From NCBI GenBank assembly GCA_030840445.1, contig JAVEEN010000028.1:1-45604 (forward strand): a stretch of DNA of 45,604 nucleotides, written 5' to 3'. This document shows, piece after piece, positions 1-45,604 of this stretch. The notes under the pieces were generated by a model. The model was not told the DNA's origin. It did not search any database and worked only from the letters and a program-made list of their open reading frames with translations. Position 1 is the stretch's first letter. Each line of letters starts with the position of its first letter. The DNA comes from Pseudonocardiales bacterium (GTDB lineage Bacteria > Actinomycetota > Actinomycetes > Mycobacteriales > Jatrophihabitantaceae). The translations under genes and the position numbers were made by a program.

Positions 1-185
1 CTGGACAGGTGATCGGACGGAGGCGCCCACTGATCGGGCCAGGAGGCCGGTGGCTGGTTGTTTGCGGACGGCTGGGACGGCGGTGGCAGCGATGGCGCGG
101 GCGGAGCCCACCAGGCCCCGGTCAGCGCTCGGTCCTCGGCGCGGTCACCGCCACCCTCGGCAGCGTCGTCGGTCCCCCCGGGCAT
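1..185 (-). CDS. Partial N-terminus of an unidentified Pro-rich protein downstream of recR
   Basis: An open frame starts with ATG at 185 and runs without a stop off the left edge, giving at least 61 residues. The start lies two bases beyond the recR stop, so translation is probably coupled and this would be the third gene of a ybaB-recR transcript. The N-terminus is acidic and Gly-rich (PGGTDDAAEGGGD), followed by a Pro/Trp/Ser-rich stretch (WWAPPAPSLPPPSQPS, WPDQWAPPSDHLS). Such stretches often precede a membrane segment in actinobacterial proteins, but none is visible in the part shown. I do not recognise the family; the rest lies outside the window. Confidence 0.55.
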   Translation of the reverse strand, partial: MPGGTDDAAEGGGDRAEDRALTGAWWAPPAPSLPPPSQPSANNQPPASWPDQWAPPSDHLS

Positions 186-187
186 CG

Positions 188-787
188 CTAATCGACCGTC
201 CTGCGCCCGGAGAAAGCTCGTCCGAGGGTGACTTCATCGGCGTATTCCAAGTCGCCGCCAACGGGCAAGCCGCTGGCCAACCGGCTCACGGTCACCCCCA
301 TGGGCTTGATCAATCGCGCCAGATAGGTCGCGGTCGCCTCGCCCTCGAGGTTCGGATCGGTGGCGAGGATCAGCTCGGTCACGGTGCCGTCGGAAAGGCG
401 CTGGAGCAGCTCCCGCACCCGCAGGTCGTCCGGCCCGACCCCATCGATCGGGCTGATAGCGCCGCCGAGTACGTGGTAGCGACCACGGAATTCCCGAGTG
501 CGCTCGATCGCCACCACATCCTTGGGCTCCTCGACCACGCAGATGACCGTGAGATCACGGCGGGGATCTCGGCAGATCCGGCACTCGTCAGCCTCCGCCA
601 CGTTGCCGCAGATCCGGCAGAACCTGACGTCGGCCTTGACCCGCCGCAGGATCGCCGCAAGCCGTTCGACATCGGCGGTGTCGGTGGCCAGGATGTGGAA
701 GGCGATCCGCTGGGCGCTCTTGGGACCGACGCCGGGCAGTCGTCCGAGCTCGTCGATCAGATCCTGGACCGCACCTTCGTACATCAC
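188..787 (-). CDS. recR: Recombination mediator protein RecR
   Basis: 199 residues, the normal RecR length. RecR works with RecF/RecO in the cytoplasm to load RecA onto SSB-coated single-stranded DNA at gaps. The N-terminal helix-hairpin-helix region (about 10-30, [17 protein letters not shown]) is followed by a four-Cys zinc site (C57, C60, C69, C72) and a Toprim domain (about 80-175, with [11 protein letters not shown] and the later [16 protein letters not shown]). The C-terminal [18 protein letters not shown] segment is characteristic. The start overlaps the ybaB stop by 4 nt. The ybaB-recR order is the usual bacterial one. Confidence 0.97.
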
Positions 788-1116
788 AGGCCGGGGATGC
801 CCAGTCCGCCCATGCCTCCGGTCAGGGGACCGAGCTTCTCACTCGCCAACTGCTGGGCGTTGCTGTTCGCGTCCCGGACAGCCGCAACTACCAGATCCTG
901 CAGGGTGTCGACATCATCAGGGTCGATAACCTTCGGATCGATCGTTACCCTCAACAGCTCGCCGCTGCCGGTCACTGTCGCCGACACCAGCCCACCGCCG
1001 GCGCTTCCCTCGATCTCTGTCTGCGCCAGTTCGGCCTGGGCGACGGCGAGTTGCTGCTGCATCTTCTGGGCCTGTTTCATCAACTGTTGCATGTTGGGCT
1101 GGCCGCCTGGTCGCAC
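784..1116 (-). CDS. YbaB/EbfC family nucleoid-associated protein
   Basis: 110 residues. YbaB/EbfC proteins are small dimeric DNA-binding proteins of the nucleoid. The family pattern is clear: an N-terminal amphipathic helix rich in Met/Gln ([15 protein letters not shown]), then the [31 protein letters not shown] core, and a helical C-terminus ending in Gly-rich [10 protein letters not shown]. The GTG start at 1116 has AGGAG about 7 nt upstream. The last bases overlap recR, so the two are co-transcribed. The gene is divergent from the amidase, with a 113-nt gap that must hold both promoters. Confidence 0.95.
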
Positions 1117-1229
1117 CGGATTCTCCTTCGGGATACTGCTGTCACGTAGGACTCGCCGCGCATGGTCACAGACGTCTGCGTCGGATAGCCTGCGTCAGCG
1201 TAACGCGGACTTCTGGCACCCTGTTGGTC

Positions 1230-2168
1230 ATGCGCCTTCCCGCCGGTACCCGTTTGGCCGCGGTGCTCGTGTCCGGCATCGCGATCGTGACAATGGCCGG
1301 CTGTACGGCGGCACCTGCGCCCAGCGCCTCCCCGGCCGCGCTGGCTACCACCGCGGCGGCCGCATCGTCCTCGGCCCGTCCGAGCCCGTCGACGGCGAAG
1401 CCGAAGGCCACCCCGAAGCCGGCCAGGTCCTCGACAACTGCCCGCTCGTCGACGGCCCAGACTTCGGCCCCCCGGGTGCCCGCATCGCCAGCATCACCGG
1501 CGCCAATCCCGTCGGGCCGGGTGATCGTGCTGAACCCCGGCCACAACGGCGGCAATGCCGCGAACTCCGCGGCCATCAACCGCCAGGTGCCCGCCGGTTT
1601 CGGGCAGTACAAGGCCTGCGACACCACCGGCACCGAGACGAACGCCGGATATGCCGAGCACGCCTTCAACTGGGACGTCTCCTTGAGGGTCCGATCGCTG
1701 TTGCAAGCCAAGGGCGTCAAGGTGATCATGACCAGGTCCTCGGACTCCGGCGTCGGGCCCTGCGTGGACGAGCGGGCTCGGATCGGTAATCAGCCCGGGG
1801 TAGCCGCGGTGGTGTCCATCCACGCCGACGGAGCATCGACGTCCGGACACGGTTTCCACGTCTGCGAGGACTCCCGGCAACCGGGCGGTGCGGCTGTTGC
1901 GGCGCAATCCCATGCCCTGACAGTGGCGATGCACGATGCGTTGCTCCGTGGGTCGGGCATGACCGTGTCGTCCTATCTCGGCTCCAATGGCTATTACCCG
2001 CGCTCGGACCTGGCCGGCCTGAACCTGGCGACCGTGCCCGCGACCTTCCTCGAGATCGGCAACATGCGCAACAGTGGCGATGCCCAAGAACAGAGTTCCG
2101 CCGACGGCCGGCAGCAGATCGCGCAGGCTGTCGCCAGTGGCATCCTCGGTTGGCTCGCCAGCCGCTGA
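1230..2168 (+). CDS. N-acetylmuramoyl-L-alanine amidase (Amidase_3), lipoprotein
   Basis: 312 residues from ATG 1230; a TTG two codons upstream is less likely. It should cleave the amide bond between N-acetylmuramic acid and L-Ala in peptidoglycan, outside the membrane. The N-terminus is a lipoprotein signal with lipobox TMAGC, followed by about 70 residues of Ala/Ser/Pro/Thr-rich linker. The catalytic domain has the zinc ligands of the family: the His of VLNPGHNGG, a Glu in the NAGYAEHAFN segment, and the His of VVSIHADGA; the second catalytic Glu is in FLEIGNM. It corresponds to Rv3717 of M. tuberculosis, which also sits beside ybaB-recR. That homologue is described as secreted; the lipobox here suggests membrane anchoring. 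Confidence 0.93.
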   Translation: MRLPAGTRLAAVLVSGIAIVTMAGCTAAPAPSASPAALATTAAAASSSARPSPSTAKPKATPKPARSSTTARSSTAQTSAPRVPASPASPAPIPSGRVIVLNPGHNGGNAANSAAINRQVPAGFGQYKACDTTGTETNAGYAEHAFNWDVSLRVRSLLQAKGVKVIMTRSSDSGVGPCVDERARIGNQPGVAAVVSIHADGASTSGHGFHVCEDSRQPGGAAVAAQSHALTVAMHDALLRGSGMTVSSYLGSNGYYPRSDLAGLNLATVPATFLEIGNMRNSGDAQEQSSADGRQQIAQAVASGILGWLASR

Positions 2169-2180
2169 GCCACCGGGCCG

Positions 2181-2262
2181 CCACCGAAGCTGCGGAAGGG
2201 GTAGCTGCCGGACGGGGGTAGCTAGCGGACGCGATAGCTCCGGACGGTGGTAGCTAGCGGAT
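2181..2262 (+). repeat. Tandem array of degenerate 15-17 nt units, core TAGCTnnCGGAC
   Basis: Between the convergent stops of the amidase (2168) and dnaX (2284) lie five similar units: 2181-2197, 2198-2213, 2214-2230, 2231-2245 and 2246-2262. The best-conserved part is GTAGCTAGCGGAC. TAG triplets at 2202, 2219 and 2251 fall in three different plus-strand frames. No open frame or T-run terminator is evident. Confidence 0.8.
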
Positions 2263-2283
2263 AGGCGGATGACTTGGCAGGAT

Positions 2284-4326
2284 TCAGCTGTCCATCGGAC
2301 GGGCGCCGAGGCTGCTCTTCAGCAGCTCCATGGCGGCCGCCTCCGGGTCCACGCCGCCTCGGCCATGACCCTCTCGAGCATCCGACTCCTCATCGACGCC
2401 GTAGTCCTCTGGCGGCGGCTCGGCGGGAATGGTGCGCTCGCCGACCGGCGGCCGGGTCGGGCGCACCGGACGAGCCGAGCGAGCTGCTTCTGGTTGCTCG
2501 GCCGGGCCCTCGCCGGGCCGTCCGCCGTCGCCGGCGGGTGGTGATTCGGCCGATGACAGTACGTCCGGTTGACCGGCGGGGGTGGACGCAACCGGGCTAA
2601 CTTCGATCTGCCAGCCCCCGCCGACGACACTGGTCAGCGCGTCCCGCAACAACGAGAGATTCTTATCATCGGAGATCATCTTGGCGATCGGCGCGGAACT
2701 CACCCCTAGCCGGATGAGCGTGCCCTCGACCTCGGTGATCGAAGCATGATCCAACAGCGCATGGGTACGACGGCTGCGTTGCTTGACCTGCTCCAGGACA
2801 TCGGGCCAGATCCGGCGGAGGCCGGCGGAATCAGAGGTGGCCGATGAGGTGGCCGCTGAGATTTCCGATGTGGTTTCCGATGTGGTTTCCGATGTGGTGG
2901 CAACATTCGCGGCTGAAGCGGGAGCGGTCACGACCGGGACCTCGACGGATGCCGGCTGCTCGACGGGACGGGACTGCTCGTCCCGACGGGGCTGCTCGTC
3001 CCGACGGGGCTGCTCTTCCCGACGGGGCTGCTCGTCCGGCTGGCCAGGCGCACCGGGAGCCACCGCGGCCGCGGGTGGCACCGCGGTCGCGGGTGCAACA
3101 GGGCTCGCGGGTGCAACAGGGCTCACGGGTGACACGGCGGTCACCGGAGCGTCGGCGGTGAGGGCCATGCCCTGGCGCCGCTCCAGCCGCTCCAGCCGCT
3201 GCAACAGTGCAGCCGAATCGGCCGCGGCGTCGGGCAGCAACATGCGCGCGCAGAGCAATTCCAGCATCAGCCGCGGGGACGTGGTGCCGCGCATGTCGGT
3301 CAAGGTGGTGTGCGTGATATCGGCGAACCGGACGAGCGTCGCGGTACCGATCCGGCGCGACTGGTCCGCCATCCGGTCGGCTCGATCCGCGGGATAGTCG
3401 ATCAGCCCCCTCTCCGCGGCGTCCGGCACCGAGTCGATGACCATGAGGTCCCGGAACCGCTCCAACAAGTCTGCGGCGAACCGCCTGGGGTCATGGCCCG
3501 CCTCGACGACCCGGTCGATCGTGGCGTACACCGAGGCCGAGTCGCCCACCGCGAGCGAGTCGATCATGTCGTCCAGCAGGGCGGAGTCGGTGACGCCGAG
3601 CAGCCCGACCGCCATCGAATACGTGACTCCTGCCGGGCCGGCGCCGGCCAGCAACTGGTCGAGAATGGACAGCGAGTCACGGGCCGAGCCGCCGCCCGAG
3701 CGCACCACCAGGGGCAGCACGGCGGGCTCGACGGTGGCGTTTTCGGCGACGCAGATCCGTTCCAGGTGAGCCCGCAATATGGACGGCGGAATCAGCCGGA
3801 AAGGGTAGTGGTGGGTACGTGACCGGATGGTCTGCAGGACCTTGTCGGGCTCGGTCGTCGCGAAGATGAACACCAGGAAGTCCGGCGGTTCCTCGACCAG
3901 TTTCAGCAAGGCGTTGAAACCCTGCGTGGTCACCATGTGGGCCTCGTCGATGATGTAGACCTTGTAGCGATCGCGCGCCGGGGCGTAGTAGGCGCGTTCA
4001 CGCAGGTCGCGGGCATCGTCCACGCCACCGTGGCTGGCCGCGTCGATCTCGATCACGTCGATGCTGCCCGACCCGTTGGGAGCGAGATCCTTGCAGGAAT
4101 CGCACACCCCGCACGGTGTCGGAGTAGGTCCCTCGATGCAGTTCAGACTGCGGGCGAGAATCCGCGCGCTGGATGTCTTTCCGCAGCCGCGCGGGCCCGA
4201 AAACAGGTAGGCGTGATTGATCTTTCCCGAGGTCAGGGCCTGCATCAGGGGGCCGGTCACGTGCTCCTGACCGATGACCTCCGCGAAGGTTGCCGACCGG
4301 TACTTGCGATAGAGCGCCAATGCCAC
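2284..4326 (-). CDS. dnaX: DNA polymerase III subunits gamma and tau
   Basis: 680 residues, GTG start. DnaX is the ATPase of the clamp loader that places the beta sliding clamp on primed DNA and joins the polymerase cores. Visible parts: Walker A GPRGCGKT (44-51), a zinc module with C63, C72, C75 and C78, Walker B DEAH (127-130), and the sensor region GGGSARDSLSILDQL. Domain III is followed by a long low-complexity linker (about 395-500) made of PVSPVAP, RRDEQP and TSETTSE repeats, then a structured tau C-terminus (about 505-580) and an acidic Pro-rich tail. Full-length tau is encoded. I looked for a slippery A/T run that would give gamma by frameshifting and saw none. Confidence 0.97.
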   Translation of the reverse strand: MALALYRKYRSATFAEVIGQEHVTGPLMQALTSGKINHAYLFSGPRGCGKTSSARILARSLNCIEGPTPTPCGVCDSCKDLAPNGSGSIDVIEIDAASHGGVDDARDLRERAYYAPARDRYKVYIIDEAHMVTTQGFNALLKLVEEPPDFLVFIFATTEPDKVLQTIRSRTHHYPFRLIPPSILRAHLERICVAENATVEPAVLPLVVRSGGGSARDSLSILDQLLAGAGPAGVTYSMAVGLLGVTDSALLDDMIDSLAVGDSASVYATIDRVVEAGHDPRRFAADLLERFRDLMVIDSVPDAAERGLIDYPADRADRMADQSRRIGTATLVRFADITHTTLTDMRGTTSPRLMLELLCARMLLPDAAADSAALLQRLERLERRQGMALTADAPVTAVSPVSPVAPASPVAPATAVPPAAAVAPGAPGQPDEQPRREEQPRRDEQPRRDEQSRPVEQPASVEVPVVTAPASAANVATTSETTSETTSEISAATSSATSDSAGLRRIWPDVLEQVKQRSRRTHALLDHASITEVEGTLIRLGVSSAPIAKMISDDKNLSLLRDALTSVVGGGWQIEVSPVASTPAGQPDVLSSAESPPAGDGGRPGEGPAEQPEAARSARPVRPTRPPVGERTIPAEPPPEDYGVDEESDAREGHGRGGVDPEAAAMELLKSSLGARPMDS

Positions 4327-4448
4327 CCGGTCAGGCTAGTCGAGGTCGGTGACAGCAGTCGGCGTCGCGGTCGGTCGAGCCCCGGTGGTCGGGCAGGTCA
4401 AGGCGCGATGGTCCGGCCGGGCAGAGCCGATGGGTCAGGCCCGAGGGG

Positions 4449-5687
4449 TCACATCCGGCGAGTCAGGCGATCGAGCATCACCCGGTCGACGTCGGCGTAC
4501 TGGGCAATCGTCTCCTCGGTGACGGCCCCGCAATCCAGACCGCGAATCAGGTAACCGGCCAGCGCTTGCGCCGTCGGCGAACCCTCCATAATGCCGGCGG
4601 CCGAGCCGTCCAGATAGTGCTGCAGGCGGGTCGCCGCGGTCGCCGCGCCGTCGGAATAGAAGGCGAACGTGGCGGCGAATCGGGTGGGCAGTTGGGCCGG
4701 ATGCCGGTCCACGCCCTGGTAGAAGCCGCGCCGCAGCGATCGAGTTACCAGGCCCGCGTGCTCGGTCCAGGCGCGGCGGACCTCGCGGATACCTCCGACC
4801 GGCAGCCCGGTGACCGCCCCGTCGGACAGGTGGATGCCGGTGCCTGCGCAGGCAACCTGCAACACCGACCGAGCGTGATCGGTCACCAGTGTCTCGTCTT
4901 CGGGCTGGATGATCTCCAGAGCCGCGGCGTACCCGGTGGCGGCGAAAACCACGCTGCGGCAGCGGCCGCCGGCCGAATGCAGCATCCGCGCCGCCACCGT
5001 CGCGCCATCCGGCCCGAGAACGGCTTGGGGACTGGCCACCTCGATCTCGAAGGTCAGGCGCCCGGTCGGCAAGGCGAAATGCGCTTCCAGCACCTCGCAA
5101 ACCTCTACCAGTCCGACGACCTGAACCACGGACACGACGTTGGACACGGTGATTCGGAACCCGTCGGGCAATGTCGGCTCGGAGCCGCCGGCGAGCAGGG
5201 TGTCCAGGAAGACGTCCAAGGTCCGTATCGCGCGGTATCGGGTGGCCGCCACCAATGACGGAATGCGGATGCCGATCGCCAGCGGAGCGGTCCGCTCGCC
5301 GATCGATTCGGCCACCGATCGGGCGGCGGCGGCCACCAGCCGATCAGCCTCTCTGCCGCGGACGCCCAGCCCCGCTGATCCGGCGCCCTGGGCGAAATCG
5401 ATGCGAAGATCCTCGATCGGCTCAGCCTGCAACTTCTCGTGAACCTGTTGTTCCAGATCGGTATGGACGACACTGTCGAAGCCAGGAAGCGGGCCGTATT
5501 CCTCCAACGACGTGATCGCCGTGACGCCCCACTCCCCGACCACGCCGGCGTGAAAATCCTGCGGTGCCAGATACACCGTGTGGACGGGCTGTCGACCGGG
5601 CATCGGACCGGGGTAGCGGGCCACCCGGACCAGGTCGTCCGCTGACAGCCGGTCCTCGAGCCGCGAGCCGATGCCCTCGCGCTGCAC
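4449..5687 (-). CDS. DUF6986 family aldolase/citrate-lyase-like protein
   Basis: 412 residues, GTG start 3 nt beyond the cupin gene's stop. The sequence matches the actinobacterial DUF6986 type, related to the HpcH/HpaI aldolase TIM barrel. Landmarks are the N-terminal YPGPMPGRQPVHTVY, the acidic FEIEVASPQAVLGPDG strand that resembles the metal-binding Glu region of citrate-lyase beta-like enzymes, and the C-terminal RRGFYQGVDRHPAQLPTRF. No experimentally established activity is known to me. In other actinomycetes these genes tend to lie near ureide (allantoin/urate) genes, which agrees with the UraD-like gene 0.6 kb away. Substrate unknown. Confidence 0.75.
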   Translation of the reverse strand: MQREGIGSRLEDRLSADDLVRVARYPGPMPGRQPVHTVYLAPQDFHAGVVGEWGVTAITSLEEYGPLPGFDSVVHTDLEQQVHEKLQAEPIEDLRIDFAQGAGSAGLGVRGREADRLVAAAARSVAESIGERTAPLAIGIRIPSLVAATRYRAIRTLDVFLDTLLAGGSEPTLPDGFRITVSNVVSVVQVVGLVEVCEVLEAHFALPTGRLTFEIEVASPQAVLGPDGATVAARMLHSAGGRCRSVVFAATGYAAALEIIQPEDETLVTDHARSVLQVACAGTGIHLSDGAVTGLPVGGIREVRRAWTEHAGLVTRSLRRGFYQGVDRHPAQLPTRFAATFAFYSDGAATAATRLQHYLDGSAAGIMEGSPTAQALAGYLIRGLDCGAVTEETIAQYADVDRVMLDRLTRRM

Positions 5688-5690
5688 GAG

Positions 5691-6116
5691 CTACTCGCCG
5701 GCCAGGGAGAAGTCGGCGAAATCGAAGCCGGGTGAGACCACGCAGGCGACGAGGGTGGCCTGGTCGGCGGCGGGCTCCGCGGTCTGCCATTCGTCCGGCC
5801 GGACCAGATACTGACCACCTGCACCAAGTTCGCAGGAGAAGCCCGGCACCGGCGAGTCCTCGCTGCCGCCGACCGTCAACAACACCGGACCGCCACCCTG
5901 CCACAGCCACAGTTCCTGGGAGGTGACCCGATGCCAGGCCGATCGCTCCCCGGGTAGCAGCAGGAATGAAACACAGGTGACCAGGGGCCGTTCGCCCCGC
6001 GGGGTGCTCACGCTCAGCGGATGCCGCCAGGTCTCGCGGTACCAGCCACCCTCGGGGTGAGGCTGCATTCCGAGGGCTTGCGGATCGGAAACGACCAACT
6101 CTTCACCGATGCTCAC
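5691..6116 (-). CDS. Cupin_5 (DUF985) domain protein
   Basis: 141 residues from GTG 6116, chosen because GGAAGG lies 8 nt upstream; the longer open frame would add 77 residues of unlikely Arg/Pro-rich sequence. A single small beta-barrel cupin of the DUF985 type: the opening LGMQPHPEGGWYRETWR, then SFLLLPGERSAWHRV, ELWLWQGGGPV, and VACVVSPGFDFADF near the end. The family binds small ligands or metals and has no settled activity. It is followed after 3 nt by the DUF6986 gene, so both are probably one transcript, divergent from the UraD-like gene. Confidence 0.85.
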   Translation of the reverse strand: MSIGEELVVSDPQALGMQPHPEGGWYRETWRHPLSVSTPRGERPLVTCVSFLLLPGERSAWHRVTSQELWLWQGGGPVLLTVGGSEDSPVPGFSCELGAGGQYLVRPDEWQTAEPAADQATLVACVVSPGFDFADFSLAGE

Positions 6117-6265
6117 GACCACGACCTTCCGATTGACTGTCGCCCATCCAAACACGGCCACCGTCTGACACGCCCGATGAGTTCGCGCTAGCGTGGCGCT
6201 ACCAGCGGCTGACCGCCTCACCAGCGGCCACTGCGCGACGCGAGGGTCATCGGGAGGACCGCCGA

Positions 6266-6769
6266 GTGACAGCGCACCACGGTCCGATCGCCGTGCCGGA
6301 GTTCGATGCTGCCCCGCCGGCCGACGCGGCCGCCGAACTGGTGCCATGTTGCGGAAGCCGGCGGTGGGTCTCCAGTCTGGTGAAGAACCGCCCGTACGCC
6401 AGCCTGAGCCGGCTCACCTACGCTTCGGACGGAATACTGGCCGCCCTGTCGTGGCCGGATCTCCTCCAGGCACTGCTCACGGTGGCCGAGGCGCCCGATC
6501 AGCGAGCGGCCCTGGGGAGGGTGATCGCCGGCGGGCCGGCGCCGCAGGTGAGGCCAGGACCCGATGACCACGCGTTCGCCAACGCCCGCTCGAGCTACTT
6601 CGGACGGTTCGGCTACCCGTTCCTGATCTGCCCGAGCGGGCTCAGCGGCGAGGAGATGCTGTCGGCGTTGCGATCCCGGCTCGGTAATGACCCGGTGGCC
6701 GAACGCGAAGTGGTGCGCGGCGAACTGACCAAGGTCGTCCGGCTGCGCCTGGGTAAAGCGTTTTGCTAG
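6266..6769 (+). CDS. OHCU-decarboxylase-like protein (UraD family), probable catalytic His missing
   Basis: 167 residues from GTG 6266 with GGGAGG 8 nt upstream. UraD decarboxylates 2-oxo-4-hydroxy-4-carboxy-5-ureidoimidazoline to S-allantoin in urate breakdown. The family pattern is present: FDAAP with a short helical N-terminus, the NARSSYFGRFGYPFLIC core (about 106-122), and the ending LRSRLGNDPVAEREVVRGELTKVVRLRL (first half about 134-148). The segment that normally reads HPR/HPD with the catalytic His here reads EAPDQ (75-79), with Ala at 76. Either the enzyme works differently, has another substrate, or is inactive. No urate oxidase or transthyretin-like HIU hydrolase gene is in the window. 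Confidence 0.75.
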   Translation: MTAHHGPIAVPEFDAAPPADAAAELVPCCGSRRWVSSLVKNRPYASLSRLTYASDGILAALSWPDLLQALLTVAEAPDQRAALGRVIAGGPAPQVRPGPDDHAFANARSSYFGRFGYPFLICPSGLSGEEMLSALRSRLGNDPVAEREVVRGELTKVVRLRLGKAFC

Positions 6770-6788
6770 CCGCTCGACCACCGCGCGC

Positions 6789-7511
6789 TCAGCGGCTGGC
6801 GGTGCCCCGACTGGCCTGGATCAGGGCGTCGAACAAGCGGCCGTCGTCGGATACCTCGGGATGCCACTGCACTGCGATCCGGAACCTGGCGTCAGGTTCC
6901 TCCATGGATTCCAGGGTGTCGTCGTCGGGATCCCACCCTGTCGCCACGTAGCCAGGGTGGCTGGTCACCGCCTGGTGGTGATAGGTCGGCACCAGGACTG
7001 ACCTTCCGAGGATCCCGGCGAGCCGGCTGGCGGGGTCGATCCGGACGGCATGCTCGCCGTAGGTGGCCGGGCCGGGTGAGTGCCGATTGTGCCCGACCCG
7101 GTCGGGCAGATGCTGTTCCAGCGTGCCGCCGGCAGCGACGGCCATGACCTGCATCCCACGGCAGATTCCCAGCACCGGGAGGTCGGCCTGCTCCGAGCAG
7201 TTGGCCAGCGACATCTCGGCGGCATCGCGGTCCTTGCGGGAAGCCTGCACAGCGGCGTGCGGAAGCTCGCCATAACGCGCCGGTTCGACGTCGACCCCGC
7301 CGGCGAGGATCAGGCCGTCCACGCGGGCCAGCACCTGCACCGCCCAGTCGGCGTCCGCGTCCAGACGCGGTGGAATCAGCACGGCTATGCCGCCGGCCTC
7401 CTCGACTTTGGCCACGTACTTATGGGGGACCAGGGCCGCCGGCACCTCTTCCCAAGCGCCCCAGGAGGCGCGCTCAAGATAGCCGGAGATACCGATGATC
7501 GGACGGGGCAT
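6789..7511 (-). CDS. Gamma-glutamyl-amine hydrolase, PuuD-like class I glutamine amidotransferase (C26)
   Basis: 240 residues from ATG 7511, with GGGAGGAA 9 nt upstream; the longer frame to 7595 has no support. It hydrolyses the gamma-glutamyl amide bond and so releases glutamate at the end of a gamma-glutamylation pathway. The triad is intact: nucleophile C117 in LGICRGMQ, H217 and E219 in VQWHPE. GGVDVEP and a conserved HHQAV (178-182) are also typical. It is the last gene of a five-gene minus-strand cluster (gntR-glnA4-ALDH-SDR-puuD), the same set as Rv2857c-Rv2860c in M. tuberculosis. Confidence 0.9.
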   Translation of the reverse strand: MPRPIIGISGYLERASWGAWEEVPAALVPHKYVAKVEEAGGIAVLIPPRLDADADWAVQVLARVDGLILAGGVDVEPARYGELPHAAVQASRKDRDAAEMSLANCSEQADLPVLGICRGMQVMAVAAGGTLEQHLPDRVGHNRHSPGPATYGEHAVRIDPASRLAGILGRSVLVPTYHHQAVTSHPGYVATGWDPDDDTLESMEEPDARFRIAVQWHPEVSDDGRLFDALIQASRGTASR

Positions 7512-7597
7512 GCGGAGTCGTTCCTCCCTCGGGCTACTTTCGACGTCGAATTCGACGCCGGGATGTGGGTTTGAAGTACGCCGTTTGGCGGACAAGC

Positions 7598-8365
7598 TCA
7601 GAGCGGAGTCACATACGCCCCGGAGATACCGCCGTCGACGAGAAACTGGGATGCGGTGATGAAGCTGGATTCGTCCGAGGCAAGGAACAGCACCGCGTTC
7701 GCAATCTCCTCCGGCTCGGCGAACCGTCCGGCCGGGATGTGCACCAGCCTGCGGGCCGCGCGCTCCGGGTCCTTGGCGAAGAGCTGTTGTAACAGCGGCG
7801 TGTTCACCGGCCCGGGGCAGAGCGCGTTGACCCGGATCCCCTCGCGGGCGAACTGCACGCCGAGCTCGCGTGACAGCGAGAGCACCCCGCCCTTGGATGC
7901 GGTGTAGGAAACCTGCGAGGTCGCCGCGCCCATCACGGCCACGAACGAGGCGGTGTTGATGATCGAACCGCTCCGCTGCTCCAGCATGTAGGGCAGCACC
8001 GCCTTGCAGCAGAGGTATACCGAGGTCAGGTTGACCTCTTGCACCCGGCGCCAGACCTCGAGCTCGGTGGTCAGAATGGAGTCATCGTCCGGAGGCGAGA
8101 TTCCCGCGTTGTTGAAAGCAATGTCGATACCGCCGTAGAGATTCTTGACGGTGGCGAACAACCCGTCGACCTGGGCCTTGTCGGTGACATCGACCTGGAC
8201 GAAGCCGCCGTCCAGTTCGTCGGCGATCGATTCACCGTTGGTCTTGTCGACATCGGCTATGACCACACGGGCGCCCTCTTGGGCGAACCGCCTGGCGGTG
8301 GCCAGCCCGATCCCGCTCGCGCCGCCGGTGATGACGGCAACCTTGTTCTTCAAACGATCTGCCAT
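7598..8365 (-). CDS. SDR family NAD(P)-dependent oxidoreductase
   Basis: 255 residues from ATG 8365, with AAGGGGGAA just upstream; the longer frame to 8743 only overlaps the dehydrogenase gene. Classical short-chain dehydrogenase: TGGASGIG cofactor loop (13-20), D38 after the second strand (favouring NAD), NNAG (85-88), catalytic S140, Y154 and K158, and PGPVNTPL after the active site. In this cluster it may oxidise the alcohol group of a gamma-glutamylated amino alcohol to the aldehyde used by the neighbouring dehydrogenase. That role is inference; the family is too broad to give the substrate. Confidence 0.9.
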   Translation of the reverse strand: MADRLKNKVAVITGGASGIGLATARRFAQEGARVVIADVDKTNGESIADELDGGFVQVDVTDKAQVDGLFATVKNLYGGIDIAFNNAGISPPDDDSILTTELEVWRRVQEVNLTSVYLCCKAVLPYMLEQRSGSIINTASFVAVMGAATSQVSYTASKGGVLSLSRELGVQFAREGIRVNALCPGPVNTPLLQQLFAKDPERAARRLVHIPAGRFAEPEEIANAVLFLASDESSFITASQFLVDGGISGAYVTPL

Positions 8366-8382
8366 GTTTCCCCCTTGCTCTG

Positions 8383-8431
8383 CGATCGTGTAACACTGAC
8401 CCCCGCCAGCGAGGTCTGTGTTACACGATCG
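8383..8431. promoter_or_regulatory. 14-bp inverted repeat holding two GTGTnACAC palindromes
   Basis: CGATCGTGTAACAC (8383-8396) is repeated as its exact reverse complement at 8418-8431. Each arm carries a near-perfect 9-nt palindrome, GTGTAACAC or GTGTTACAC, with centres 30 bp apart (about three helical turns). It fills the gap between the dehydrogenase stop and the SDR start. It could be a twin operator, perhaps for the GntR regulator of the cluster, or a 14-bp mRNA hairpin with a 21-nt loop. No T-run follows on the minus strand, so a terminator is unlikely. Confidence 0.7.
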
Positions 8432-8436
8432 GGTCT

Positions 8437-9831
8437 TTAGTCTTGTGAGTAGAAGACGTTCTTGGTTTCGGTGAAGGCAGCCAGCGCGTCCGGACCTAGT
8501 TCCCGCCCGATTCCGGATTGCTTGAAACCACCGAACGGCGTCGAATACCGCACCGACGAATGCGAGTTCACGCTCAGGTTCCCGGCCTCGACCCCGCGAC
8601 TGACGCGCAGCGCACGCCCGAGGTCCCGCGTCCAGATCGAACCGGACAGCCCGTACTCGCTGTCGTTGGCCTTCGCGATCGCGTCGGCCTCGTCGGTGAA
8701 CGGCAGCACCGATACGACGGGCCCGAACACCTCCTCCCGCCACACCCGGTCCTGGGTCGAGGTCGGCAGCACGACGGTCGGCGGGTACCAGAACCCGCTG
8801 CCACCCGGCACGTCCCCGCGGAAGGCGACATCCACCCCATCGCCTTCGACGTAGGACGAAACGACCTCCCGTTGCTTGGCCGAGATCAGCGGCCCCATTT
8901 CGGCGTCGTCCTCAGCCGGGTTGCGAACCTTGACGCCCTGCACAGCGGGCTCGAGCAAGGAAAGGAACTTGTCGTACACCCCGGCCTCGACCAGGATCCG
9001 GCTGCGGGCGCAACAGTCCTGACCGGCATTGTCGAAGACGCCGTACGGCGCCGTCGCCGCGGCCTTCTCGATATCACTGTCGGCGAAGACGATGTTGGCG
9101 CTCTTGCCACCAAGCTCGAGGGTGATCCGTTTGACCTGATCCGCCGCACCCCGCATGATCTGCTGGCCCACGGACGTCGATCCGGTGAAACACACCTTGC
9201 GGACAGCGGGATGCTCAACGAACCGCTGTCCCACCACCGATCCCTTGCCCGGGATGACGGTGAACACACCTTCGTCGAACCCCGCTTCGAGTGCGAGTTC
9301 GCCCAGCCTGATCGCGGTCAGCGGAGTGAGCTCGGCCGGTTTCAGGACAACGGTGTTGCCCGCGGCCAGGGCCGGACCGAATCCCCAGCCGGCGATGGGC
9401 ATCGGAAAGTTCCAGGGCACGATGATGCCAACCACACCGAGGGGTTCGGCGAATGTCACATCGATGCCGCCGGCGACCGGAATCTGCTTACCGATCAAGC
9501 GTTCCGGGGCCGCGGAATAGTAATTGAGCACATCCCGGACGTTGCCGGCCTCCCACCGGGCATTACTGATCGTGTGACCGGAATTGCGTACCTCGAGCTG
9601 GGCGAGCTCCTCCAGGTGCGCGTCGACGAGGTCGGCGAATCGCCGTAGCAGACGGCCCCGGTCGGCCGGCGACACCGCGCGCCAAGCCGGCCACGCGCTC
9701 GCGGCCCGGTCGATCGCCGCGTCCGCTTCTGCTACCGACGCCAGTCCCACGCTGGCCTCGATGGCTTCGGTGGCCGGATTGATGACGTGAAATTCGCCGC
9801 CACCAGTTTGCTGCAACAGTGAGCTCAACAC
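8437..9831 (-). CDS. Aldehyde dehydrogenase family protein
   Basis: 464 residues, GTG start 9 nt beyond the glutamine synthetase stop. It oxidises an aldehyde to a carboxylate with NAD(P)+. Key residues are in place: N141 in PWNFP, the FTGSTSVG cofactor loop (215-222), general base E239 in LELGGK, and the nucleophile C273 in NAGQDCCA. The C-terminal PFGGFKQSGIGRELG is typical. By analogy to PuuC-type steps it would oxidise gamma-glutamyl aldehyde intermediates formed from the GlnA4 product. It resembles the Rv2858c (AldC) position in the M. tuberculosis cluster. Confidence 0.93.
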   Translation of the reverse strand: MLSSLLQQTGGGEFHVINPATEAIEASVGLASVAEADAAIDRAASAWPAWRAVSPADRGRLLRRFADLVDAHLEELAQLEVRNSGHTISNARWEAGNVRDVLNYYSAAPERLIGKQIPVAGGIDVTFAEPLGVVGIIVPWNFPMPIAGWGFGPALAAGNTVVLKPAELTPLTAIRLGELALEAGFDEGVFTVIPGKGSVVGQRFVEHPAVRKVCFTGSTSVGQQIMRGAADQVKRITLELGGKSANIVFADSDIEKAAATAPYGVFDNAGQDCCARSRILVEAGVYDKFLSLLEPAVQGVKVRNPAEDDAEMGPLISAKQREVVSSYVEGDGVDVAFRGDVPGGSGFWYPPTVVLPTSTQDRVWREEVFGPVVSVLPFTDEADAIAKANDSEYGLSGSIWTRDLGRALRVSRGVEAGNLSVNSHSSVRYSTPFGGFKQSGIGRELGPDALAAFTETKNVFYSQD

Positions 9832-9840
9832 AGTACCTTC

Positions 9841-11217
9841 CTACAGCCTTTCGAATCCGCGGACTCGCTCCCAATCGGTGACCGCGCCCTCAAACGCGGC
9901 CAGCTCGATATCGGCATAGTTGACATAGTGGTCGACGACGTCGTCACCGAAGAACTGCCGGGCCAGGGTCGAGGACGCAAACAGGTCCCGGGCCTCTCGC
10001 ATGGAGGTGGGCACCCGTGGCTTGTCACTCAGGTAGGCGTTGCCGGTGAATACAGGTTCGAGGTCCAGTTCCTGCTCGATGCCGTACAACCCGCTGGCCA
10101 GCATGCCGGCCATGGCGAGGTAGGGGTTCACGTCGCCGCCGGGAACCCGGTTCTCCAACCGCAGTCCCGCACCGTGACCGACCATCCGCAACGCACACGT
10201 CCGGTTGTCGTGGCCCCACGCGATCGCCGTGGGGGCGAACGAACCGGGTTGGAATCGCTTGTAGGAATTGATGTTCGGCGCGTAAAGCAGCGTGAACTCG
10301 CGCATGGTGGCCAGGATGCCCGCGGCGAACCGGTCGAATGTCCTGGTCCCGCCGGCCGCGCCTCGGTCCGAGCCGTCCTCGGGACCGTTGTCGAAGACGA
10401 TCGCGCCGTCGGTGCCTCGAAGGCTCATATGGATATGGCAGGAGTTGCCCTCCCGCTCGTCGTACTTGGCCATGAAGGTCAGGGATTTGCCATGAGCCGC
10501 AGCGATCTCCTTGGCACCGGTCTTGTACACCGAGTGGTTGTCCGCGGTCCGGATCACCTCGTCGAATTTGAAGGCGATCTCGTGCTGGCCGAGGTTGCAC
10601 TCCCCCTTCGCCGACTCCACCGTGAGTCCGGCGGCGTACATGTGATTGCGGATGTCCCGCAGCAGGGGTTCCACCTTGGTGCCGCCGAGAACTGAGTAAT
10701 CCACGTTGTACCGATTGGCCGGAGTGAGTTGCTTGTAGCCCAAATCCCAAGCGGACTCGTATGTGTCCTCGAACACGATGAACTCCAGCTCGGTGCCCGC
10801 CAGGGCCTCGAAGCCGGCGGCTCGGGTGCGTTCGGTGACCGCGGCAAGCACCTGGCGCGGTGATGGCCGGACAGGTCCGCGGCCGTCCAGCCACGACAGA
10901 TCGCATTGGATCAAGGCGGTGCCGGGCTGCCAAGTCAGGCGCCGAAGCGTAGCCAGGTCCAGATCGAACATGAAGTCGCCATAGCCGGATTGCCAGGAGG
11001 ACATGGCATAGCCCTCCACCGTGTTCATGTCCACGTCGACGGCGAGCAGGTAGTTGCAGCCCTCGGTTCCGTGGTCGAGAACGGAGTCCAGAAAGAACTG
11101 GGCGTGGATTCGCTTACCCTGCAGGCGCCCCTGCATATCCGTGAACGCGACCAGGACGGTATCGATCCGGCCCTCTCCGATATCGGTCCGCAATTCCTCC
11201 ATCGAATACAGGGTCAT
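9841..11217 (-). CDS. glnA4: GlnA4-type glutamine synthetase homologue (probable gamma-glutamyl-ethanolamide synthetase)
   Basis: 458 residues, ATG start 55 nt after the gntR stop. Glutamine-synthetase fold: beta-Grasp N-domain (about 1-105, FTDMQGRLQGKR), then the catalytic barrel with metal-binding GTELEFIVF, KGECNLGQHEIAF, the CHIHMS strand, and ENRVPGGDVNPYLAMAG. Instead of adding ammonia to glutamate, GlnA3/GlnA4-type enzymes add polyamines or ethanolamine. Streptomyces GlnA4 was shown to be a gamma-glutamyl-ethanolamide synthetase, and the same gene set surrounds it. The ethanolamine assignment rests on that similarity and synteny; a polyamine substrate is the main alternative. Confidence 0.85.
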   Translation of the reverse strand: MTLYSMEELRTDIGEGRIDTVLVAFTDMQGRLQGKRIHAQFFLDSVLDHGTEGCNYLLAVDVDMNTVEGYAMSSWQSGYGDFMFDLDLATLRRLTWQPGTALIQCDLSWLDGRGPVRPSPRQVLAAVTERTRAAGFEALAGTELEFIVFEDTYESAWDLGYKQLTPANRYNVDYSVLGGTKVEPLLRDIRNHMYAAGLTVESAKGECNLGQHEIAFKFDEVIRTADNHSVYKTGAKEIAAAHGKSLTFMAKYDEREGNSCHIHMSLRGTDGAIVFDNGPEDGSDRGAAGGTRTFDRFAAGILATMREFTLLYAPNINSYKRFQPGSFAPTAIAWGHDNRTCALRMVGHGAGLRLENRVPGGDVNPYLAMAGMLASGLYGIEQELDLEPVFTGNAYLSDKPRVPTSMREARDLFASSTLARQFFGDDVVDHYVNYADIELAAFEGAVTDWERVRGFERL

Positions 11218-11272
11218 CTCGCTCCGTTCGCCGCGGGGTGTCGTCCGATATCGTGTGAGAATTCATGCCCGG

Positions 11273-12022
11273 TCATCCCAGCAGACCACGCAATAGGGCC
11301 GAGGTGGCATCGCAGTGCTCTTCCATCGCGCCCCGTGCCGCGTCGGCATCTCCGGCCAGCACCGCGACGACGATGGCCCGGTGCTGATCATGGGAGTGCG
11401 AGATGTTGCGCGGCAGCACCGGAATGGCGCTCAGCAGGTCGTGCAGAGCAGCTTGCACGCGGGTCACGGCTTCGATGAGCATGGCCGATCCGCTCAGGGC
11501 AGCAACCGCGAGATGCAGCCGGGAGTCGGCGATCCGGTGCGGTCCGCCGACGGAAGCCGTGCTGACCGCTGATTCTGAGGCCACCAACCAGCTTCGCTGG
11601 TCGGACGACAGGTCCCGGGTTGCGGCGAGATAGGCCGCACCCGGCTCCACCACCCGCCGGAAGTCGAGGGCGTCATACAGCTGCGGTCCCCGCAGCTTCA
11701 GGGCGGCGGTGGCACCAGCTTCCTCGACTCCACCGGAATGGGTGCCGCTGTAGGTCACGACCGTCCCGCCGCCGCGTCCTCGGCGCGTCTCGACCATGTC
11801 GGCATCACGCAGGGCGGCGATGGCCTCGCGCAGATTGACCCGGCTCACCCCGAGCTGCAACGAGAGATCGCGCTCGGCCGGCAGTTGCTCGCCGACCGTG
11901 AAGACGCCCAACCGGATCGCGGCAGCCAGTCGCTCGACCGTCGACTCGAAGGCGTTGGCCTCTCGCGGTGGCCGCAGCACTGCATCGGGCAGCCGATGCG
12001 CACCGATGTCAAGAGATGCCAT
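11273..12022 (-). CDS. GntR/FadR family (FCD domain) transcriptional regulator
   Basis: 249 residues. N-terminal winged helix-turn-helix (about 27-95) with the hallmark RLGVFTVGEQLPAERDLS and LGVSRVNLREAIAALRDADM; then an all-helical FCD ligand domain (about 110-240) with the HDQHRAIVVAVLAGD helix that supplies metal-binding His residues. It is the first gene of the amine-catabolism cluster and probably represses it until the substrate or a gamma-glutamyl product binds. Candidate operators are the dyad at 12063-12084 upstream and the twin palindrome at 8383-8431. Confidence 0.92.
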   Translation of the reverse strand: MASLDIGAHRLPDAVLRPPREANAFESTVERLAAAIRLGVFTVGEQLPAERDLSLQLGVSRVNLREAIAALRDADMVETRRGRGGGTVVTYSGTHSGGVEEAGATAALKLRGPQLYDALDFRRVVEPGAAYLAATRDLSSDQRSWLVASESAVSTASVGGPHRIADSRLHLAVAALSGSAMLIEAVTRVQAALHDLLSAIPVLPRNISHSHDQHRAIVVAVLAGDADAARGAMEEHCDATSALLRGLLG

Positions 12023-12062
12023 CGGTAAACTCCCTCGTCCTCAACCATTTCACTGAGCGATG

Positions 12063-12084
12063 AGCCATGACTCAGATCATGGCT
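12063..12084. promoter_or_regulatory. Candidate operator, AGCCATGA-N6-TCATGGCT
   Basis: A perfect 8-bp inverted repeat with a 6-nt spacer, centred about 50 nt upstream of the gntR start. Position and spacing fit an autoregulatory GntR-type operator. The rest of the 161-nt gap to the SRP RNA shows no open frame. Confidence 0.5.
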
Positions 12085-12183
12085 GTAACTAGCTGGCGCG
12101 TCAATGGTTCGGATCTAGACCTTTGGTTTCCGAGTACCCGGCGACCGGCTCGTCAGAGTCGCAGTCCTGCGGGAGGATGACAA

Positions 12184-12274
12184 GGGCCCCCCGCGCACCC
12201 GCCAGAGCCTGCTTATCCTTGCTGCCTTCCGGCCCTGGGGAGGTTCACAGGATGAGCGCCACGCGAGGGGCCTG
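12184..12274 (-). ncRNA. ffs: Signal recognition particle RNA, small bacterial type (4.5S-like)
   Basis: Read on the minus strand, this holds the conserved SRP domain IV core CAGGGCCGGAAGGCAGCAAG with its GGAA tetraloop and asymmetric internal loop, and closes in a terminal stem of GGCCCC with GGGGGGCC. It binds Ffh and targets ribosomes making membrane proteins. TAGACT at 12286-12281 is placed as a -10 box, overlapping the stop of the PAP2 gene. Ends are set from the terminal stem and may be off by a few bases. Confidence 0.93.
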
Positions 12275-12283
12275 GCGAGCAGT

Positions 12284-13045
12284 CTACGGGACGCTACCTG
12301 CGGTCGCTGCCGAGCGAGCGGGTGGTGGGCGCGCTTCCCGACGCCAGGCGCGGAACGCGGCGGTGAGACCGGCCAGCCAGACCGTCCCCACCAGATAGGC
12401 GCCGACCACATCGGAGAGATAGTGCACACCCAGGGCGATCCTCGAGAGCCCGATCAGCAGTACCAGCACCACCGCCACGGCCACCACCAGAGCCCGCCAG
12501 CCCCGGCTGATCACCGGCAGGAACACAACCAGAAGGATCCCGTAACCCACAATCGCCGACTGCGCATGGCCGCTGGGGAAGGACTTGCCCGACGCGACTG
12601 CTACCGGGTCGTTCAGCGCCGGACGGGCCCGGTCCACGGTCGCCTTGATGAGATGGTTCAGCAGCGAACTGCCCACTCCGGCCACCACGACGAACGCGAC
12701 GAGCCGCCACAACCGCCGGTAGGCCAGCCACGCGGCCGCGACGCCCAGGATCAGCCACCAAGCCCCCGGTGATCCGACGTCACTCACGACTCGCATGGCC
12801 GAGGTCCAGCCATGATGCGACAGCGCGTATCGATGAAACCGGTCGGCGGTCGAGCGATCCAGCCGGAGCAAAGTGGGGGACGACGACACCACCAGCGAGA
12901 CCACGATCGCGAAGAGGACGGCGGTCACGAACACGCCCCCGAAGATCACGAGGGCGCGGGCGCCGAAGCGCCGTCCCGCCTGCACCTCGGCCTCGTCAGC
13001 TCCTAGCGGGGCGCCGCCGGCCGGCGGCCCAGGATGTGTCGACAT
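12284..13045 (-). CDS. Phosphatase PAP2 family membrane protein
   Basis: 253 residues with six predicted membrane segments. The three PAP2 motifs are intact: KATVDRARP (K-x6-RP), PSGH, and SRIALGVHYLSDV (SR-x5-H-x3-D). Such enzymes remove phosphate from lipid phosphates such as phosphatidic acid or undecaprenyl diphosphate at the outer membrane face. A second PAP2 gene lies 1.1 kb upstream beyond a lipid kinase gene. The tail after the last helix is Arg/Pro-rich and probably cytoplasmic. The SRP RNA gene follows directly. Confidence 0.9.
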   Translation of the reverse strand: MSTHPGPPAGGAPLGADEAEVQAGRRFGARALVIFGGVFVTAVLFAIVVSLVVSSSPTLLRLDRSTADRFHRYALSHHGWTSAMRVVSDVGSPGAWWLILGVAAAWLAYRRLWRLVAFVVVAGVGSSLLNHLIKATVDRARPALNDPVAVASGKSFPSGHAQSAIVGYGILLVVFLPVISRGWRALVVAVAVVLVLLIGLSRIALGVHYLSDVVGAYLVGTVWLAGLTAAFRAWRREARPPPARSAATAGSVP

Positions 13046-13107
13046 CCCTCTACCTCTACTCCTTAGATTCTGATATCGCCGTGTACAGAGCTCGCCGTGT
13101 GCTGAAT

Positions 13108-13187
13108 AACTGTGCTGCTACAGAGCTGTGCTGCTGAATAGCTGTCCTGCCACAGAGCTGTCCTGCCATCCCGCTGTGTTGGTATCG
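13108..13187 (-). repeat. Five tandem 16-nt units, AGCTGTsCTGCyACAG type
   Basis: Units at 13108-13123, 13124-13139, 13140-13155, 13156-13171 and 13172-13187, all exactly 16 nt; units 1-4 differ mainly in their last four bases and the fifth is degenerate. The array sits in the 149-nt gap after the lipid kinase stop (13195) and before the PAP2 start (13045). Confidence 0.85.
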
Positions 13188-13194
13188 CCTGGGA

Positions 13195-14115
13195 TCAGCC
13201 GTGGGGAACGCACAGCACGATGGCCCGCGCCATCACCTCGACCCGCATGCCGGCCGCGGCTCCGTCGAAATCACCGTCGTACTCGACCGGGAGTTCACGA
13301 TCGGCCGTGATCGTCACGGTGGCTCCTCTGAAAACGTGGGCCCGGGAGCCGTGGTCGGGCTGGCGCCTGATCAGCCGCCAGATCAGCAGCGGCCAATCTG
13401 ACTGGCGCCGCGGCGACAGCACGATCACGTCGGCCACGCCGTCGTCCGGCCTCGCATCGGGTAGCACAGCTATGCCGCCCTGCACCTGGCCGACGTTGGC
13501 GACCAGCACGCCCACGCCGCGCAGACGCACGGGCGGCGCCGAGTCCACCGTCAGTTCGAACCAGGCCCGCTCCGAACGCTTGAACGCCTTGGCCAGGCCG
13601 CCCAGATAGGCCAACCAGCCGATCCTGCCCTTGAGGTCGTCATCGGTATCCCGGATCAACGCGGCGTCGAAACCGAGCCCGGCCATCACGACGAATCGAT
13701 GCTCTCCTGCCTTGAGCACATCGAGCGGACGGCGCCCGGGGCCGAATGCCACGTCGAGGGCATCGGGCAAGGTCAACGGCAGGTCCAGGTTGCGGGCTAA
13801 CAGGTTCCCGGTCCCGATCGGCACCACCGCGAGGGCGACTCCGGCGCCGGATCCGTCGACGGCAAGGTCAGCCAGAGCTCCGGCACAAGCGGAAACCGTG
13901 CCGTCCCCGCCGCAACACAGGATCAGCCGGACGTCCGCCCGGACAGCCTCGACCACCATGCCAGCCCCGGGATCGTCCTCCGTGGTCTCCAGGTACAGCG
14001 GCTCGCCCAGGCCCGCGAGAGTGGCGCGTTGCGAGATCTCGGCCTTGAGATCGCCGATGTTGGCCACCGTGGTCGGGTTCAGGACCACCGCCACTTCGGT
14101 CATTGCGGACGTCAT
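13195..14115 (-). CDS. Diacylglycerol/lipid kinase family protein
   Basis: 306 residues from ATG 14115, which overlaps the stop of the upstream PAP2 gene as ATGA and has GGAG about 7 nt upstream. The longer frame to 14280 is a shadow. DAGK catalytic fold: N-terminal VVLNPTTV, the nucleotide motif CCGGDGTVSACA, PIGTGNLLARNLDLP, and the C-domain VANVGQVQGGIAVLPDARPDDG. It phosphorylates a lipid alcohol, commonly diacylglycerol, at the inner membrane face. Next to two PAP2 phosphatases it suggests a kinase/phosphatase cycle on a lipid. The true lipid is not shown by sequence. Confidence 0.9.
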   Translation of the reverse strand: MTSAMTEVAVVLNPTTVANIGDLKAEISQRATLAGLGEPLYLETTEDDPGAGMVVEAVRADVRLILCCGGDGTVSACAGALADLAVDGSGAGVALAVVPIGTGNLLARNLDLPLTLPDALDVAFGPGRRPLDVLKAGEHRFVVMAGLGFDAALIRDTDDDLKGRIGWLAYLGGLAKAFKRSERAWFELTVDSAPPVRLRGVGVLVANVGQVQGGIAVLPDARPDDGVADVIVLSPRRQSDWPLLIWRLIRRQPDHGSRAHVFRGATVTITADRELPVEYDGDFDGAAAGMRVEVMARAIVLCVPHG

Positions 14116-14795
14116 GATCGTCTCCGTAACAGCACCGCGCGGGCGACCATCAACCAGACCAGCGCGAACAGGGCTCCGGCGATCACATCGGTCGGAAAAT
14201 GCATACCGCGATAGAGGCGGGACATGGCCACCGTGACCGGCATGACGACCGCCAGCACCAAGAGGATCCACCGCACCCACGCGCGGGCACCGACGGCTAC
14301 GGCGATCACGGCCAATGACCCGTACAGGGCGACGGAGGCGGCCGTGTGCCCGGAGGGGAAGCTGGACGTGGGCGGCGCACCGTCCAGGTGCGGCACGTCG
14401 GGACGATCCCGGTCGACGAACATCGTGGTGCTGACGAAGATCGTGACCTCACCGATGAGGGCAACCGCTAGGAAGATCGATTCCCGCCAACGCCGCAGGA
14501 ACAGCCGCAACACGATGAACACCACCAGGCCGATACCGATGACGGTGAGGGTCTCGGCGCCGAAGGTCGCGTAGTGCGTCGCGGTAGTGAGACCCCCGCT
14601 GCGATGACGCGACAGGGAACGCTCGACCGAATGATCCCAGCGCACCAACACCGAGTTCTCGAGCCCGTGGGTGAGCAGGTAGCCCACGGCGAGCAGCAGA
14701 GCCCAGAGGATCACCGCGGCCGGAATGAGCCGGGCCGCCGCGGACTTGATCACGGCACCGGAGTGGGCAGGTTCGTGCGTTGCGACCGCGCTCAT
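14112..14795 (-). CDS. Phosphatase PAP2 family membrane protein
   Basis: 227 residues from ATG 14795, which overlaps the upstream stop as ATGA. About five or six membrane segments. PAP2 motifs: FVDRDRPDVPHL in the first motif (the leading Lys of K-x6-RP is not obvious here), PSGHTA, and SRLYRGMHFPTDV. The weak first motif may mark a different specificity. It is translationally coupled to the lipid kinase downstream, so both probably act on one lipid. It is more similar in layout to bacterial DAG- or undecaprenyl-type PAP2 enzymes than to its neighbour at 12284. Confidence 0.87.
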   Translation of the reverse strand: MSAVATHEPAHSGAVIKSAAARLIPAAVILWALLLAVGYLLTHGLENSVLVRWDHSVERSLSRHRSGGLTTATHYATFGAETLTVIGIGLVVFIVLRLFLRRWRESIFLAVALIGEVTIFVSTTMFVDRDRPDVPHLDGAPPTSSFPSGHTAASVALYGSLAVIAVAVGARAWVRWILLVLAVVMPVTVAMSRLYRGMHFPTDVIAGALFALVWLMVARAVLLRRRS

Positions 14796-15598
14796 ACCCG
14801 CCGCCACAGGGCTTCGCAGTAGCCGTACAGCCCGAACGCGATCAGGCCGATCGCCACCAGACCCACCCACCAGCGTCCGTGCGACGAGTCAGCGAGTTGC
14901 CGGAGCGCACCGTCGAGTCCGCGGGCTTGCTTCGAGTCGTACTCCCAAGCAGCCTTCACCACGAAGAAGCCGGTGAGCGCGAAGGCCAAACCCCGTGCGG
15001 TCGTACCGACCGTCCCCAGGATCCAGACCACCCGGCGGCTCGAAGGCGGCATGTCGGCGAGCTTGAAGTACTTCTTGAACTTGCGCCTGACACCCTCGAC
15101 GACCAGCACCAGTCCAATGACGATCACCACCGCGCCGGCGAGGCCCACCACCCAGCGTCCGGTCGGGTGCTGCATGATGCGGGCGGTCAAGAGCTGCTGC
15201 TCCCTCGCCTGACTCGTACTCCGCGCGTGGACCAAGAGGTTGAAGGCATTGACGGCGAAGAAGGCGTAGATCAAGCCGCGGGCCAGCGACTGCAGTCGTG
15301 GTCCGGCCTTCTTGCCGTCGCCGGCCACCCCGAAGGTCGCTTCGGTGAAGCGCCACAGGGCGTAGCCGGACAGGCCTATCGCTAGGACGAACAGCAGGAC
15401 GAAGCCGCCGGTGTGCTTGGCGACTTCCTGCATGGCCCCGCGCTGATCGGCTTCCGGTGGCCGCTTACCGAACGCAAGCAACAGCGCGAAGATACCGATC
15501 AACAGGTAGATGGTCGCCCGTGCCGCAAAGCCCAATCGACCTAGTGCCTTGACGCCGTCGCTGTTTGCGGCGCGCTGCACAGAACTCTGAGTGCTCAT
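14792..15598 (-). CDS. DUF1206 domain membrane protein
   Basis: 268 residues from ATG 15598, with GGAGGTG 6 nt upstream. Three DUF1206 repeats of a two-helix unit: LGRLGFAARATIYLLIGIFAL, the LQSLARGLIYAFFAVNAFN unit, and GTTARGLAFALTGFFVVKA, each followed by a second helix near a G-x-G/YALWR/YCEALWR segment. Six membrane spans; the function of the family is unknown. First gene of a four-gene minus-strand series with two PAP2 genes and the lipid kinase, the first three linked by ATGA overlaps. Confidence 0.88.
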   Translation of the reverse strand: MSTQSSVQRAANSDGVKALGRLGFAARATIYLLIGIFALLLAFGKRPPEADQRGAMQEVAKHTGGFVLLFVLAIGLSGYALWRFTEATFGVAGDGKKAGPRLQSLARGLIYAFFAVNAFNLLVHARSTSQAREQQLLTARIMQHPTGRWVVGLAGAVVIVIGLVLVVEGVRRKFKKYFKLADMPPSSRRVVWILGTVGTTARGLAFALTGFFVVKAAWEYDSKQARGLDGALRQLADSSHGRWWVGLVAIGLIAFGLYGYCEALWRRV

Positions 15599-15683
15599 GC
15601 ACACCTCCGAGCCGTTGTGGAGAGTAAAACAGATGGCGGCCCGCAATCGCGGATGTCCGCCGTAACGAATCGGGAGCCAGCGC

Positions 15684-16241
15684 ATGAGCGACGACCCGGC
15701 GCCGATGCAGGCGCTCGCGCAGGTGGCCGACACGGTCGACCGAGCCGTTCCGATGAGCGACGAGCCCGGCAATCGAGTGCTGGTGGACAACGCCAGACTG
15801 GTGCGGTGGGCGGCCCCACTGTTCGCGCTCTGTGCGGTGATCCTGCTGCCCTGGATCGTCGTCGCGGGCCTGACCCTGCCCTCCCGGCAGATCTCGGAGA
15901 ACTACGACGTGGCCTGGGCAGGATATGACGTCCTGCTGCTGATCGGCCTGATCGCAACCGCGATCCTGGCCCTGCGACGCTCCAGATTGCTGCCCATCGC
16001 AGCCTCGGCGACCGGCGCCCTGCTCACCGCCGACGCCTGGTTCGATGTCCTGACGTCACCGTCCGGATGGGATCTGGTCCAGGCCGTGGCCATGTGCGTG
16101 CTGGCCGAACTGCCACTGGCCTTTCTGTGTTTCTGGCTGGCGTGGCACAGTCAGGAGGTAGCCGAGCAGCGGCTCGTGCTGCTATTGCGACATCCGAGGT
16201 CCCGGCCTGCAGCCACCCACGGTTCGGAGCGGTCGAGCTGA
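15684..16241 (+). CDS. Four-span membrane protein of unknown function
   Basis: 185 residues from ATG 15684; a second in-frame ATG at 15753 begins with a similar MSDEP sequence and could be used instead. After a 40-residue soluble N-terminus come four hydrophobic segments: AAPLFALCAVILLPWIVVAG, a helix ending LIATAILAL, LLPIAASATGALLTADAWF, and VLAELPLAFLCFWLAW. The tail is Arg-rich. This resembles small uncharacterised actinobacterial membrane proteins; I cannot name a family. It is divergent from the DUF1206 gene. Confidence 0.75.
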   Translation: MSDDPAPMQALAQVADTVDRAVPMSDEPGNRVLVDNARLVRWAAPLFALCAVILLPWIVVAGLTLPSRQISENYDVAWAGYDVLLLIGLIATAILALRRSRLLPIAASATGALLTADAWFDVLTSPSGWDLVQAVAMCVLAELPLAFLCFWLAWHSQEVAEQRLVLLLRHPRSRPAATHGSERSS

Positions 16242-16259
16242 ACCCGTATCCTCTTCGAC

Positions 16260-16344
16260 GGAGGATTCGCATAGTGGCCTAGTGCGCACGCTTGGAAAGC
16301 GTGTTGGGGGAAACCCCTCAGGGGTTCGAATCCCCTATCCTCCG
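16260..16344 (+). tRNA. tRNA-Ser (anticodon GGA)
   Basis: Acceptor GGAGGAT (16260-16266) pairs with ATCCTCC (16337-16343); discriminator G; CCA is not encoded. Anticodon stem CACGC/GCGTG closes a loop with GGA at 16294-16296. The long variable arm (TTGGGGGAAACCCCTC) and the T-loop GTTCGAATC are typical of class II tRNA-Ser. Confidence 0.97.
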
Positions 16345-16517
16345 CCGATGTCGCCTTGGTCGCCCGCCGGGCTCGCAGCGCCGCCAGCTGGGATATCAGC
16401 GGTTTCCCGCCGGTAATTTCATGGCTGTCACTCGCACGTCATGCCGTCGTCACACACGGCCGCTTCACTTGTGCTCACAGACCACCAGTTCTCTGGGCGT
16501 TGGGAGAGGCGGATCAC

Positions 16518-16967
16518 GTGAGCACACTGAATTTCGAATACTCATCGGTGCACGGGGCACTGGCCGCCGCCTATACGTGCGGGGCGCTCGCGGCCGAATT
16601 CGGGCCCGAACTAGTTCGGGTCTCGCTGGCCGCCGATGCTGAGGAACGGGGTTCGGCGCCGCCGCTGCTAGCCGAACTACCACTCGCCGAGGCCGAACAG
16701 TACCGGCTCGACACCCGCCTACTCGGAGTCGTCCACGACGGGGACGGCCCAGCCTGGGCCCTACTGACGTCGCATGTCAATCTGGAGCGCAACAGCCCGC
16801 TCCTGGTCCGAGCCCTCAGCGCCGTGCTCCAGGCCCGCCCCCACCGGCGGCCAGTGCTGGACGCCGATGCTTCCTACGCGAGTTGGGCCGCGGACTTCCC
16901 GCTCCGGGCAGCGAACATCCTGGTGATCGAGGACTTCGTCGCCGGCGCGGCCCCGCTGGCGGCATGA
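16518..16967 (+). CDS. Hypothetical protein, 149 residues
   Basis: Begins at GTG 16518 with a GAGAGG-type site before it; the frame is open back to 16356 but that part overlaps no recognisable coding sequence. The protein is soluble, Ala/Leu-rich and acidic, with VSTLNFEYSSVHGALAAAY at the start, a central VHDGDGPAWALLTSHVNLER, and a C-terminal ASWAADFPLRAANILVIED. I do not recognise a family. The third-position GC bias agrees with a real gene. It lies alone between tRNA-Ser and the convergent trmL gene. Confidence 0.6.
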   Translation: MSTLNFEYSSVHGALAAAYTCGALAAEFGPELVRVSLAADAEERGSAPPLLAELPLAEAEQYRLDTRLLGVVHDGDGPAWALLTSHVNLERNSPLLVRALSAVLQARPHRRPVLDADASYASWAADFPLRAANILVIEDFVAGAAPLAA

Positions 16968-16996
16968 GCTAGCTCGCTCGACCTAGCTAGCTAGCT
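16967..16996 (+). repeat. AGCT tetranucleotide repeat after a stop codon
   Basis: AGCTAGCT follows directly on the TGA at 16965-16967, and CTAGCTAGCTAGCT occupies 16983-16996. TAG triplets at 16970, 16984, 16988 and 16992 close all three plus-strand frames; being self-complementary, the run does the same on the minus strand. It lies between the convergent stops of the hypothetical gene and trmL. Confidence 0.75.
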
Positions 16997-17022
16997 GCCG
17001 TTGTTAGCGGCTACGCCGCTCT

Positions 17023-17051
17023 TGGTGCCGTCGGGAGGAATCGAACCTTCC
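17023..17051 (-). pseudogene. tRNA 3'-end remnant (T arm, acceptor, CCA)
   Basis: Read on the minus strand, 17051 to 17023 gives a T arm GAAGG-TTCGATT-CCTCC, then CGACGGC, A and CCA: the T loop, acceptor 3' strand, discriminator and CCA of a tRNA. The T stem has one A-C mismatch. No D arm or anticodon arm folds upstream, and the possible 5' partner pairs only partly. It looks like the copied 3' end of a tRNA gene, as left by site-specific integration, or a decayed tRNA. Confidence 0.5.
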
Positions 17052-17193
17052 GCATCGCCCGTGCTCGACTGCCACGTCCGAAAACGTCGTCTGTCGGCGG
17101 AGACCACCATCGCATCCAGGGCCGGCAGCGTAGTCAACCCCGACGGGCCCTGGAAGCTTCCCCGGGCCGCTCATCGAGTGCTCCGCACCACAC

Positions 17194-17661
17194 TCAGACC
17201 GCCCCGGCGAATCCGTTCTGGCGCCACGCCTCGTAGACCGCGATCGCCGCGGCATTCGACAGATTCAGTGACCGTCGCCCCGCAAGCATCGGGATCCGCA
17301 CCCGCTCGGTGATCCGCGGACCGGCCAACAATTCCTCGGAAAGGCCGCTAGGTTCAGGGCCGAACATCAGCACGTCGCCCGGGCGGTAGGAGATATCAGC
17401 GAATGACCGCTTCGCCTTGGCAGTAAAGGCGAAAACCCGCGCCGCAGATGCAAGGACGGTCCAGGCCGCCTCGAGATCGGCATGCACCTGCACCGAAGCC
17501 AGGTCGTGGTAGTCCAGGCCCGCACGTCGCAATTGTGCATCGGACAGGTCGAAATCCAGCGGACCGATCAGGTGCAGCTCGCAGCCGGTGGCCGCCACCA
17601 TCCGGATGGCGTTGCCGGTGTTAGGGGGAATCTTCGGCTCGACGAACGCGACGTGGAACAT
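17194..17661 (-). CDS. trmL: tRNA (cytidine(34)-2'-O)-methyltransferase TrmL
   Basis: 155 residues from ATG 17661; the open frame upstream to 17922 lies in the divergent gene and lacks family similarity. TrmL transfers a methyl group from S-adenosylmethionine to the ribose of the wobble base of tRNA-Leu. SPOUT fold with a deep trefoil knot: PPNTGNAIR (12-20), LHLIGPLDFDL, FGPEPSGL (100-107) and SLNLSNAAAI (131-140). The length matches minimal TrmL dimers without extra domains. The Shine-Dalgarno match is weak. Confidence 0.92.
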   Translation of the reverse strand: MFHVAFVEPKIPPNTGNAIRMVAATGCELHLIGPLDFDLSDAQLRRAGLDYHDLASVQVHADLEAAWTVLASAARVFAFTAKAKRSFADISYRPGDVLMFGPEPSGLSEELLAGPRITERVRIPMLAGRRSLNLSNAAAIAVYEAWRQNGFAGAV

Positions 17662-17815
17662 CCGGCTGATGATGCCAGCGTTGCCTTCCTGGGTGTTCTT
17701 AAGGGCGGTCGGCAGCTCGGTTACGTGATCCGCTACGAATTCCGGAAACCTCGCGGCATATATTGCGGAACTCAAACACTTCGGCGTATCTCGGCCAACA
17801 GGAAGGTCCCTCCCG

Positions 17816-18616
17816 GTGCAGATCGGCTCCAGCCACCAGGCGGTCCGGGACGTGATGGCGCTGCAACGCAGCCAGTCCGGAGCCGATGACACCCGCACGG
17901 TGGCTGAGGGACTGTGGGCCAACGAGGCGGTCCTGCACTCCGACCGGGAGGTACCGCTTTTCCTGTGGTGCCCCGAAGCGCTGCGTGGGCCTGAAGCGGT
18001 GGAGCTATGCCAGGCCCTGGCCGGACGGGCGAATGAGAGCTACCAGATCTCCGCCCGCACGCTGGCCCGACTGGCTGATCGCGATAAACCGGACGGCATG
18101 CTCTCGATCGTCGCGCTGGCGTCCTGGCGGCCGTCTGATCTCAGCCTCGGGAGCACGGCGCTCGTGCTGGTGGCCGACGGCATCGAACAGCCCGGCAACC
18201 TCGGCACCCTCGTCCGCACCATGGATGCCTGCGGCGCGGATGCGCTGATCCTGACCAACGGGAGAACGAAGCGCAACAACGTCAAGGTGTTCCGGGCCAG
18301 TCACGGCACGATCCTGCGGATCCCGTCCGTCTCCTTCGGGTCGGTCGCGATGGCTCAGAACTGGCTGGACGAACAAGGCTTCCAGGTCTATCTGGCCGAC
18401 ACCGACGGAGCATCTCGATATACCGCCGTGGGCTACGCCCGCCGGACGGCGATCGTGATGGGCAACGAGCGCTACGGCATCGCGGCCGAGTGGTACCGCG
18501 ACAACGCAGCGAAGGTGTTCATCCCGATGCTCGGCGAGGCCGACTCACTGAACGTGTCGATCTCGGCCGCCGTCCTGCTCTATGAGGCCCGATCCCAGCT
18601 CGACGGCTGGCGTTAG
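17816..18616 (+). CDS. TrmH/SpoU family RNA 2'-O-methyltransferase
   Basis: 266 residues from GTG 17816, with AGGAAGG 11 nt upstream. An N-terminal substrate-binding domain (about 1-105) precedes the SPOUT domain, with motif 1 around EQPGNLGTLVRT (N128, R134), motif 2 MGNERYGI (215-222) and motif 3 SLNVSIS (244-250). It methylates a ribose 2'-OH in rRNA or tRNA; two-domain members include rRNA enzymes such as the thiostrepton-resistance (Tsr) type. The target cannot be told from sequence. It is divergent from trmL, so two SPOUT enzymes sit back to back. Confidence 0.88.
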   Translation: MQIGSSHQAVRDVMALQRSQSGADDTRTVAEGLWANEAVLHSDREVPLFLWCPEALRGPEAVELCQALAGRANESYQISARTLARLADRDKPDGMLSIVALASWRPSDLSLGSTALVLVADGIEQPGNLGTLVRTMDACGADALILTNGRTKRNNVKVFRASHGTILRIPSVSFGSVAMAQNWLDEQGFQVYLADTDGASRYTAVGYARRTAIVMGNERYGIAAEWYRDNAAKVFIPMLGEADSLNVSISAAVLLYEARSQLDGWR

Positions 18617-18617
18617 C

Positions 18618-19598
18618 TCAGACCGGTGTCGCGACCGCCGCCGGTTGCCCGTTACGACGCACTTGGAGCACGGCCACGGCGGACAACACGGCAACCCCGC
18701 CCAGGATCTGGACCAGCGTCAACCGCTCGGAGTACACCAGGGCGGCCGATCCAACGGTCACCACAGGCTCGGTGCAGGACAGGATTGCTGCGACCGAACC
18801 GCCGACCAACCGGAGGCCGGCCAGGAAGGTCACGATCGCCACCACCGTCGGCACCATCGCGAAGACGAGGAGCCAGAGCCAGCCGCTCGCGTGCCGGGGC
18901 CCGTGCAGGGTGCCGGTCACGGCGGCGTAGCCGGCCACGCTGATCGTCGCGGCGGAGCACACTATGGCCGCCAGCAGGTACAGATCGAGATCATCCGGCA
19001 GACCGCCGGCCACGGTGATGTACAGCGCATAGGTGCCGGCAGCCCCGAGGGCCATCAGCACGCCCGCGAGCGACATCGAGCCGGCCCCGGCACCGCCGTG
19101 CAGCAACAGCACGAGACCGAGCGCTGAGCAGAGCAGCGCGATGATCTTGCGCGCCTCCAGCGATTCCCGTCCGCGCAATAGGGCGATCACTAGCACCAGT
19201 GCCGGATAGATGTAGAGGAGTTGTGCCACCACGGACGCGTTCAAACGGGTCAACGCACCGAAGTAGAAGGCGGACTGGAACGCGTAGCCAACAGCGCCGA
19301 GACCGACTGCCATAACCAGCGTGCGGGAGGACGGCCGCGACGGTCGGCGGGCCGGCTCGTGGACCTTCCAGCGAACCGTCACGATCAGCCAGAAGGCGAT
19401 GGCGGCCAAAGCGAATCGCCCGGCCAGCAGTGATTCGACGTTGAAGCCGGAGCGGAACGCCTCCTTGGCTATGACCGCGGCCAGTCCGAACGACGCCCCG
19501 GAGATCAGGCACAGGGCGAGCCCACGCCTGGTGTCGCGCTGCGACGATGGCCGGACCGGGAGGAGAACGCTCACCCATCGACGGTAGGGCGACACCAT
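18618..19598 (-). CDS. EamA/DMT family transporter
   Basis: 326 residues with ten predicted membrane spans in two repeats of five, the EamA (drug/metabolite exporter) pattern. Typical parts are GASFGLAAVIAKEAFRSGF near the N-terminus and the second-repeat ILSCTEPVVTVGSAALVYSE before the last spans. Substrates of this superfamily range from amino acids to drugs. The divergent LysR gene, 46 nt away, is a common arrangement for LysR-controlled exporters. The start at ATG 19598 lacks a clear ribosome site; GTG 19595 is an alternative. Confidence 0.9.
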   Translation of the reverse strand: MVSPYRRWVSVLLPVRPSSQRDTRRGLALCLISGASFGLAAVIAKEAFRSGFNVESLLAGRFALAAIAFWLIVTVRWKVHEPARRPSRPSSRTLVMAVGLGAVGYAFQSAFYFGALTRLNASVVAQLLYIYPALVLVIALLRGRESLEARKIIALLCSALGLVLLLHGGAGAGSMSLAGVLMALGAAGTYALYITVAGGLPDDLDLYLLAAIVCSAATISVAGYAAVTGTLHGPRHASGWLWLLVFAMVPTVVAIVTFLAGLRLVGGSVAAILSCTEPVVTVGSAALVYSERLTLVQILGGVAVLSAVAVLQVRRNGQPAAVATPV

Positions 19599-19608
19599 TA
19601 GCAGAGGT

Positions 19609-19647
19609 AGTCTATGACTCCTTGGAAAATCGAAGGGAATTCCTTTG
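19609..19647. promoter_or_regulatory. Divergent eamA/lysR control region with two dyads
   Basis: AGTC-TAT-GACT (19609-19619) is an 11-nt dyad. A second imperfect palindrome, TCGAAGGGAATTCCTTTGA, spans about 19630-19648 and reaches the TTG start of the LysR gene. Both lie in the 46-nt gap between divergent genes, where LysR proteins normally bind. AAGGGA inside the second dyad may also be the ribosome site of the LysR gene. Confidence 0.45.
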
Positions 19648-20574
19648 ATCAGCCTTCATCAGTTCCGGTGCTTCCTGGCCACCCTCGAACACGAGTCGTT
19701 CACTGCGGCCGCTGACCTGCTAGGCCTGGCCCAGCCGTCGGTGTCCGAGCAAGTCCGGTTGCTGGAACGGTCCCTGGATGCCGAGCTCTTCCAGCGTGCC
19801 GGTCGCGGCGTCGTGGCCACCGAGGCGGCCCGCGTGCTCCGTCCGTACGCGGAGAAGGCGCTGGCTACCGTAGACGAGGCGGAACGTGCCGTTGCGTCGG
19901 TGCGCGATGTCATCACCGGCACTGTCCGTTTCGGGGTCTTCGGAACCGCGCGGGTCTACCTCACCCGTGATCTGGTCTCGGACATGATGGCTCGGCATCC
20001 CGGGGTCAGGCTGGAACTGATCGGCCAGAATTCCCTCGAGGTCCTCGATGCGTTACGGCGAGGACGGTTGGAGGCCGCCATTATCGCGCTGCCGATCGAT
20101 GACGAGGGTCTGCAGATCAGTCCGGTGATGCGGGACGAGGTCGTCTACGTCAGCGCGGATCCCGCCCGCCTGGCCAAGCCGGTGACGCCCACCGAACTGG
20201 CGGCCGCGACCCTGGTGCTGTCGGAGGCCAGTTGGGGCAACACCGATTCGACGCGCGGGCAACTCGCGCGGGCGGTGCAGTCGGTCGGACGCACGCTGAT
20301 CCCCAAGATCGAGGTCGAGGACGTGGAGTCCGCGCTGGAAATCGCAGCCCTCGGTCTAGCCGATGCGATAACGGCCAGGGGCATCCTGCACCGCCTGGCC
20401 GATCGCTTGCCGCCGAGCCTGGGCTGGGTGGGCCTGCGCCCGAGACTGTTCGACGAGTTCGCGATCGTGCACCGACGTGGGACGGAGCTGTCGCCGGCCA
20501 CCCAGTCCGTGGTGGGTATGGCCGTCGAACGCATGAAGATCATCGAACGCGCGGTCCGGGCTCCGACCGATTGA
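19645..20574 (+). CDS. LysR family transcriptional regulator
   Basis: 309 residues from TTG 19645. The N-terminal winged helix (about 1-60) has the family pattern FRCFLATLEHESFTAAADLL and AQPSVSEQVRLLER, followed by a linker helix and a periplasmic-binding-like effector domain (about 90-295, starting TGTVRFGVFGTARVYL). It probably controls the divergent EamA exporter and itself. The effector is not predictable. Length is typical. Confidence 0.94.
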   Translation: MISLHQFRCFLATLEHESFTAAADLLGLAQPSVSEQVRLLERSLDAELFQRAGRGVVATEAARVLRPYAEKALATVDEAERAVASVRDVITGTVRFGVFGTARVYLTRDLVSDMMARHPGVRLELIGQNSLEVLDALRRGRLEAAIIALPIDDEGLQISPVMRDEVVYVSADPARLAKPVTPTELAAATLVLSEASWGNTDSTRGQLARAVQSVGRTLIPKIEVEDVESALEIAALGLADAITARGILHRLADRLPPSLGWVGLRPRLFDEFAIVHRRGTELSPATQSVVGMAVERMKIIERAVRAPTD

Positions 20575-20685
20575 TCACCGGTGAGTGCCCGTCGCCGGTA
20601 TTTGCTTGCGTAACCCCGCTGCCCCCTTCTCGTTGAAACCTCGACCACGCTACTCACGCGTACTTAATAGCGAGGACGGCTGTAG

Positions 20686-22239
20686 ATGCCCCAAACCGGA
20701 TCCAAGGCAAAGCTCGCGCATGGCTGGGGCCGGAGTGCAGCCGAGCGGAACCCAGCGACCGGAGTGGGGTTGTCCCGCACGGTTGGGCGCTGGGCTGCCG
20801 CCGCCGTTGCAGTCGGCGTCGCGGCCTCGATCATGATGCTGGCGCCGAACGCCTCGGCGACCGCTGCGGTGTCACAGTCGCGCGGCAAGTTTCTGAGCGG
20901 TCAGATCGGCGGCACCAGCCTCGACAACATCGCGTCCATCGCCGGCGAGATCGCCCAGAACTACGGTGATAGCCCGGTCATCAAGGCCAACTCGCTCGAC
21001 GTGAGCGCCCTGAACAACGCCGTCAACCTGCCGCTCACCGGCGTCCTGCAACTGCCGGGCGGCAATGTGATGTCCTTGGGAGCAGTCAGGCAATACGCCC
21101 GGGCCCTCGCGGACGGTTCGGCGCGCGGCGCGTCCGGTGCGATCGACAACTCCGGCGGCATCGCCGCCGGTGGTCAGAACGGCTCGGCCCCGTCCAACGC
21201 CACCGCGGACCTGTCCGGCGCAGGTGGCCCCACGGCCGCCCAGACTCTGGGAAACCTGAAGCTCAATCTCGGGGCACTCTCGGCAGTCGCCGATCAGGAG
21301 AAAGGCGTGAACGGCGCTCAGACCGGTCAGTACCGGATCGAGGACATGGGACTGGATCTCACGGCGCCGGGACTGGCCAACCTCGTCAATCCGTTGCTGA
21401 CCGACCTGACGACTCAGCTCGCCGGTCTGGGCACCCAGCTCAACGGTTCCCTTGGTGGCGTGGTCACCATCACAGGCCTCGACACCCTGAGCAATGCGGT
21501 GGACGGCCTAACCTCGGTCGAGCTGGCAAACGGCGCCATCACGGCCGGCCTGAAAACCGGTTCGATCCACATCGATGTCGCGAAGCTGCTGCAGTCCCTC
21601 GGCCTGGACCTGAACAATCTGCCAGCGAACACCCACCTGCTGCCTTACCTCTCGCAGGCGCTGGCCACGTCGCTGCCCACCGCGACCAGCACGCTGTTGA
21701 GTTCGCTGCAGACCAAGCTCACCAACGGAACCGGACAGCTCGGCCTCAAGATCCTCGGCGCCGACCTGGACGCCACCCAACTGGGCCTGGCCAGCCGGGT
21801 GTTGGACACCTTGAACACCAATCTGACCCAGGCCATCACCGCGGCGGCCGGTCAACTCGCCGGCCAGGTCTTCCTCCCGCTGGCCAACCAGTTCTCGTCC
21901 ATGCTCGACATCATCGTCAACGGTCAGTCCACCAACGGCGGCACCTTCACCGAGCAGGCTGTGCAGCTCAACCTCGGCTCCGGTGCCGCGGGCGCGCAGA
22001 TCGTGCTGGCCAGCGCCTCGGTCGGACCCGGGACGCCGACGGCCGCCACGGTGGCCTCGACGACTCCTGCTCCGACTCAGGCCCACCCAGCCGGGAGGTC
22101 AGACATCAAGATCGACGCCGGACGGGCTGACGCTCCGGGCCCCGAGTCCTGGCTGACTGGGGGCGGTGTGCTGCTGGTCGTCATCTCCGCTGCCGGCCTG
22201 CTCAGGCTGCGGCTGCGCTCGGCCAGGCTGGACAGATGA
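20686..22239 (+). CDS. Choice-of-anchor G family surface protein
   Basis: 517 residues from ATG 20686, GAGGAC upstream. A long N-terminus with a signal segment (about 33-58, ending NASATA) leads to an extracellular region rich in Gly, Leu, Asn and Thr with repeated amphipathic stretches such as LVNPLLTDLTTQLAGLGTQL. The C-terminus is a sorting-signal-like tail: PESWLTGGG (486-494), a hydrophobic segment to about 506, and the basic LRLRLRSARLDR end. No LPxTG is present; TG at 491-492 preceded by SWL is the only match. The downstream sortase gene overlaps by 4 nt and is the likely partner. Confidence 0.85.
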   Translation: MPQTGSKAKLAHGWGRSAAERNPATGVGLSRTVGRWAAAAVAVGVAASIMMLAPNASATAAVSQSRGKFLSGQIGGTSLDNIASIAGEIAQNYGDSPVIKANSLDVSALNNAVNLPLTGVLQLPGGNVMSLGAVRQYARALADGSARGASGAIDNSGGIAAGGQNGSAPSNATADLSGAGGPTAAQTLGNLKLNLGALSAVADQEKGVNGAQTGQYRIEDMGLDLTAPGLANLVNPLLTDLTTQLAGLGTQLNGSLGGVVTITGLDTLSNAVDGLTSVELANGAITAGLKTGSIHIDVAKLLQSLGLDLNNLPANTHLLPYLSQALATSLPTATSTLLSSLQTKLTNGTGQLGLKILGADLDATQLGLASRVLDTLNTNLTQAITAAAGQLAGQVFLPLANQFSSMLDIIVNGQSTNGGTFTEQAVQLNLGSGAAGAQIVLASASVGPGTPTAATVASTTPAPTQAHPAGRSDIKIDAGRADAPGPESWLTGGGVLLVVISAAGLLRLRLRSARLDR

Positions 22240-22886
22240 GCCACCTACCAACCCCCCGCGTCAGAGGCCAGCGGCTGGAAGCACTGTTCTTCACCGTCCT
22301 GGGCATCGTCGGCTTCGTCGTAGTCGTGTATGTCTTCTTCCCGTGGCATCGCAGCAGCGCTGACGTGCCGCTGCCCAAGACCGTGAGTGTGCCGGCAAAG
22401 AACCTGCCACCGGTCGAGGTGCCGGCCGATTTCGCCCATAACACCATGGCCATTCCGGCCCAACAGGCAACCGCGCCGATCGACGCCGAGAAGGTCGTGG
22501 GCGATGAGTTGAGCATCCCCGGCGACGTCAAGCGCGTCGGCTACTACACCGGTGGCGGCGCACTCGACGGCAAGGTCGGGCAATTGCTGATCGCCGGGCA
22601 TGTCAACTACTCCGGGCAGGGCACCGGAGTACTCGGCCGGATCGGCTTCCTGCACGTCGGCGATGCGATCATCACGCGAGGCAAGGGTGCCCCGCAAGCC
22701 TGGCGGATCACCGGCTTGACCAGCTACCTCAAGTCCGAAGGACTGCCCATCGCCATCTTCCGGGCGACCGGGGTCCGCGGGCTGGCGCTGGTGACCTGCG
22801 GTGGGACCCTCGACACGCGGGCCCACAGCTACCTCAGCAACATCGTCGTGACGGCCGCTCCGGTCAAGGTCATCCTGCGAGGCTGA
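22236..22886 (+). CDS. Class F-like sortase
   Basis: 216 residues, start overlapping the preceding stop as ATGA. One N-terminal membrane helix (about 15-35, ALFFTVLGIVGFVVVVYVFF) precedes a Pro-rich linker and the sortase barrel. Catalytic residues: H122 in IAGHVNYSGQ and C188 in ALVTCGG; the third position is probably R195 in the following strand, less certain. Sortases cut a sorting signal and attach the protein to the wall. Coupling to the choice-of-anchor G gene implies a dedicated enzyme/substrate pair, which would then use the unusual SWLTGG signal. Confidence 0.88.
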   Translation: MSHLPTPRVRGQRLEALFFTVLGIVGFVVVVYVFFPWHRSSADVPLPKTVSVPAKNLPPVEVPADFAHNTMAIPAQQATAPIDAEKVVGDELSIPGDVKRVGYYTGGGALDGKVGQLLIAGHVNYSGQGTGVLGRIGFLHVGDAIITRGKGAPQAWRITGLTSYLKSEGLPIAIFRATGVRGLALVTCGGTLDTRAHSYLSNIVVTAAPVKVILRG

Positions 22887-22911
22887 TCGCCGGGGCAGCT
22901 AGCCTGACCGC

Positions 22912-23223
22912 ATGCCGGTGATCACCGTGCTCGGCCCGCCCTTGAGCCCGGCCGAGGTGAACCTTGCGCTGAAGGCGGTCAACGCCGCCGCGGCGCGGGC
23001 CCTCAACCTGCCCACAGACGCCGTGCACAGCATGTTCTTGCCGGCGACGGCTGGGGCCACCGGGACCAAGACAGAACCCGCGTGGCCGGCAGCGCTGTTG
23101 CACGGCCCGGCCGGTGATGCCGCCGAGATGGCGGCGGCCAGCACGGCGGTCGCTGCCGTCCTGGGCGGTGTCTGGGGCCAGCCGGTCGAGCACACCTGGG
23201 TGCACTGGGTCATCACCGGCTGA
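22912..23223 (+). CDS. Small protein, possibly tautomerase-like
   Basis: 103 residues. MPVITV at the N-terminus would place a Pro at position 1 after Met removal, as in the 4-oxalocrotonate tautomerase/MIF superfamily; helix-forming SPAEVNLALKAVNAAAARAL follows, as in that fold. The C-terminal half (AEMAAASTAVAAVLGGVWGQ and HTWVHWVITG) is also reasonable for it. I cannot confirm the family by eye. The gene is 25 nt after the sortase stop and convergent with the aldolase, stops 1 nt apart. Confidence 0.6.
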   Translation: MPVITVLGPPLSPAEVNLALKAVNAAAARALNLPTDAVHSMFLPATAGATGTKTEPAWPAALLHGPAGDAAEMAAASTAVAAVLGGVWGQPVEHTWVHWVITG

Positions 23224-23224
23224 G

Positions 23225-24073
23225 TCAGCGGCTGATGACCGCGCTCAACGCTCGGACTGTCTCGGCGATCGCGTCGCGAGCCGGAGCCAGGTACTTGCGT
23301 GGATCGACCAGCGACTCGTCAGCAGCCAGCGCAGCCCGCACTGCGCCGGTCATCGCGATGTTCAGGGCTGTGCCGACGTTCACCTTGACCACGCCCGCTG
23401 AAATCGCCCGCCGGATCTCGTCGTCCGGCACGCCAGAGGAACCGTGCAGCACCAGCGGAACGTCCAGCACGTTGGCTAACCGGCTGATCAGGTCAGTGTC
23501 CAGGGCCGCCGAGCGCGAGGTCATCGCGTGTGAGCTGCCCACGGCGACTGCCAATCCATCCACGCCGGTCGCGGCGACGAAGGCAACTGCCTCGTCGGGA
23601 TCGGTGCGCACGCCGGCGGCATGCGCGCTGGCCATCGCTCCCGGCTTGCCACCGACATAGCCCAGTTCCGCTTCCAACCAAAGGCCATTCTGGTGCGCCC
23701 ACTCGGCGGCCGCCCTGGTGGTGGTGACATTCTCCTCGTAGGGCAACGCACCGGCATCGAACATGGCCGAGGAAAAGCCGGCATCTGCGGCCTGCCGGAG
23801 TAAGGCCGAATCCTCCACGTGATCAAGATGCAGGGCAACCTCGACGGCGGCCGGTTCAGCCACGGCCAGGGCCGCGCGGGCGATGGGCAGCAACCGGCCG
23901 CCGTGGAACTTCACGGCGTTCTGGCTGATCTGCAGGATCACCGGGCAGCTTGCTGCCTCCGCGCCAGCCACGATAGCCTCCGCGTGCTCAAGGGTGATCA
24001 CGTTGAACGCAGCCACCCCGCGTCCGGCCCTTTTGGCAGCTGCGACAAGATCACCGCTGGCAACCAGCGTCAT
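23225..24073 (-). CDS. Class II (zinc) aldolase, tagatose/fructose-bisphosphate type
   Basis: 282 residues from ATG 24073, which overlaps the kinase stop as ATGA; the longer frame to 24319 is a shadow. Zn-dependent aldolase barrel: GRGVAAFNVITLEHAEAIV at the start, LHLDHVEDS (catalytic Asp and zinc His), the HGSSGVPDDEI (zinc His) region, and VKVNVGTALN near the end that binds phosphate. The KbaY/GatY-type layout and the paired PfkB kinase suggest cleavage of a ketohexose 1,6-bisphosphate to two triose phosphates. The exact sugar (fructose or tagatose) is not settled. Confidence 0.88.
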   Translation of the reverse strand: MTLVASGDLVAAAKRAGRGVAAFNVITLEHAEAIVAGAEAASCPVILQISQNAVKFHGGRLLPIARAALAVAEPAAVEVALHLDHVEDSALLRQAADAGFSSAMFDAGALPYEENVTTTRAAAEWAHQNGLWLEAELGYVGGKPGAMASAHAAGVRTDPDEAVAFVAATGVDGLAVAVGSSHAMTSRSAALDTDLISRLANVLDVPLVLHGSSGVPDDEIRRAISAGVVKVNVGTALNIAMTGAVRAALAADESLVDPRKYLAPARDAIAETVRALSAVISR

Positions 24074-25026
24074 GTTGTGCTCCGTTCCTCGATCGACACC
24101 AGCGGCCGCAACCGGTGCATGGTCGGTACATCGATCTCGCCGGCCACGTCGACCACCACGGCTGCGGCGGATATCGCCACGCCGTCGGCAAGGACGGTCG
24201 GCCAGCCGGGATCCTGGTCTGCCGACGTTCGAGAACAGCCGCGCGCCAAGGCAGCTACCAGGGAATCCCCTGCTCCGGTAGGGTTTCCGGCGATCCTTTC
24301 TGGACTGACCGCGCGCCAATGACCGTGTTCGGTGACCGCCAGCAGTCCGTCCGGTCCGCAGGACACCACAGCGTTGCGGGCGCCGGCGGACAGCAGCTCG
24401 CGCGCCGCCAGCTCTATCCGTTCCAAACTGTCCAGTTGGCGGCCAAGGAGGGCGGCCAGCTCGGCAGCATTAGGTTTCACCAGATAGGGACGGGCTATCA
24501 GGGCCGCGCCAAGCGCCGCACCATCGGCGTCGACGATCGAGCGAACCCCGGCCGCGTGCGCGATCTCGACCAGGTCGGCGTAGGCGGTGATCGGCACTCC
24601 GCGCGGCAGGCTGCCGGACAGCACGACCAGGTCGGCGTCGAACACCGACCGTCGGAAGAGCCCGACCAGCAGGGCCCATTCGTCAGCGGAGATGATCGGT
24701 CCGGGCTCGTTGAAGAGTGTGGCGTCCAGCGGGTCGACCACGGCCACCGTCCGCCGGGTCGGTTCTGCGGTCGGGACCAGTTCGGCGGGGATGTCGGCAT
24801 CGTGCAGGTCACGTCGCAGTACATCACCGGCTTCGCCGCCCGCGAAGCCGAGCAGCCGGGCAGGTTCACCGAGCTGGCGCAGTACCCGGGCCACATTCAC
24901 GCTCTTGCCACCGGCGCGAGCCCGGACCGCCGAGACCCGATGGGAGCTGCCGGGCACCAGCGCCGACACCGAGTAGGTGACGTCGACCGCCGCGTTGAGA
25001 CACACGGTAAGGATCACGCGCGACAT
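24070..25026 (-). CDS. 1-phosphofructokinase/tagatose-6-phosphate kinase-like PfkB kinase
   Basis: 318 residues from ATG 25026. Ribokinase-like fold with the FruK/LacC subclass signature: LNAAVDVTY at the start, RARAGGKSVNVARVLRQLG (substrate loop), LSGSLPRGVP, and NPTGAGDSLVAALARG with the catalytic Asp in GAGDS. It would phosphorylate a sugar monophosphate to the bisphosphate that the coupled aldolase cleaves. No transporter or phosphotransferase gene is in the window, so the source of the sugar phosphate is unknown. Confidence 0.88.
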   Translation of the reverse strand: MSRVILTVCLNAAVDVTYSVSALVPGSSHRVSAVRARAGGKSVNVARVLRQLGEPARLLGFAGGEAGDVLRRDLHDADIPAELVPTAEPTRRTVAVVDPLDATLFNEPGPIISADEWALLVGLFRRSVFDADLVVLSGSLPRGVPITAYADLVEIAHAAGVRSIVDADGAALGAALIARPYLVKPNAAELAALLGRQLDSLERIELAARELLSAGARNAVVSCGPDGLLAVTEHGHWRAVSPERIAGNPTGAGDSLVAALARGCSRTSADQDPGWPTVLADGVAISAAAVVVDVAGEIDVPTMHRLRPLVSIEERSTT

Positions 25027-25085
25027 TCTTGCGCACCGAGGAGATCTCGCCGGACACCGGCCCGACGGCGGCGGACAATGGCGAG

Positions 25086-25841
25086 GTGACCGTGCCCGTG
25101 ACAGCGCCCCCGCTCCGGCGGCCGGTGATCTTCGATCAGCTGTGGTGCGACCTCACATTCCTGCACTGGCCGGTCGACCCGGAGCAGGTCGCACCGTTCT
25201 TCCCGCCCGGCACCCGTCCAGATGTCTTCGAGGGCCGTACCTATGTCGGGCTGGTGCCTTTCCGGATGCGGCGGGCCGGGCCTGGACCGCGGTGGCCTAT
25301 CCCCTACTTCGGCTCGTTCCTCGAGGTCAATGTCCGGTTGTACTCGGTGGACGAGCAGGACCGGCACGGCGTGGTGTTCCGTTCCCTGGATGCCGATCGG
25401 TTCGCGGTGGTGGCCGCCGCGCGGTGGGGCATGCGGGTGCCGTACGTGTGGTCCGAGATTTACGCCGACGAATACCGCCCGGTCGCGTCGGAGACCTTCC
25501 CGGTGCTGGATCAAGGGACCGTCCGGCACTACGGCGTCCGGCGGCGATTTCCCGGACCGGGACCGCGCAGCGATATCTTGGTGACGATCGGCCCGCCGGT
25601 TTCACCAACCGCGCTGGAGGTGTTTCTGACCGCTCGTTGGGGTATGCATTCGGCTTTCGCTGCCAAGGGATTCTGGACTCCCAACGAGCACGGACCGTGG
25701 CCGCTGCATGAGGCGAGCCTGGAGCGCCTGGATGACACGCTCGTCTCGGCGGCCGGCGTGCATCCCACCGGCAATCCGCTCCGGCCGTTGTGGAGTCCGG
25801 GTGTGCATGCCCGGTTCGGACGTCCGGTACGGGTTGGTTGA
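25086..25841 (+). CDS. DUF2071 (YqjF-like) family protein
   Basis: 251 residues if begun at GTG 25086; the frame is open from TTG 25029, but that start lies 2 nt from the divergent kinase start and leaves no promoter room. Family features: QLWCDLTFLHWPVDPEQVAPFFPPG at the start, VGLVPFRMR, LEVNVRLY, and a C-terminal FLTARWGMHSA with PWPLHEA. DUF2071 proteins share an acetoacetate-decarboxylase-like barrel and have no assigned reaction. The start choice is uncertain. Confidence 0.85.
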   Translation: MTVPVTAPPLRRPVIFDQLWCDLTFLHWPVDPEQVAPFFPPGTRPDVFEGRTYVGLVPFRMRRAGPGPRWPIPYFGSFLEVNVRLYSVDEQDRHGVVFRSLDADRFAVVAAARWGMRVPYVWSEIYADEYRPVASETFPVLDQGTVRHYGVRRRFPGPGPRSDILVTIGPPVSPTALEVFLTARWGMHSAFAAKGFWTPNEHGPWPLHEASLERLDDTLVSAAGVHPTGNPLRPLWSPGVHARFGRPVRVG

Positions 25842-25849
25842 TGCTCTTA

Positions 25850-25898
25850 CTCGTCAAAGACCATTGACGAGCGCCCATCGTCAATCTAGTTTGACGGT
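25850..25898 (+). promoter_or_regulatory. Leaderless promoter covered by two CGTCAA-N6-TTGACG operators
   Basis: Dyad 1: CTCGTCAA (25850-25857), 6-nt spacer, TTGACGAG (25864-25871), perfect over 8 bp. Dyad 2: CGTCAA (25879-25884), 6-nt spacer, TTGACG (25891-25896). The shared core is CGTCAA-N6-TTGACG, centres 27 bp apart. TTGACG at 25864-25869 and TAGTTT at 25887-25892 form -35 and -10 boxes 17 nt apart; transcription should then start at or next to the GTG at 25899. A protein bound to either dyad would cover a promoter box. Confidence 0.7.
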
Positions 25899-26135
25899 GT
25901 GAGTGGAGCAGTGTCACAGGGCAGCCAGATGGTGGAGGCCGCAGCAGACCCGGATCCGGCGACCGGCCTGGCCGCCGTGGCGGCGCTGCGCGGGCTGGTG
26001 GAAGTGCTCGAGCAGTTGCAGGTCGACAACGCCCGCGCCCAGGGCTGGTCCTGGCGCGATATCGCCCGCGTGCTCGGGGTGAGCAAGCAGGCCATGCACT
26101 ACAAACACGCCGGCCGGCTGCGCGGGGGGCACTGA
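25899..26135 (+). CDS. Small helix-turn-helix protein paired with a Clp-N-domain gene
   Basis: 78 residues from GTG 25899; there is no ribosome site and the promoter places the mRNA 5' end at this GTG, so translation is probably leaderless. A helical N-terminus (GLAAVAALRGLVEVLEQLQ) precedes a helix-turn-helix, WSWRDIARVLGVSKQAMHYKH, about 50-70. Its stop and the next gene's start share one base (TGATG). Two-gene units of a small HTH protein and a Clp N-domain protein recur in actinomycetes, with unknown role. The twin operator upstream is probably its own binding site. Confidence 0.85.
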   Translation: MSGAVSQGSQMVEAAADPDPATGLAAVAALRGLVEVLEQLQVDNARAQGWSWRDIARVLGVSKQAMHYKHAGRLRGGH

Positions 26136-26803
26136 TGGCCAAGATGGCGCAGCGTCCAGCACCGGCCAGCCGACAGATCCTGCTACTGGCCGAGATCGAA
26201 CGCCGCCGCCTGCGTCATCCCTATCTCGGCGCCGAACACCTGCTGCTCGCGGTCCTCGCGCATGCCTCGAACCCGGCGGCAACGATGCTCATCGCGCACG
26301 GCCTGGAGCTGGCCACGGCGCGAGCGCAGATCGCGCGCATCGTGACAGAGTCCGGCCCGGTGGTGCGCGACGACGCTGATCTGCTGCGCGACCTCGGCGT
26401 CGACGTAGGGCAGATGCGACGGCAGCTGGAATCGACGTTCGGCACGCTGGCGGTTCACGAAGCGGCCCGGCAAGTTCGTCGCCGTCCCCGGTGGCGCGGC
26501 CGAGCCCAGCACAGCCCGCTGTGCGGGCCGCCGTACCTGATCAAACGCGCGCAATTCATCGCGTGCACCACTGCCGCCAAACGCCGGGACGCTGAAATCC
26601 GCCCCGAGCACCTGCTCTACGGCGTGCTGGTCGTCGCGCGGGACGCGCTCGGCACTGGGCTGGGGCGCCGCGGCCGCCGAGAGCTGAGCCGCCTAGGCCT
26701 GCGCGGTGGAGCGCCGCACCCGGTCCAGTTGCTGCTGGCTGCGCACGGAATCGACCTCGACCGTCTCCGCGATGAACTGCTCGCCGATGCGGCGGCGACC
26801 TGA
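26135..26803 (+). CDS. Clp N-terminal-domain protein without ATPase domains
   Basis: 222 residues from ATG 26135, with GGGGGG 5 nt upstream. Two helical halves resemble the repeat of the ClpA/ClpC N-domain: RQILLLAEIERRRLRHPYLG-AEHLLLAVL (about 13-43) and AQFIACTTAAKRRDAEIRPEHLLYGVL (about 136-165), the second with LLLAAHGIDLDRLRDELLAD at its end. There is no Walker motif, so it is not a Clp ATPase. It could act as an adaptor, inhibitor or sensor for a Clp machine. Co-transcribed with the HTH gene; hairpins follow its stop. Confidence 0.83.
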   Translation: MAKMAQRPAPASRQILLLAEIERRRLRHPYLGAEHLLLAVLAHASNPAATMLIAHGLELATARAQIARIVTESGPVVRDDADLLRDLGVDVGQMRRQLESTFGTLAVHEAARQVRRRPRWRGRAQHSPLCGPPYLIKRAQFIACTTAAKRRDAEIRPEHLLYGVLVVARDALGTGLGRRGRRELSRLGLRGGAPHPVQLLLAAHGIDLDRLRDELLADAAAT

Positions 26804-26826
26804 CCGACGCCCTTTTTGGTGGTCAA

Positions 26827-26864
26827 CTCGCGTTTTCCCGTGCCTGGGGCCCCAGAAACGCGAG
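26827..26864 (+). terminator. Hairpin after the clpN-like gene with a nested palindrome
   Basis: CTCGCGTTT (26827-26835) pairs with AAACGCGAG (26856-26864), 9 bp perfect, starting 24 nt after the stop. Inside the loop lies a second perfect palindrome, CTGGGGCCCCAG (26844-26855). No T-run follows on the plus strand, so this may be an intrinsic terminator of the non-canonical actinobacterial type or a protein site. Confidence 0.5.
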
Positions 26865-26880
26865 ATGATCACCAGATCGT

Positions 26881-26898
26881 TTGGCGGTGGCGGTGGGA
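26881..26898 (-). repeat. 18-nt copy of the tRNA-Ser(CGA) 3' end
   Basis: TTGGCGGTGGCGGTGGGA is present here and at 26996-27013, where it is the 3' end of tRNA-Ser(CGA) plus four flanking bases. The copy covers discriminator, acceptor 3' strand and start of the T stem, in the same orientation. The 97 nt between the two copies (26899-26995) contain a short GGACCC/GGGTCC dyad and the bidirectional terminator. Confidence 0.7.
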
Positions 26899-26950
26899 AC
26901 CGTCGGACCCTCGTCCCTCGGGTCCTCCTCCCAAATCCCGTAGCACTGAT

Positions 26951-26996
26951 AACGAAAGGAAGGCCGCCCCAAGAGCAGGGCGACCTTCCTTTCGTT
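26951..26996. terminator. Strong bidirectional hairpin, 18-19 bp stem
   Basis: AACGAAAGGAAGG-C-CGCCC (26951-26969) pairs with GGGCG-A-CCTTCCTTTCGTT (26978-26996), with one mismatch. It begins 3 nt past the tRNA-Ser(CGA) 3' end, so it is the terminator of that gene on the minus strand and would also stop plus-strand transcription from the clpN side. Confidence 0.85.
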
Positions 26997-26998
26997 GG

Positions 26999-27084
26999 CG
27001 GTGGCGGTGGGATTTGAACCCACGGAGGTTTTTACCCTCACACGATTTCGAGTCGTGCTCCTTCGGCCGCTCGGACACGCCACC
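26999..27084 (-). tRNA. tRNA-Ser (anticodon CGA)
   Basis: Acceptor GGTGGCG (27084-27078) pairs with CGCCACC (27006-27000); discriminator G; CCA not encoded. The anticodon stem CACGA/TCGTG closes a loop with CGA, D arm GTCCGAGCGGCC-type, a long variable arm, and T loop GTTCAAATC. Reads the UCG codon. Confidence 0.96.
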
Positions 27085-27100
27085 GCCGAAGACAATACCG

Positions 27101-27568
27101 TCAGCGGCGATCGGCGAAGAAATCGGTAAGAAGCTGCGCGCACTCGGCCTCGCGGACGCCGGCGATGACCTCCGGCCGGTGGTTGAGACGCCGATCCCGA
27201 ACCACGTCCCACAAGGACCCGACCGCGCCGGCCTTCGGGTCCCAGGCGCCGAAGACCAGTCGAGCGACCCGTGACAGGACCACGGCACCGGCACACATAG
27301 TGCACGGTTCGAGGGTGACGACCAGGGTGCAGCGGGCCAACTGCCAGTCGCCGAGGACTGAGCCCGCTCGGCGCAGCGCCACCACCTCTGCATGTGCCGT
27401 CGGGTCCGTACGGGCCTCGCGTTCGTTACGCCCCGACGCGATCAGGACGCCATCCGGGTCGAGCACCACCGCCCCGATCGGGACGTCGGCCGAACGCAGC
27501 GCCACCCGCGCCTCATGAAGTGCCGCGTCCATGGCCTCTTCCAACGCAGCGTCGAACGAGGCAGTCAC
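27101..27568 (-). CDS. tadA: tRNA adenosine(34) deaminase TadA
   Basis: 155 residues from GTG 27568, whose start overlaps the upstream stop as GTGA; the frame reaches 27613 but the extra part lies in that gene. TadA deaminates wobble adenosine 34 of tRNA-Arg(ACG) to inosine. Zinc and catalytic residues: H59 and E61 in PTAHAEVV, C89 and C92 in EPCTMC. The N-terminal helix and the CAGAVVLSRVARLVFGAWD stretch are typical. An internal ATG at residue 13 is less likely as start. The tadA/tyrA neighbourhood matches M. tuberculosis Rv3752c-Rv3754. Confidence 0.95.
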   Translation of the reverse strand: MTASFDAALEEAMDAALHEARVALRSADVPIGAVVLDPDGVLIASGRNEREARTDPTAHAEVVALRRAGSVLGDWQLARCTLVVTLEPCTMCAGAVVLSRVARLVFGAWDPKAGAVGSLWDVVRDRRLNHRPEVIAGVREAECAQLLTDFFADRR

Positions 27569-28077
27569 CCGCGGAGGGCTTCGAACTCGTCCAAGCAGCC
27601 GAGACGTTCGCACACCGACTCGATGAGATCGATGGGCAGCGTGCTCGGATGCACCGCCAGCTCGATGAGCTCGGGCGCTTTCAGCCCGAGGTCGGCAATC
27701 AGATCCGGGTCACCGAACGGAGCCGAGTCATGGGCCGCCAACCGGGCGGCGTCATCGACAAGTTCATCGTCGGAGAGCGGGTCGCCGCCTACCTCGCTCA
27801 GGCCGTCCAGAAACAGCGCAGCGAGCCGGTAATCGTCGGCCGCACGCCCGTTGGACAGGAATATTCGGACGACCTCGTCCTCATGGTCACCGACGGCATC
27901 ACAGCGAATGAGGACTGCGTACTCGTCGTCCTGCTCGATCGCCAGCACTCGGACCGGTTCATCGAAGTCGCGCAGCAGATCCAGCGCGTCGTCCACCGAG
28001 TCGCAGCCGTCCAGGTCGATCTCGTCCACCCGCCAGCCTCCCCGATCACCGAGCAGCGCGCATCCGAAACGGCTCAT
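27565..28077 (-). CDS. Second tRNA adenosine deaminase-associated family protein
   Basis: 170 residues, very acidic. It is laid out like its upstream neighbour: an N-terminal strand with FGCALLGDRGGWRVDEIDL, a middle strand RVLAIEQDDEYAVLIRCD, then VRIFLSNGRAADDYRLAALFLDGL and an acidic C-terminus with DPDLIADLGL. The pattern suggests a tandem paralogue of the TadA-associated family. It overlaps tadA by 4 nt, so the products are made together. Function is unknown; a role in TadA assembly or regulation is only inferred from context. Confidence 0.75.
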   Translation of the reverse strand: MSRFGCALLGDRGGWRVDEIDLDGCDSVDDALDLLRDFDEPVRVLAIEQDDEYAVLIRCDAVGDHEDEVVRIFLSNGRAADDYRLAALFLDGLSEVGGDPLSDDELVDDAARLAAHDSAPFGDPDLIADLGLKAPELIELAVHPSTLPIDLIESVCERLGCLDEFEALRG

Positions 28078-28084
28078 CTCGGTA

Positions 28085-28573
28085 CTACCGGGCCATCCGA
28101 CCGGTCGCGGCGAGGGCCTCGCGGAACTGCTGCTCGAGGCCGATCCGGCTGATCACGCTGTCCAGCATTTCGTCCGGGTAGGCGTCCAGGTCGTCGAGGA
28201 TCTGCTCCATCTCGTCCTCCGGCAACTCCAAGTCGGAGAACAGATCGAGCTCACCGATCGGCCAGACCTCGTCCAACTCGTCGTCCTCGGGCGGATCCTC
28301 ACCGAGCCGCTCCAGGACCTGTGCCGCGAGCGGGAACTCCACGGCAGCCGTGAGGTCCGACAGCAACAGGTCGATTCGGGCACCGTGCAACCGGGCGATC
28401 AGAAAGAATTCCTCATCGACACTGGCCACCACGAACGGGCCGCCCTCGGGAGGCTGCGCGCGTAACGCCGACAGCACCGATGCCAGGTCCTCCAGCATGG
28501 CCGGAGGCAAGGCTTCGCACCGCCAACGTCCGCTGTCACGAAATGCCGCGACGGCGAAACCACTCTGAGCCAT
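28085..28573 (-). CDS. tRNA adenosine deaminase-associated protein
   Basis: 162 residues, acidic, of the actinobacterial family regularly found beside tadA (TIGR03941 type). It starts AQSGFAVAAFRDSGRWR, followed by FVVASVDEEFFLIARLHGARIDLLLSDLTAAV and a C-terminal acidic run (LGEDPPEDDELDEVWPIG, then LPEDEMEQILDDLDAYPDEM). Seven bases separate its stop from the next gene. No catalytic motif is visible. First gene of the three-gene tadA transcript, divergent from tyrA. Confidence 0.85.
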   Translation of the reverse strand: MAQSGFAVAAFRDSGRWRCEALPPAMLEDLASVLSALRAQPPEGGPFVVASVDEEFFLIARLHGARIDLLLSDLTAAVEFPLAAQVLERLGEDPPEDDELDEVWPIGELDLFSDLELPEDEMEQILDDLDAYPDEMLDSVISRIGLEQQFREALAATGRMAR

Positions 28574-28721
28574 GGCCGATTGCCTCCGGCGCCCATCGTG
28601 CGGCGCGTTGTTGATGCCGTGTCGGATCGGTGGTGGATGGGATCGTATCGACGGATGTGGGCGTCCAGCTTAAATCTGTGCCCCACGATCCTGACACGGA
28701 CTGGCGTCAAGGCAAAGTCCA

Positions 28722-28743
28722 AGCCGGTAGCGCAGTACCGGCT
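28722..28743. promoter_or_regulatory. Dyad AGCCGGTA-N6-TACCGGCT in the 308-nt tadA/tyrA divergent gap
   Basis: A perfect 8-bp inverted repeat with 6-nt spacer lies 139 nt upstream of tyrA and 149 nt from the tadA-associated gene start. It may be an operator or a hairpin. The gap, 28574-28881, otherwise holds no frame with gene-like codon use and no RNA that I recognise; it must contain both promoters and a 5' leader of unknown length for tyrA. Confidence 0.45.
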
Positions 28744-28881
28744 CCGATGATCATGGTCCGGAGTAGGCCAGATCACGTCTACTCGTCGGTTCGTTCCTAT
28801 CGCGTGTCACTCCGGCTTCGGTTAGGTCACGCTGAGCGACTGAATGCCTTAATTCCCAGACCGCCCCGATAGGTTCGTCAG

Positions 28882-29964
28882 GTGCCTCGAACCTTCACCA
28901 GCATCGCCGTCCTCGGCCTCGGCCTGATCGGCGGTTCGGTGCTGCACGCCCTGTCGCGCAGCGGCTACCCGGTGATCGGGTTCGATCCTGACCCCGGTGA
29001 GTCCGGAGCCGCCCGCGGGGCCGGTTTCAAGGTCGCGCCGACGGCCGCCGACGCCGTCCGCGACGCCGATCTGGTCGTGTTGGCGATGCCGCTGCCCGAG
29101 CTGGACGACGCACTGCAGGCGATAACAGGGACGATCCGGCGCGATGCCGTCCTGACCGATGTCGGCACCCTCAAGGCCCCCGTCCTCGAACGGGTCCGGT
29201 CGCGGCTGCCCTGGGTGAGCTTCGTCGGCGGCCATCCGCTCGCCGGCACCGAGCAGTCGGGCTTCCTCGCGGCGGACGCGATGTTGTTCCGAGATGCTCC
29301 CTGGTCACTGATCCTCGAGGAGGACACCGACCTCGAATCTTGGCTGTCGCTGGCCATCCTGCTGTGCGATCTGGGCGCCAAACCGGTGCCGACGACGGCG
29401 GCCGAACAGGACACCGCGGTCGCTCGTGTGATCGGACTGCCGCACGTACTCGCCGAGGCCCTCGCACTGACCGGCCTGCACGGCGGCGAGCTGGGCCTGT
29501 CACTGGCCGCCGGCTCGTACATGTCGGGCAGCAGGGTCGCGCGCACCCGGCCGGAGCTGGTCGCCACCTGGTGCGACGGCAACGACGCCCTGGTCAGCGC
29601 CTTGGACGACGCGATCGCCTGGCTGCAATCGAGCCGGGATGCGCTTGCCGCCGGCGGGTCCATCATGCCGTTGGCCCGAGCCGGCCATCACGCCCGGATG
29701 GACTGGGAGCACCGAGCCTTCGTCCCGGTGGAGCTGGCCGCCGACGCAGAGTCGTTGCGGGCCCACGGCCGACTGGGTGGCTGGATCACCGCGGTGCTGG
29801 ACGACGCCCACCTGGCTGAGGCCAGCCACCGTGACCAGCGCGGCAGCGGTGGCCAGCTCCGGCTGCTCGGCATGCGTCCGGTCTCCGACATGGCCGGTTT
29901 CGCGCACGAGTTCAATGCCTCCAACGGCACCCGGAGCGACAATGCCGATCTTGGCGCCCTGTAG
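28882..29964 (+). CDS. tyrA: Prephenate dehydrogenase
   Basis: 360 residues from GTG 28882. It oxidatively decarboxylates prephenate to 4-hydroxyphenylpyruvate in tyrosine synthesis. N-terminal Rossmann domain with GLGLIGGS (12-19), D35 after the second strand favouring NAD, catalytic H118 in GGHPLAG, and an all-helical dimerisation domain. The C-terminal part (about 285-360) resembles an extra ACT-like extension but is not clear enough to name. No ribosome site is obvious before the GTG. Confidence 0.94.
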   Translation: MPRTFTSIAVLGLGLIGGSVLHALSRSGYPVIGFDPDPGESGAARGAGFKVAPTAADAVRDADLVVLAMPLPELDDALQAITGTIRRDAVLTDVGTLKAPVLERVRSRLPWVSFVGGHPLAGTEQSGFLAADAMLFRDAPWSLILEEDTDLESWLSLAILLCDLGAKPVPTTAAEQDTAVARVIGLPHVLAEALALTGLHGGELGLSLAAGSYMSGSRVARTRPELVATWCDGNDALVSALDDAIAWLQSSRDALAAGGSIMPLARAGHHARMDWEHRAFVPVELAADAESLRAHGRLGGWITAVLDDAHLAEASHRDQRGSGGQLRLLGMRPVSDMAGFAHEFNASNGTRSDNADLGAL

Positions 29965-30004
29965 CTATAAGTGACGAGCTACAAGTGACTAGCTACAAGT
30001 GACA
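29963..30004 (+). repeat. Three tandem 14-nt units, AGCTACAAGTGACT type
   Basis: AGCTATAAGTGACG (29963-29976), AGCTACAAGTGACT (29977-29990) and AGCTACAAGTGACA (29991-30004). The first unit overlaps the last two bases of the tyrA stop. TGA at 29972, 29986 and 30000 lies in three different frames. The asparaginase start is 9 nt downstream. Confidence 0.85.
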
Positions 30005-30012
30005 ATGACGCC

Positions 30013-30963
30013 GTGATCCGTTTACAGCCTGGCGTCCCACTCGTCGAGGTCGAACGCAGCGGGGTGGTCGAGTCCCTGCACTCCGGACACCTGGTGGTAC
30101 TCGGACCGGATGGCAGCACCCTGTTCGCCGCCGGCGATGTCGTCCAGCCCATCTTCGGGCGGTCCTCCCTGAAGCCGTTGCAAGCTGTGGGCCTGCTCCG
30201 TACCGGACTCGAACTGGACCCTCAGGACCTCGCCCTTGCCGCCGCCTCCCACTCCGGCTCGGCGGTGCACCGCGACCTGATCGCCGCCGGCTTGGAGGCT
30301 GCCGGGCTGACCGAACAGGATCTGGACTGCCCACCCGACCTGCCGCTGGGCGAGCCGGAGCGACGCAAGTACCTCGCCGCCGGCCTGTCAGAGACCCGGT
30401 TGGCGATGAACTGTTCAGGCAAGCACGCCGGCATGCTGCGGGCCTGCGTCCGCAACGGCTGGACCGTCTCGGGTTACCTGTCTGCGGGCCACCCCCTGCA
30501 GCGACAGCTCGCGGTGACCGTCGCCGACCTCACCGGCGACCAGGTTGCCGCGACCGGCGTGGACGGCTGCGGTGCGCCGCTGTTCGCCGTGAGCCTGACC
30601 GGATTGGCCCGCGGATTCAGCCGGATCGCCCGGGCCGGCAGCGGGCCGGAACGCCAGGTGGCCGATGCCATGCGCCGCCACCCGGAGCTGGTCGGCGGTG
30701 AAGGGCGCACTGCGACCCGGCTGATGCAGGGCGTCGTCGGCCTCATCGCGAAGGACGGTGCCGAGGGCGTATTCGCCGCCGCCCTACCCGACGGCGGGGC
30801 GCTAGCCCTGAAGATCGACGACGGGGCGGCACGGGCCGCCGATCGTGCCGTGACCGTCGGACTACGCCGCCTCGGGCTCGGCGGTGCGGTGCTGGACGCC
30901 CTGCAGTCCGAACCGATCCTTGGCGGCGGTTCGCCGGTCGGCGCCATCCACCCGGTCCGCTAG
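30013..30963 (+). CDS. Asparaginase, AnsA/PF06089-type
   Basis: 316 residues from GTG 30013. Members hydrolyse L-asparagine to aspartate and ammonia and are related to the penicillin-binding/beta-lactamase-type fold. Landmarks are VESLHSGHLVVL, IFGRSSLKPLQA, LAAASHSGS, CSGKHAGMLRAC, VDGCGAPLFAVSL and DGGALALKIDDGA. Length is normal. It follows tyrA after the 14-nt repeats and precedes the permease gene by 16 nt. It is not the AnsB-type enzyme. Confidence 0.9.
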   Translation: MIRLQPGVPLVEVERSGVVESLHSGHLVVLGPDGSTLFAAGDVVQPIFGRSSLKPLQAVGLLRTGLELDPQDLALAAASHSGSAVHRDLIAAGLEAAGLTEQDLDCPPDLPLGEPERRKYLAAGLSETRLAMNCSGKHAGMLRACVRNGWTVSGYLSAGHPLQRQLAVTVADLTGDQVAATGVDGCGAPLFAVSLTGLARGFSRIARAGSGPERQVADAMRRHPELVGGEGRTATRLMQGVVGLIAKDGAEGVFAAALPDGGALALKIDDGAARAADRAVTVGLRRLGLGGAVLDALQSEPILGGGSPVGAIHPVR

Positions 30964-30979
30964 AAGTAGCCTCCTCGCT

Positions 30980-33577
30980 ATGACCGATGTGCAGTCAGTC
31001 CGGACCGAGCAAGCTGCGGCCCCCGCGCTGGCGAACACCATCTCACTTCCGGACCGCCTCGGGTACCGCATCAAGCGGGTGCTACTCGGACCGCCGCTGG
31101 TGAGCTCGCAGCTGCACGAGGAGAAGCTGTCCAAGCGGGTCGCGCTCGGCGTGCTGTCCTCGGACTGCATCTCGTCCTCGGCATACGGCACCGAAGAGAT
31201 GCTGATCGTGCTGCTGGCCGTGTTCGGGCTGGCCGGTTTCCACATCCTGGCCCCGATGACCGCGGTGATCCTGGTCATCCTGACCCTGATGACGCTGTCC
31301 TACCGGGAAGTTGTCATGGTCTACACCCGGGCGGGCGGATCCTACGTCGTGTGCCGGGAGAACTTCGGCTACAAGACCGCCCAGGTCGCGGCCGTGGCCC
31401 TGCTGATCGACTACATCGTGACCGTGGCGGTGCAGGCCGCGGCCGGGGTCGCCGCGATCACCTCGACCGTGCACTCATTGGTGCAATACAAACTCGAGAT
31501 GACCATCCTGGTCGTCGTGCTGCTCGCCTTCGGCAACCTGCGCGGCATCCGGGAAGCCGGGAAGGCTTTTGCCATTCCCACCTATTTCTTTTTCGGCGCG
31601 GTCTCGATCGTCATCATCACCGGTATCATCCGGGAGATCTTCGGTGACCTGCCGCACTACGCACTCGACCGGGTCGTCGCAGGGAATCACCAGCTCCCGG
31701 TCCACGACGCGGGCCACCCCATCCTGTCGGGGCTTGCCATCTTCTACCTCCTCAAAGCCTTCGCCAACGGTGGGTCATCCCTGACCGGGTTGGAGGCGAT
31801 CTCGGACGGGGTCAGCGCCTTCAAGAACCCGCCGGGGCCGAATGCCCGTCGCACCCTCGGAATCATGTCCTCGATGCTGGCCTTCCTCGTGGTGGGCGTC
31901 GGCTGGCTGTCCATGCAGACCCACTCGGCACCGTTCCACAACGGCTCGCCGACCGTTATCTCGCAAGTGGCCAAGGCAGCGCTTGGCAACGGCCTGATAG
32001 GTCAGACCGGATTCATCATCGTCCAGATCGCTACCGCGTTGATTCTGTTCACGGGTGCCAATACGCCCTTTACCGGATTCCCGTTCCTGGCCAACTTCGT
32101 GGCCGAAGACTCCTTCCTGCCGCGCCAGCTGACCCGGCGCGGTCACCGGCTCGCCTTCAGCAACGGCATCTTGGTCCTGACTTTGTTCTCGATCATCCTG
32201 CTCATCATCGGCAACGCCAACGTCGACAAGTTGATCCCGTTCTACGCGCTCGGGGTGTTCACCGGATTCACGCTGGCCGGCTTCGGCATGGCCAAGTACC
32301 ACACGATCCACAAGCAACCGGGTTGGAAGTACAAGTGGTGGATCAATGCCTCCGGCGGAGCCCTGTCACTCACGATCGTGCTCATCACCGCTGTGGTGAA
32401 GTTCACCGAGGGCGCCTGGCTCGTACTGGTGCTCGGACCGCTGCTGTGGCTGCTGCTGATGCGACTCAACGGGCAGTACCGGGCCGAGGCTCGGTCCCTG
32501 AACCTCATCACGGCGCTGGGCAAAGCCGGCAAGACCGGGGCCAACTACCCACGCCACGTCGTCCTGGTCATGGTTGACCGGCTGGATCTGGCCGTGATCC
32601 GGGCATTGCGTTACGCCGGTTCGTTGCGTCCGACGGAGTTGCGAGCGGTGCACATTTCGCTGGACAGCGACCGGGCCGACGAGCTGCAGCGCGAATGGAT
32701 CGTCCGCGGGCTCGGTGACCGGGTGCCACTCGAGATCGTCGAGTGCCCAGATCGCCGGCTGATCCGCGCCGTGGGCGAGACCGCGCTGGGAGCAGTTGTC
32801 GGCGAGAGCGCCGAGGTCACCGTGCTGTTGCCTCGGCGGACGTTCCGGCGGATCTCCCAGCGGCTGCTGCATGATCGAACGGCTGACCGCATCGCCGGCG
32901 CGATGGCCAAGATCCCCCACGTCTCTGCCACCATCGTGCCGTTCGACACCACGCTGGACGCCGTGCAGGAGGCCGAACTGGAGAAGATGCGCAAGAAGGC
33001 CGAGAAGGCGATCTCGATGCCCACGGTCGACGCGCGCACCGAGGAGAGGCCAACCACGCCAGCCGAGATCGAGCCGACGGCGCCGGGCGAACGTAGGCAA
33101 GGCCCCGACGGCTCGGACGGCTCGCGCGGCGCTGAAAGCCCCATGTCCGTGGAGCGTGCCGGTACCTCAGATGCCGCCGCCGGAACCGATGGGGCCGAAG
33201 GCACGGACGGTAGCGGCGCCGGGCAGCTGAGCAAGCCGAGGGTTACCCGGACCGTGGACAGCGCGGTCATGCCCGACGTCGAACCGGATGAGCACGGCGT
33301 GATGCCAATTGCCGGCGTCAAATGGAAGCAGCGGGTGACCATCGAGGGCCGCATCAAGATCGTCCAGGTCGGCACGGCGGCCGGGAAGTCGCTGGAGGCC
33401 CAGGTCTTCGACTCGACCGGCGGCATGCGGCTGCTGTTCTTCGGCCGCACCCGGATCCCCGGGATCGAGCCAGGTTCCATAGTCCGGGTCAGCGGCACCG
33501 TGGGTGAGTACAAGGGCCACTTGGCCCTGGCCAATCCTCGCTACGAGTTGTTGCCGACCGACTCGGTCACGAAATAG
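30980..33577 (+). CDS. APC-type permease fused to a C-terminal OB-fold domain
   Basis: 865 residues from ATG 30980; the frame is open back to 30884 inside the asparaginase gene. The first 475 residues are an APC transporter of the KimA/Rv2690c kind: SSDCISSSAYGTEEML, YTRAGGSYVVCRENFG, FANGGSSLTGLEAISDG, and TGFPFLANFVAEDSFLPRQL, with about 12 membrane spans. A cytosolic region (about 480-690) resembles the regulatory domain of KimA-type potassium importers. A Gly/Ser/Glu/Thr-rich linker (about 700-770) leads to an OB-fold domain (about 775-860, RVTIEGRIKIVQVG, RIPGIEPGSIVRVSGTVGEY), like the separate protein Rv2694c. No stop or frameshift separates them. Confidence 0.88.
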   Translation: MTDVQSVRTEQAAAPALANTISLPDRLGYRIKRVLLGPPLVSSQLHEEKLSKRVALGVLSSDCISSSAYGTEEMLIVLLAVFGLAGFHILAPMTAVILVILTLMTLSYREVVMVYTRAGGSYVVCRENFGYKTAQVAAVALLIDYIVTVAVQAAAGVAAITSTVHSLVQYKLEMTILVVVLLAFGNLRGIREAGKAFAIPTYFFFGAVSIVIITGIIREIFGDLPHYALDRVVAGNHQLPVHDAGHPILSGLAIFYLLKAFANGGSSLTGLEAISDGVSAFKNPPGPNARRTLGIMSSMLAFLVVGVGWLSMQTHSAPFHNGSPTVISQVAKAALGNGLIGQTGFIIVQIATALILFTGANTPFTGFPFLANFVAEDSFLPRQLTRRGHRLAFSNGILVLTLFSIILLIIGNANVDKLIPFYALGVFTGFTLAGFGMAKYHTIHKQPGWKYKWWINASGGALSLTIVLITAVVKFTEGAWLVLVLGPLLWLLLMRLNGQYRAEARSLNLITALGKAGKTGANYPRHVVLVMVDRLDLAVIRALRYAGSLRPTELRAVHISLDSDRADELQREWIVRGLGDRVPLEIVECPDRRLIRAVGETALGAVVGESAEVTVLLPRRTFRRISQRLLHDRTADRIAGAMAKIPHVSATIVPFDTTLDAVQEAELEKMRKKAEKAISMPTVDARTEERPTTPAEIEPTAPGERRQGPDGSDGSRGAESPMSVERAGTSDAAAGTDGAEGTDGSGAGQLSKPRVTRTVDSAVMPDVEPDEHGVMPIAGVKWKQRVTIEGRIKIVQVGTAAGKSLEAQVFDSTGGMRLLFFGRTRIPGIEPGSIVRVSGTVGEYKGHLALANPRYELLPTDSVTK

Positions 33578-33617
33578 CGGCTGCGCGCGGCGGAGTCGTC
33601 GCGGGCCAGCGCCCTGT

Positions 33618-33685
33618 GCTGATTTGGCCCCCGAGCTGATTTGACCCAGGTGCTGATTTGGCCCCCGAGCTGATTTGGCCCCCGT
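33618..33685 (+). repeat. Four tandem 17-nt units, GCTGATTTGGCCCCCGA
   Basis: Units at 33618-33634, 33635-33651, 33652-33668 and 33669-33685. Units 1 and 3 are identical; unit 4 differs at its last base and unit 2 near its end. TGA at 33620, 33637 and 33654 falls in three frames. It lies 40 nt after the permease stop and 59 nt before tRNA-Glu. Confidence 0.9.
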
Positions 33686-33744
33686 GGGAGACGCTAGGAT
33701 GGTGCGGTTGTCCGGCCCGGGCTGGGCAACGGCCCGCACAGCTT

Positions 33745-33817
33745 GCCCCCATCGTCTAGTGGCCTAGGACGCTGGCCTTTCACGCCGGTAACACGGGTTC
33801 GAATCCCGTTGGGGGTA
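33745..33817 (+). tRNA. tRNA-Glu (anticodon TTC)
   Basis: Acceptor GCCCCCA (33745-33751) pairs with TGGGGGT (33810-33816), with the G1-U72 pair usual for actinobacterial tRNA-Glu; discriminator A. Anticodon TTC at 33779-33781; T loop GTTCGAATC. CCA not encoded. Confidence 0.97.
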
Positions 33818-33943
33818 CGCAGTCCGGAGGGTGTGTAGTTTGCACCCACGGGACCGTAGTAGAGTTTCGAAGGTTCGCCCAGCACGACGAGCTAGGGCGT
33901 GCAAGTAGGACCGCAGCAGTACCCAGCAGTACTGGCCTACCAA

Positions 33944-34017
33944 GGCCCCGTAGCGCAGTTGGTTAGCGCGCCGCCCTGTCACGGCGGAGGTCGCGGGTTC
34001 GAGTCCCGTCGGGGTCG
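33944..34017 (+). tRNA. tRNA-Asp (anticodon GTC)
   Basis: Acceptor GGCCCCG (33944-33950) with CGGGGTC (34010-34016), discriminator G. Anticodon GTC within CCCTGTCACGG; T loop GTTCGAGTC. 126 nt downstream of tRNA-Glu, the usual gene order. Confidence 0.97.
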
Positions 34018-34022
34018 CAACA

Positions 34023-34054
34023 GATCCGGTTCCCACCTGGGGCCGGATCCTTTT
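34023..34054 (+). terminator. Intrinsic terminator of the tRNA-Glu/tRNA-Asp genes
   Basis: GATCCGG (34023-34029) pairs with CCGGATC (34043-34049) and is followed by CTTTTGTTG. It starts 6 nt after the tRNA-Asp end. Confidence 0.8.
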
Positions 34055-34153
34055 GTTGTGCCAGTGGTCGGCGAAGCACCGCCGAACGAGCCGTGGACGT
34101 ATCGTCGCCGGAGATCGTCGCCGGAGTCGGCCGAATCGATCGAGGAGGGTGTC

Positions 34154-34888
34154 ATGGCTGACCAGCCAACACTGGTGGCAGTAGCCCACGGCACCAAGAA
34201 TTCGGACGGCCTGGCTGAGCTACGCCGGCTCACGAACATCGTCCGGACGAAGTTGCCGTCAGTGCCGGTCGAACTTTGTTACCTCGACGTGGTGGGTCCG
34301 CGACTGGCCGACACCCTGGCGGGACTGGCCGGACCGGCGGTCGTCGTGCCGCTGCTATTGGCCACCGGCTTTCACGTCAAGACAGATATCCCGGCGGCGA
34401 TCGCGAGCCGGCCCGATACCGTCGTCACCGATCCGATCGGCCCGGACCCGCGAATCTCCAAGGTTGTCCAGCTGCGGCTGGAGCAAGCACGCGCCGGTTG
34501 GCTGGCCGACGATGAGGACGGTGCGGCGCCGGGCGACGTCGTCGTGGTCGCCGCCGGCTCCTCGGACCCGGAGGCCCGGGCGGAACTGGCCGAAGTCGCC
34601 GATCACCTACGAGCGTGGAACCCGCGGGCCGTCACGTTCGCACAGTTGACCGACGACGACCCGTTCGCGACGCTGTCGCCGAGCGTCCAGGTGGCGAACT
34701 ACCTGCTGGCGCCGGGATTTTTCGACGACAAACTCCGGGGCGAGGCGTCGGGAGGCGTTGTCTCGAAGCCCATCGGCGCCCACCCGCTGGTCGCCACCGT
34801 GATCGTCGACCGTTACAGCTCGGGCGTCGGGCGGCTCGAGGCGCTGCGGGCCGCTCAGGCGGCCCGCACCTCGGCGATCGACGAATAG
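34154..34888 (+). CDS. CbiX/SirB-type sirohydrochlorin chelatase family protein
   Basis: 244 residues from ATG 34154, with GAGGAGGG 4 nt upstream. The family inserts iron or cobalt into sirohydrochlorin; iron gives siroheme for sulfite and nitrite reductases. Two repeated alpha/beta halves are visible: VAVAHGTKNSDGLAELR (first His in HGT) and VVVAAGSSDPEARAELAE, plus VPLLLATGFHVKTDIP with a second His. Next to genes that release sulfite from sulfonates, siroheme supply for sulfite reduction is a sensible link, though inferred. The last 34 nt overlap the convergent tauD gene. Confidence 0.88.
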   Translation: MADQPTLVAVAHGTKNSDGLAELRRLTNIVRTKLPSVPVELCYLDVVGPRLADTLAGLAGPAVVVPLLLATGFHVKTDIPAAIASRPDTVVTDPIGPDPRISKVVQLRLEQARAGWLADDEDGAAPGDVVVVAAGSSDPEARAELAEVADHLRAWNPRAVTFAQLTDDDPFATLSPSVQVANYLLAPGFFDDKLRGEASGGVVSKPIGAHPLVATVIVDRYSSGVGRLEALRAAQAARTSAIDE

Positions 34889-35787
34889 GCCGACGCGTCC
34901 CCCTCGAGCGAGTAGCTCTGTTCTCCTGCGACTCCGACGGGGACGTCGCCGGCCACGGTCACCCGGTTCAATCGGCGAGGCTGCCCGGAGTAGTTGTCGA
35001 TCGCGTAGTGCTGGGTGATCCGGTTGTCGAACAGGACCAGCTGGTTCGGCTCCCAGGCGACCCGCAGAACATTCTCCGGACGGGTGACGTAGGCCTGCAG
35101 CAACCGCAGGATGTCGCGGGATTCGGTGTTCGACAGCCCGACCAGCCGCTGGGCGAATCCGCCTATGAACAAACCCCTTTCACCCGTCAATGGGTGAACC
35201 CGTACGACCGGGTGCACGGTGCGGTAGACGGTCGAGGTGAAGATTGCCCGGCGGTCCTGCGCACCTTCCTGTTCCAGGTTGGTCGGGACGGCGTAGTCGT
35301 AGTCGTTGGTGTGTTCGGCCCAGAGGCTGTCGGCGAACTGGCGGAGCACCTCGGGCAGGTCCTGGTACGCACCGGCCGTAGTGGCGATCAGCGTTTCACC
35401 GCCGTGATCCGGGACGGTGATCGATCGCAATGTGCTGGCCTGCGGCGGGTTCAGGACGAACGTGACGTCGGTGTGCCAGTTGTTGGCCCTGCCTTGTTCG
35501 CTGTCCACCGGCAGGATATTTGGTGCGCCTTCGACCGAGGCCACCGTCGGATGCGCCTTGGTCAGGTCACCGAAGTGCGCCGCGAAGCGCTGCTGAGCCT
35601 CGTCGTCGAGTTCAGCGCCTCGGAACACCAAGGCTTTGTGCTGGTTGAGGGCGTCCCGCAGGGAGGCCACCGTCGACGGGCTCAGGTCCGTGGCGAGGTC
35701 CAGCCCGTGGACCTCGGCTCCAATCCGTTCGGTGATCGGACGAATGGTCAATTCCGAAGGGGTCCTCTGATTGATCGTGACGGTCAT
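34855..35787 (-). CDS. TauD/TfdA family alpha-ketoglutarate-dependent dioxygenase
   Basis: 310 residues. Members hydroxylate a sulfonate such as taurine at the carbon beside sulfur, so that sulfite is released, using Fe(II) and 2-oxoglutarate. Metal ligands: H105 and D107 in NNWHTDVTF, H260 in RITQHYAIDNY; an Arg after it (R271-R275) binds 2-oxoglutarate. The start overlaps the flavin monooxygenase stop by 4 nt; last gene of the sulfonate operon. Substrate may be taurine or another alkyl-sulfonate or sulfate ester. Confidence 0.92.
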   Translation of the reverse strand: MTVTINQRTPSELTIRPITERIGAEVHGLDLATDLSPSTVASLRDALNQHKALVFRGAELDDEAQQRFAAHFGDLTKAHPTVASVEGAPNILPVDSEQGRANNWHTDVTFVLNPPQASTLRSITVPDHGGETLIATTAGAYQDLPEVLRQFADSLWAEHTNDYDYAVPTNLEQEGAQDRRAIFTSTVYRTVHPVVRVHPLTGERGLFIGGFAQRLVGLSNTESRDILRLLQAYVTRPENVLRVAWEPNQLVLFDNRITQHYAIDNYSGQPRRLNRVTVAGDVPVGVAGEQSYSLEGDASAYSSIAEVRAA

Positions 35788-37139
35788 GCTGCGTTCTCCT
35801 TCTCAACGGGTGCGGCCGGCGTGCTGCGGGCCACGGTGAATTGGTTGCTGGGACGACTGAGGCCGTAGTGCTCGCGCAGTGTCGTACCGGTGTATTCGGT
35901 GCGGAACAGGCCGCGGCGTTGAAGTTCGGGCACCACCAGGTCGACGAAGTCATCGAGGCCACCGGGCAACGTCGGTGGCATGATGTTGAAGCCGTCGGCC
36001 GCCCCTTCGGTGAACCAGTACTCGATCTGATCGGCGATCTGGGTCGGAGTGCCGGCGAATACCCGGTGCCCGCGACCACCGGCCAGGCGCTCGATCAGCT
36101 GCCGGATGGTCAGGTTCTCCCGACGGGCCAAGCCGGTTACCAGGTCGAACCGGCTCTGGGCGCCTTCGGTATGCGAGCCGACCTCGGGCAGCGGGCCATC
36201 CAGTGGGTAGTGGGAAAGATCGTGATCCAGCAGGTTGGACAACTGCTTCAGACCGTACTCAGGGTTGATCAACGAATTAAGGAGTGCTTCGGCCTCGTGG
36301 GCTTCTTCCTCGGTGCGGCCGATGATCGGGCTGATACCCGGCAGGATCTTGATCTGCTCCGGGGTACGCCCGTAGCGGCTCAGCCGAGCCCTGACGTCGT
36401 CGTAGAAGGCCTTGCCGTCCTCGAAGGTCTGCTGGGCGGTGAATACCGCCTCAGCGAATCGAGCGGCGTACTCTTTACCAGTCTCCGAAGAGCCGGCCTG
36501 GACGAGCAACGGGTGGCCCTGAACGGGACGCGGGGTGTTGAGTGGACCCCGCACCTGGAAGTGGGTGCCGACATGGTCCAGGGTGTGGATCTTGTCGATA
36601 TCAGCGAAGACTCCACTGAACTTGTCGATCTGCAGGGCATCGTCCTCCCAACTGTCCCAGAGTTTCCTGGTCAGCTCGACGAACTCGGTGGCCCGCTCGT
36701 AGCGCAGCTCGTGATCAGGACGGGCATCGCGATTGAAGTTGCGCGCCTCGTCCTGGCCGGCCGAGGTCACGATGTTCCAGCCCGCCCGGCCGCCGCTGAG
36801 ATGATCGAGCGACGCGAACTTGCGAGCCAGATGGTAAGGCTCGTTGTAGGTCGTCGACGCCGTGCCGATCAGCCCGATCCGATCGGTGACCGCAGCCAGG
36901 GCGGACAGCAGGGTCAACGGTTCGAAGCGGCTGTGGGAGTTCCGTTTGACGTTGCCCCACAAGGCGACACCGTCGGCCAGGAACAGCGAGTCCAGCTTGC
37001 CCCGCTCAGCGGTCTGGGCGATCTTGGCGTAATGCTTCAGGGTCAGCGCCCCTTGGGGATCGGTGTCCGGGTGACGCCAGGCCGCCTCGTGGTGACCGTT
37101 GGCCATGATGAAGGCATTGAGGTGTACCTGCTTGCTCAT
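35784..37139 (-). CDS. LLM-class flavin-dependent monooxygenase (NtaA/SnaA/DszA type)
   Basis: 451 residues, the length of this TIM-barrel subfamily, which uses reduced FMN supplied by a separate reductase. Landmarks: HLNAFIMANGHHEAAWRHP at the start, GGRAGWNIVTSAGQDEARNF (flavin site), GHPLLVQAGSSETGKEYAARFA, and the C-terminal FNIMPPTLPGGLDDFVDLVVPELQRRG, where FRTEYTG follows. In sulfur-scavenging operons such enzymes cleave C-S bonds of sulfones or sulfonates. The reductase gene is not in the window. Confidence 0.92.
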   Translation of the reverse strand: MSKQVHLNAFIMANGHHEAAWRHPDTDPQGALTLKHYAKIAQTAERGKLDSLFLADGVALWGNVKRNSHSRFEPLTLLSALAAVTDRIGLIGTASTTYNEPYHLARKFASLDHLSGGRAGWNIVTSAGQDEARNFNRDARPDHELRYERATEFVELTRKLWDSWEDDALQIDKFSGVFADIDKIHTLDHVGTHFQVRGPLNTPRPVQGHPLLVQAGSSETGKEYAARFAEAVFTAQQTFEDGKAFYDDVRARLSRYGRTPEQIKILPGISPIIGRTEEEAHEAEALLNSLINPEYGLKQLSNLLDHDLSHYPLDGPLPEVGSHTEGAQSRFDLVTGLARRENLTIRQLIERLAGGRGHRVFAGTPTQIADQIEYWFTEGAADGFNIMPPTLPGGLDDFVDLVVPELQRRGLFRTEYTGTTLREHYGLSRPSNQFTVARSTPAAPVEKENAA

Positions 37140-37181
37140 GGGACTTCTTTCTGTGTGGAGGGTGCATCGAGTCAGGGCGGC

Positions 37182-38132
37182 TCAGCGGGCGACGGCAGCA
37201 CCGGTGCGCCAGCGGGAAAAGTGCCGTTCCAGGCGCACCAAGCCGTAGTTGACGACAAGGCCGAGCAGTGCTGTGGCGAGGATTCCCGCATACATATCAG
37301 GTATCTGGAAGCTGCTCTGGGCATTGATGATCAGGTAGCCGAGTCCAGCCTTGGCGCCCACCATCTCGGCAGCGATCAACACCAGGATGGACGACGTTCC
37401 GGCCATCCGTATCCCGGTGAACATGGTCGGAACCGCCGAGGGGAGCACGACCTTGGCGAACAACCGGGGACTCGACAGCCCGAGTGAACGAGCCGCCCGT
37501 ACCAGTAGGGGATCGACCTGCTTGACTCCCGCCACCGTGTTCAGCAGGATCGGGAAGAAGCTCGCGTAGGCCACGATGGTGATCTTCGACGTCTCCCCGA
37601 TACCGAGCAGCAGCGTGAACACCGGCAACAGGGCCAGCGCGGCCGTGTTTCGAAACAACTCCAGCAGCGGATTGAGGAAACTCTCGAGTGGTCGGTACCA
37701 GGCGATCAGGACCCCGAGCGGGATTCCCACCACGATGGCGAATCCAAATCCCACCACCGAACGGGTGAGGCTGGCCTGCAGATGATCGGCGAGCTGCCCG
37801 TTGCGGATCAGCTGCCAGCCGGCCTGCAGATCCTCATGCAGGGGCGGCAGGAACACCCGGGTCGATTCCGACACCAAGTATTTGGGACCGAACTCCCACA
37901 GCAGCAGGAACACCGTGATCGCCGCGCATTTCCACAGCGCCCGACCGACCGCACGTCTGACCCGGGCGAAGGTCAGCCGATCGACCCAGCGACGCCGTCG
38001 GCCCTCAGCGGCCTCAGCTGTGACCCGGCGATCCACGTCGGCGTCAGACGCGGCACTCGAGGTCGTGGGAGCCGGCGTAGCGGACAACACAGAGCCGGCC
38101 TGCCCGTCGGAGCCGTTGAGCGTCGTCGTCAT
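37182..38132 (-). CDS. ABC transporter permease, sulfonate/taurine type
   Basis: 316 residues, SsuC/TauC-like. After an N-terminal soluble stretch of about 60 residues come about six membrane spans with the permease EAA-like loop SLGLSSPRLFAKVVLPSAVPTMF (core EAARSLG-type G spacing). It would pass a sulfonate across the membrane together with the ATPase and binding protein. The start codon ATG shares one base with the ATPase stop (TGATG). Confidence 0.92.
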   Translation of the reverse strand: MTTTLNGSDGQAGSVLSATPAPTTSSAASDADVDRRVTAEAAEGRRRRWVDRLTFARVRRAVGRALWKCAAITVFLLLWEFGPKYLVSESTRVFLPPLHEDLQAGWQLIRNGQLADHLQASLTRSVVGFGFAIVVGIPLGVLIAWYRPLESFLNPLLELFRNTAALALLPVFTLLLGIGETSKITIVAYASFFPILLNTVAGVKQVDPLLVRAARSLGLSSPRLFAKVVLPSAVPTMFTGIRMAGTSSILVLIAAEMVGAKAGLGYLIINAQSSFQIPDMYAGILATALLGLVVNYGLVRLERHFSRWRTGAAVAR

Positions 38133-38992
38133 CAGGCTGCCCTCTCGGTTCCATCCGGCTGGATCTTCTCGTGGCCGGCCTGCTGAGCCCGCCGGACCTC
38201 GTCACGTAGCAGGGTCCAGATTTGGTGGCGGTGTCGGCGAAACTCCTCGCTGGCCCGGACGTCCACCTGCGCCTCGATCGCCGCGGCCCGGTCGCCAATC
38301 TCGATGTCGACGACCTGTTTGAGCCGCCCGGGACGCGAGGTCAGCACCGCCACCCGCTGGCCGAGATAGACGGCTTCCTCGATGCCATGGGTGATGAAGA
38401 CGATGGTCTTGCCGCTCGCTTGCCAGATACGCAGCAACTCGTCCTGTAGCTGTTCTCGGGTCTGGGCGTCCAGCGCGGCGAACGGCTCGTCCATCAGCAG
38501 GATGTCCGGGTCATAAGCCAGGCTTCTGGCGATGGCGACCCGCTGCTTCATGCCGCCCGACAGTTCGTGCGGGTACCGGTCGGCGAAGGCCGCCAGACCG
38601 ACCAGTTCCAGAAACTCGCTCGCTTTCTCGGCCCGCTGTTTGCGTTTCAAGCCAAGGGTCTCCAGGCCGAATTCGACGTTGGCCCTCGCCGTCCGCCACG
38701 GAAACAGCGCATATTGCTGGAATACCACGGCCCGGTCGAGCCCTGGCCCGGTGATCTCCTTGCCGCCGACCAGTACTCGTCCGCTCGTCGGCGTGCTCAG
38801 GCCGGCCAGCAGATCCAACAGAGTTGTCTTGCCCGAACCACTTGGCCCGACCAGCGAGAGGAACTCACCTTCAGCAATGTCCAGTGAGACGTCCTCCAGG
38901 GCGGTGAGGGTATGGGCATCAAGCTGCTCCGCGGTCGCCCGCACGGTGAATTGCTTGCTCACGTGCTGCACGCTGATTTTCGGGATCGTCAT
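38132..38992 (-). CDS. ABC transporter ATP-binding protein, sulfonate/taurine type
   Basis: 286 residues from ATG 38992, overlapping the binding protein's stop as ATGA; the frame to 39094 is a shadow. Walker A GPSGSGKT (49-56), Q-loop FQQYALFPW (91-99), signature LSGGMKQRVAIARSLA (144-159), Walker B LLMDEP (165-170), and the H-loop VFITHGIEEA. SsuB/TauB/NrtD-type. It drives the permease encoded next. Confidence 0.95.
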   Translation of the reverse strand: MTIPKISVQHVSKQFTVRATAEQLDAHTLTALEDVSLDIAEGEFLSLVGPSGSGKTTLLDLLAGLSTPTSGRVLVGGKEITGPGLDRAVVFQQYALFPWRTARANVEFGLETLGLKRKQRAEKASEFLELVGLAAFADRYPHELSGGMKQRVAIARSLAYDPDILLMDEPFAALDAQTREQLQDELLRIWQASGKTIVFITHGIEEAVYLGQRVAVLTSRPGRLKQVVDIEIGDRAAAIEAQVDVRASEEFRRHRHQIWTLLRDEVRRAQQAGHEKIQPDGTERAA

Positions 38993-40020
38993 GACGAGCG
39001 CCCGCTGGCCAGCGCATTCAACGAGTTCGTGTAGTACTTCGACGGTGTGAGCTGACCCGTGACGATGCCGCTCGAGGCCAGCCATGGTCCCCACTGGCTG
39101 AAGTCCTTGTCCGAGATGGCACCACCCTTGGCGGGAACGGCCACGCTCTTCCAGTATTGAAGATTGCCGGTGCCCTCGTTCCGCCCCCGACCATTGATGA
39201 TCTTGGTGAAGTCAGCGATCACCCGCGCTCGCGGTGTGGTGCGCTCCCACTCGATTGCCTTGGCCACCCCGGTGACGAAGATCTTCGACGTTTCGGGATT
39301 GCGCTTGATGAAGTCGTTACGCAACACGTATTGGCCGCCGTCGAAGGCGCCGAACAGGGAATAGTCGCTGAAGAGTGACCGCAGGCCGCCCGCCGCTACC
39401 GCGTGATCCTGCAGCACGCCGTTCAGCGCACCGACCTCGACCTGCCCCTTGCGGATGGCTTCTTCGGTGTTGTTCGGTGGCAGCACGACCAGCTGCACCT
39501 GCTTGATCTCGTTTGAGGTCAGCCCGTTGCGCTGCAGGTAGGTGTCGATGACCGCCTCGGCGTGGGCACCGAGGGTGTTGACCGCGATCTTCTTGCCGAT
39601 CAGGTCACGAGCGGTGTGGACGTTTGAGTCTGCCTTGACATAGAAGCCGTAGAACGACCTCGCATCCGAGCCGTAGTAGTTGATCACGGCCTTGACGGGC
39701 GCGCCGGCCTCGATGAGCTTGACGACCGCCCCGGAGAAGGCCCCGCCGAAGTCGGTCTGATTCGTCGCCGCGGACTGGATGTCCTGTGGCCCGGAGATGG
39801 TGTTTCCAACCCACTTGAGCTTGACTTTGCCGAGATATCCGAGGGCCTGGGCCAGCTCCGGCAGCGAGACCGCGTTGGCCGAGCCCTGGTAACGCAGCTC
39901 GGTGACCTCGGGCTGGCCCGGCGCGGCCGCACTCGCATTGCCACTTGTGCTGCAGCCGGTGAGGCCCACCGACAGCGCTACCGCGGCGGCCAGGGCGGAC
40001 AGGGTAAAACTTCGCTTCAT
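38989..40020 (-). CDS. ABC transporter substrate-binding lipoprotein, sulfonate/taurine type
   Basis: 343 residues. Lipoprotein signal MKRSFTLSALAAAVALSVGL with lipobox LTGC (Cys 23), then a periplasmic-binding fold of the SsuA/TauA type: an N-lobe RYQGSANAVSLPELAQALG, GAFSGAVVKLIEAGAPVKAV, and FYVKADSNVHTARDLIGKKI. It captures a sulfonate for the ABC importer. It is the first long gene of the operon; GGAAAG lies just before the ATG. Regulation is by the leader peptide region upstream. Confidence 0.94.
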   Translation of the reverse strand: MKRSFTLSALAAAVALSVGLTGCSTSGNASAAAPGQPEVTELRYQGSANAVSLPELAQALGYLGKVKLKWVGNTISGPQDIQSAATNQTDFGGAFSGAVVKLIEAGAPVKAVINYYGSDARSFYGFYVKADSNVHTARDLIGKKIAVNTLGAHAEAVIDTYLQRNGLTSNEIKQVQLVVLPPNNTEEAIRKGQVEVGALNGVLQDHAVAAGGLRSLFSDYSLFGAFDGGQYVLRNDFIKRNPETSKIFVTGVAKAIEWERTTPRARVIADFTKIINGRGRNEGTGNLQYWKSVAVPAKGGAISDKDFSQWGPWLASSGIVTGQLTPSKYYTNSLNALASGRSS

Positions 40021-40059
40021 GACTTTCCTTTATCTCATAGTCGATCGGAAACATAGAGT

Positions 40060-40071
40060 TTGTGGCCACAA
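40060..40071. promoter_or_regulatory. 12-nt palindrome TTGTGGCCACAA before the binding-protein gene
   Basis: Perfect palindrome 40 nt upstream of the lipoprotein start, in the leader between the leader peptide and the first operon gene. A second small hairpin, CTGTC-N5-GACAG, lies about 10 nt on the leader-peptide side. Either may be a protein site or part of the leader RNA fold. Confidence 0.4.
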
Positions 40072-40133
40072 GAAGCAGCCGCTGTCTGATGGACAGGGCT
40101 CAACTGGCTGTGGGGAGCGGACGGTGCCGGTTA

Positions 40134-40152
40134 GCTGACTGCGACGGTCAGC
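40134..40152 (-). promoter_or_regulatory. Hairpin overlapping the stop codon of the Cys leader peptide
   Basis: GCTGAC (40152-40147) and GTCAGC (40139-40134) form a perfect 6-bp stem with a 7-nt loop on the minus strand. The leader peptide's TGA lies within the first arm, so a ribosome at the last Cys or Arg codon would cover it. The position fits a ribosome-controlled switch. Confidence 0.5.
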
Positions 40153-40222
40153 GACAGACTGCGCTGCAGGTCTGCTTGAAGTCCACGTAGCGACGCGCTA
40201 CGAACGGGACGAACGGCTTCAC
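40148..40222 (-). CDS. Cys-containing leader peptide of the sulfonate operon
   Basis: 24 residues, GTG start at 40222 and TGA at 40150-40148. It ends RRYVDFKQTCSAVCR, close to the RRHVDL...SAxC pattern of actinobacterial putative leader peptides found before sulfate, sulfonate and cysteine genes. Cys codons at positions 19 and 23 would slow a ribosome when Cys-tRNA is short. It lies 11 nt after the MMPL stop and 128 nt before the first operon gene. No ribosome site precedes it, in agreement with a leaderless start at the promoter just upstream. Ribosome-controlled attenuation by Cys has been shown for similar mycobacterial peptides; here it is inferred. Confidence 0.8.
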   Translation of the reverse strand: MKPFVPFVARRYVDFKQTCSAVCR

Positions 40223-40229
40223 GAGCCAA

Positions 40230-40258
40230 AAGCTACTGACGCCGTCGACCGCTGTCAA
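40230..40258 (-). promoter_or_regulatory. Sigma-70-type promoter of the sulfonate operon
   Basis: On the minus strand, TTGACA (40258-40253) and TAGCTT (40235-40230) are separated by exactly 17 nt. The leader peptide GTG begins 7 nt after the -10 box, so transcription starts at or next to it. The promoter lies inside the 3' end of the MMPL gene. Confidence 0.75.
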
Positions 40259-42542
40259 CTCGTACGTGATCTATTCCATCTAGAACGATAGGAATAGTAG
40301 ACATATGGTCTTCGAAATCGTCGATCGAACCGGCTTCGGGCGCTTCCTCACGAATGCCGAAGCGGGCATACAGACCCCGCAGTGATCGCGGTGCCCACCA
40401 GTTGGCGTCACCGAGCAGGCGCATCGCCGCCGGCACCACGATCATGCGTACGAGCAGCGCGTCGATGACGATCGAGGTACCCATCGCAACCCCGATCAGT
40501 TTGATGAAGGTGATCGAAGACGCCGAGAAGGCGGCAATGACCACGATGATCAGGAGGGCGGCCGAGGTGATGATGCCTCCGGTGCGCTGCAGTCCGGTCG
40601 CGACCGCGGTCCGGTTGTCGCCCGTGAGGTCGTACTGTTCGCGTACCCGGGACAGCAGGAAGACCTCGTAGTCCATGCTGAGACCGAAGACGATGGCCAG
40701 TACCAGGATGGGCTGGGTCGCCTCGAGGGTTCCGGTCGAGGTGAAGTTGAGCAGGCCGGACAGGTGACCATCCTGAAAGATCCAGGTGACCACGCCGAAC
40801 GAGGCTCCCAATGACAGGATATTGAGCAGAATCGCCTTCAGTGGAAGGAGAATCGACCCGAACGCGAAGAACAGCAGGACGAAGGTGGCCAGGCACACCA
40901 GCAGCCCCATCCAGGGCAGGATGCTGCCCACGCTGTTCAGCCGATCGAGAAGTTGAGCGGTGTTGCCGCCGATCAGCACCACCGCGACACCCGGTGTATG
41001 GGGCAGCGCTCGGATGGAGTTGACCAACGACTTGGCTTGCGGATCAAGCGATTCGCCGTGGTAGTTGATGTCGAGACGCGCCGTCGTTCCCTTGGTGGCG
41101 AGGATCGTGACATTGGTGGCTCCTGGCAACCCCTTTACCGCGTTGACGTACCCGACCAGGGCCTGCTGACCCATGCTCGAGTCGACCGAAGCCCTCAATT
41201 CCACGTCGGCGATAATCGGGCTCGAACCATTGCTGGGGAATTCGGTTTGCAGCCGGTGGCTGACTAGGCGTGCCTGCGACGACGTCGGCAGCATGCGCTC
41301 ATCGATACCTCCGAAACGCACGTTCAGGAAAGGGAGCGCCAACACCACCAATACGATCGCGCTGGCCGCCAGATAGAGCACCGGCCGCCGCATCACGCTG
41401 TGCGCCAGGCGGAACCAGAAGCCCTCGGAATCGGCAGCGTTCCCCGGTCGGTTCGTTGACCCGCTTGTTGGGCGGTTGGTCGGGTGGTTGGTCGCCTTGA
41501 TCCGCCGACGCCGGAGCGGGAACTTGTCGACTCGCGTTCCCAAGGTCACCAGCACGGCGGGTAGTACGGCGAGCGCTACGATCGCGGCGATCAGTACAGC
41601 GGACATGCCGCCAAATCCCATCGACCGCAGGAACGTCTGGGGAAACAAGGTGAGGCCGGCGAGCGCTACGGCGACAGTGATGGCCGATACCAGCACGGTT
41701 CGACCGGCGGTCTGCACGGTGCGACGCGTTGCCTGGACCGGATCGTGGCCGGCAGCGAGTTCCTCGCGGAACCGGCCGACCATGAACAGGCCGTAGTCGA
41801 TGGCCAGTCCGAGGCCCATGATCGTGACGATGTTGATGGCGAAGACGCTCACATCGGTGAACAGCGCTATTACCCGCAGTGCGGTGAAGGCGCCGAGGAT
41901 CGAGATTCCGCCGATCAGCAAAGGCAGTGACGCTGAGACAAGGCTACCGAAGATGACCGCGAGAAGGACGAGCAGGATCGGCATCGAGATCGTCTCGGCT
42001 CGTCCGATGTCGGCCTTGACCCGGGCCGAGATGTCGTCGTTGACGACCGCGGAGCCACCGATCTGGGCGGCGTAGCCGCGTTGGGCCAATACTGACTTCA
42101 GGCTGTCGTAGACGCTCACGGAGCGTCGATGGCCCGGATCGCGCAGGGTCAGCGCCGCATAGGTCGTGTGCCGGTCGGCCGTGACGAAGGCAGCTGACTT
42201 GGTGTTCCAGTACGTCCGCGTCGTGACGACCTGGTCGTCGGCCGAACCCGCGGTCGGGAAGTCGGCAACCGCACGACTGACATCGGCGGCGTAGGAAGGA
42301 TCGTCCACCGTCTTGGCCGGGTTGGTGACGAGCAAGATGACGTCGGCGTCGGTCCGGCCGATCCGGTCGTCGAGTTGCTGGATGGCGCGGGCGCTCTCGC
42401 TGTGCGGGTCGTCGAAGCCACCGTCGACCACCCGGCTGAAGAGACCGGTGCCCCAGACCCCGGCGAAGACCATGAAAATCAGGCCGCCGGCGATGATCTG
42501 CCAGCGCCATGCTGTTACTCGGGTGCTCCACCAGGTCAACAT
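40233..42542 (-). CDS. MMPL family RND-type transporter
   Basis: 769 residues with two repeats of the MMPL/RND fold: an N-terminal helix, an extracytoplasmic domain, and five-helix bundles, twice. Motifs: LGLAIDYGLFMVGRFREEL and VFGLSMDYEVFLLSRVREQY, the usual D-Y signatures of helix 4 in each half. It exports lipids or drugs using the proton gradient; mycobacterial members export cell-envelope lipids. Divergent from the TetR gene, its likely repressor. A terminal extension of about 45 residues is acidic and probably cytoplasmic. Confidence 0.93.
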   Translation of the reverse strand: MLTWWSTRVTAWRWQIIAGGLIFMVFAGVWGTGLFSRVVDGGFDDPHSESARAIQQLDDRIGRTDADVILLVTNPAKTVDDPSYAADVSRAVADFPTAGSADDQVVTTRTYWNTKSAAFVTADRHTTYAALTLRDPGHRRSVSVYDSLKSVLAQRGYAAQIGGSAVVNDDISARVKADIGRAETISMPILLVLLAVIFGSLVSASLPLLIGGISILGAFTALRVIALFTDVSVFAINIVTIMGLGLAIDYGLFMVGRFREELAAGHDPVQATRRTVQTAGRTVLVSAITVAVALAGLTLFPQTFLRSMGFGGMSAVLIAAIVALAVLPAVLVTLGTRVDKFPLRRRRIKATNHPTNRPTSGSTNRPGNAADSEGFWFRLAHSVMRRPVLYLAASAIVLVVLALPFLNVRFGGIDERMLPTSSQARLVSHRLQTEFPSNGSSPIIADVELRASVDSSMGQQALVGYVNAVKGLPGATNVTILATKGTTARLDINYHGESLDPQAKSLVNSIRALPHTPGVAVVLIGGNTAQLLDRLNSVGSILPWMGLLVCLATFVLLFFAFGSILLPLKAILLNILSLGASFGVVTWIFQDGHLSGLLNFTSTGTLEATQPILVLAIVFGLSMDYEVFLLSRVREQYDLTGDNRTAVATGLQRTGGIITSAALLIIVVIAAFSASSITFIKLIGVAMGTSIVIDALLVRMIVVPAAMRLLGDANWWAPRSLRGLYARFGIREEAPEAGSIDDFEDHMSTIPIVLDGIDHVRVDSGRRRQ

Positions 42543-42562
42543 GAGGTGATCCGTCCGGTCCT

Positions 42563-42621
42563 ATGAACGTCGATCCGTTTCGTTAACGTTGTTCACTTGC
42601 GCGATACCCACTATCGTTCAT
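42563..42621 (+). promoter_or_regulatory. Divergent MMPL/TetR control region with leaderless tetR promoter
   Basis: ATGAACG (42563-42569), CGTTAACG (42581-42588) and CGTTCAT (42615-42621) form a long dyad around a central palindrome, in the 82-nt gap. For the TetR gene, TTGTTC (42589-42594) and TATCGT (42612-42617) are 17 nt apart, and GTG 42625 begins 7 nt after the -10 box, so the mRNA is probably leaderless. Confidence 0.6.
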
Positions 42622-42624
42622 CGG

Positions 42625-43332
42625 GTGCCCGACGTCAACCGTGTACTGAGCCGCCGGGATCGGGTGCGCGCCGCGACCCAATCCGAACTCACGGCGGCCG
42701 CCCGGGAGCTTCTGGTGACGGGTGGGACGGAGGCGGTCACCGTCCGATCGATCGCCTCGGCGCTGGGCATGACCGCTCCTGCCATCTACCGGTACTTCGA
42801 TAGTCGGGAGGCATTGCTCGATGCGCTGATCGACGCGCTTTACGACGAGCTGGCAGCCGAGCTGATCGCGGTCCGCGACGCCGCCGGCTCCCTCGCTGGT
42901 CGCTTTCTGGAGACCTCCCGAGCGTTTCGGCGATGGGCCCTGGCGCACCGGGCGGAGTTCGGGTTGCTGTTCGGTGCGCCGATACCGGGCGTGGGCGAGC
43001 TGGGCGCGGCGGGTGAAGACCGCGGCCGGCGATTCGGTGCCCTGTGGCTCGAGCTGTTCATCGAACTGGCGGCCCGCGACCGTGATGTGGTGCGCTGGCG
43101 ACGCCCGATACCGGAGCGGTTGCGGGCACAGGTAACGGACTACGTCGAGAGCATCGGCGGGGTGGTGGACACCGACACCGCGCTGCTGTTTCTGGCCTGC
43201 TGGGAACGGCTGTATGGCGCCGTGTGTACCGAGGTTTTCGGGCACCTGGCTTTCGCCCTCGACGATGCCGAGGAACTGTTCGAGGATCAGCTGCTGGACG
43301 TGGCCGAGCGCCTGGGAATAGGGCCATCCTGA
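42625..43332 (+). CDS. TetR/AcrR family transcriptional regulator
   Basis: 235 residues from GTG 42625; the frame to 42589 adds residues lying in the promoter. N-terminal helix-turn-helix (about 18-65): AARELLVTGGTEAVTVRSIA then LGMTAPAIYRYFDSREALLD. The C-terminal domain (about 85-225) resembles the WHG type of TetR proteins. It probably represses the divergent MMPL gene and itself. The ligand is unknown. Confidence 0.92.
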   Translation: MPDVNRVLSRRDRVRAATQSELTAAARELLVTGGTEAVTVRSIASALGMTAPAIYRYFDSREALLDALIDALYDELAAELIAVRDAAGSLAGRFLETSRAFRRWALAHRAEFGLLFGAPIPGVGELGAAGEDRGRRFGALWLELFIELAARDRDVVRWRRPIPERLRAQVTDYVESIGGVVDTDTALLFLACWERLYGAVCTEVFGHLAFALDDAEELFEDQLLDVAERLGIGPS

Positions 43333-43395
43333 GCCTGTAAGCTGTCGGAGGTTCGCGTGTCGGCCGGCGTGCCGGGCGGTCGCGAGCAGCAGTAC

Positions 43396-43469
43396 GGCCA
43401 GGTAGCTCAGTTGGTACGAGCGACCGCCTGAAAAGCGGTAGGTCGGCAGTTCGATCCTGCCCCTGGCCA
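43396..43469 (+). tRNA. tRNA-Phe (anticodon GAA)
   Basis: Acceptor GGCCAGG (43396-43402) with CCTGGCC (43462-43468), discriminator A. Anticodon GAA at 43430-43432 in stem ACCGC/GCGGT; T arm GGCAG-TTCGATC-CTGCC. CCA not encoded. Likely attachment site of the element that follows. Confidence 0.97.
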
Positions 43470-43476
43470 CAATTCT

Positions 43477-43508
43477 TGATGAAGGCCCCGATTCTTGGGC
43501 CTTCGTCA
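43477..43508 (+). terminator. Hairpin terminator after tRNA-Phe
   Basis: TGATGAAGGCCC (43477-43488) pairs with GGGCCTTCGTCA (43497-43508), 12 bp with one G-U pair, followed by ATTCTTGTC. It begins 8 nt after the tRNA end. Confidence 0.85.
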
Positions 43509-43595
43509 ATTCTTGTCACATTTCTTGGCGTCGAACAACGCTTAACGTACTGACGCCTGCGTATTCCTCTGTGTACGGACAGAGGGAGAAACGCC

Positions 43596-44402
43596 ATGTC
43601 CTTGCCGTTCCTGGACTACCTGACACCGTCATTCGAGCTGCACCTCCGCGCCGAAGCGAAGGCCCGATCGACCATTCGGATCTACGTAGCCGCCGTTCGC
43701 CAGTTCGCGGAGTGGATCGCCGCCGCTGACCCGTCGGCCGTGTCATGGGATCGCGTGACCCGCGACCACGTGCGGGCCTGGTCGGTGGACCTGATCGACC
43801 GGACGAGCGCCGGCAACGCCTCGGTGCAGTGGCGGGCGTTGCAGCAGTTCCTGAAGTGGGCGGAACTCGAGGGCGAAATTGCGATCAGTCCGATGCGGGA
43901 TCTGTCCGGGCCGCGGCCGGCACCGCCACCCGTACCCGTGATCGAGCTTGCGGACCTTCAGCGACTGCTGGCTACGTGCGCTGGCACGTCGTTCGTGGAT
44001 CGACGTGACGAGGCGATCCTTCGCCTCTTCATCGATACGGGGATTCGCCGAGGCGAGATCGTCGGCCCGCGCCTTGATGATGTGCGGCTGTACGAGCGCG
44101 AGGCCGTGGTCACGGGCAAGGGCTCGCGAGTGAGAATCGTGCGGTTCGGTGCGAAGACGGCGAGGGCGCTGGATCGCTATCTGCGGCGTCGCGCACAGCA
44201 GGCCGGACTCGGACACATTCACCCGCATCAGTTCCGGCACACGTTCGCGCATCTGTGGCTGGACCAGGGCGGTGCCGAGGGTGACCTGATGGAGCTTGCC
44301 GGCTGGACCTCACGGCAGATGCTGACCCGCTACGGGGCGTCGGCTCGGTCGGCTCGTGCAAGGCGTTCGTACGACCGAATCGAGTTGGGAGACCGGCTGT
44401 GA
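43596..44402 (+). CDS. Tyrosine recombinase/integrase with apparent internal deletion
   Basis: 268 residues from ATG 43596, after GGGAGAAACGCC. N-terminal SAM-like core-binding domain (about 1-100, AEAKARSTIRIYVAAVRQFA) and catalytic domain. Catalytic residues: R151 (TGIRRGE), K175 (GKGSR), H211 and R214 (HQFRHTFAH), W237 in the His/Trp position (AGWTS), and Y246 (TRYGAS). Related recombinases have about 30 residues between the YLR helix and the RRAxxAG segment; here YLR (195-197) runs straight into RRAQQAG. The frame is intact and all catalytic positions remain. Activity is uncertain. Confidence 0.9.
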   Translation: MSLPFLDYLTPSFELHLRAEAKARSTIRIYVAAVRQFAEWIAAADPSAVSWDRVTRDHVRAWSVDLIDRTSAGNASVQWRALQQFLKWAELEGEIAISPMRDLSGPRPAPPPVPVIELADLQRLLATCAGTSFVDRRDEAILRLFIDTGIRRGEIVGPRLDDVRLYEREAVVTGKGSRVRIVRFGAKTARALDRYLRRRAQQAGLGHIHPHQFRHTFAHLWLDQGGAEGDLMELAGWTSRQMLTRYGASARSARARRSYDRIELGDRL

Positions 44403-44413
44403 CCAACGAACGC

Positions 44414-44692
44414 CTATGCGGTTTTGCCGTTGTCGGAATTTCGGGCGCGGCTTCGGCGCCGCCTGACGTCGGCCGACCTGGCAGCGAGATTCGCGTAGTA
44501 GGCCTTGCGCGCATGCTCGGCGCGAATCGCGCGTTCAACCGGGTCGAGCTTGCCGTCAGGGTCGACCTCACGTTCGAAGCGATCACGGAATGCCTGGCGC
44601 GCGCTCGCGGTACGACCGGCACGGTCATCGGTCCTGGCCCACGACTGATGCACCGCAGACCTCGCCTGCAGACTCCGAACCGCATCAACCAA
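44414..44692 (-). CDS. Small helical element protein, 92 residues
   Basis: Begins at TTG 44692, chosen because GGAGG is 9 nt upstream; the frame runs to TTG 44701. Basic, helical; contains RQAFRDRFEREVDPDGKLDP and RAEHARKAYYANLAARSADV. Proteins with this FEREVDPDG...RAEHARKAY pattern are common and uncharacterised in actinomycetes, often near integrases. No catalytic motif. Its start is 168 nt from the divergent Cys-motif gene. Confidence 0.75.
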   Translation of the reverse strand: MVDAVRSLQARSAVHQSWARTDDRAGRTASARQAFRDRFEREVDPDGKLDPVERAIRAEHARKAYYANLAARSADVRRRRSRARNSDNGKTA

Positions 44693-44814
44693 TCGAACCA
44701 ACCTCCACTCTCACAAAGGGATACCGAGCAGCGGATACAGCATCGGGGCAAGACCAGCTCAATACAGCTCCAAAACGAACCTCAACGAAGCACCACACTG
44801 TTGGCACTAGAGGA

Positions 44815-44846
44815 GGCACTCGTTTCGTTGTCACGAAACGAATGCC
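44815..44846. promoter_or_regulatory. 32-nt dyad GGCACTCGTTTCGT-TGTC-ACGAAACGAATGCC
   Basis: The two 14-nt arms (44815-44828 and 44833-44846) pair with one mismatch around a 4-nt loop, 13 nt upstream of the Cys-motif gene's start. Likely an operator, or a hairpin in the mRNA leader. CGTTTCGT occurs once more at 45269-45276. Confidence 0.6.
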
Positions 44847-44859
44847 TTCGGGAGGCGTC

Positions 44860-45234
44860 GTGACGGGCCACCAAGCTGGTGAGGCGACGCCGCTGAACTG
44901 CGGCTGGTGCGGCGAGGAATTTGCATGGGGTCGCGTCGGCAGGAGACCGAAATGGTGCTCGGAATCGTGCCGGCACCGTGCCTGGGAACAGCGTCGCGCG
45001 GCCGAGTCAGGGCGGTCGGCAGTCGAGGTGGTCGAGCGCGTGGTGGTCCGCGAGGTCAGAGCCGAAGTCATGCCACGCGGTCGAGAGTGGGCGACCGTAT
45101 TGCGTGAGCTGGCGCTACAGATCGATCGCGGCCGTGTCTACGACCGCGACCTGGACGCCATCACCGAGTCATTCGCCGAGGTCATGCGCTCGCTCAACCG
45201 CCGCGACGCCTGGCTCCGACGAGGGCAAAGCTGA
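44860..45234 (+). CDS. Small Cys-motif (putative zinc-binding) element protein
   Basis: 124 residues from GTG 44860, with GGGAGG 4 nt upstream; the longer frame to 44590 is a shadow. A probable zinc knuckle has C14 and C17 (CGWCGEEF) and C33 and C37 (WCSESCRHRAWEQRRA), a pattern found in many actinobacterial accessory proteins. The remainder is helical: a coiled Val/Glu/Arg segment (about 52-70) and a C-terminal ITESFAEVMRSLNRRDAWLRR. Probably DNA- or RNA-binding; no known role. Confidence 0.78.
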   Translation: MTGHQAGEATPLNCGWCGEEFAWGRVGRRPKWCSESCRHRAWEQRRAAESGRSAVEVVERVVVREVRAEVMPRGREWATVLRELALQIDRGRVYDRDLDAITESFAEVMRSLNRRDAWLRRGQS

Positions 45235-45360
45235 GTGCGGAAATACGCACTACTTTGCCGGATGGCGGACGTTTCGTGTCAGCCTAAGTGCTGCTGCGCA
45301 GCGGCCATTCCAGTTGATCTTGGCAACCCGACGATTCGGTGCTGCGTAAGGTTTCGTTCC

Positions 45361-45604
45361 GTGCAGGAGCCTTTCGAGTACCTGGCGTGGCTCGCGAACA
45401 ACGAGTTGCCGCCAGACGACGAGGACCACGAGTGGTGCGCTGTGATCATCGTGCTCGCAGACACGATTGACGAAGCCCAGAGCCGGGGTGACGAGCTGAT
45501 CCGTGGGTTTTGTGAGGACTCCTTCGATGTATTCCTACGGTCGTCTGTGGAGCCGCACATCTGCTCGTTGACACCCACCACTGGCCAAAAGCACCCATGC
45601 CCCA
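45361..45604 (+). CDS. Partial acidic protein of unknown function, cut by the window end
   Basis: Open from GTG 45361 to the edge, at least 81 residues. The frame is also open from ATG 45262, but that extension is Cys-rich (KCCCAAA) and unlikely. Visible sequence: FEYLAWLANNELPPDDEDHE, WCAVIIVLADTIDEAQSRGDE, FCEDSFDVFLRSSVEPH. Small actinobacterial proteins with a similar AV-I-V-AD--DEA pattern exist, uncharacterised. TAAGGT (45347-45352) is 8 nt before the GTG, so a leaderless start is possible; no good -35 is seen. Confidence 0.55.
   Translation, partial: MQEPFEYLAWLANNELPPDDEDHEWCAVIIVLADTIDEAQSRGDELIRGFCEDSFDVFLRSSVEPHICSLTPTTGQKHPCP

Follow-up and report, generated by a model that had tools for sequence, protein, structure and literature searches.

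Results

A leader ORF and its promoter precede a putative sulfonate-type operon

We analysed a stretch of 45,604 nucleotides from a Pseudonocardiales bacterium (contig JAVEEN010000028.1), referred to here as the window. On its minus strand lie genes for a substrate-binding protein (SBP) of the sulfonate type, NMT1/SsuA-like by profiles (38989..40020), with a Shine-Dalgarno-like AAGGAAAG directly before its ATG; an ABC ATPase (38132..38992), whose start we place at the ATG at 38992, the listed ORF opening with a GTG at 39094; an ABC permease recognised by profile (37182..38132); an FMN monooxygenase of the NtaA/DmoA family, with a profile match over its cut-off (35784..37139); and a TauD-family dioxygenase, also identified by profile (34855..35787). 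A sequence-only reading of this DNA had proposed a binding protein-ATPase-permease-monooxygenase-TauD operon after the leader, and profiles confirmed these genes on one strand. The Pfam profile identified the SBP as NMT1. For the SBP, ATPase and permease, the profiles with sulfonate or taurine names scored below the NCBIfam cut-offs, so that a sulfonate-type substrate is only presumed. With that presumed substrate, the first gene downstream of the leader belongs by profile to sulfur metabolism, a broad criterion for a Cys leader. A CbiX-type chelatase ORF (33899-34888) faces the operon in convergent orientation; because a tRNA gene (33944-34017) overlaps its long 5' extension, its true start probably lies further in. 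The chelatase may help to make siroheme for sulfite reductase. An Rfam search at gathering scores yielded nothing beyond five tRNAs and the SRP RNA.

All leader and promoter elements are likewise on the minus strand. The −35 hexamer TTGACA (40253..40258) lies within the 3' end of an MMPL ORF (40233-42542) and is followed, after a spacer of 17 nt, by the −10 hexamer TAGCTT (40230..40235), the first three bases of which are the MMPL stop codon TAG. A GTG at 40222, 7 nt further on, opens a leader ORF of 24 codons, VKPFVPFVARRYVDFKQTCSAVCR (40148..40222), which ends with a TGA at 40150-40148. Three codons separate its two Cys codons, codon 19 (TGC, 40166..40168) and codon 23 (TGT, 40154..40156), the latter being the proposed sensor codon. 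The ORF contains a 7-bp inverted repeat with a 3-nt loop (40186..40202), and its stop codon lies inside a stem (40134..40152) whose arms, GCTGAC at 40152-40147 and GTCAGC at 40139-40134, are 100% complementary and 7 nt apart. Beyond the stop extends a C-rich, G-poor stretch (40043..40147), a candidate Rho-loading region. The promoter, the GTG, the short ORF and the stem that the sequence-only reading had named were all recovered in the window, as was their partial overlap with the preceding MMPL gene.

Its description of the promoter as near-consensus stood in part. TTGACA is a perfect consensus −35, and TAGCTT fits TAnnnT, which the accessible portion of PMC8079986 gives as the −10 of Streptomyces lividans, but TAGCTT matches TATAAT at only 3/6 positions, which is why a sigma-70 scan of 39800-40500 missed the leader promoter and returned 0 promoters. 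The pattern TTGACA-N16-18-TANNNT-N5-9-RTG occurs once in the 45.6-kb window, vs 0.01 occurrences expected from shuffles.

Promoter, start and peptide are conserved in four species

The SBP was found in 4/9 genus genomes and 4/24 family genomes, and a leader lies directly upstream of it in 4/4 of the genus genomes that carry it. In the three orthologues other than that of the window, the −35 reads TTGACA (G004), TTGACA (G003) and TTGACC (G002), and TAGCTT, TAGCTT or TATGTT stands as the −10, 7 nt before the GTG. Across the four, the −35/−10 spacing is 17-18 nt and the 7 nt to the GTG are constant, a sequence comparison compatible with a leaderless start in 4/4, and the leader ORF is probably leaderless. 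The peptide is kept from residue 5 on, except for Q17K in G002. Comparative sequence evidence confirms the leader and its promoter as real features beyond chance, as four species retain the promoter, the GTG and the peptide amid diverging flanks. The leader-SBP gap, 127 to about 240 nt long, is poorly conserved. In G002 (L008) this gap holds, by eye, about three near-identical repeats of about 45 nt with a GCGCG core, unseen in the other three orthologues.

The leader is a divergent member of a known actinobacterial kind

The window peptide matched the NCBIfam profile NF042936 (leader_Ms4527A) with an E value of 6.6e-8 and 32 bits, along 20 of its 21 positions and below the curated cut-off of 45 bits. 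No match to NF042934 (cut-off 27 bits) or NF042933 was listed at E<=10, and the window locus was absent from the genus search with NF042934 at E<=0.1. Other leaders of the genus exceed the cut-off of NF042934, named 'putative leader peptide', in 9/9 genomes. NF042935 is an unrelated family and was rejected. The window leader carries the motif R-x-[HY]-[VI]-D-x8-C, our own description of actinobacterial Cys leaders in the broad sense. Judged by its profile match, the window peptide is a divergent relative of the NCBIfam actinobacterial Cys-leader peptides, a kind already known. Its earlier identification as a Cys leader of the actinobacterial kind is borne out by this homology to an annotated family and by its place ahead of the SBP in every genus genome that has one.

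The sequence-only reading had also found it unusual how fully the parts can be read here. This did not hold up, since related leaders matched NF042936 at E<=0.01 in 8/9 genus, 20/24 family and 105/121 order genomes, with 0/14 controls each time. At E<=10, 9/14 control genomes also match, and only 10/121 order genomes exceed the cut-off of the profile. With the window peptide itself as query, 23/394 class genomes matched at E<=0.01, and a plasmid search gave one weak Streptomyces match (E=4).

The genome of the window has three NF042936 matches at E<=0.01, and the other two precede genes for an adenylylsulfate kinase and a nitrite/sulfite-reductase-type protein. At 56 leader places, the nearest downstream ORFs, picked by a simple ORF rule, are mostly cysC-, sulfite/nitrite-reductase-, monooxygenase- or binding-protein-like. 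Ten of them were scanned with profiles, several of the resulting names being below cut-off. On the sulfur side, these were an adenylylsulfate kinase, a nitrite/sulfite-reductase type, three NtaA/DmoA or alkanesulfonate-type monooxygenases, a mercaptopyruvate-sulfurtransferase-like protein and an SsuC-type permease. The rest, an amino-acid-type permease, a nickel/peptide-type binding protein and an amino-acid-type binding protein, are not clearly sulfur proteins by name, although two of these three have cystine transporters in their match lists. Head-to-head pairs of family leaders were seen at L010/L017 (G008:C1:2790300-2790584) and L012/L018 (G007:C40:135170-135523), the matches being about 175-245 nt apart before cysC-like and sulfite-reductase-like genes on opposite strands.

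Leaders were also sought from the side of the SBP. A motif scan of 700 nt upstream returned a leader at 11/29 other SBP loci of the class (12/30 with the window's own). When 600 nt upstream of the best 80 named SBP relatives, mostly from Arthrobacter and Amycolatopsis, were scanned, six pattern matches were obtained, of which 4 were convincing: three genus records and one Terrabacter. The leader is no fixed companion of this SBP.

The Cys codon at D+9 is predominantly UGU

With the Asp of the [HY][VI]D motif as the anchor of the leader alignment, Cys23 of the window occupies position D+9. Among leaders with Cys at this position, UGU is used in 105/113 of the main set (114 examined; L149 has Gly), in 11/11 SBP-linked class leaders, in 9/10 mycobacterial-type poly-Cys leaders and in 10/11 further genus leaders, or 135/145 with all sets together. 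The further genus set comprised 14 places, two of which lacked the motif and one of which was a stop-interrupted chance match, leaving the 11 with Cys at D+9. UGU is the majority codon in 15/16 family labels, eight of which hold only one to three leaders; the exception, f4, has UGC in 7/9 (L226, L233, L236, L237, L238, L246 and L252). In ordinary genes, the UGU share is 9-20%: 18/192 Cys codons in the ORFs downstream of the leaders, 6/66 in the window genes and 138/687 in 400 kb of G008. One synonymous site has thus been kept as UGU over family-level divergence in GC-rich genomes. The leaders were found by peptide profile, so the searches should not favour a codon.

Other Cys positions behave differently from one another. 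At D+2, the codon is UGC in 5/5 leaders of the main set and 18/18 of the poly-Cys and genus sets; at D+5, the position of Cys19 in the window, it is UGC in 35/43 leaders with Cys there; D+8 is mixed (8 UGU, 10 UGC); and D+7 is UGU-rich in mycobacterial-type leaders (15/16 of the main set and 8/9 poly-Cys leaders) and UGC in 5/5 genus leaders. Pooled, the Cys positions other than D+9 in the main set give 35 UGU and 55 UGC, which is UGU-richer than genes, and D+9 differs from them with a Fisher P of 3e-17, a value that overstates independence because the leaders are related. Across the set of 56 leaders, GC3 drops to 0.02 at D+9, whereas every other position between D-8 and D+15 lies within 0.46-0.98. 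D+9 is the strongest of several UGU-rich sites and not the only one.

Three other formulations were given up. A rule that the last Cys codon is UGU was replaced by the D+9 rule, as some tailed or poly-Cys leaders end with UGC while their D+9 codon is UGU; among 15 class-wide leaders, the last Cys codon is UGU in 13 and UGC in 2, and D+9 is UGU in all 15. Complete invariance held in the early sets (55/55, 15/15 and 11/11) and was abandoned when a further set of 43 gave 35 UGU and 8 UGC. The claim that D+9 alone is UGU-rich was withdrawn in view of the D+7 counts.

At the peptide level, Asp is present in 114/114 and Arg at D-4 in 112/114 leaders of the main set, both with mixed codons, so they are conserved as residues. 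In the later sets, 2/10 poly-Cys leaders have Glu and Gly at the Asp position, and a single genus place has His. The Asp-to-Cys spacing of 9 is found in 113/114 leaders, with the caveat that a short ungapped profile search itself selects for a fixed spacing. From the Asp on, 62/114 leaders have a single Cys codon, which fits poorly with a simple poly-Cys counter. Ser at D+6 is encoded by AGC in 82/88 leaders, possibly through inertia; we do not count this as codon selection, because no single synonymous step leads from AGC to TCN or back.

Chance frame or RNA structure

Could the short ORF be a chance reading frame in front of an operon with an ordinary promoter? It is indeed very short and scores below the family cut-off, but the conservation of the peptide in 4 species with diverging flanks, the profile match and the codon bias across families make this explanation extremely improbable. 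Another alternative is that the conserved segment works mainly through RNA structure and less as a peptide, a pair of hairpins in the ORF having been selected in the genus. Over codons 7-24, 14/17 same-residue codons are identical in the four species, vs 85/214 in the SBP (Fisher P=0.0007), and none of 282 18-codon windows of the SBP exceeds 9 identical same-residue codons. The few changes sit in a loop, a bulge or a terminal pair or yield a G-U pair, and the 7-bp inverted repeat is kept in 4/4 orthologues with one A-U to G-U change. The two predicted hairpins could account for the synonymous constancy of codons 7-24. Against this stand the small sample of only four sequences and the behaviour of other leaders. 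Fold energy relative to synonymous recodings gave a mean z of -1.48 for these four vs -0.80 to +0.40 for four other leader types. In the cysC-type leader, synonymous identity was 71% vs 57% in pooled pairs, and the all-way test gave no excess (6/16), two of the seven cysC loci having been dropped because the gene pattern was missed. Neither RNA hairpins nor excess synonymous conservation was retained as a family-wide feature, the former for want of support from the fold energies of other leader types and the latter because it is weak in the cysC-type leader. We regard a primarily structural role as improbable.

The output step

The sequence-only reading had called the locus a complete attenuation module. 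Sensor and promoter can be read, but the output device cannot, as neither a terminator nor a modelled Shine-Dalgarno switch emerged. In classical transcription attenuation, the GCTGAC/GTCAGC stem would belong to a terminator or antiterminator. In the window, it pairs perfectly and has the stop codon within it, but it is present in G000 and G004 and absent from G003 and G002, so that 2/4 orthologues lack it and its standing as a working part fell; an intrinsic terminator scan of 39800-40500 found none. This mechanism is very improbable here. Translational attenuation has more in its favour. In a model reportedly due to Canestrari in 2020, stalling of the ribosome releases the ribosome-binding site further downstream from an RNA structure, and in the predicted free RNA of G000, the SBP Shine-Dalgarno sequence is about 60% paired. 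As far as the accessible parts of PMC13236596 and PMC9031893 go, the Cys leaders of M. smegmatis act by translation attenuation. When ribosome masks were placed at Cys19, Cys23 or the stop, however, predicted pairing, which comes from an energy model only, shifted by <=0.08 in 4/4 orthologues, and the largest shifts (G004 and G003) were toward more pairing. A mask over the whole leader clearly lowered pairing only in G002 (0.81 to 0.61), with changes of <=0.06 in the other three, and the variable length and poor conservation of the gap also speak against such a switch. A Shine-Dalgarno sequestration switch was dropped as a candidate for lack of support from this modelling, and translational attenuation in the mycobacterial manner appears rather unlikely for this leader.

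The composition of the gap was then compared with that of other intergenic regions. Over the 105 nt after the stop, C minus G averages 0.087 in 36 family leaders (30/36 positive) vs 0.011 in 129 upstream gaps of G008 (Mann-Whitney P=1.2e-5), the control gaps being from one genome with a simple purpose-made gene caller and the leaders being non-independent. The four orthologues lie at the 97th-99th percentile of C minus G (93rd-99th by best 90-nt stretch). Among 56 leaders, 49 have more C than G in the first 90 nt after the stop, the exceptions including 4 of 8 D-type leaders. A C-rich, G-poor gap would suit Rho loading and proves nothing. In the accessible part of its text, Seliverstov 2005 (PMC1262725) weakly suggests Rho for mycobacterial cys leaders.

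Discussion

We consider it likely that the ORF encodes a leader peptide which senses cysteine and sets the expression of the sulfonate-type operon through a Rho-dependent or translational output. Transcription would begin at or next to the GTG, and a ribosome would load on the leaderless end. When Cys-tRNA is scarce, the ribosome would slow at the UGU of codon 23, with the R-R-Y-V-D motif, about 9-13 residues back, sitting in the upper exit tunnel and helping to hold it. The slowed ribosome would cover the leader stop and the start of the C-rich gap, so that transcription or downstream translation could proceed. With ample cysteine, the ribosome would finish and leave, and the exposed C-rich gap would favour premature Rho-dependent termination or poor initiation. 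This account is consistent with the homology to a Cys-leader profile, with the sulfur-type genes that follow the other matches in the same genome, with the conserved promoter, start, peptide and spacing, with the gene context and with the C-rich gap; constraint acts both on residues (Asp and Arg at D-4) and on a codon (UGU at D+9). Several observations weigh against cysteine sensing: the leader has only two separated Cys codons and no poly-Cys tract; no conserved output structure was found in the four orthologues or the other leader types; UGU at D+9 is not universal, as f4 illustrates, D+7 is UGU-rich too and the Asp varies in the later sets; and a convincing leader preceded just 4 of the best 80 named SBP relatives in the 600-nt scan.

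More tentatively, these leaders may be composite sensors and no codon counters, in which a required UGU at D+9 acts behind an R-R-x-V-D that occupies the exit tunnel while UGU stands in the A site. UGU is decoded via a G-U wobble, and UGC would not do. Cysteine sensing in front of sulfur operons would then depend on a single synonymous base in much of the Actinomycetes. Our confidence in this proposal, somewhat short of even, was lowered slightly on account of the D+7 counts. Such a rule is simple and testable, UGU vs UGC at one position. It could explain cysteine sensing by leaders with a single Cys codon, and it offers a cheap discriminator between codon-reading attenuators, arrest peptides and leaders that are both.

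What is new here is the UGU bias at D+9 of these leaders. A literature search on UGU and cysteine leaders found no statement of the rule, although Canestrari 2020 may state it. Only one explicit comment on codons was found, for an unrelated cysS leader, uORFC-8-2 of Rhodobacterales, which in the accessible part of PMC8632094 is likewise a candidate Cys uORF attenuator and, unlike the window leader, has tandem Cys codons with UGC dominant and an intrinsic terminator. Leaders over the cut-off of NF042936 share A-R-R-[HY]-V-D-F-K...C-S...C with the window peptide, which differs in having two separated Cys residues without a Cys-rich tail and in preceding a sulfonate-type operon. The genus leaders that match NF042934 share the motif spacing and mostly have UGU at D+9, whereas the window peptide itself matches neither NF042934 (cis_reg_atten) nor NF042933 (leader_Ms5788A). 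Mycobacterial poly-Cys leaderless short ORFs are reportedly also the subject of the 2020 work of Canestrari. Like the window leader, these ORFs are leaderless, short, furnished with Cys codons and located before sulfur genes, going by the accessible parts of PMC13236596, PMC9031893 and PMC9094748; the window leader has no consecutive Cys run, and the output structure was not found in it. The actinobacterial cys-operon leaders without terminators in Seliverstov 2005 (PMC1262725), in the portion of that paper available, resemble the window leader in that their Cys codons lie close to the stop, they lack a hairpin terminator and a role for Rho is suggested. They have runs of Cys codons, in contrast to the one conserved codon at fixed spacing in the window family.

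The window leader is real, conserved and divergent, and UGU at its codon 23 is a detail deserving attention given the family pattern. With it, the gene sets that stand behind Cys leaders in actinobacteria come to include an operon of the sulfonate type. Two further leader-like ORFs, L308 and L310, lie before a membrane protein that looks TauE/SafE-like from its N-terminal sequence.
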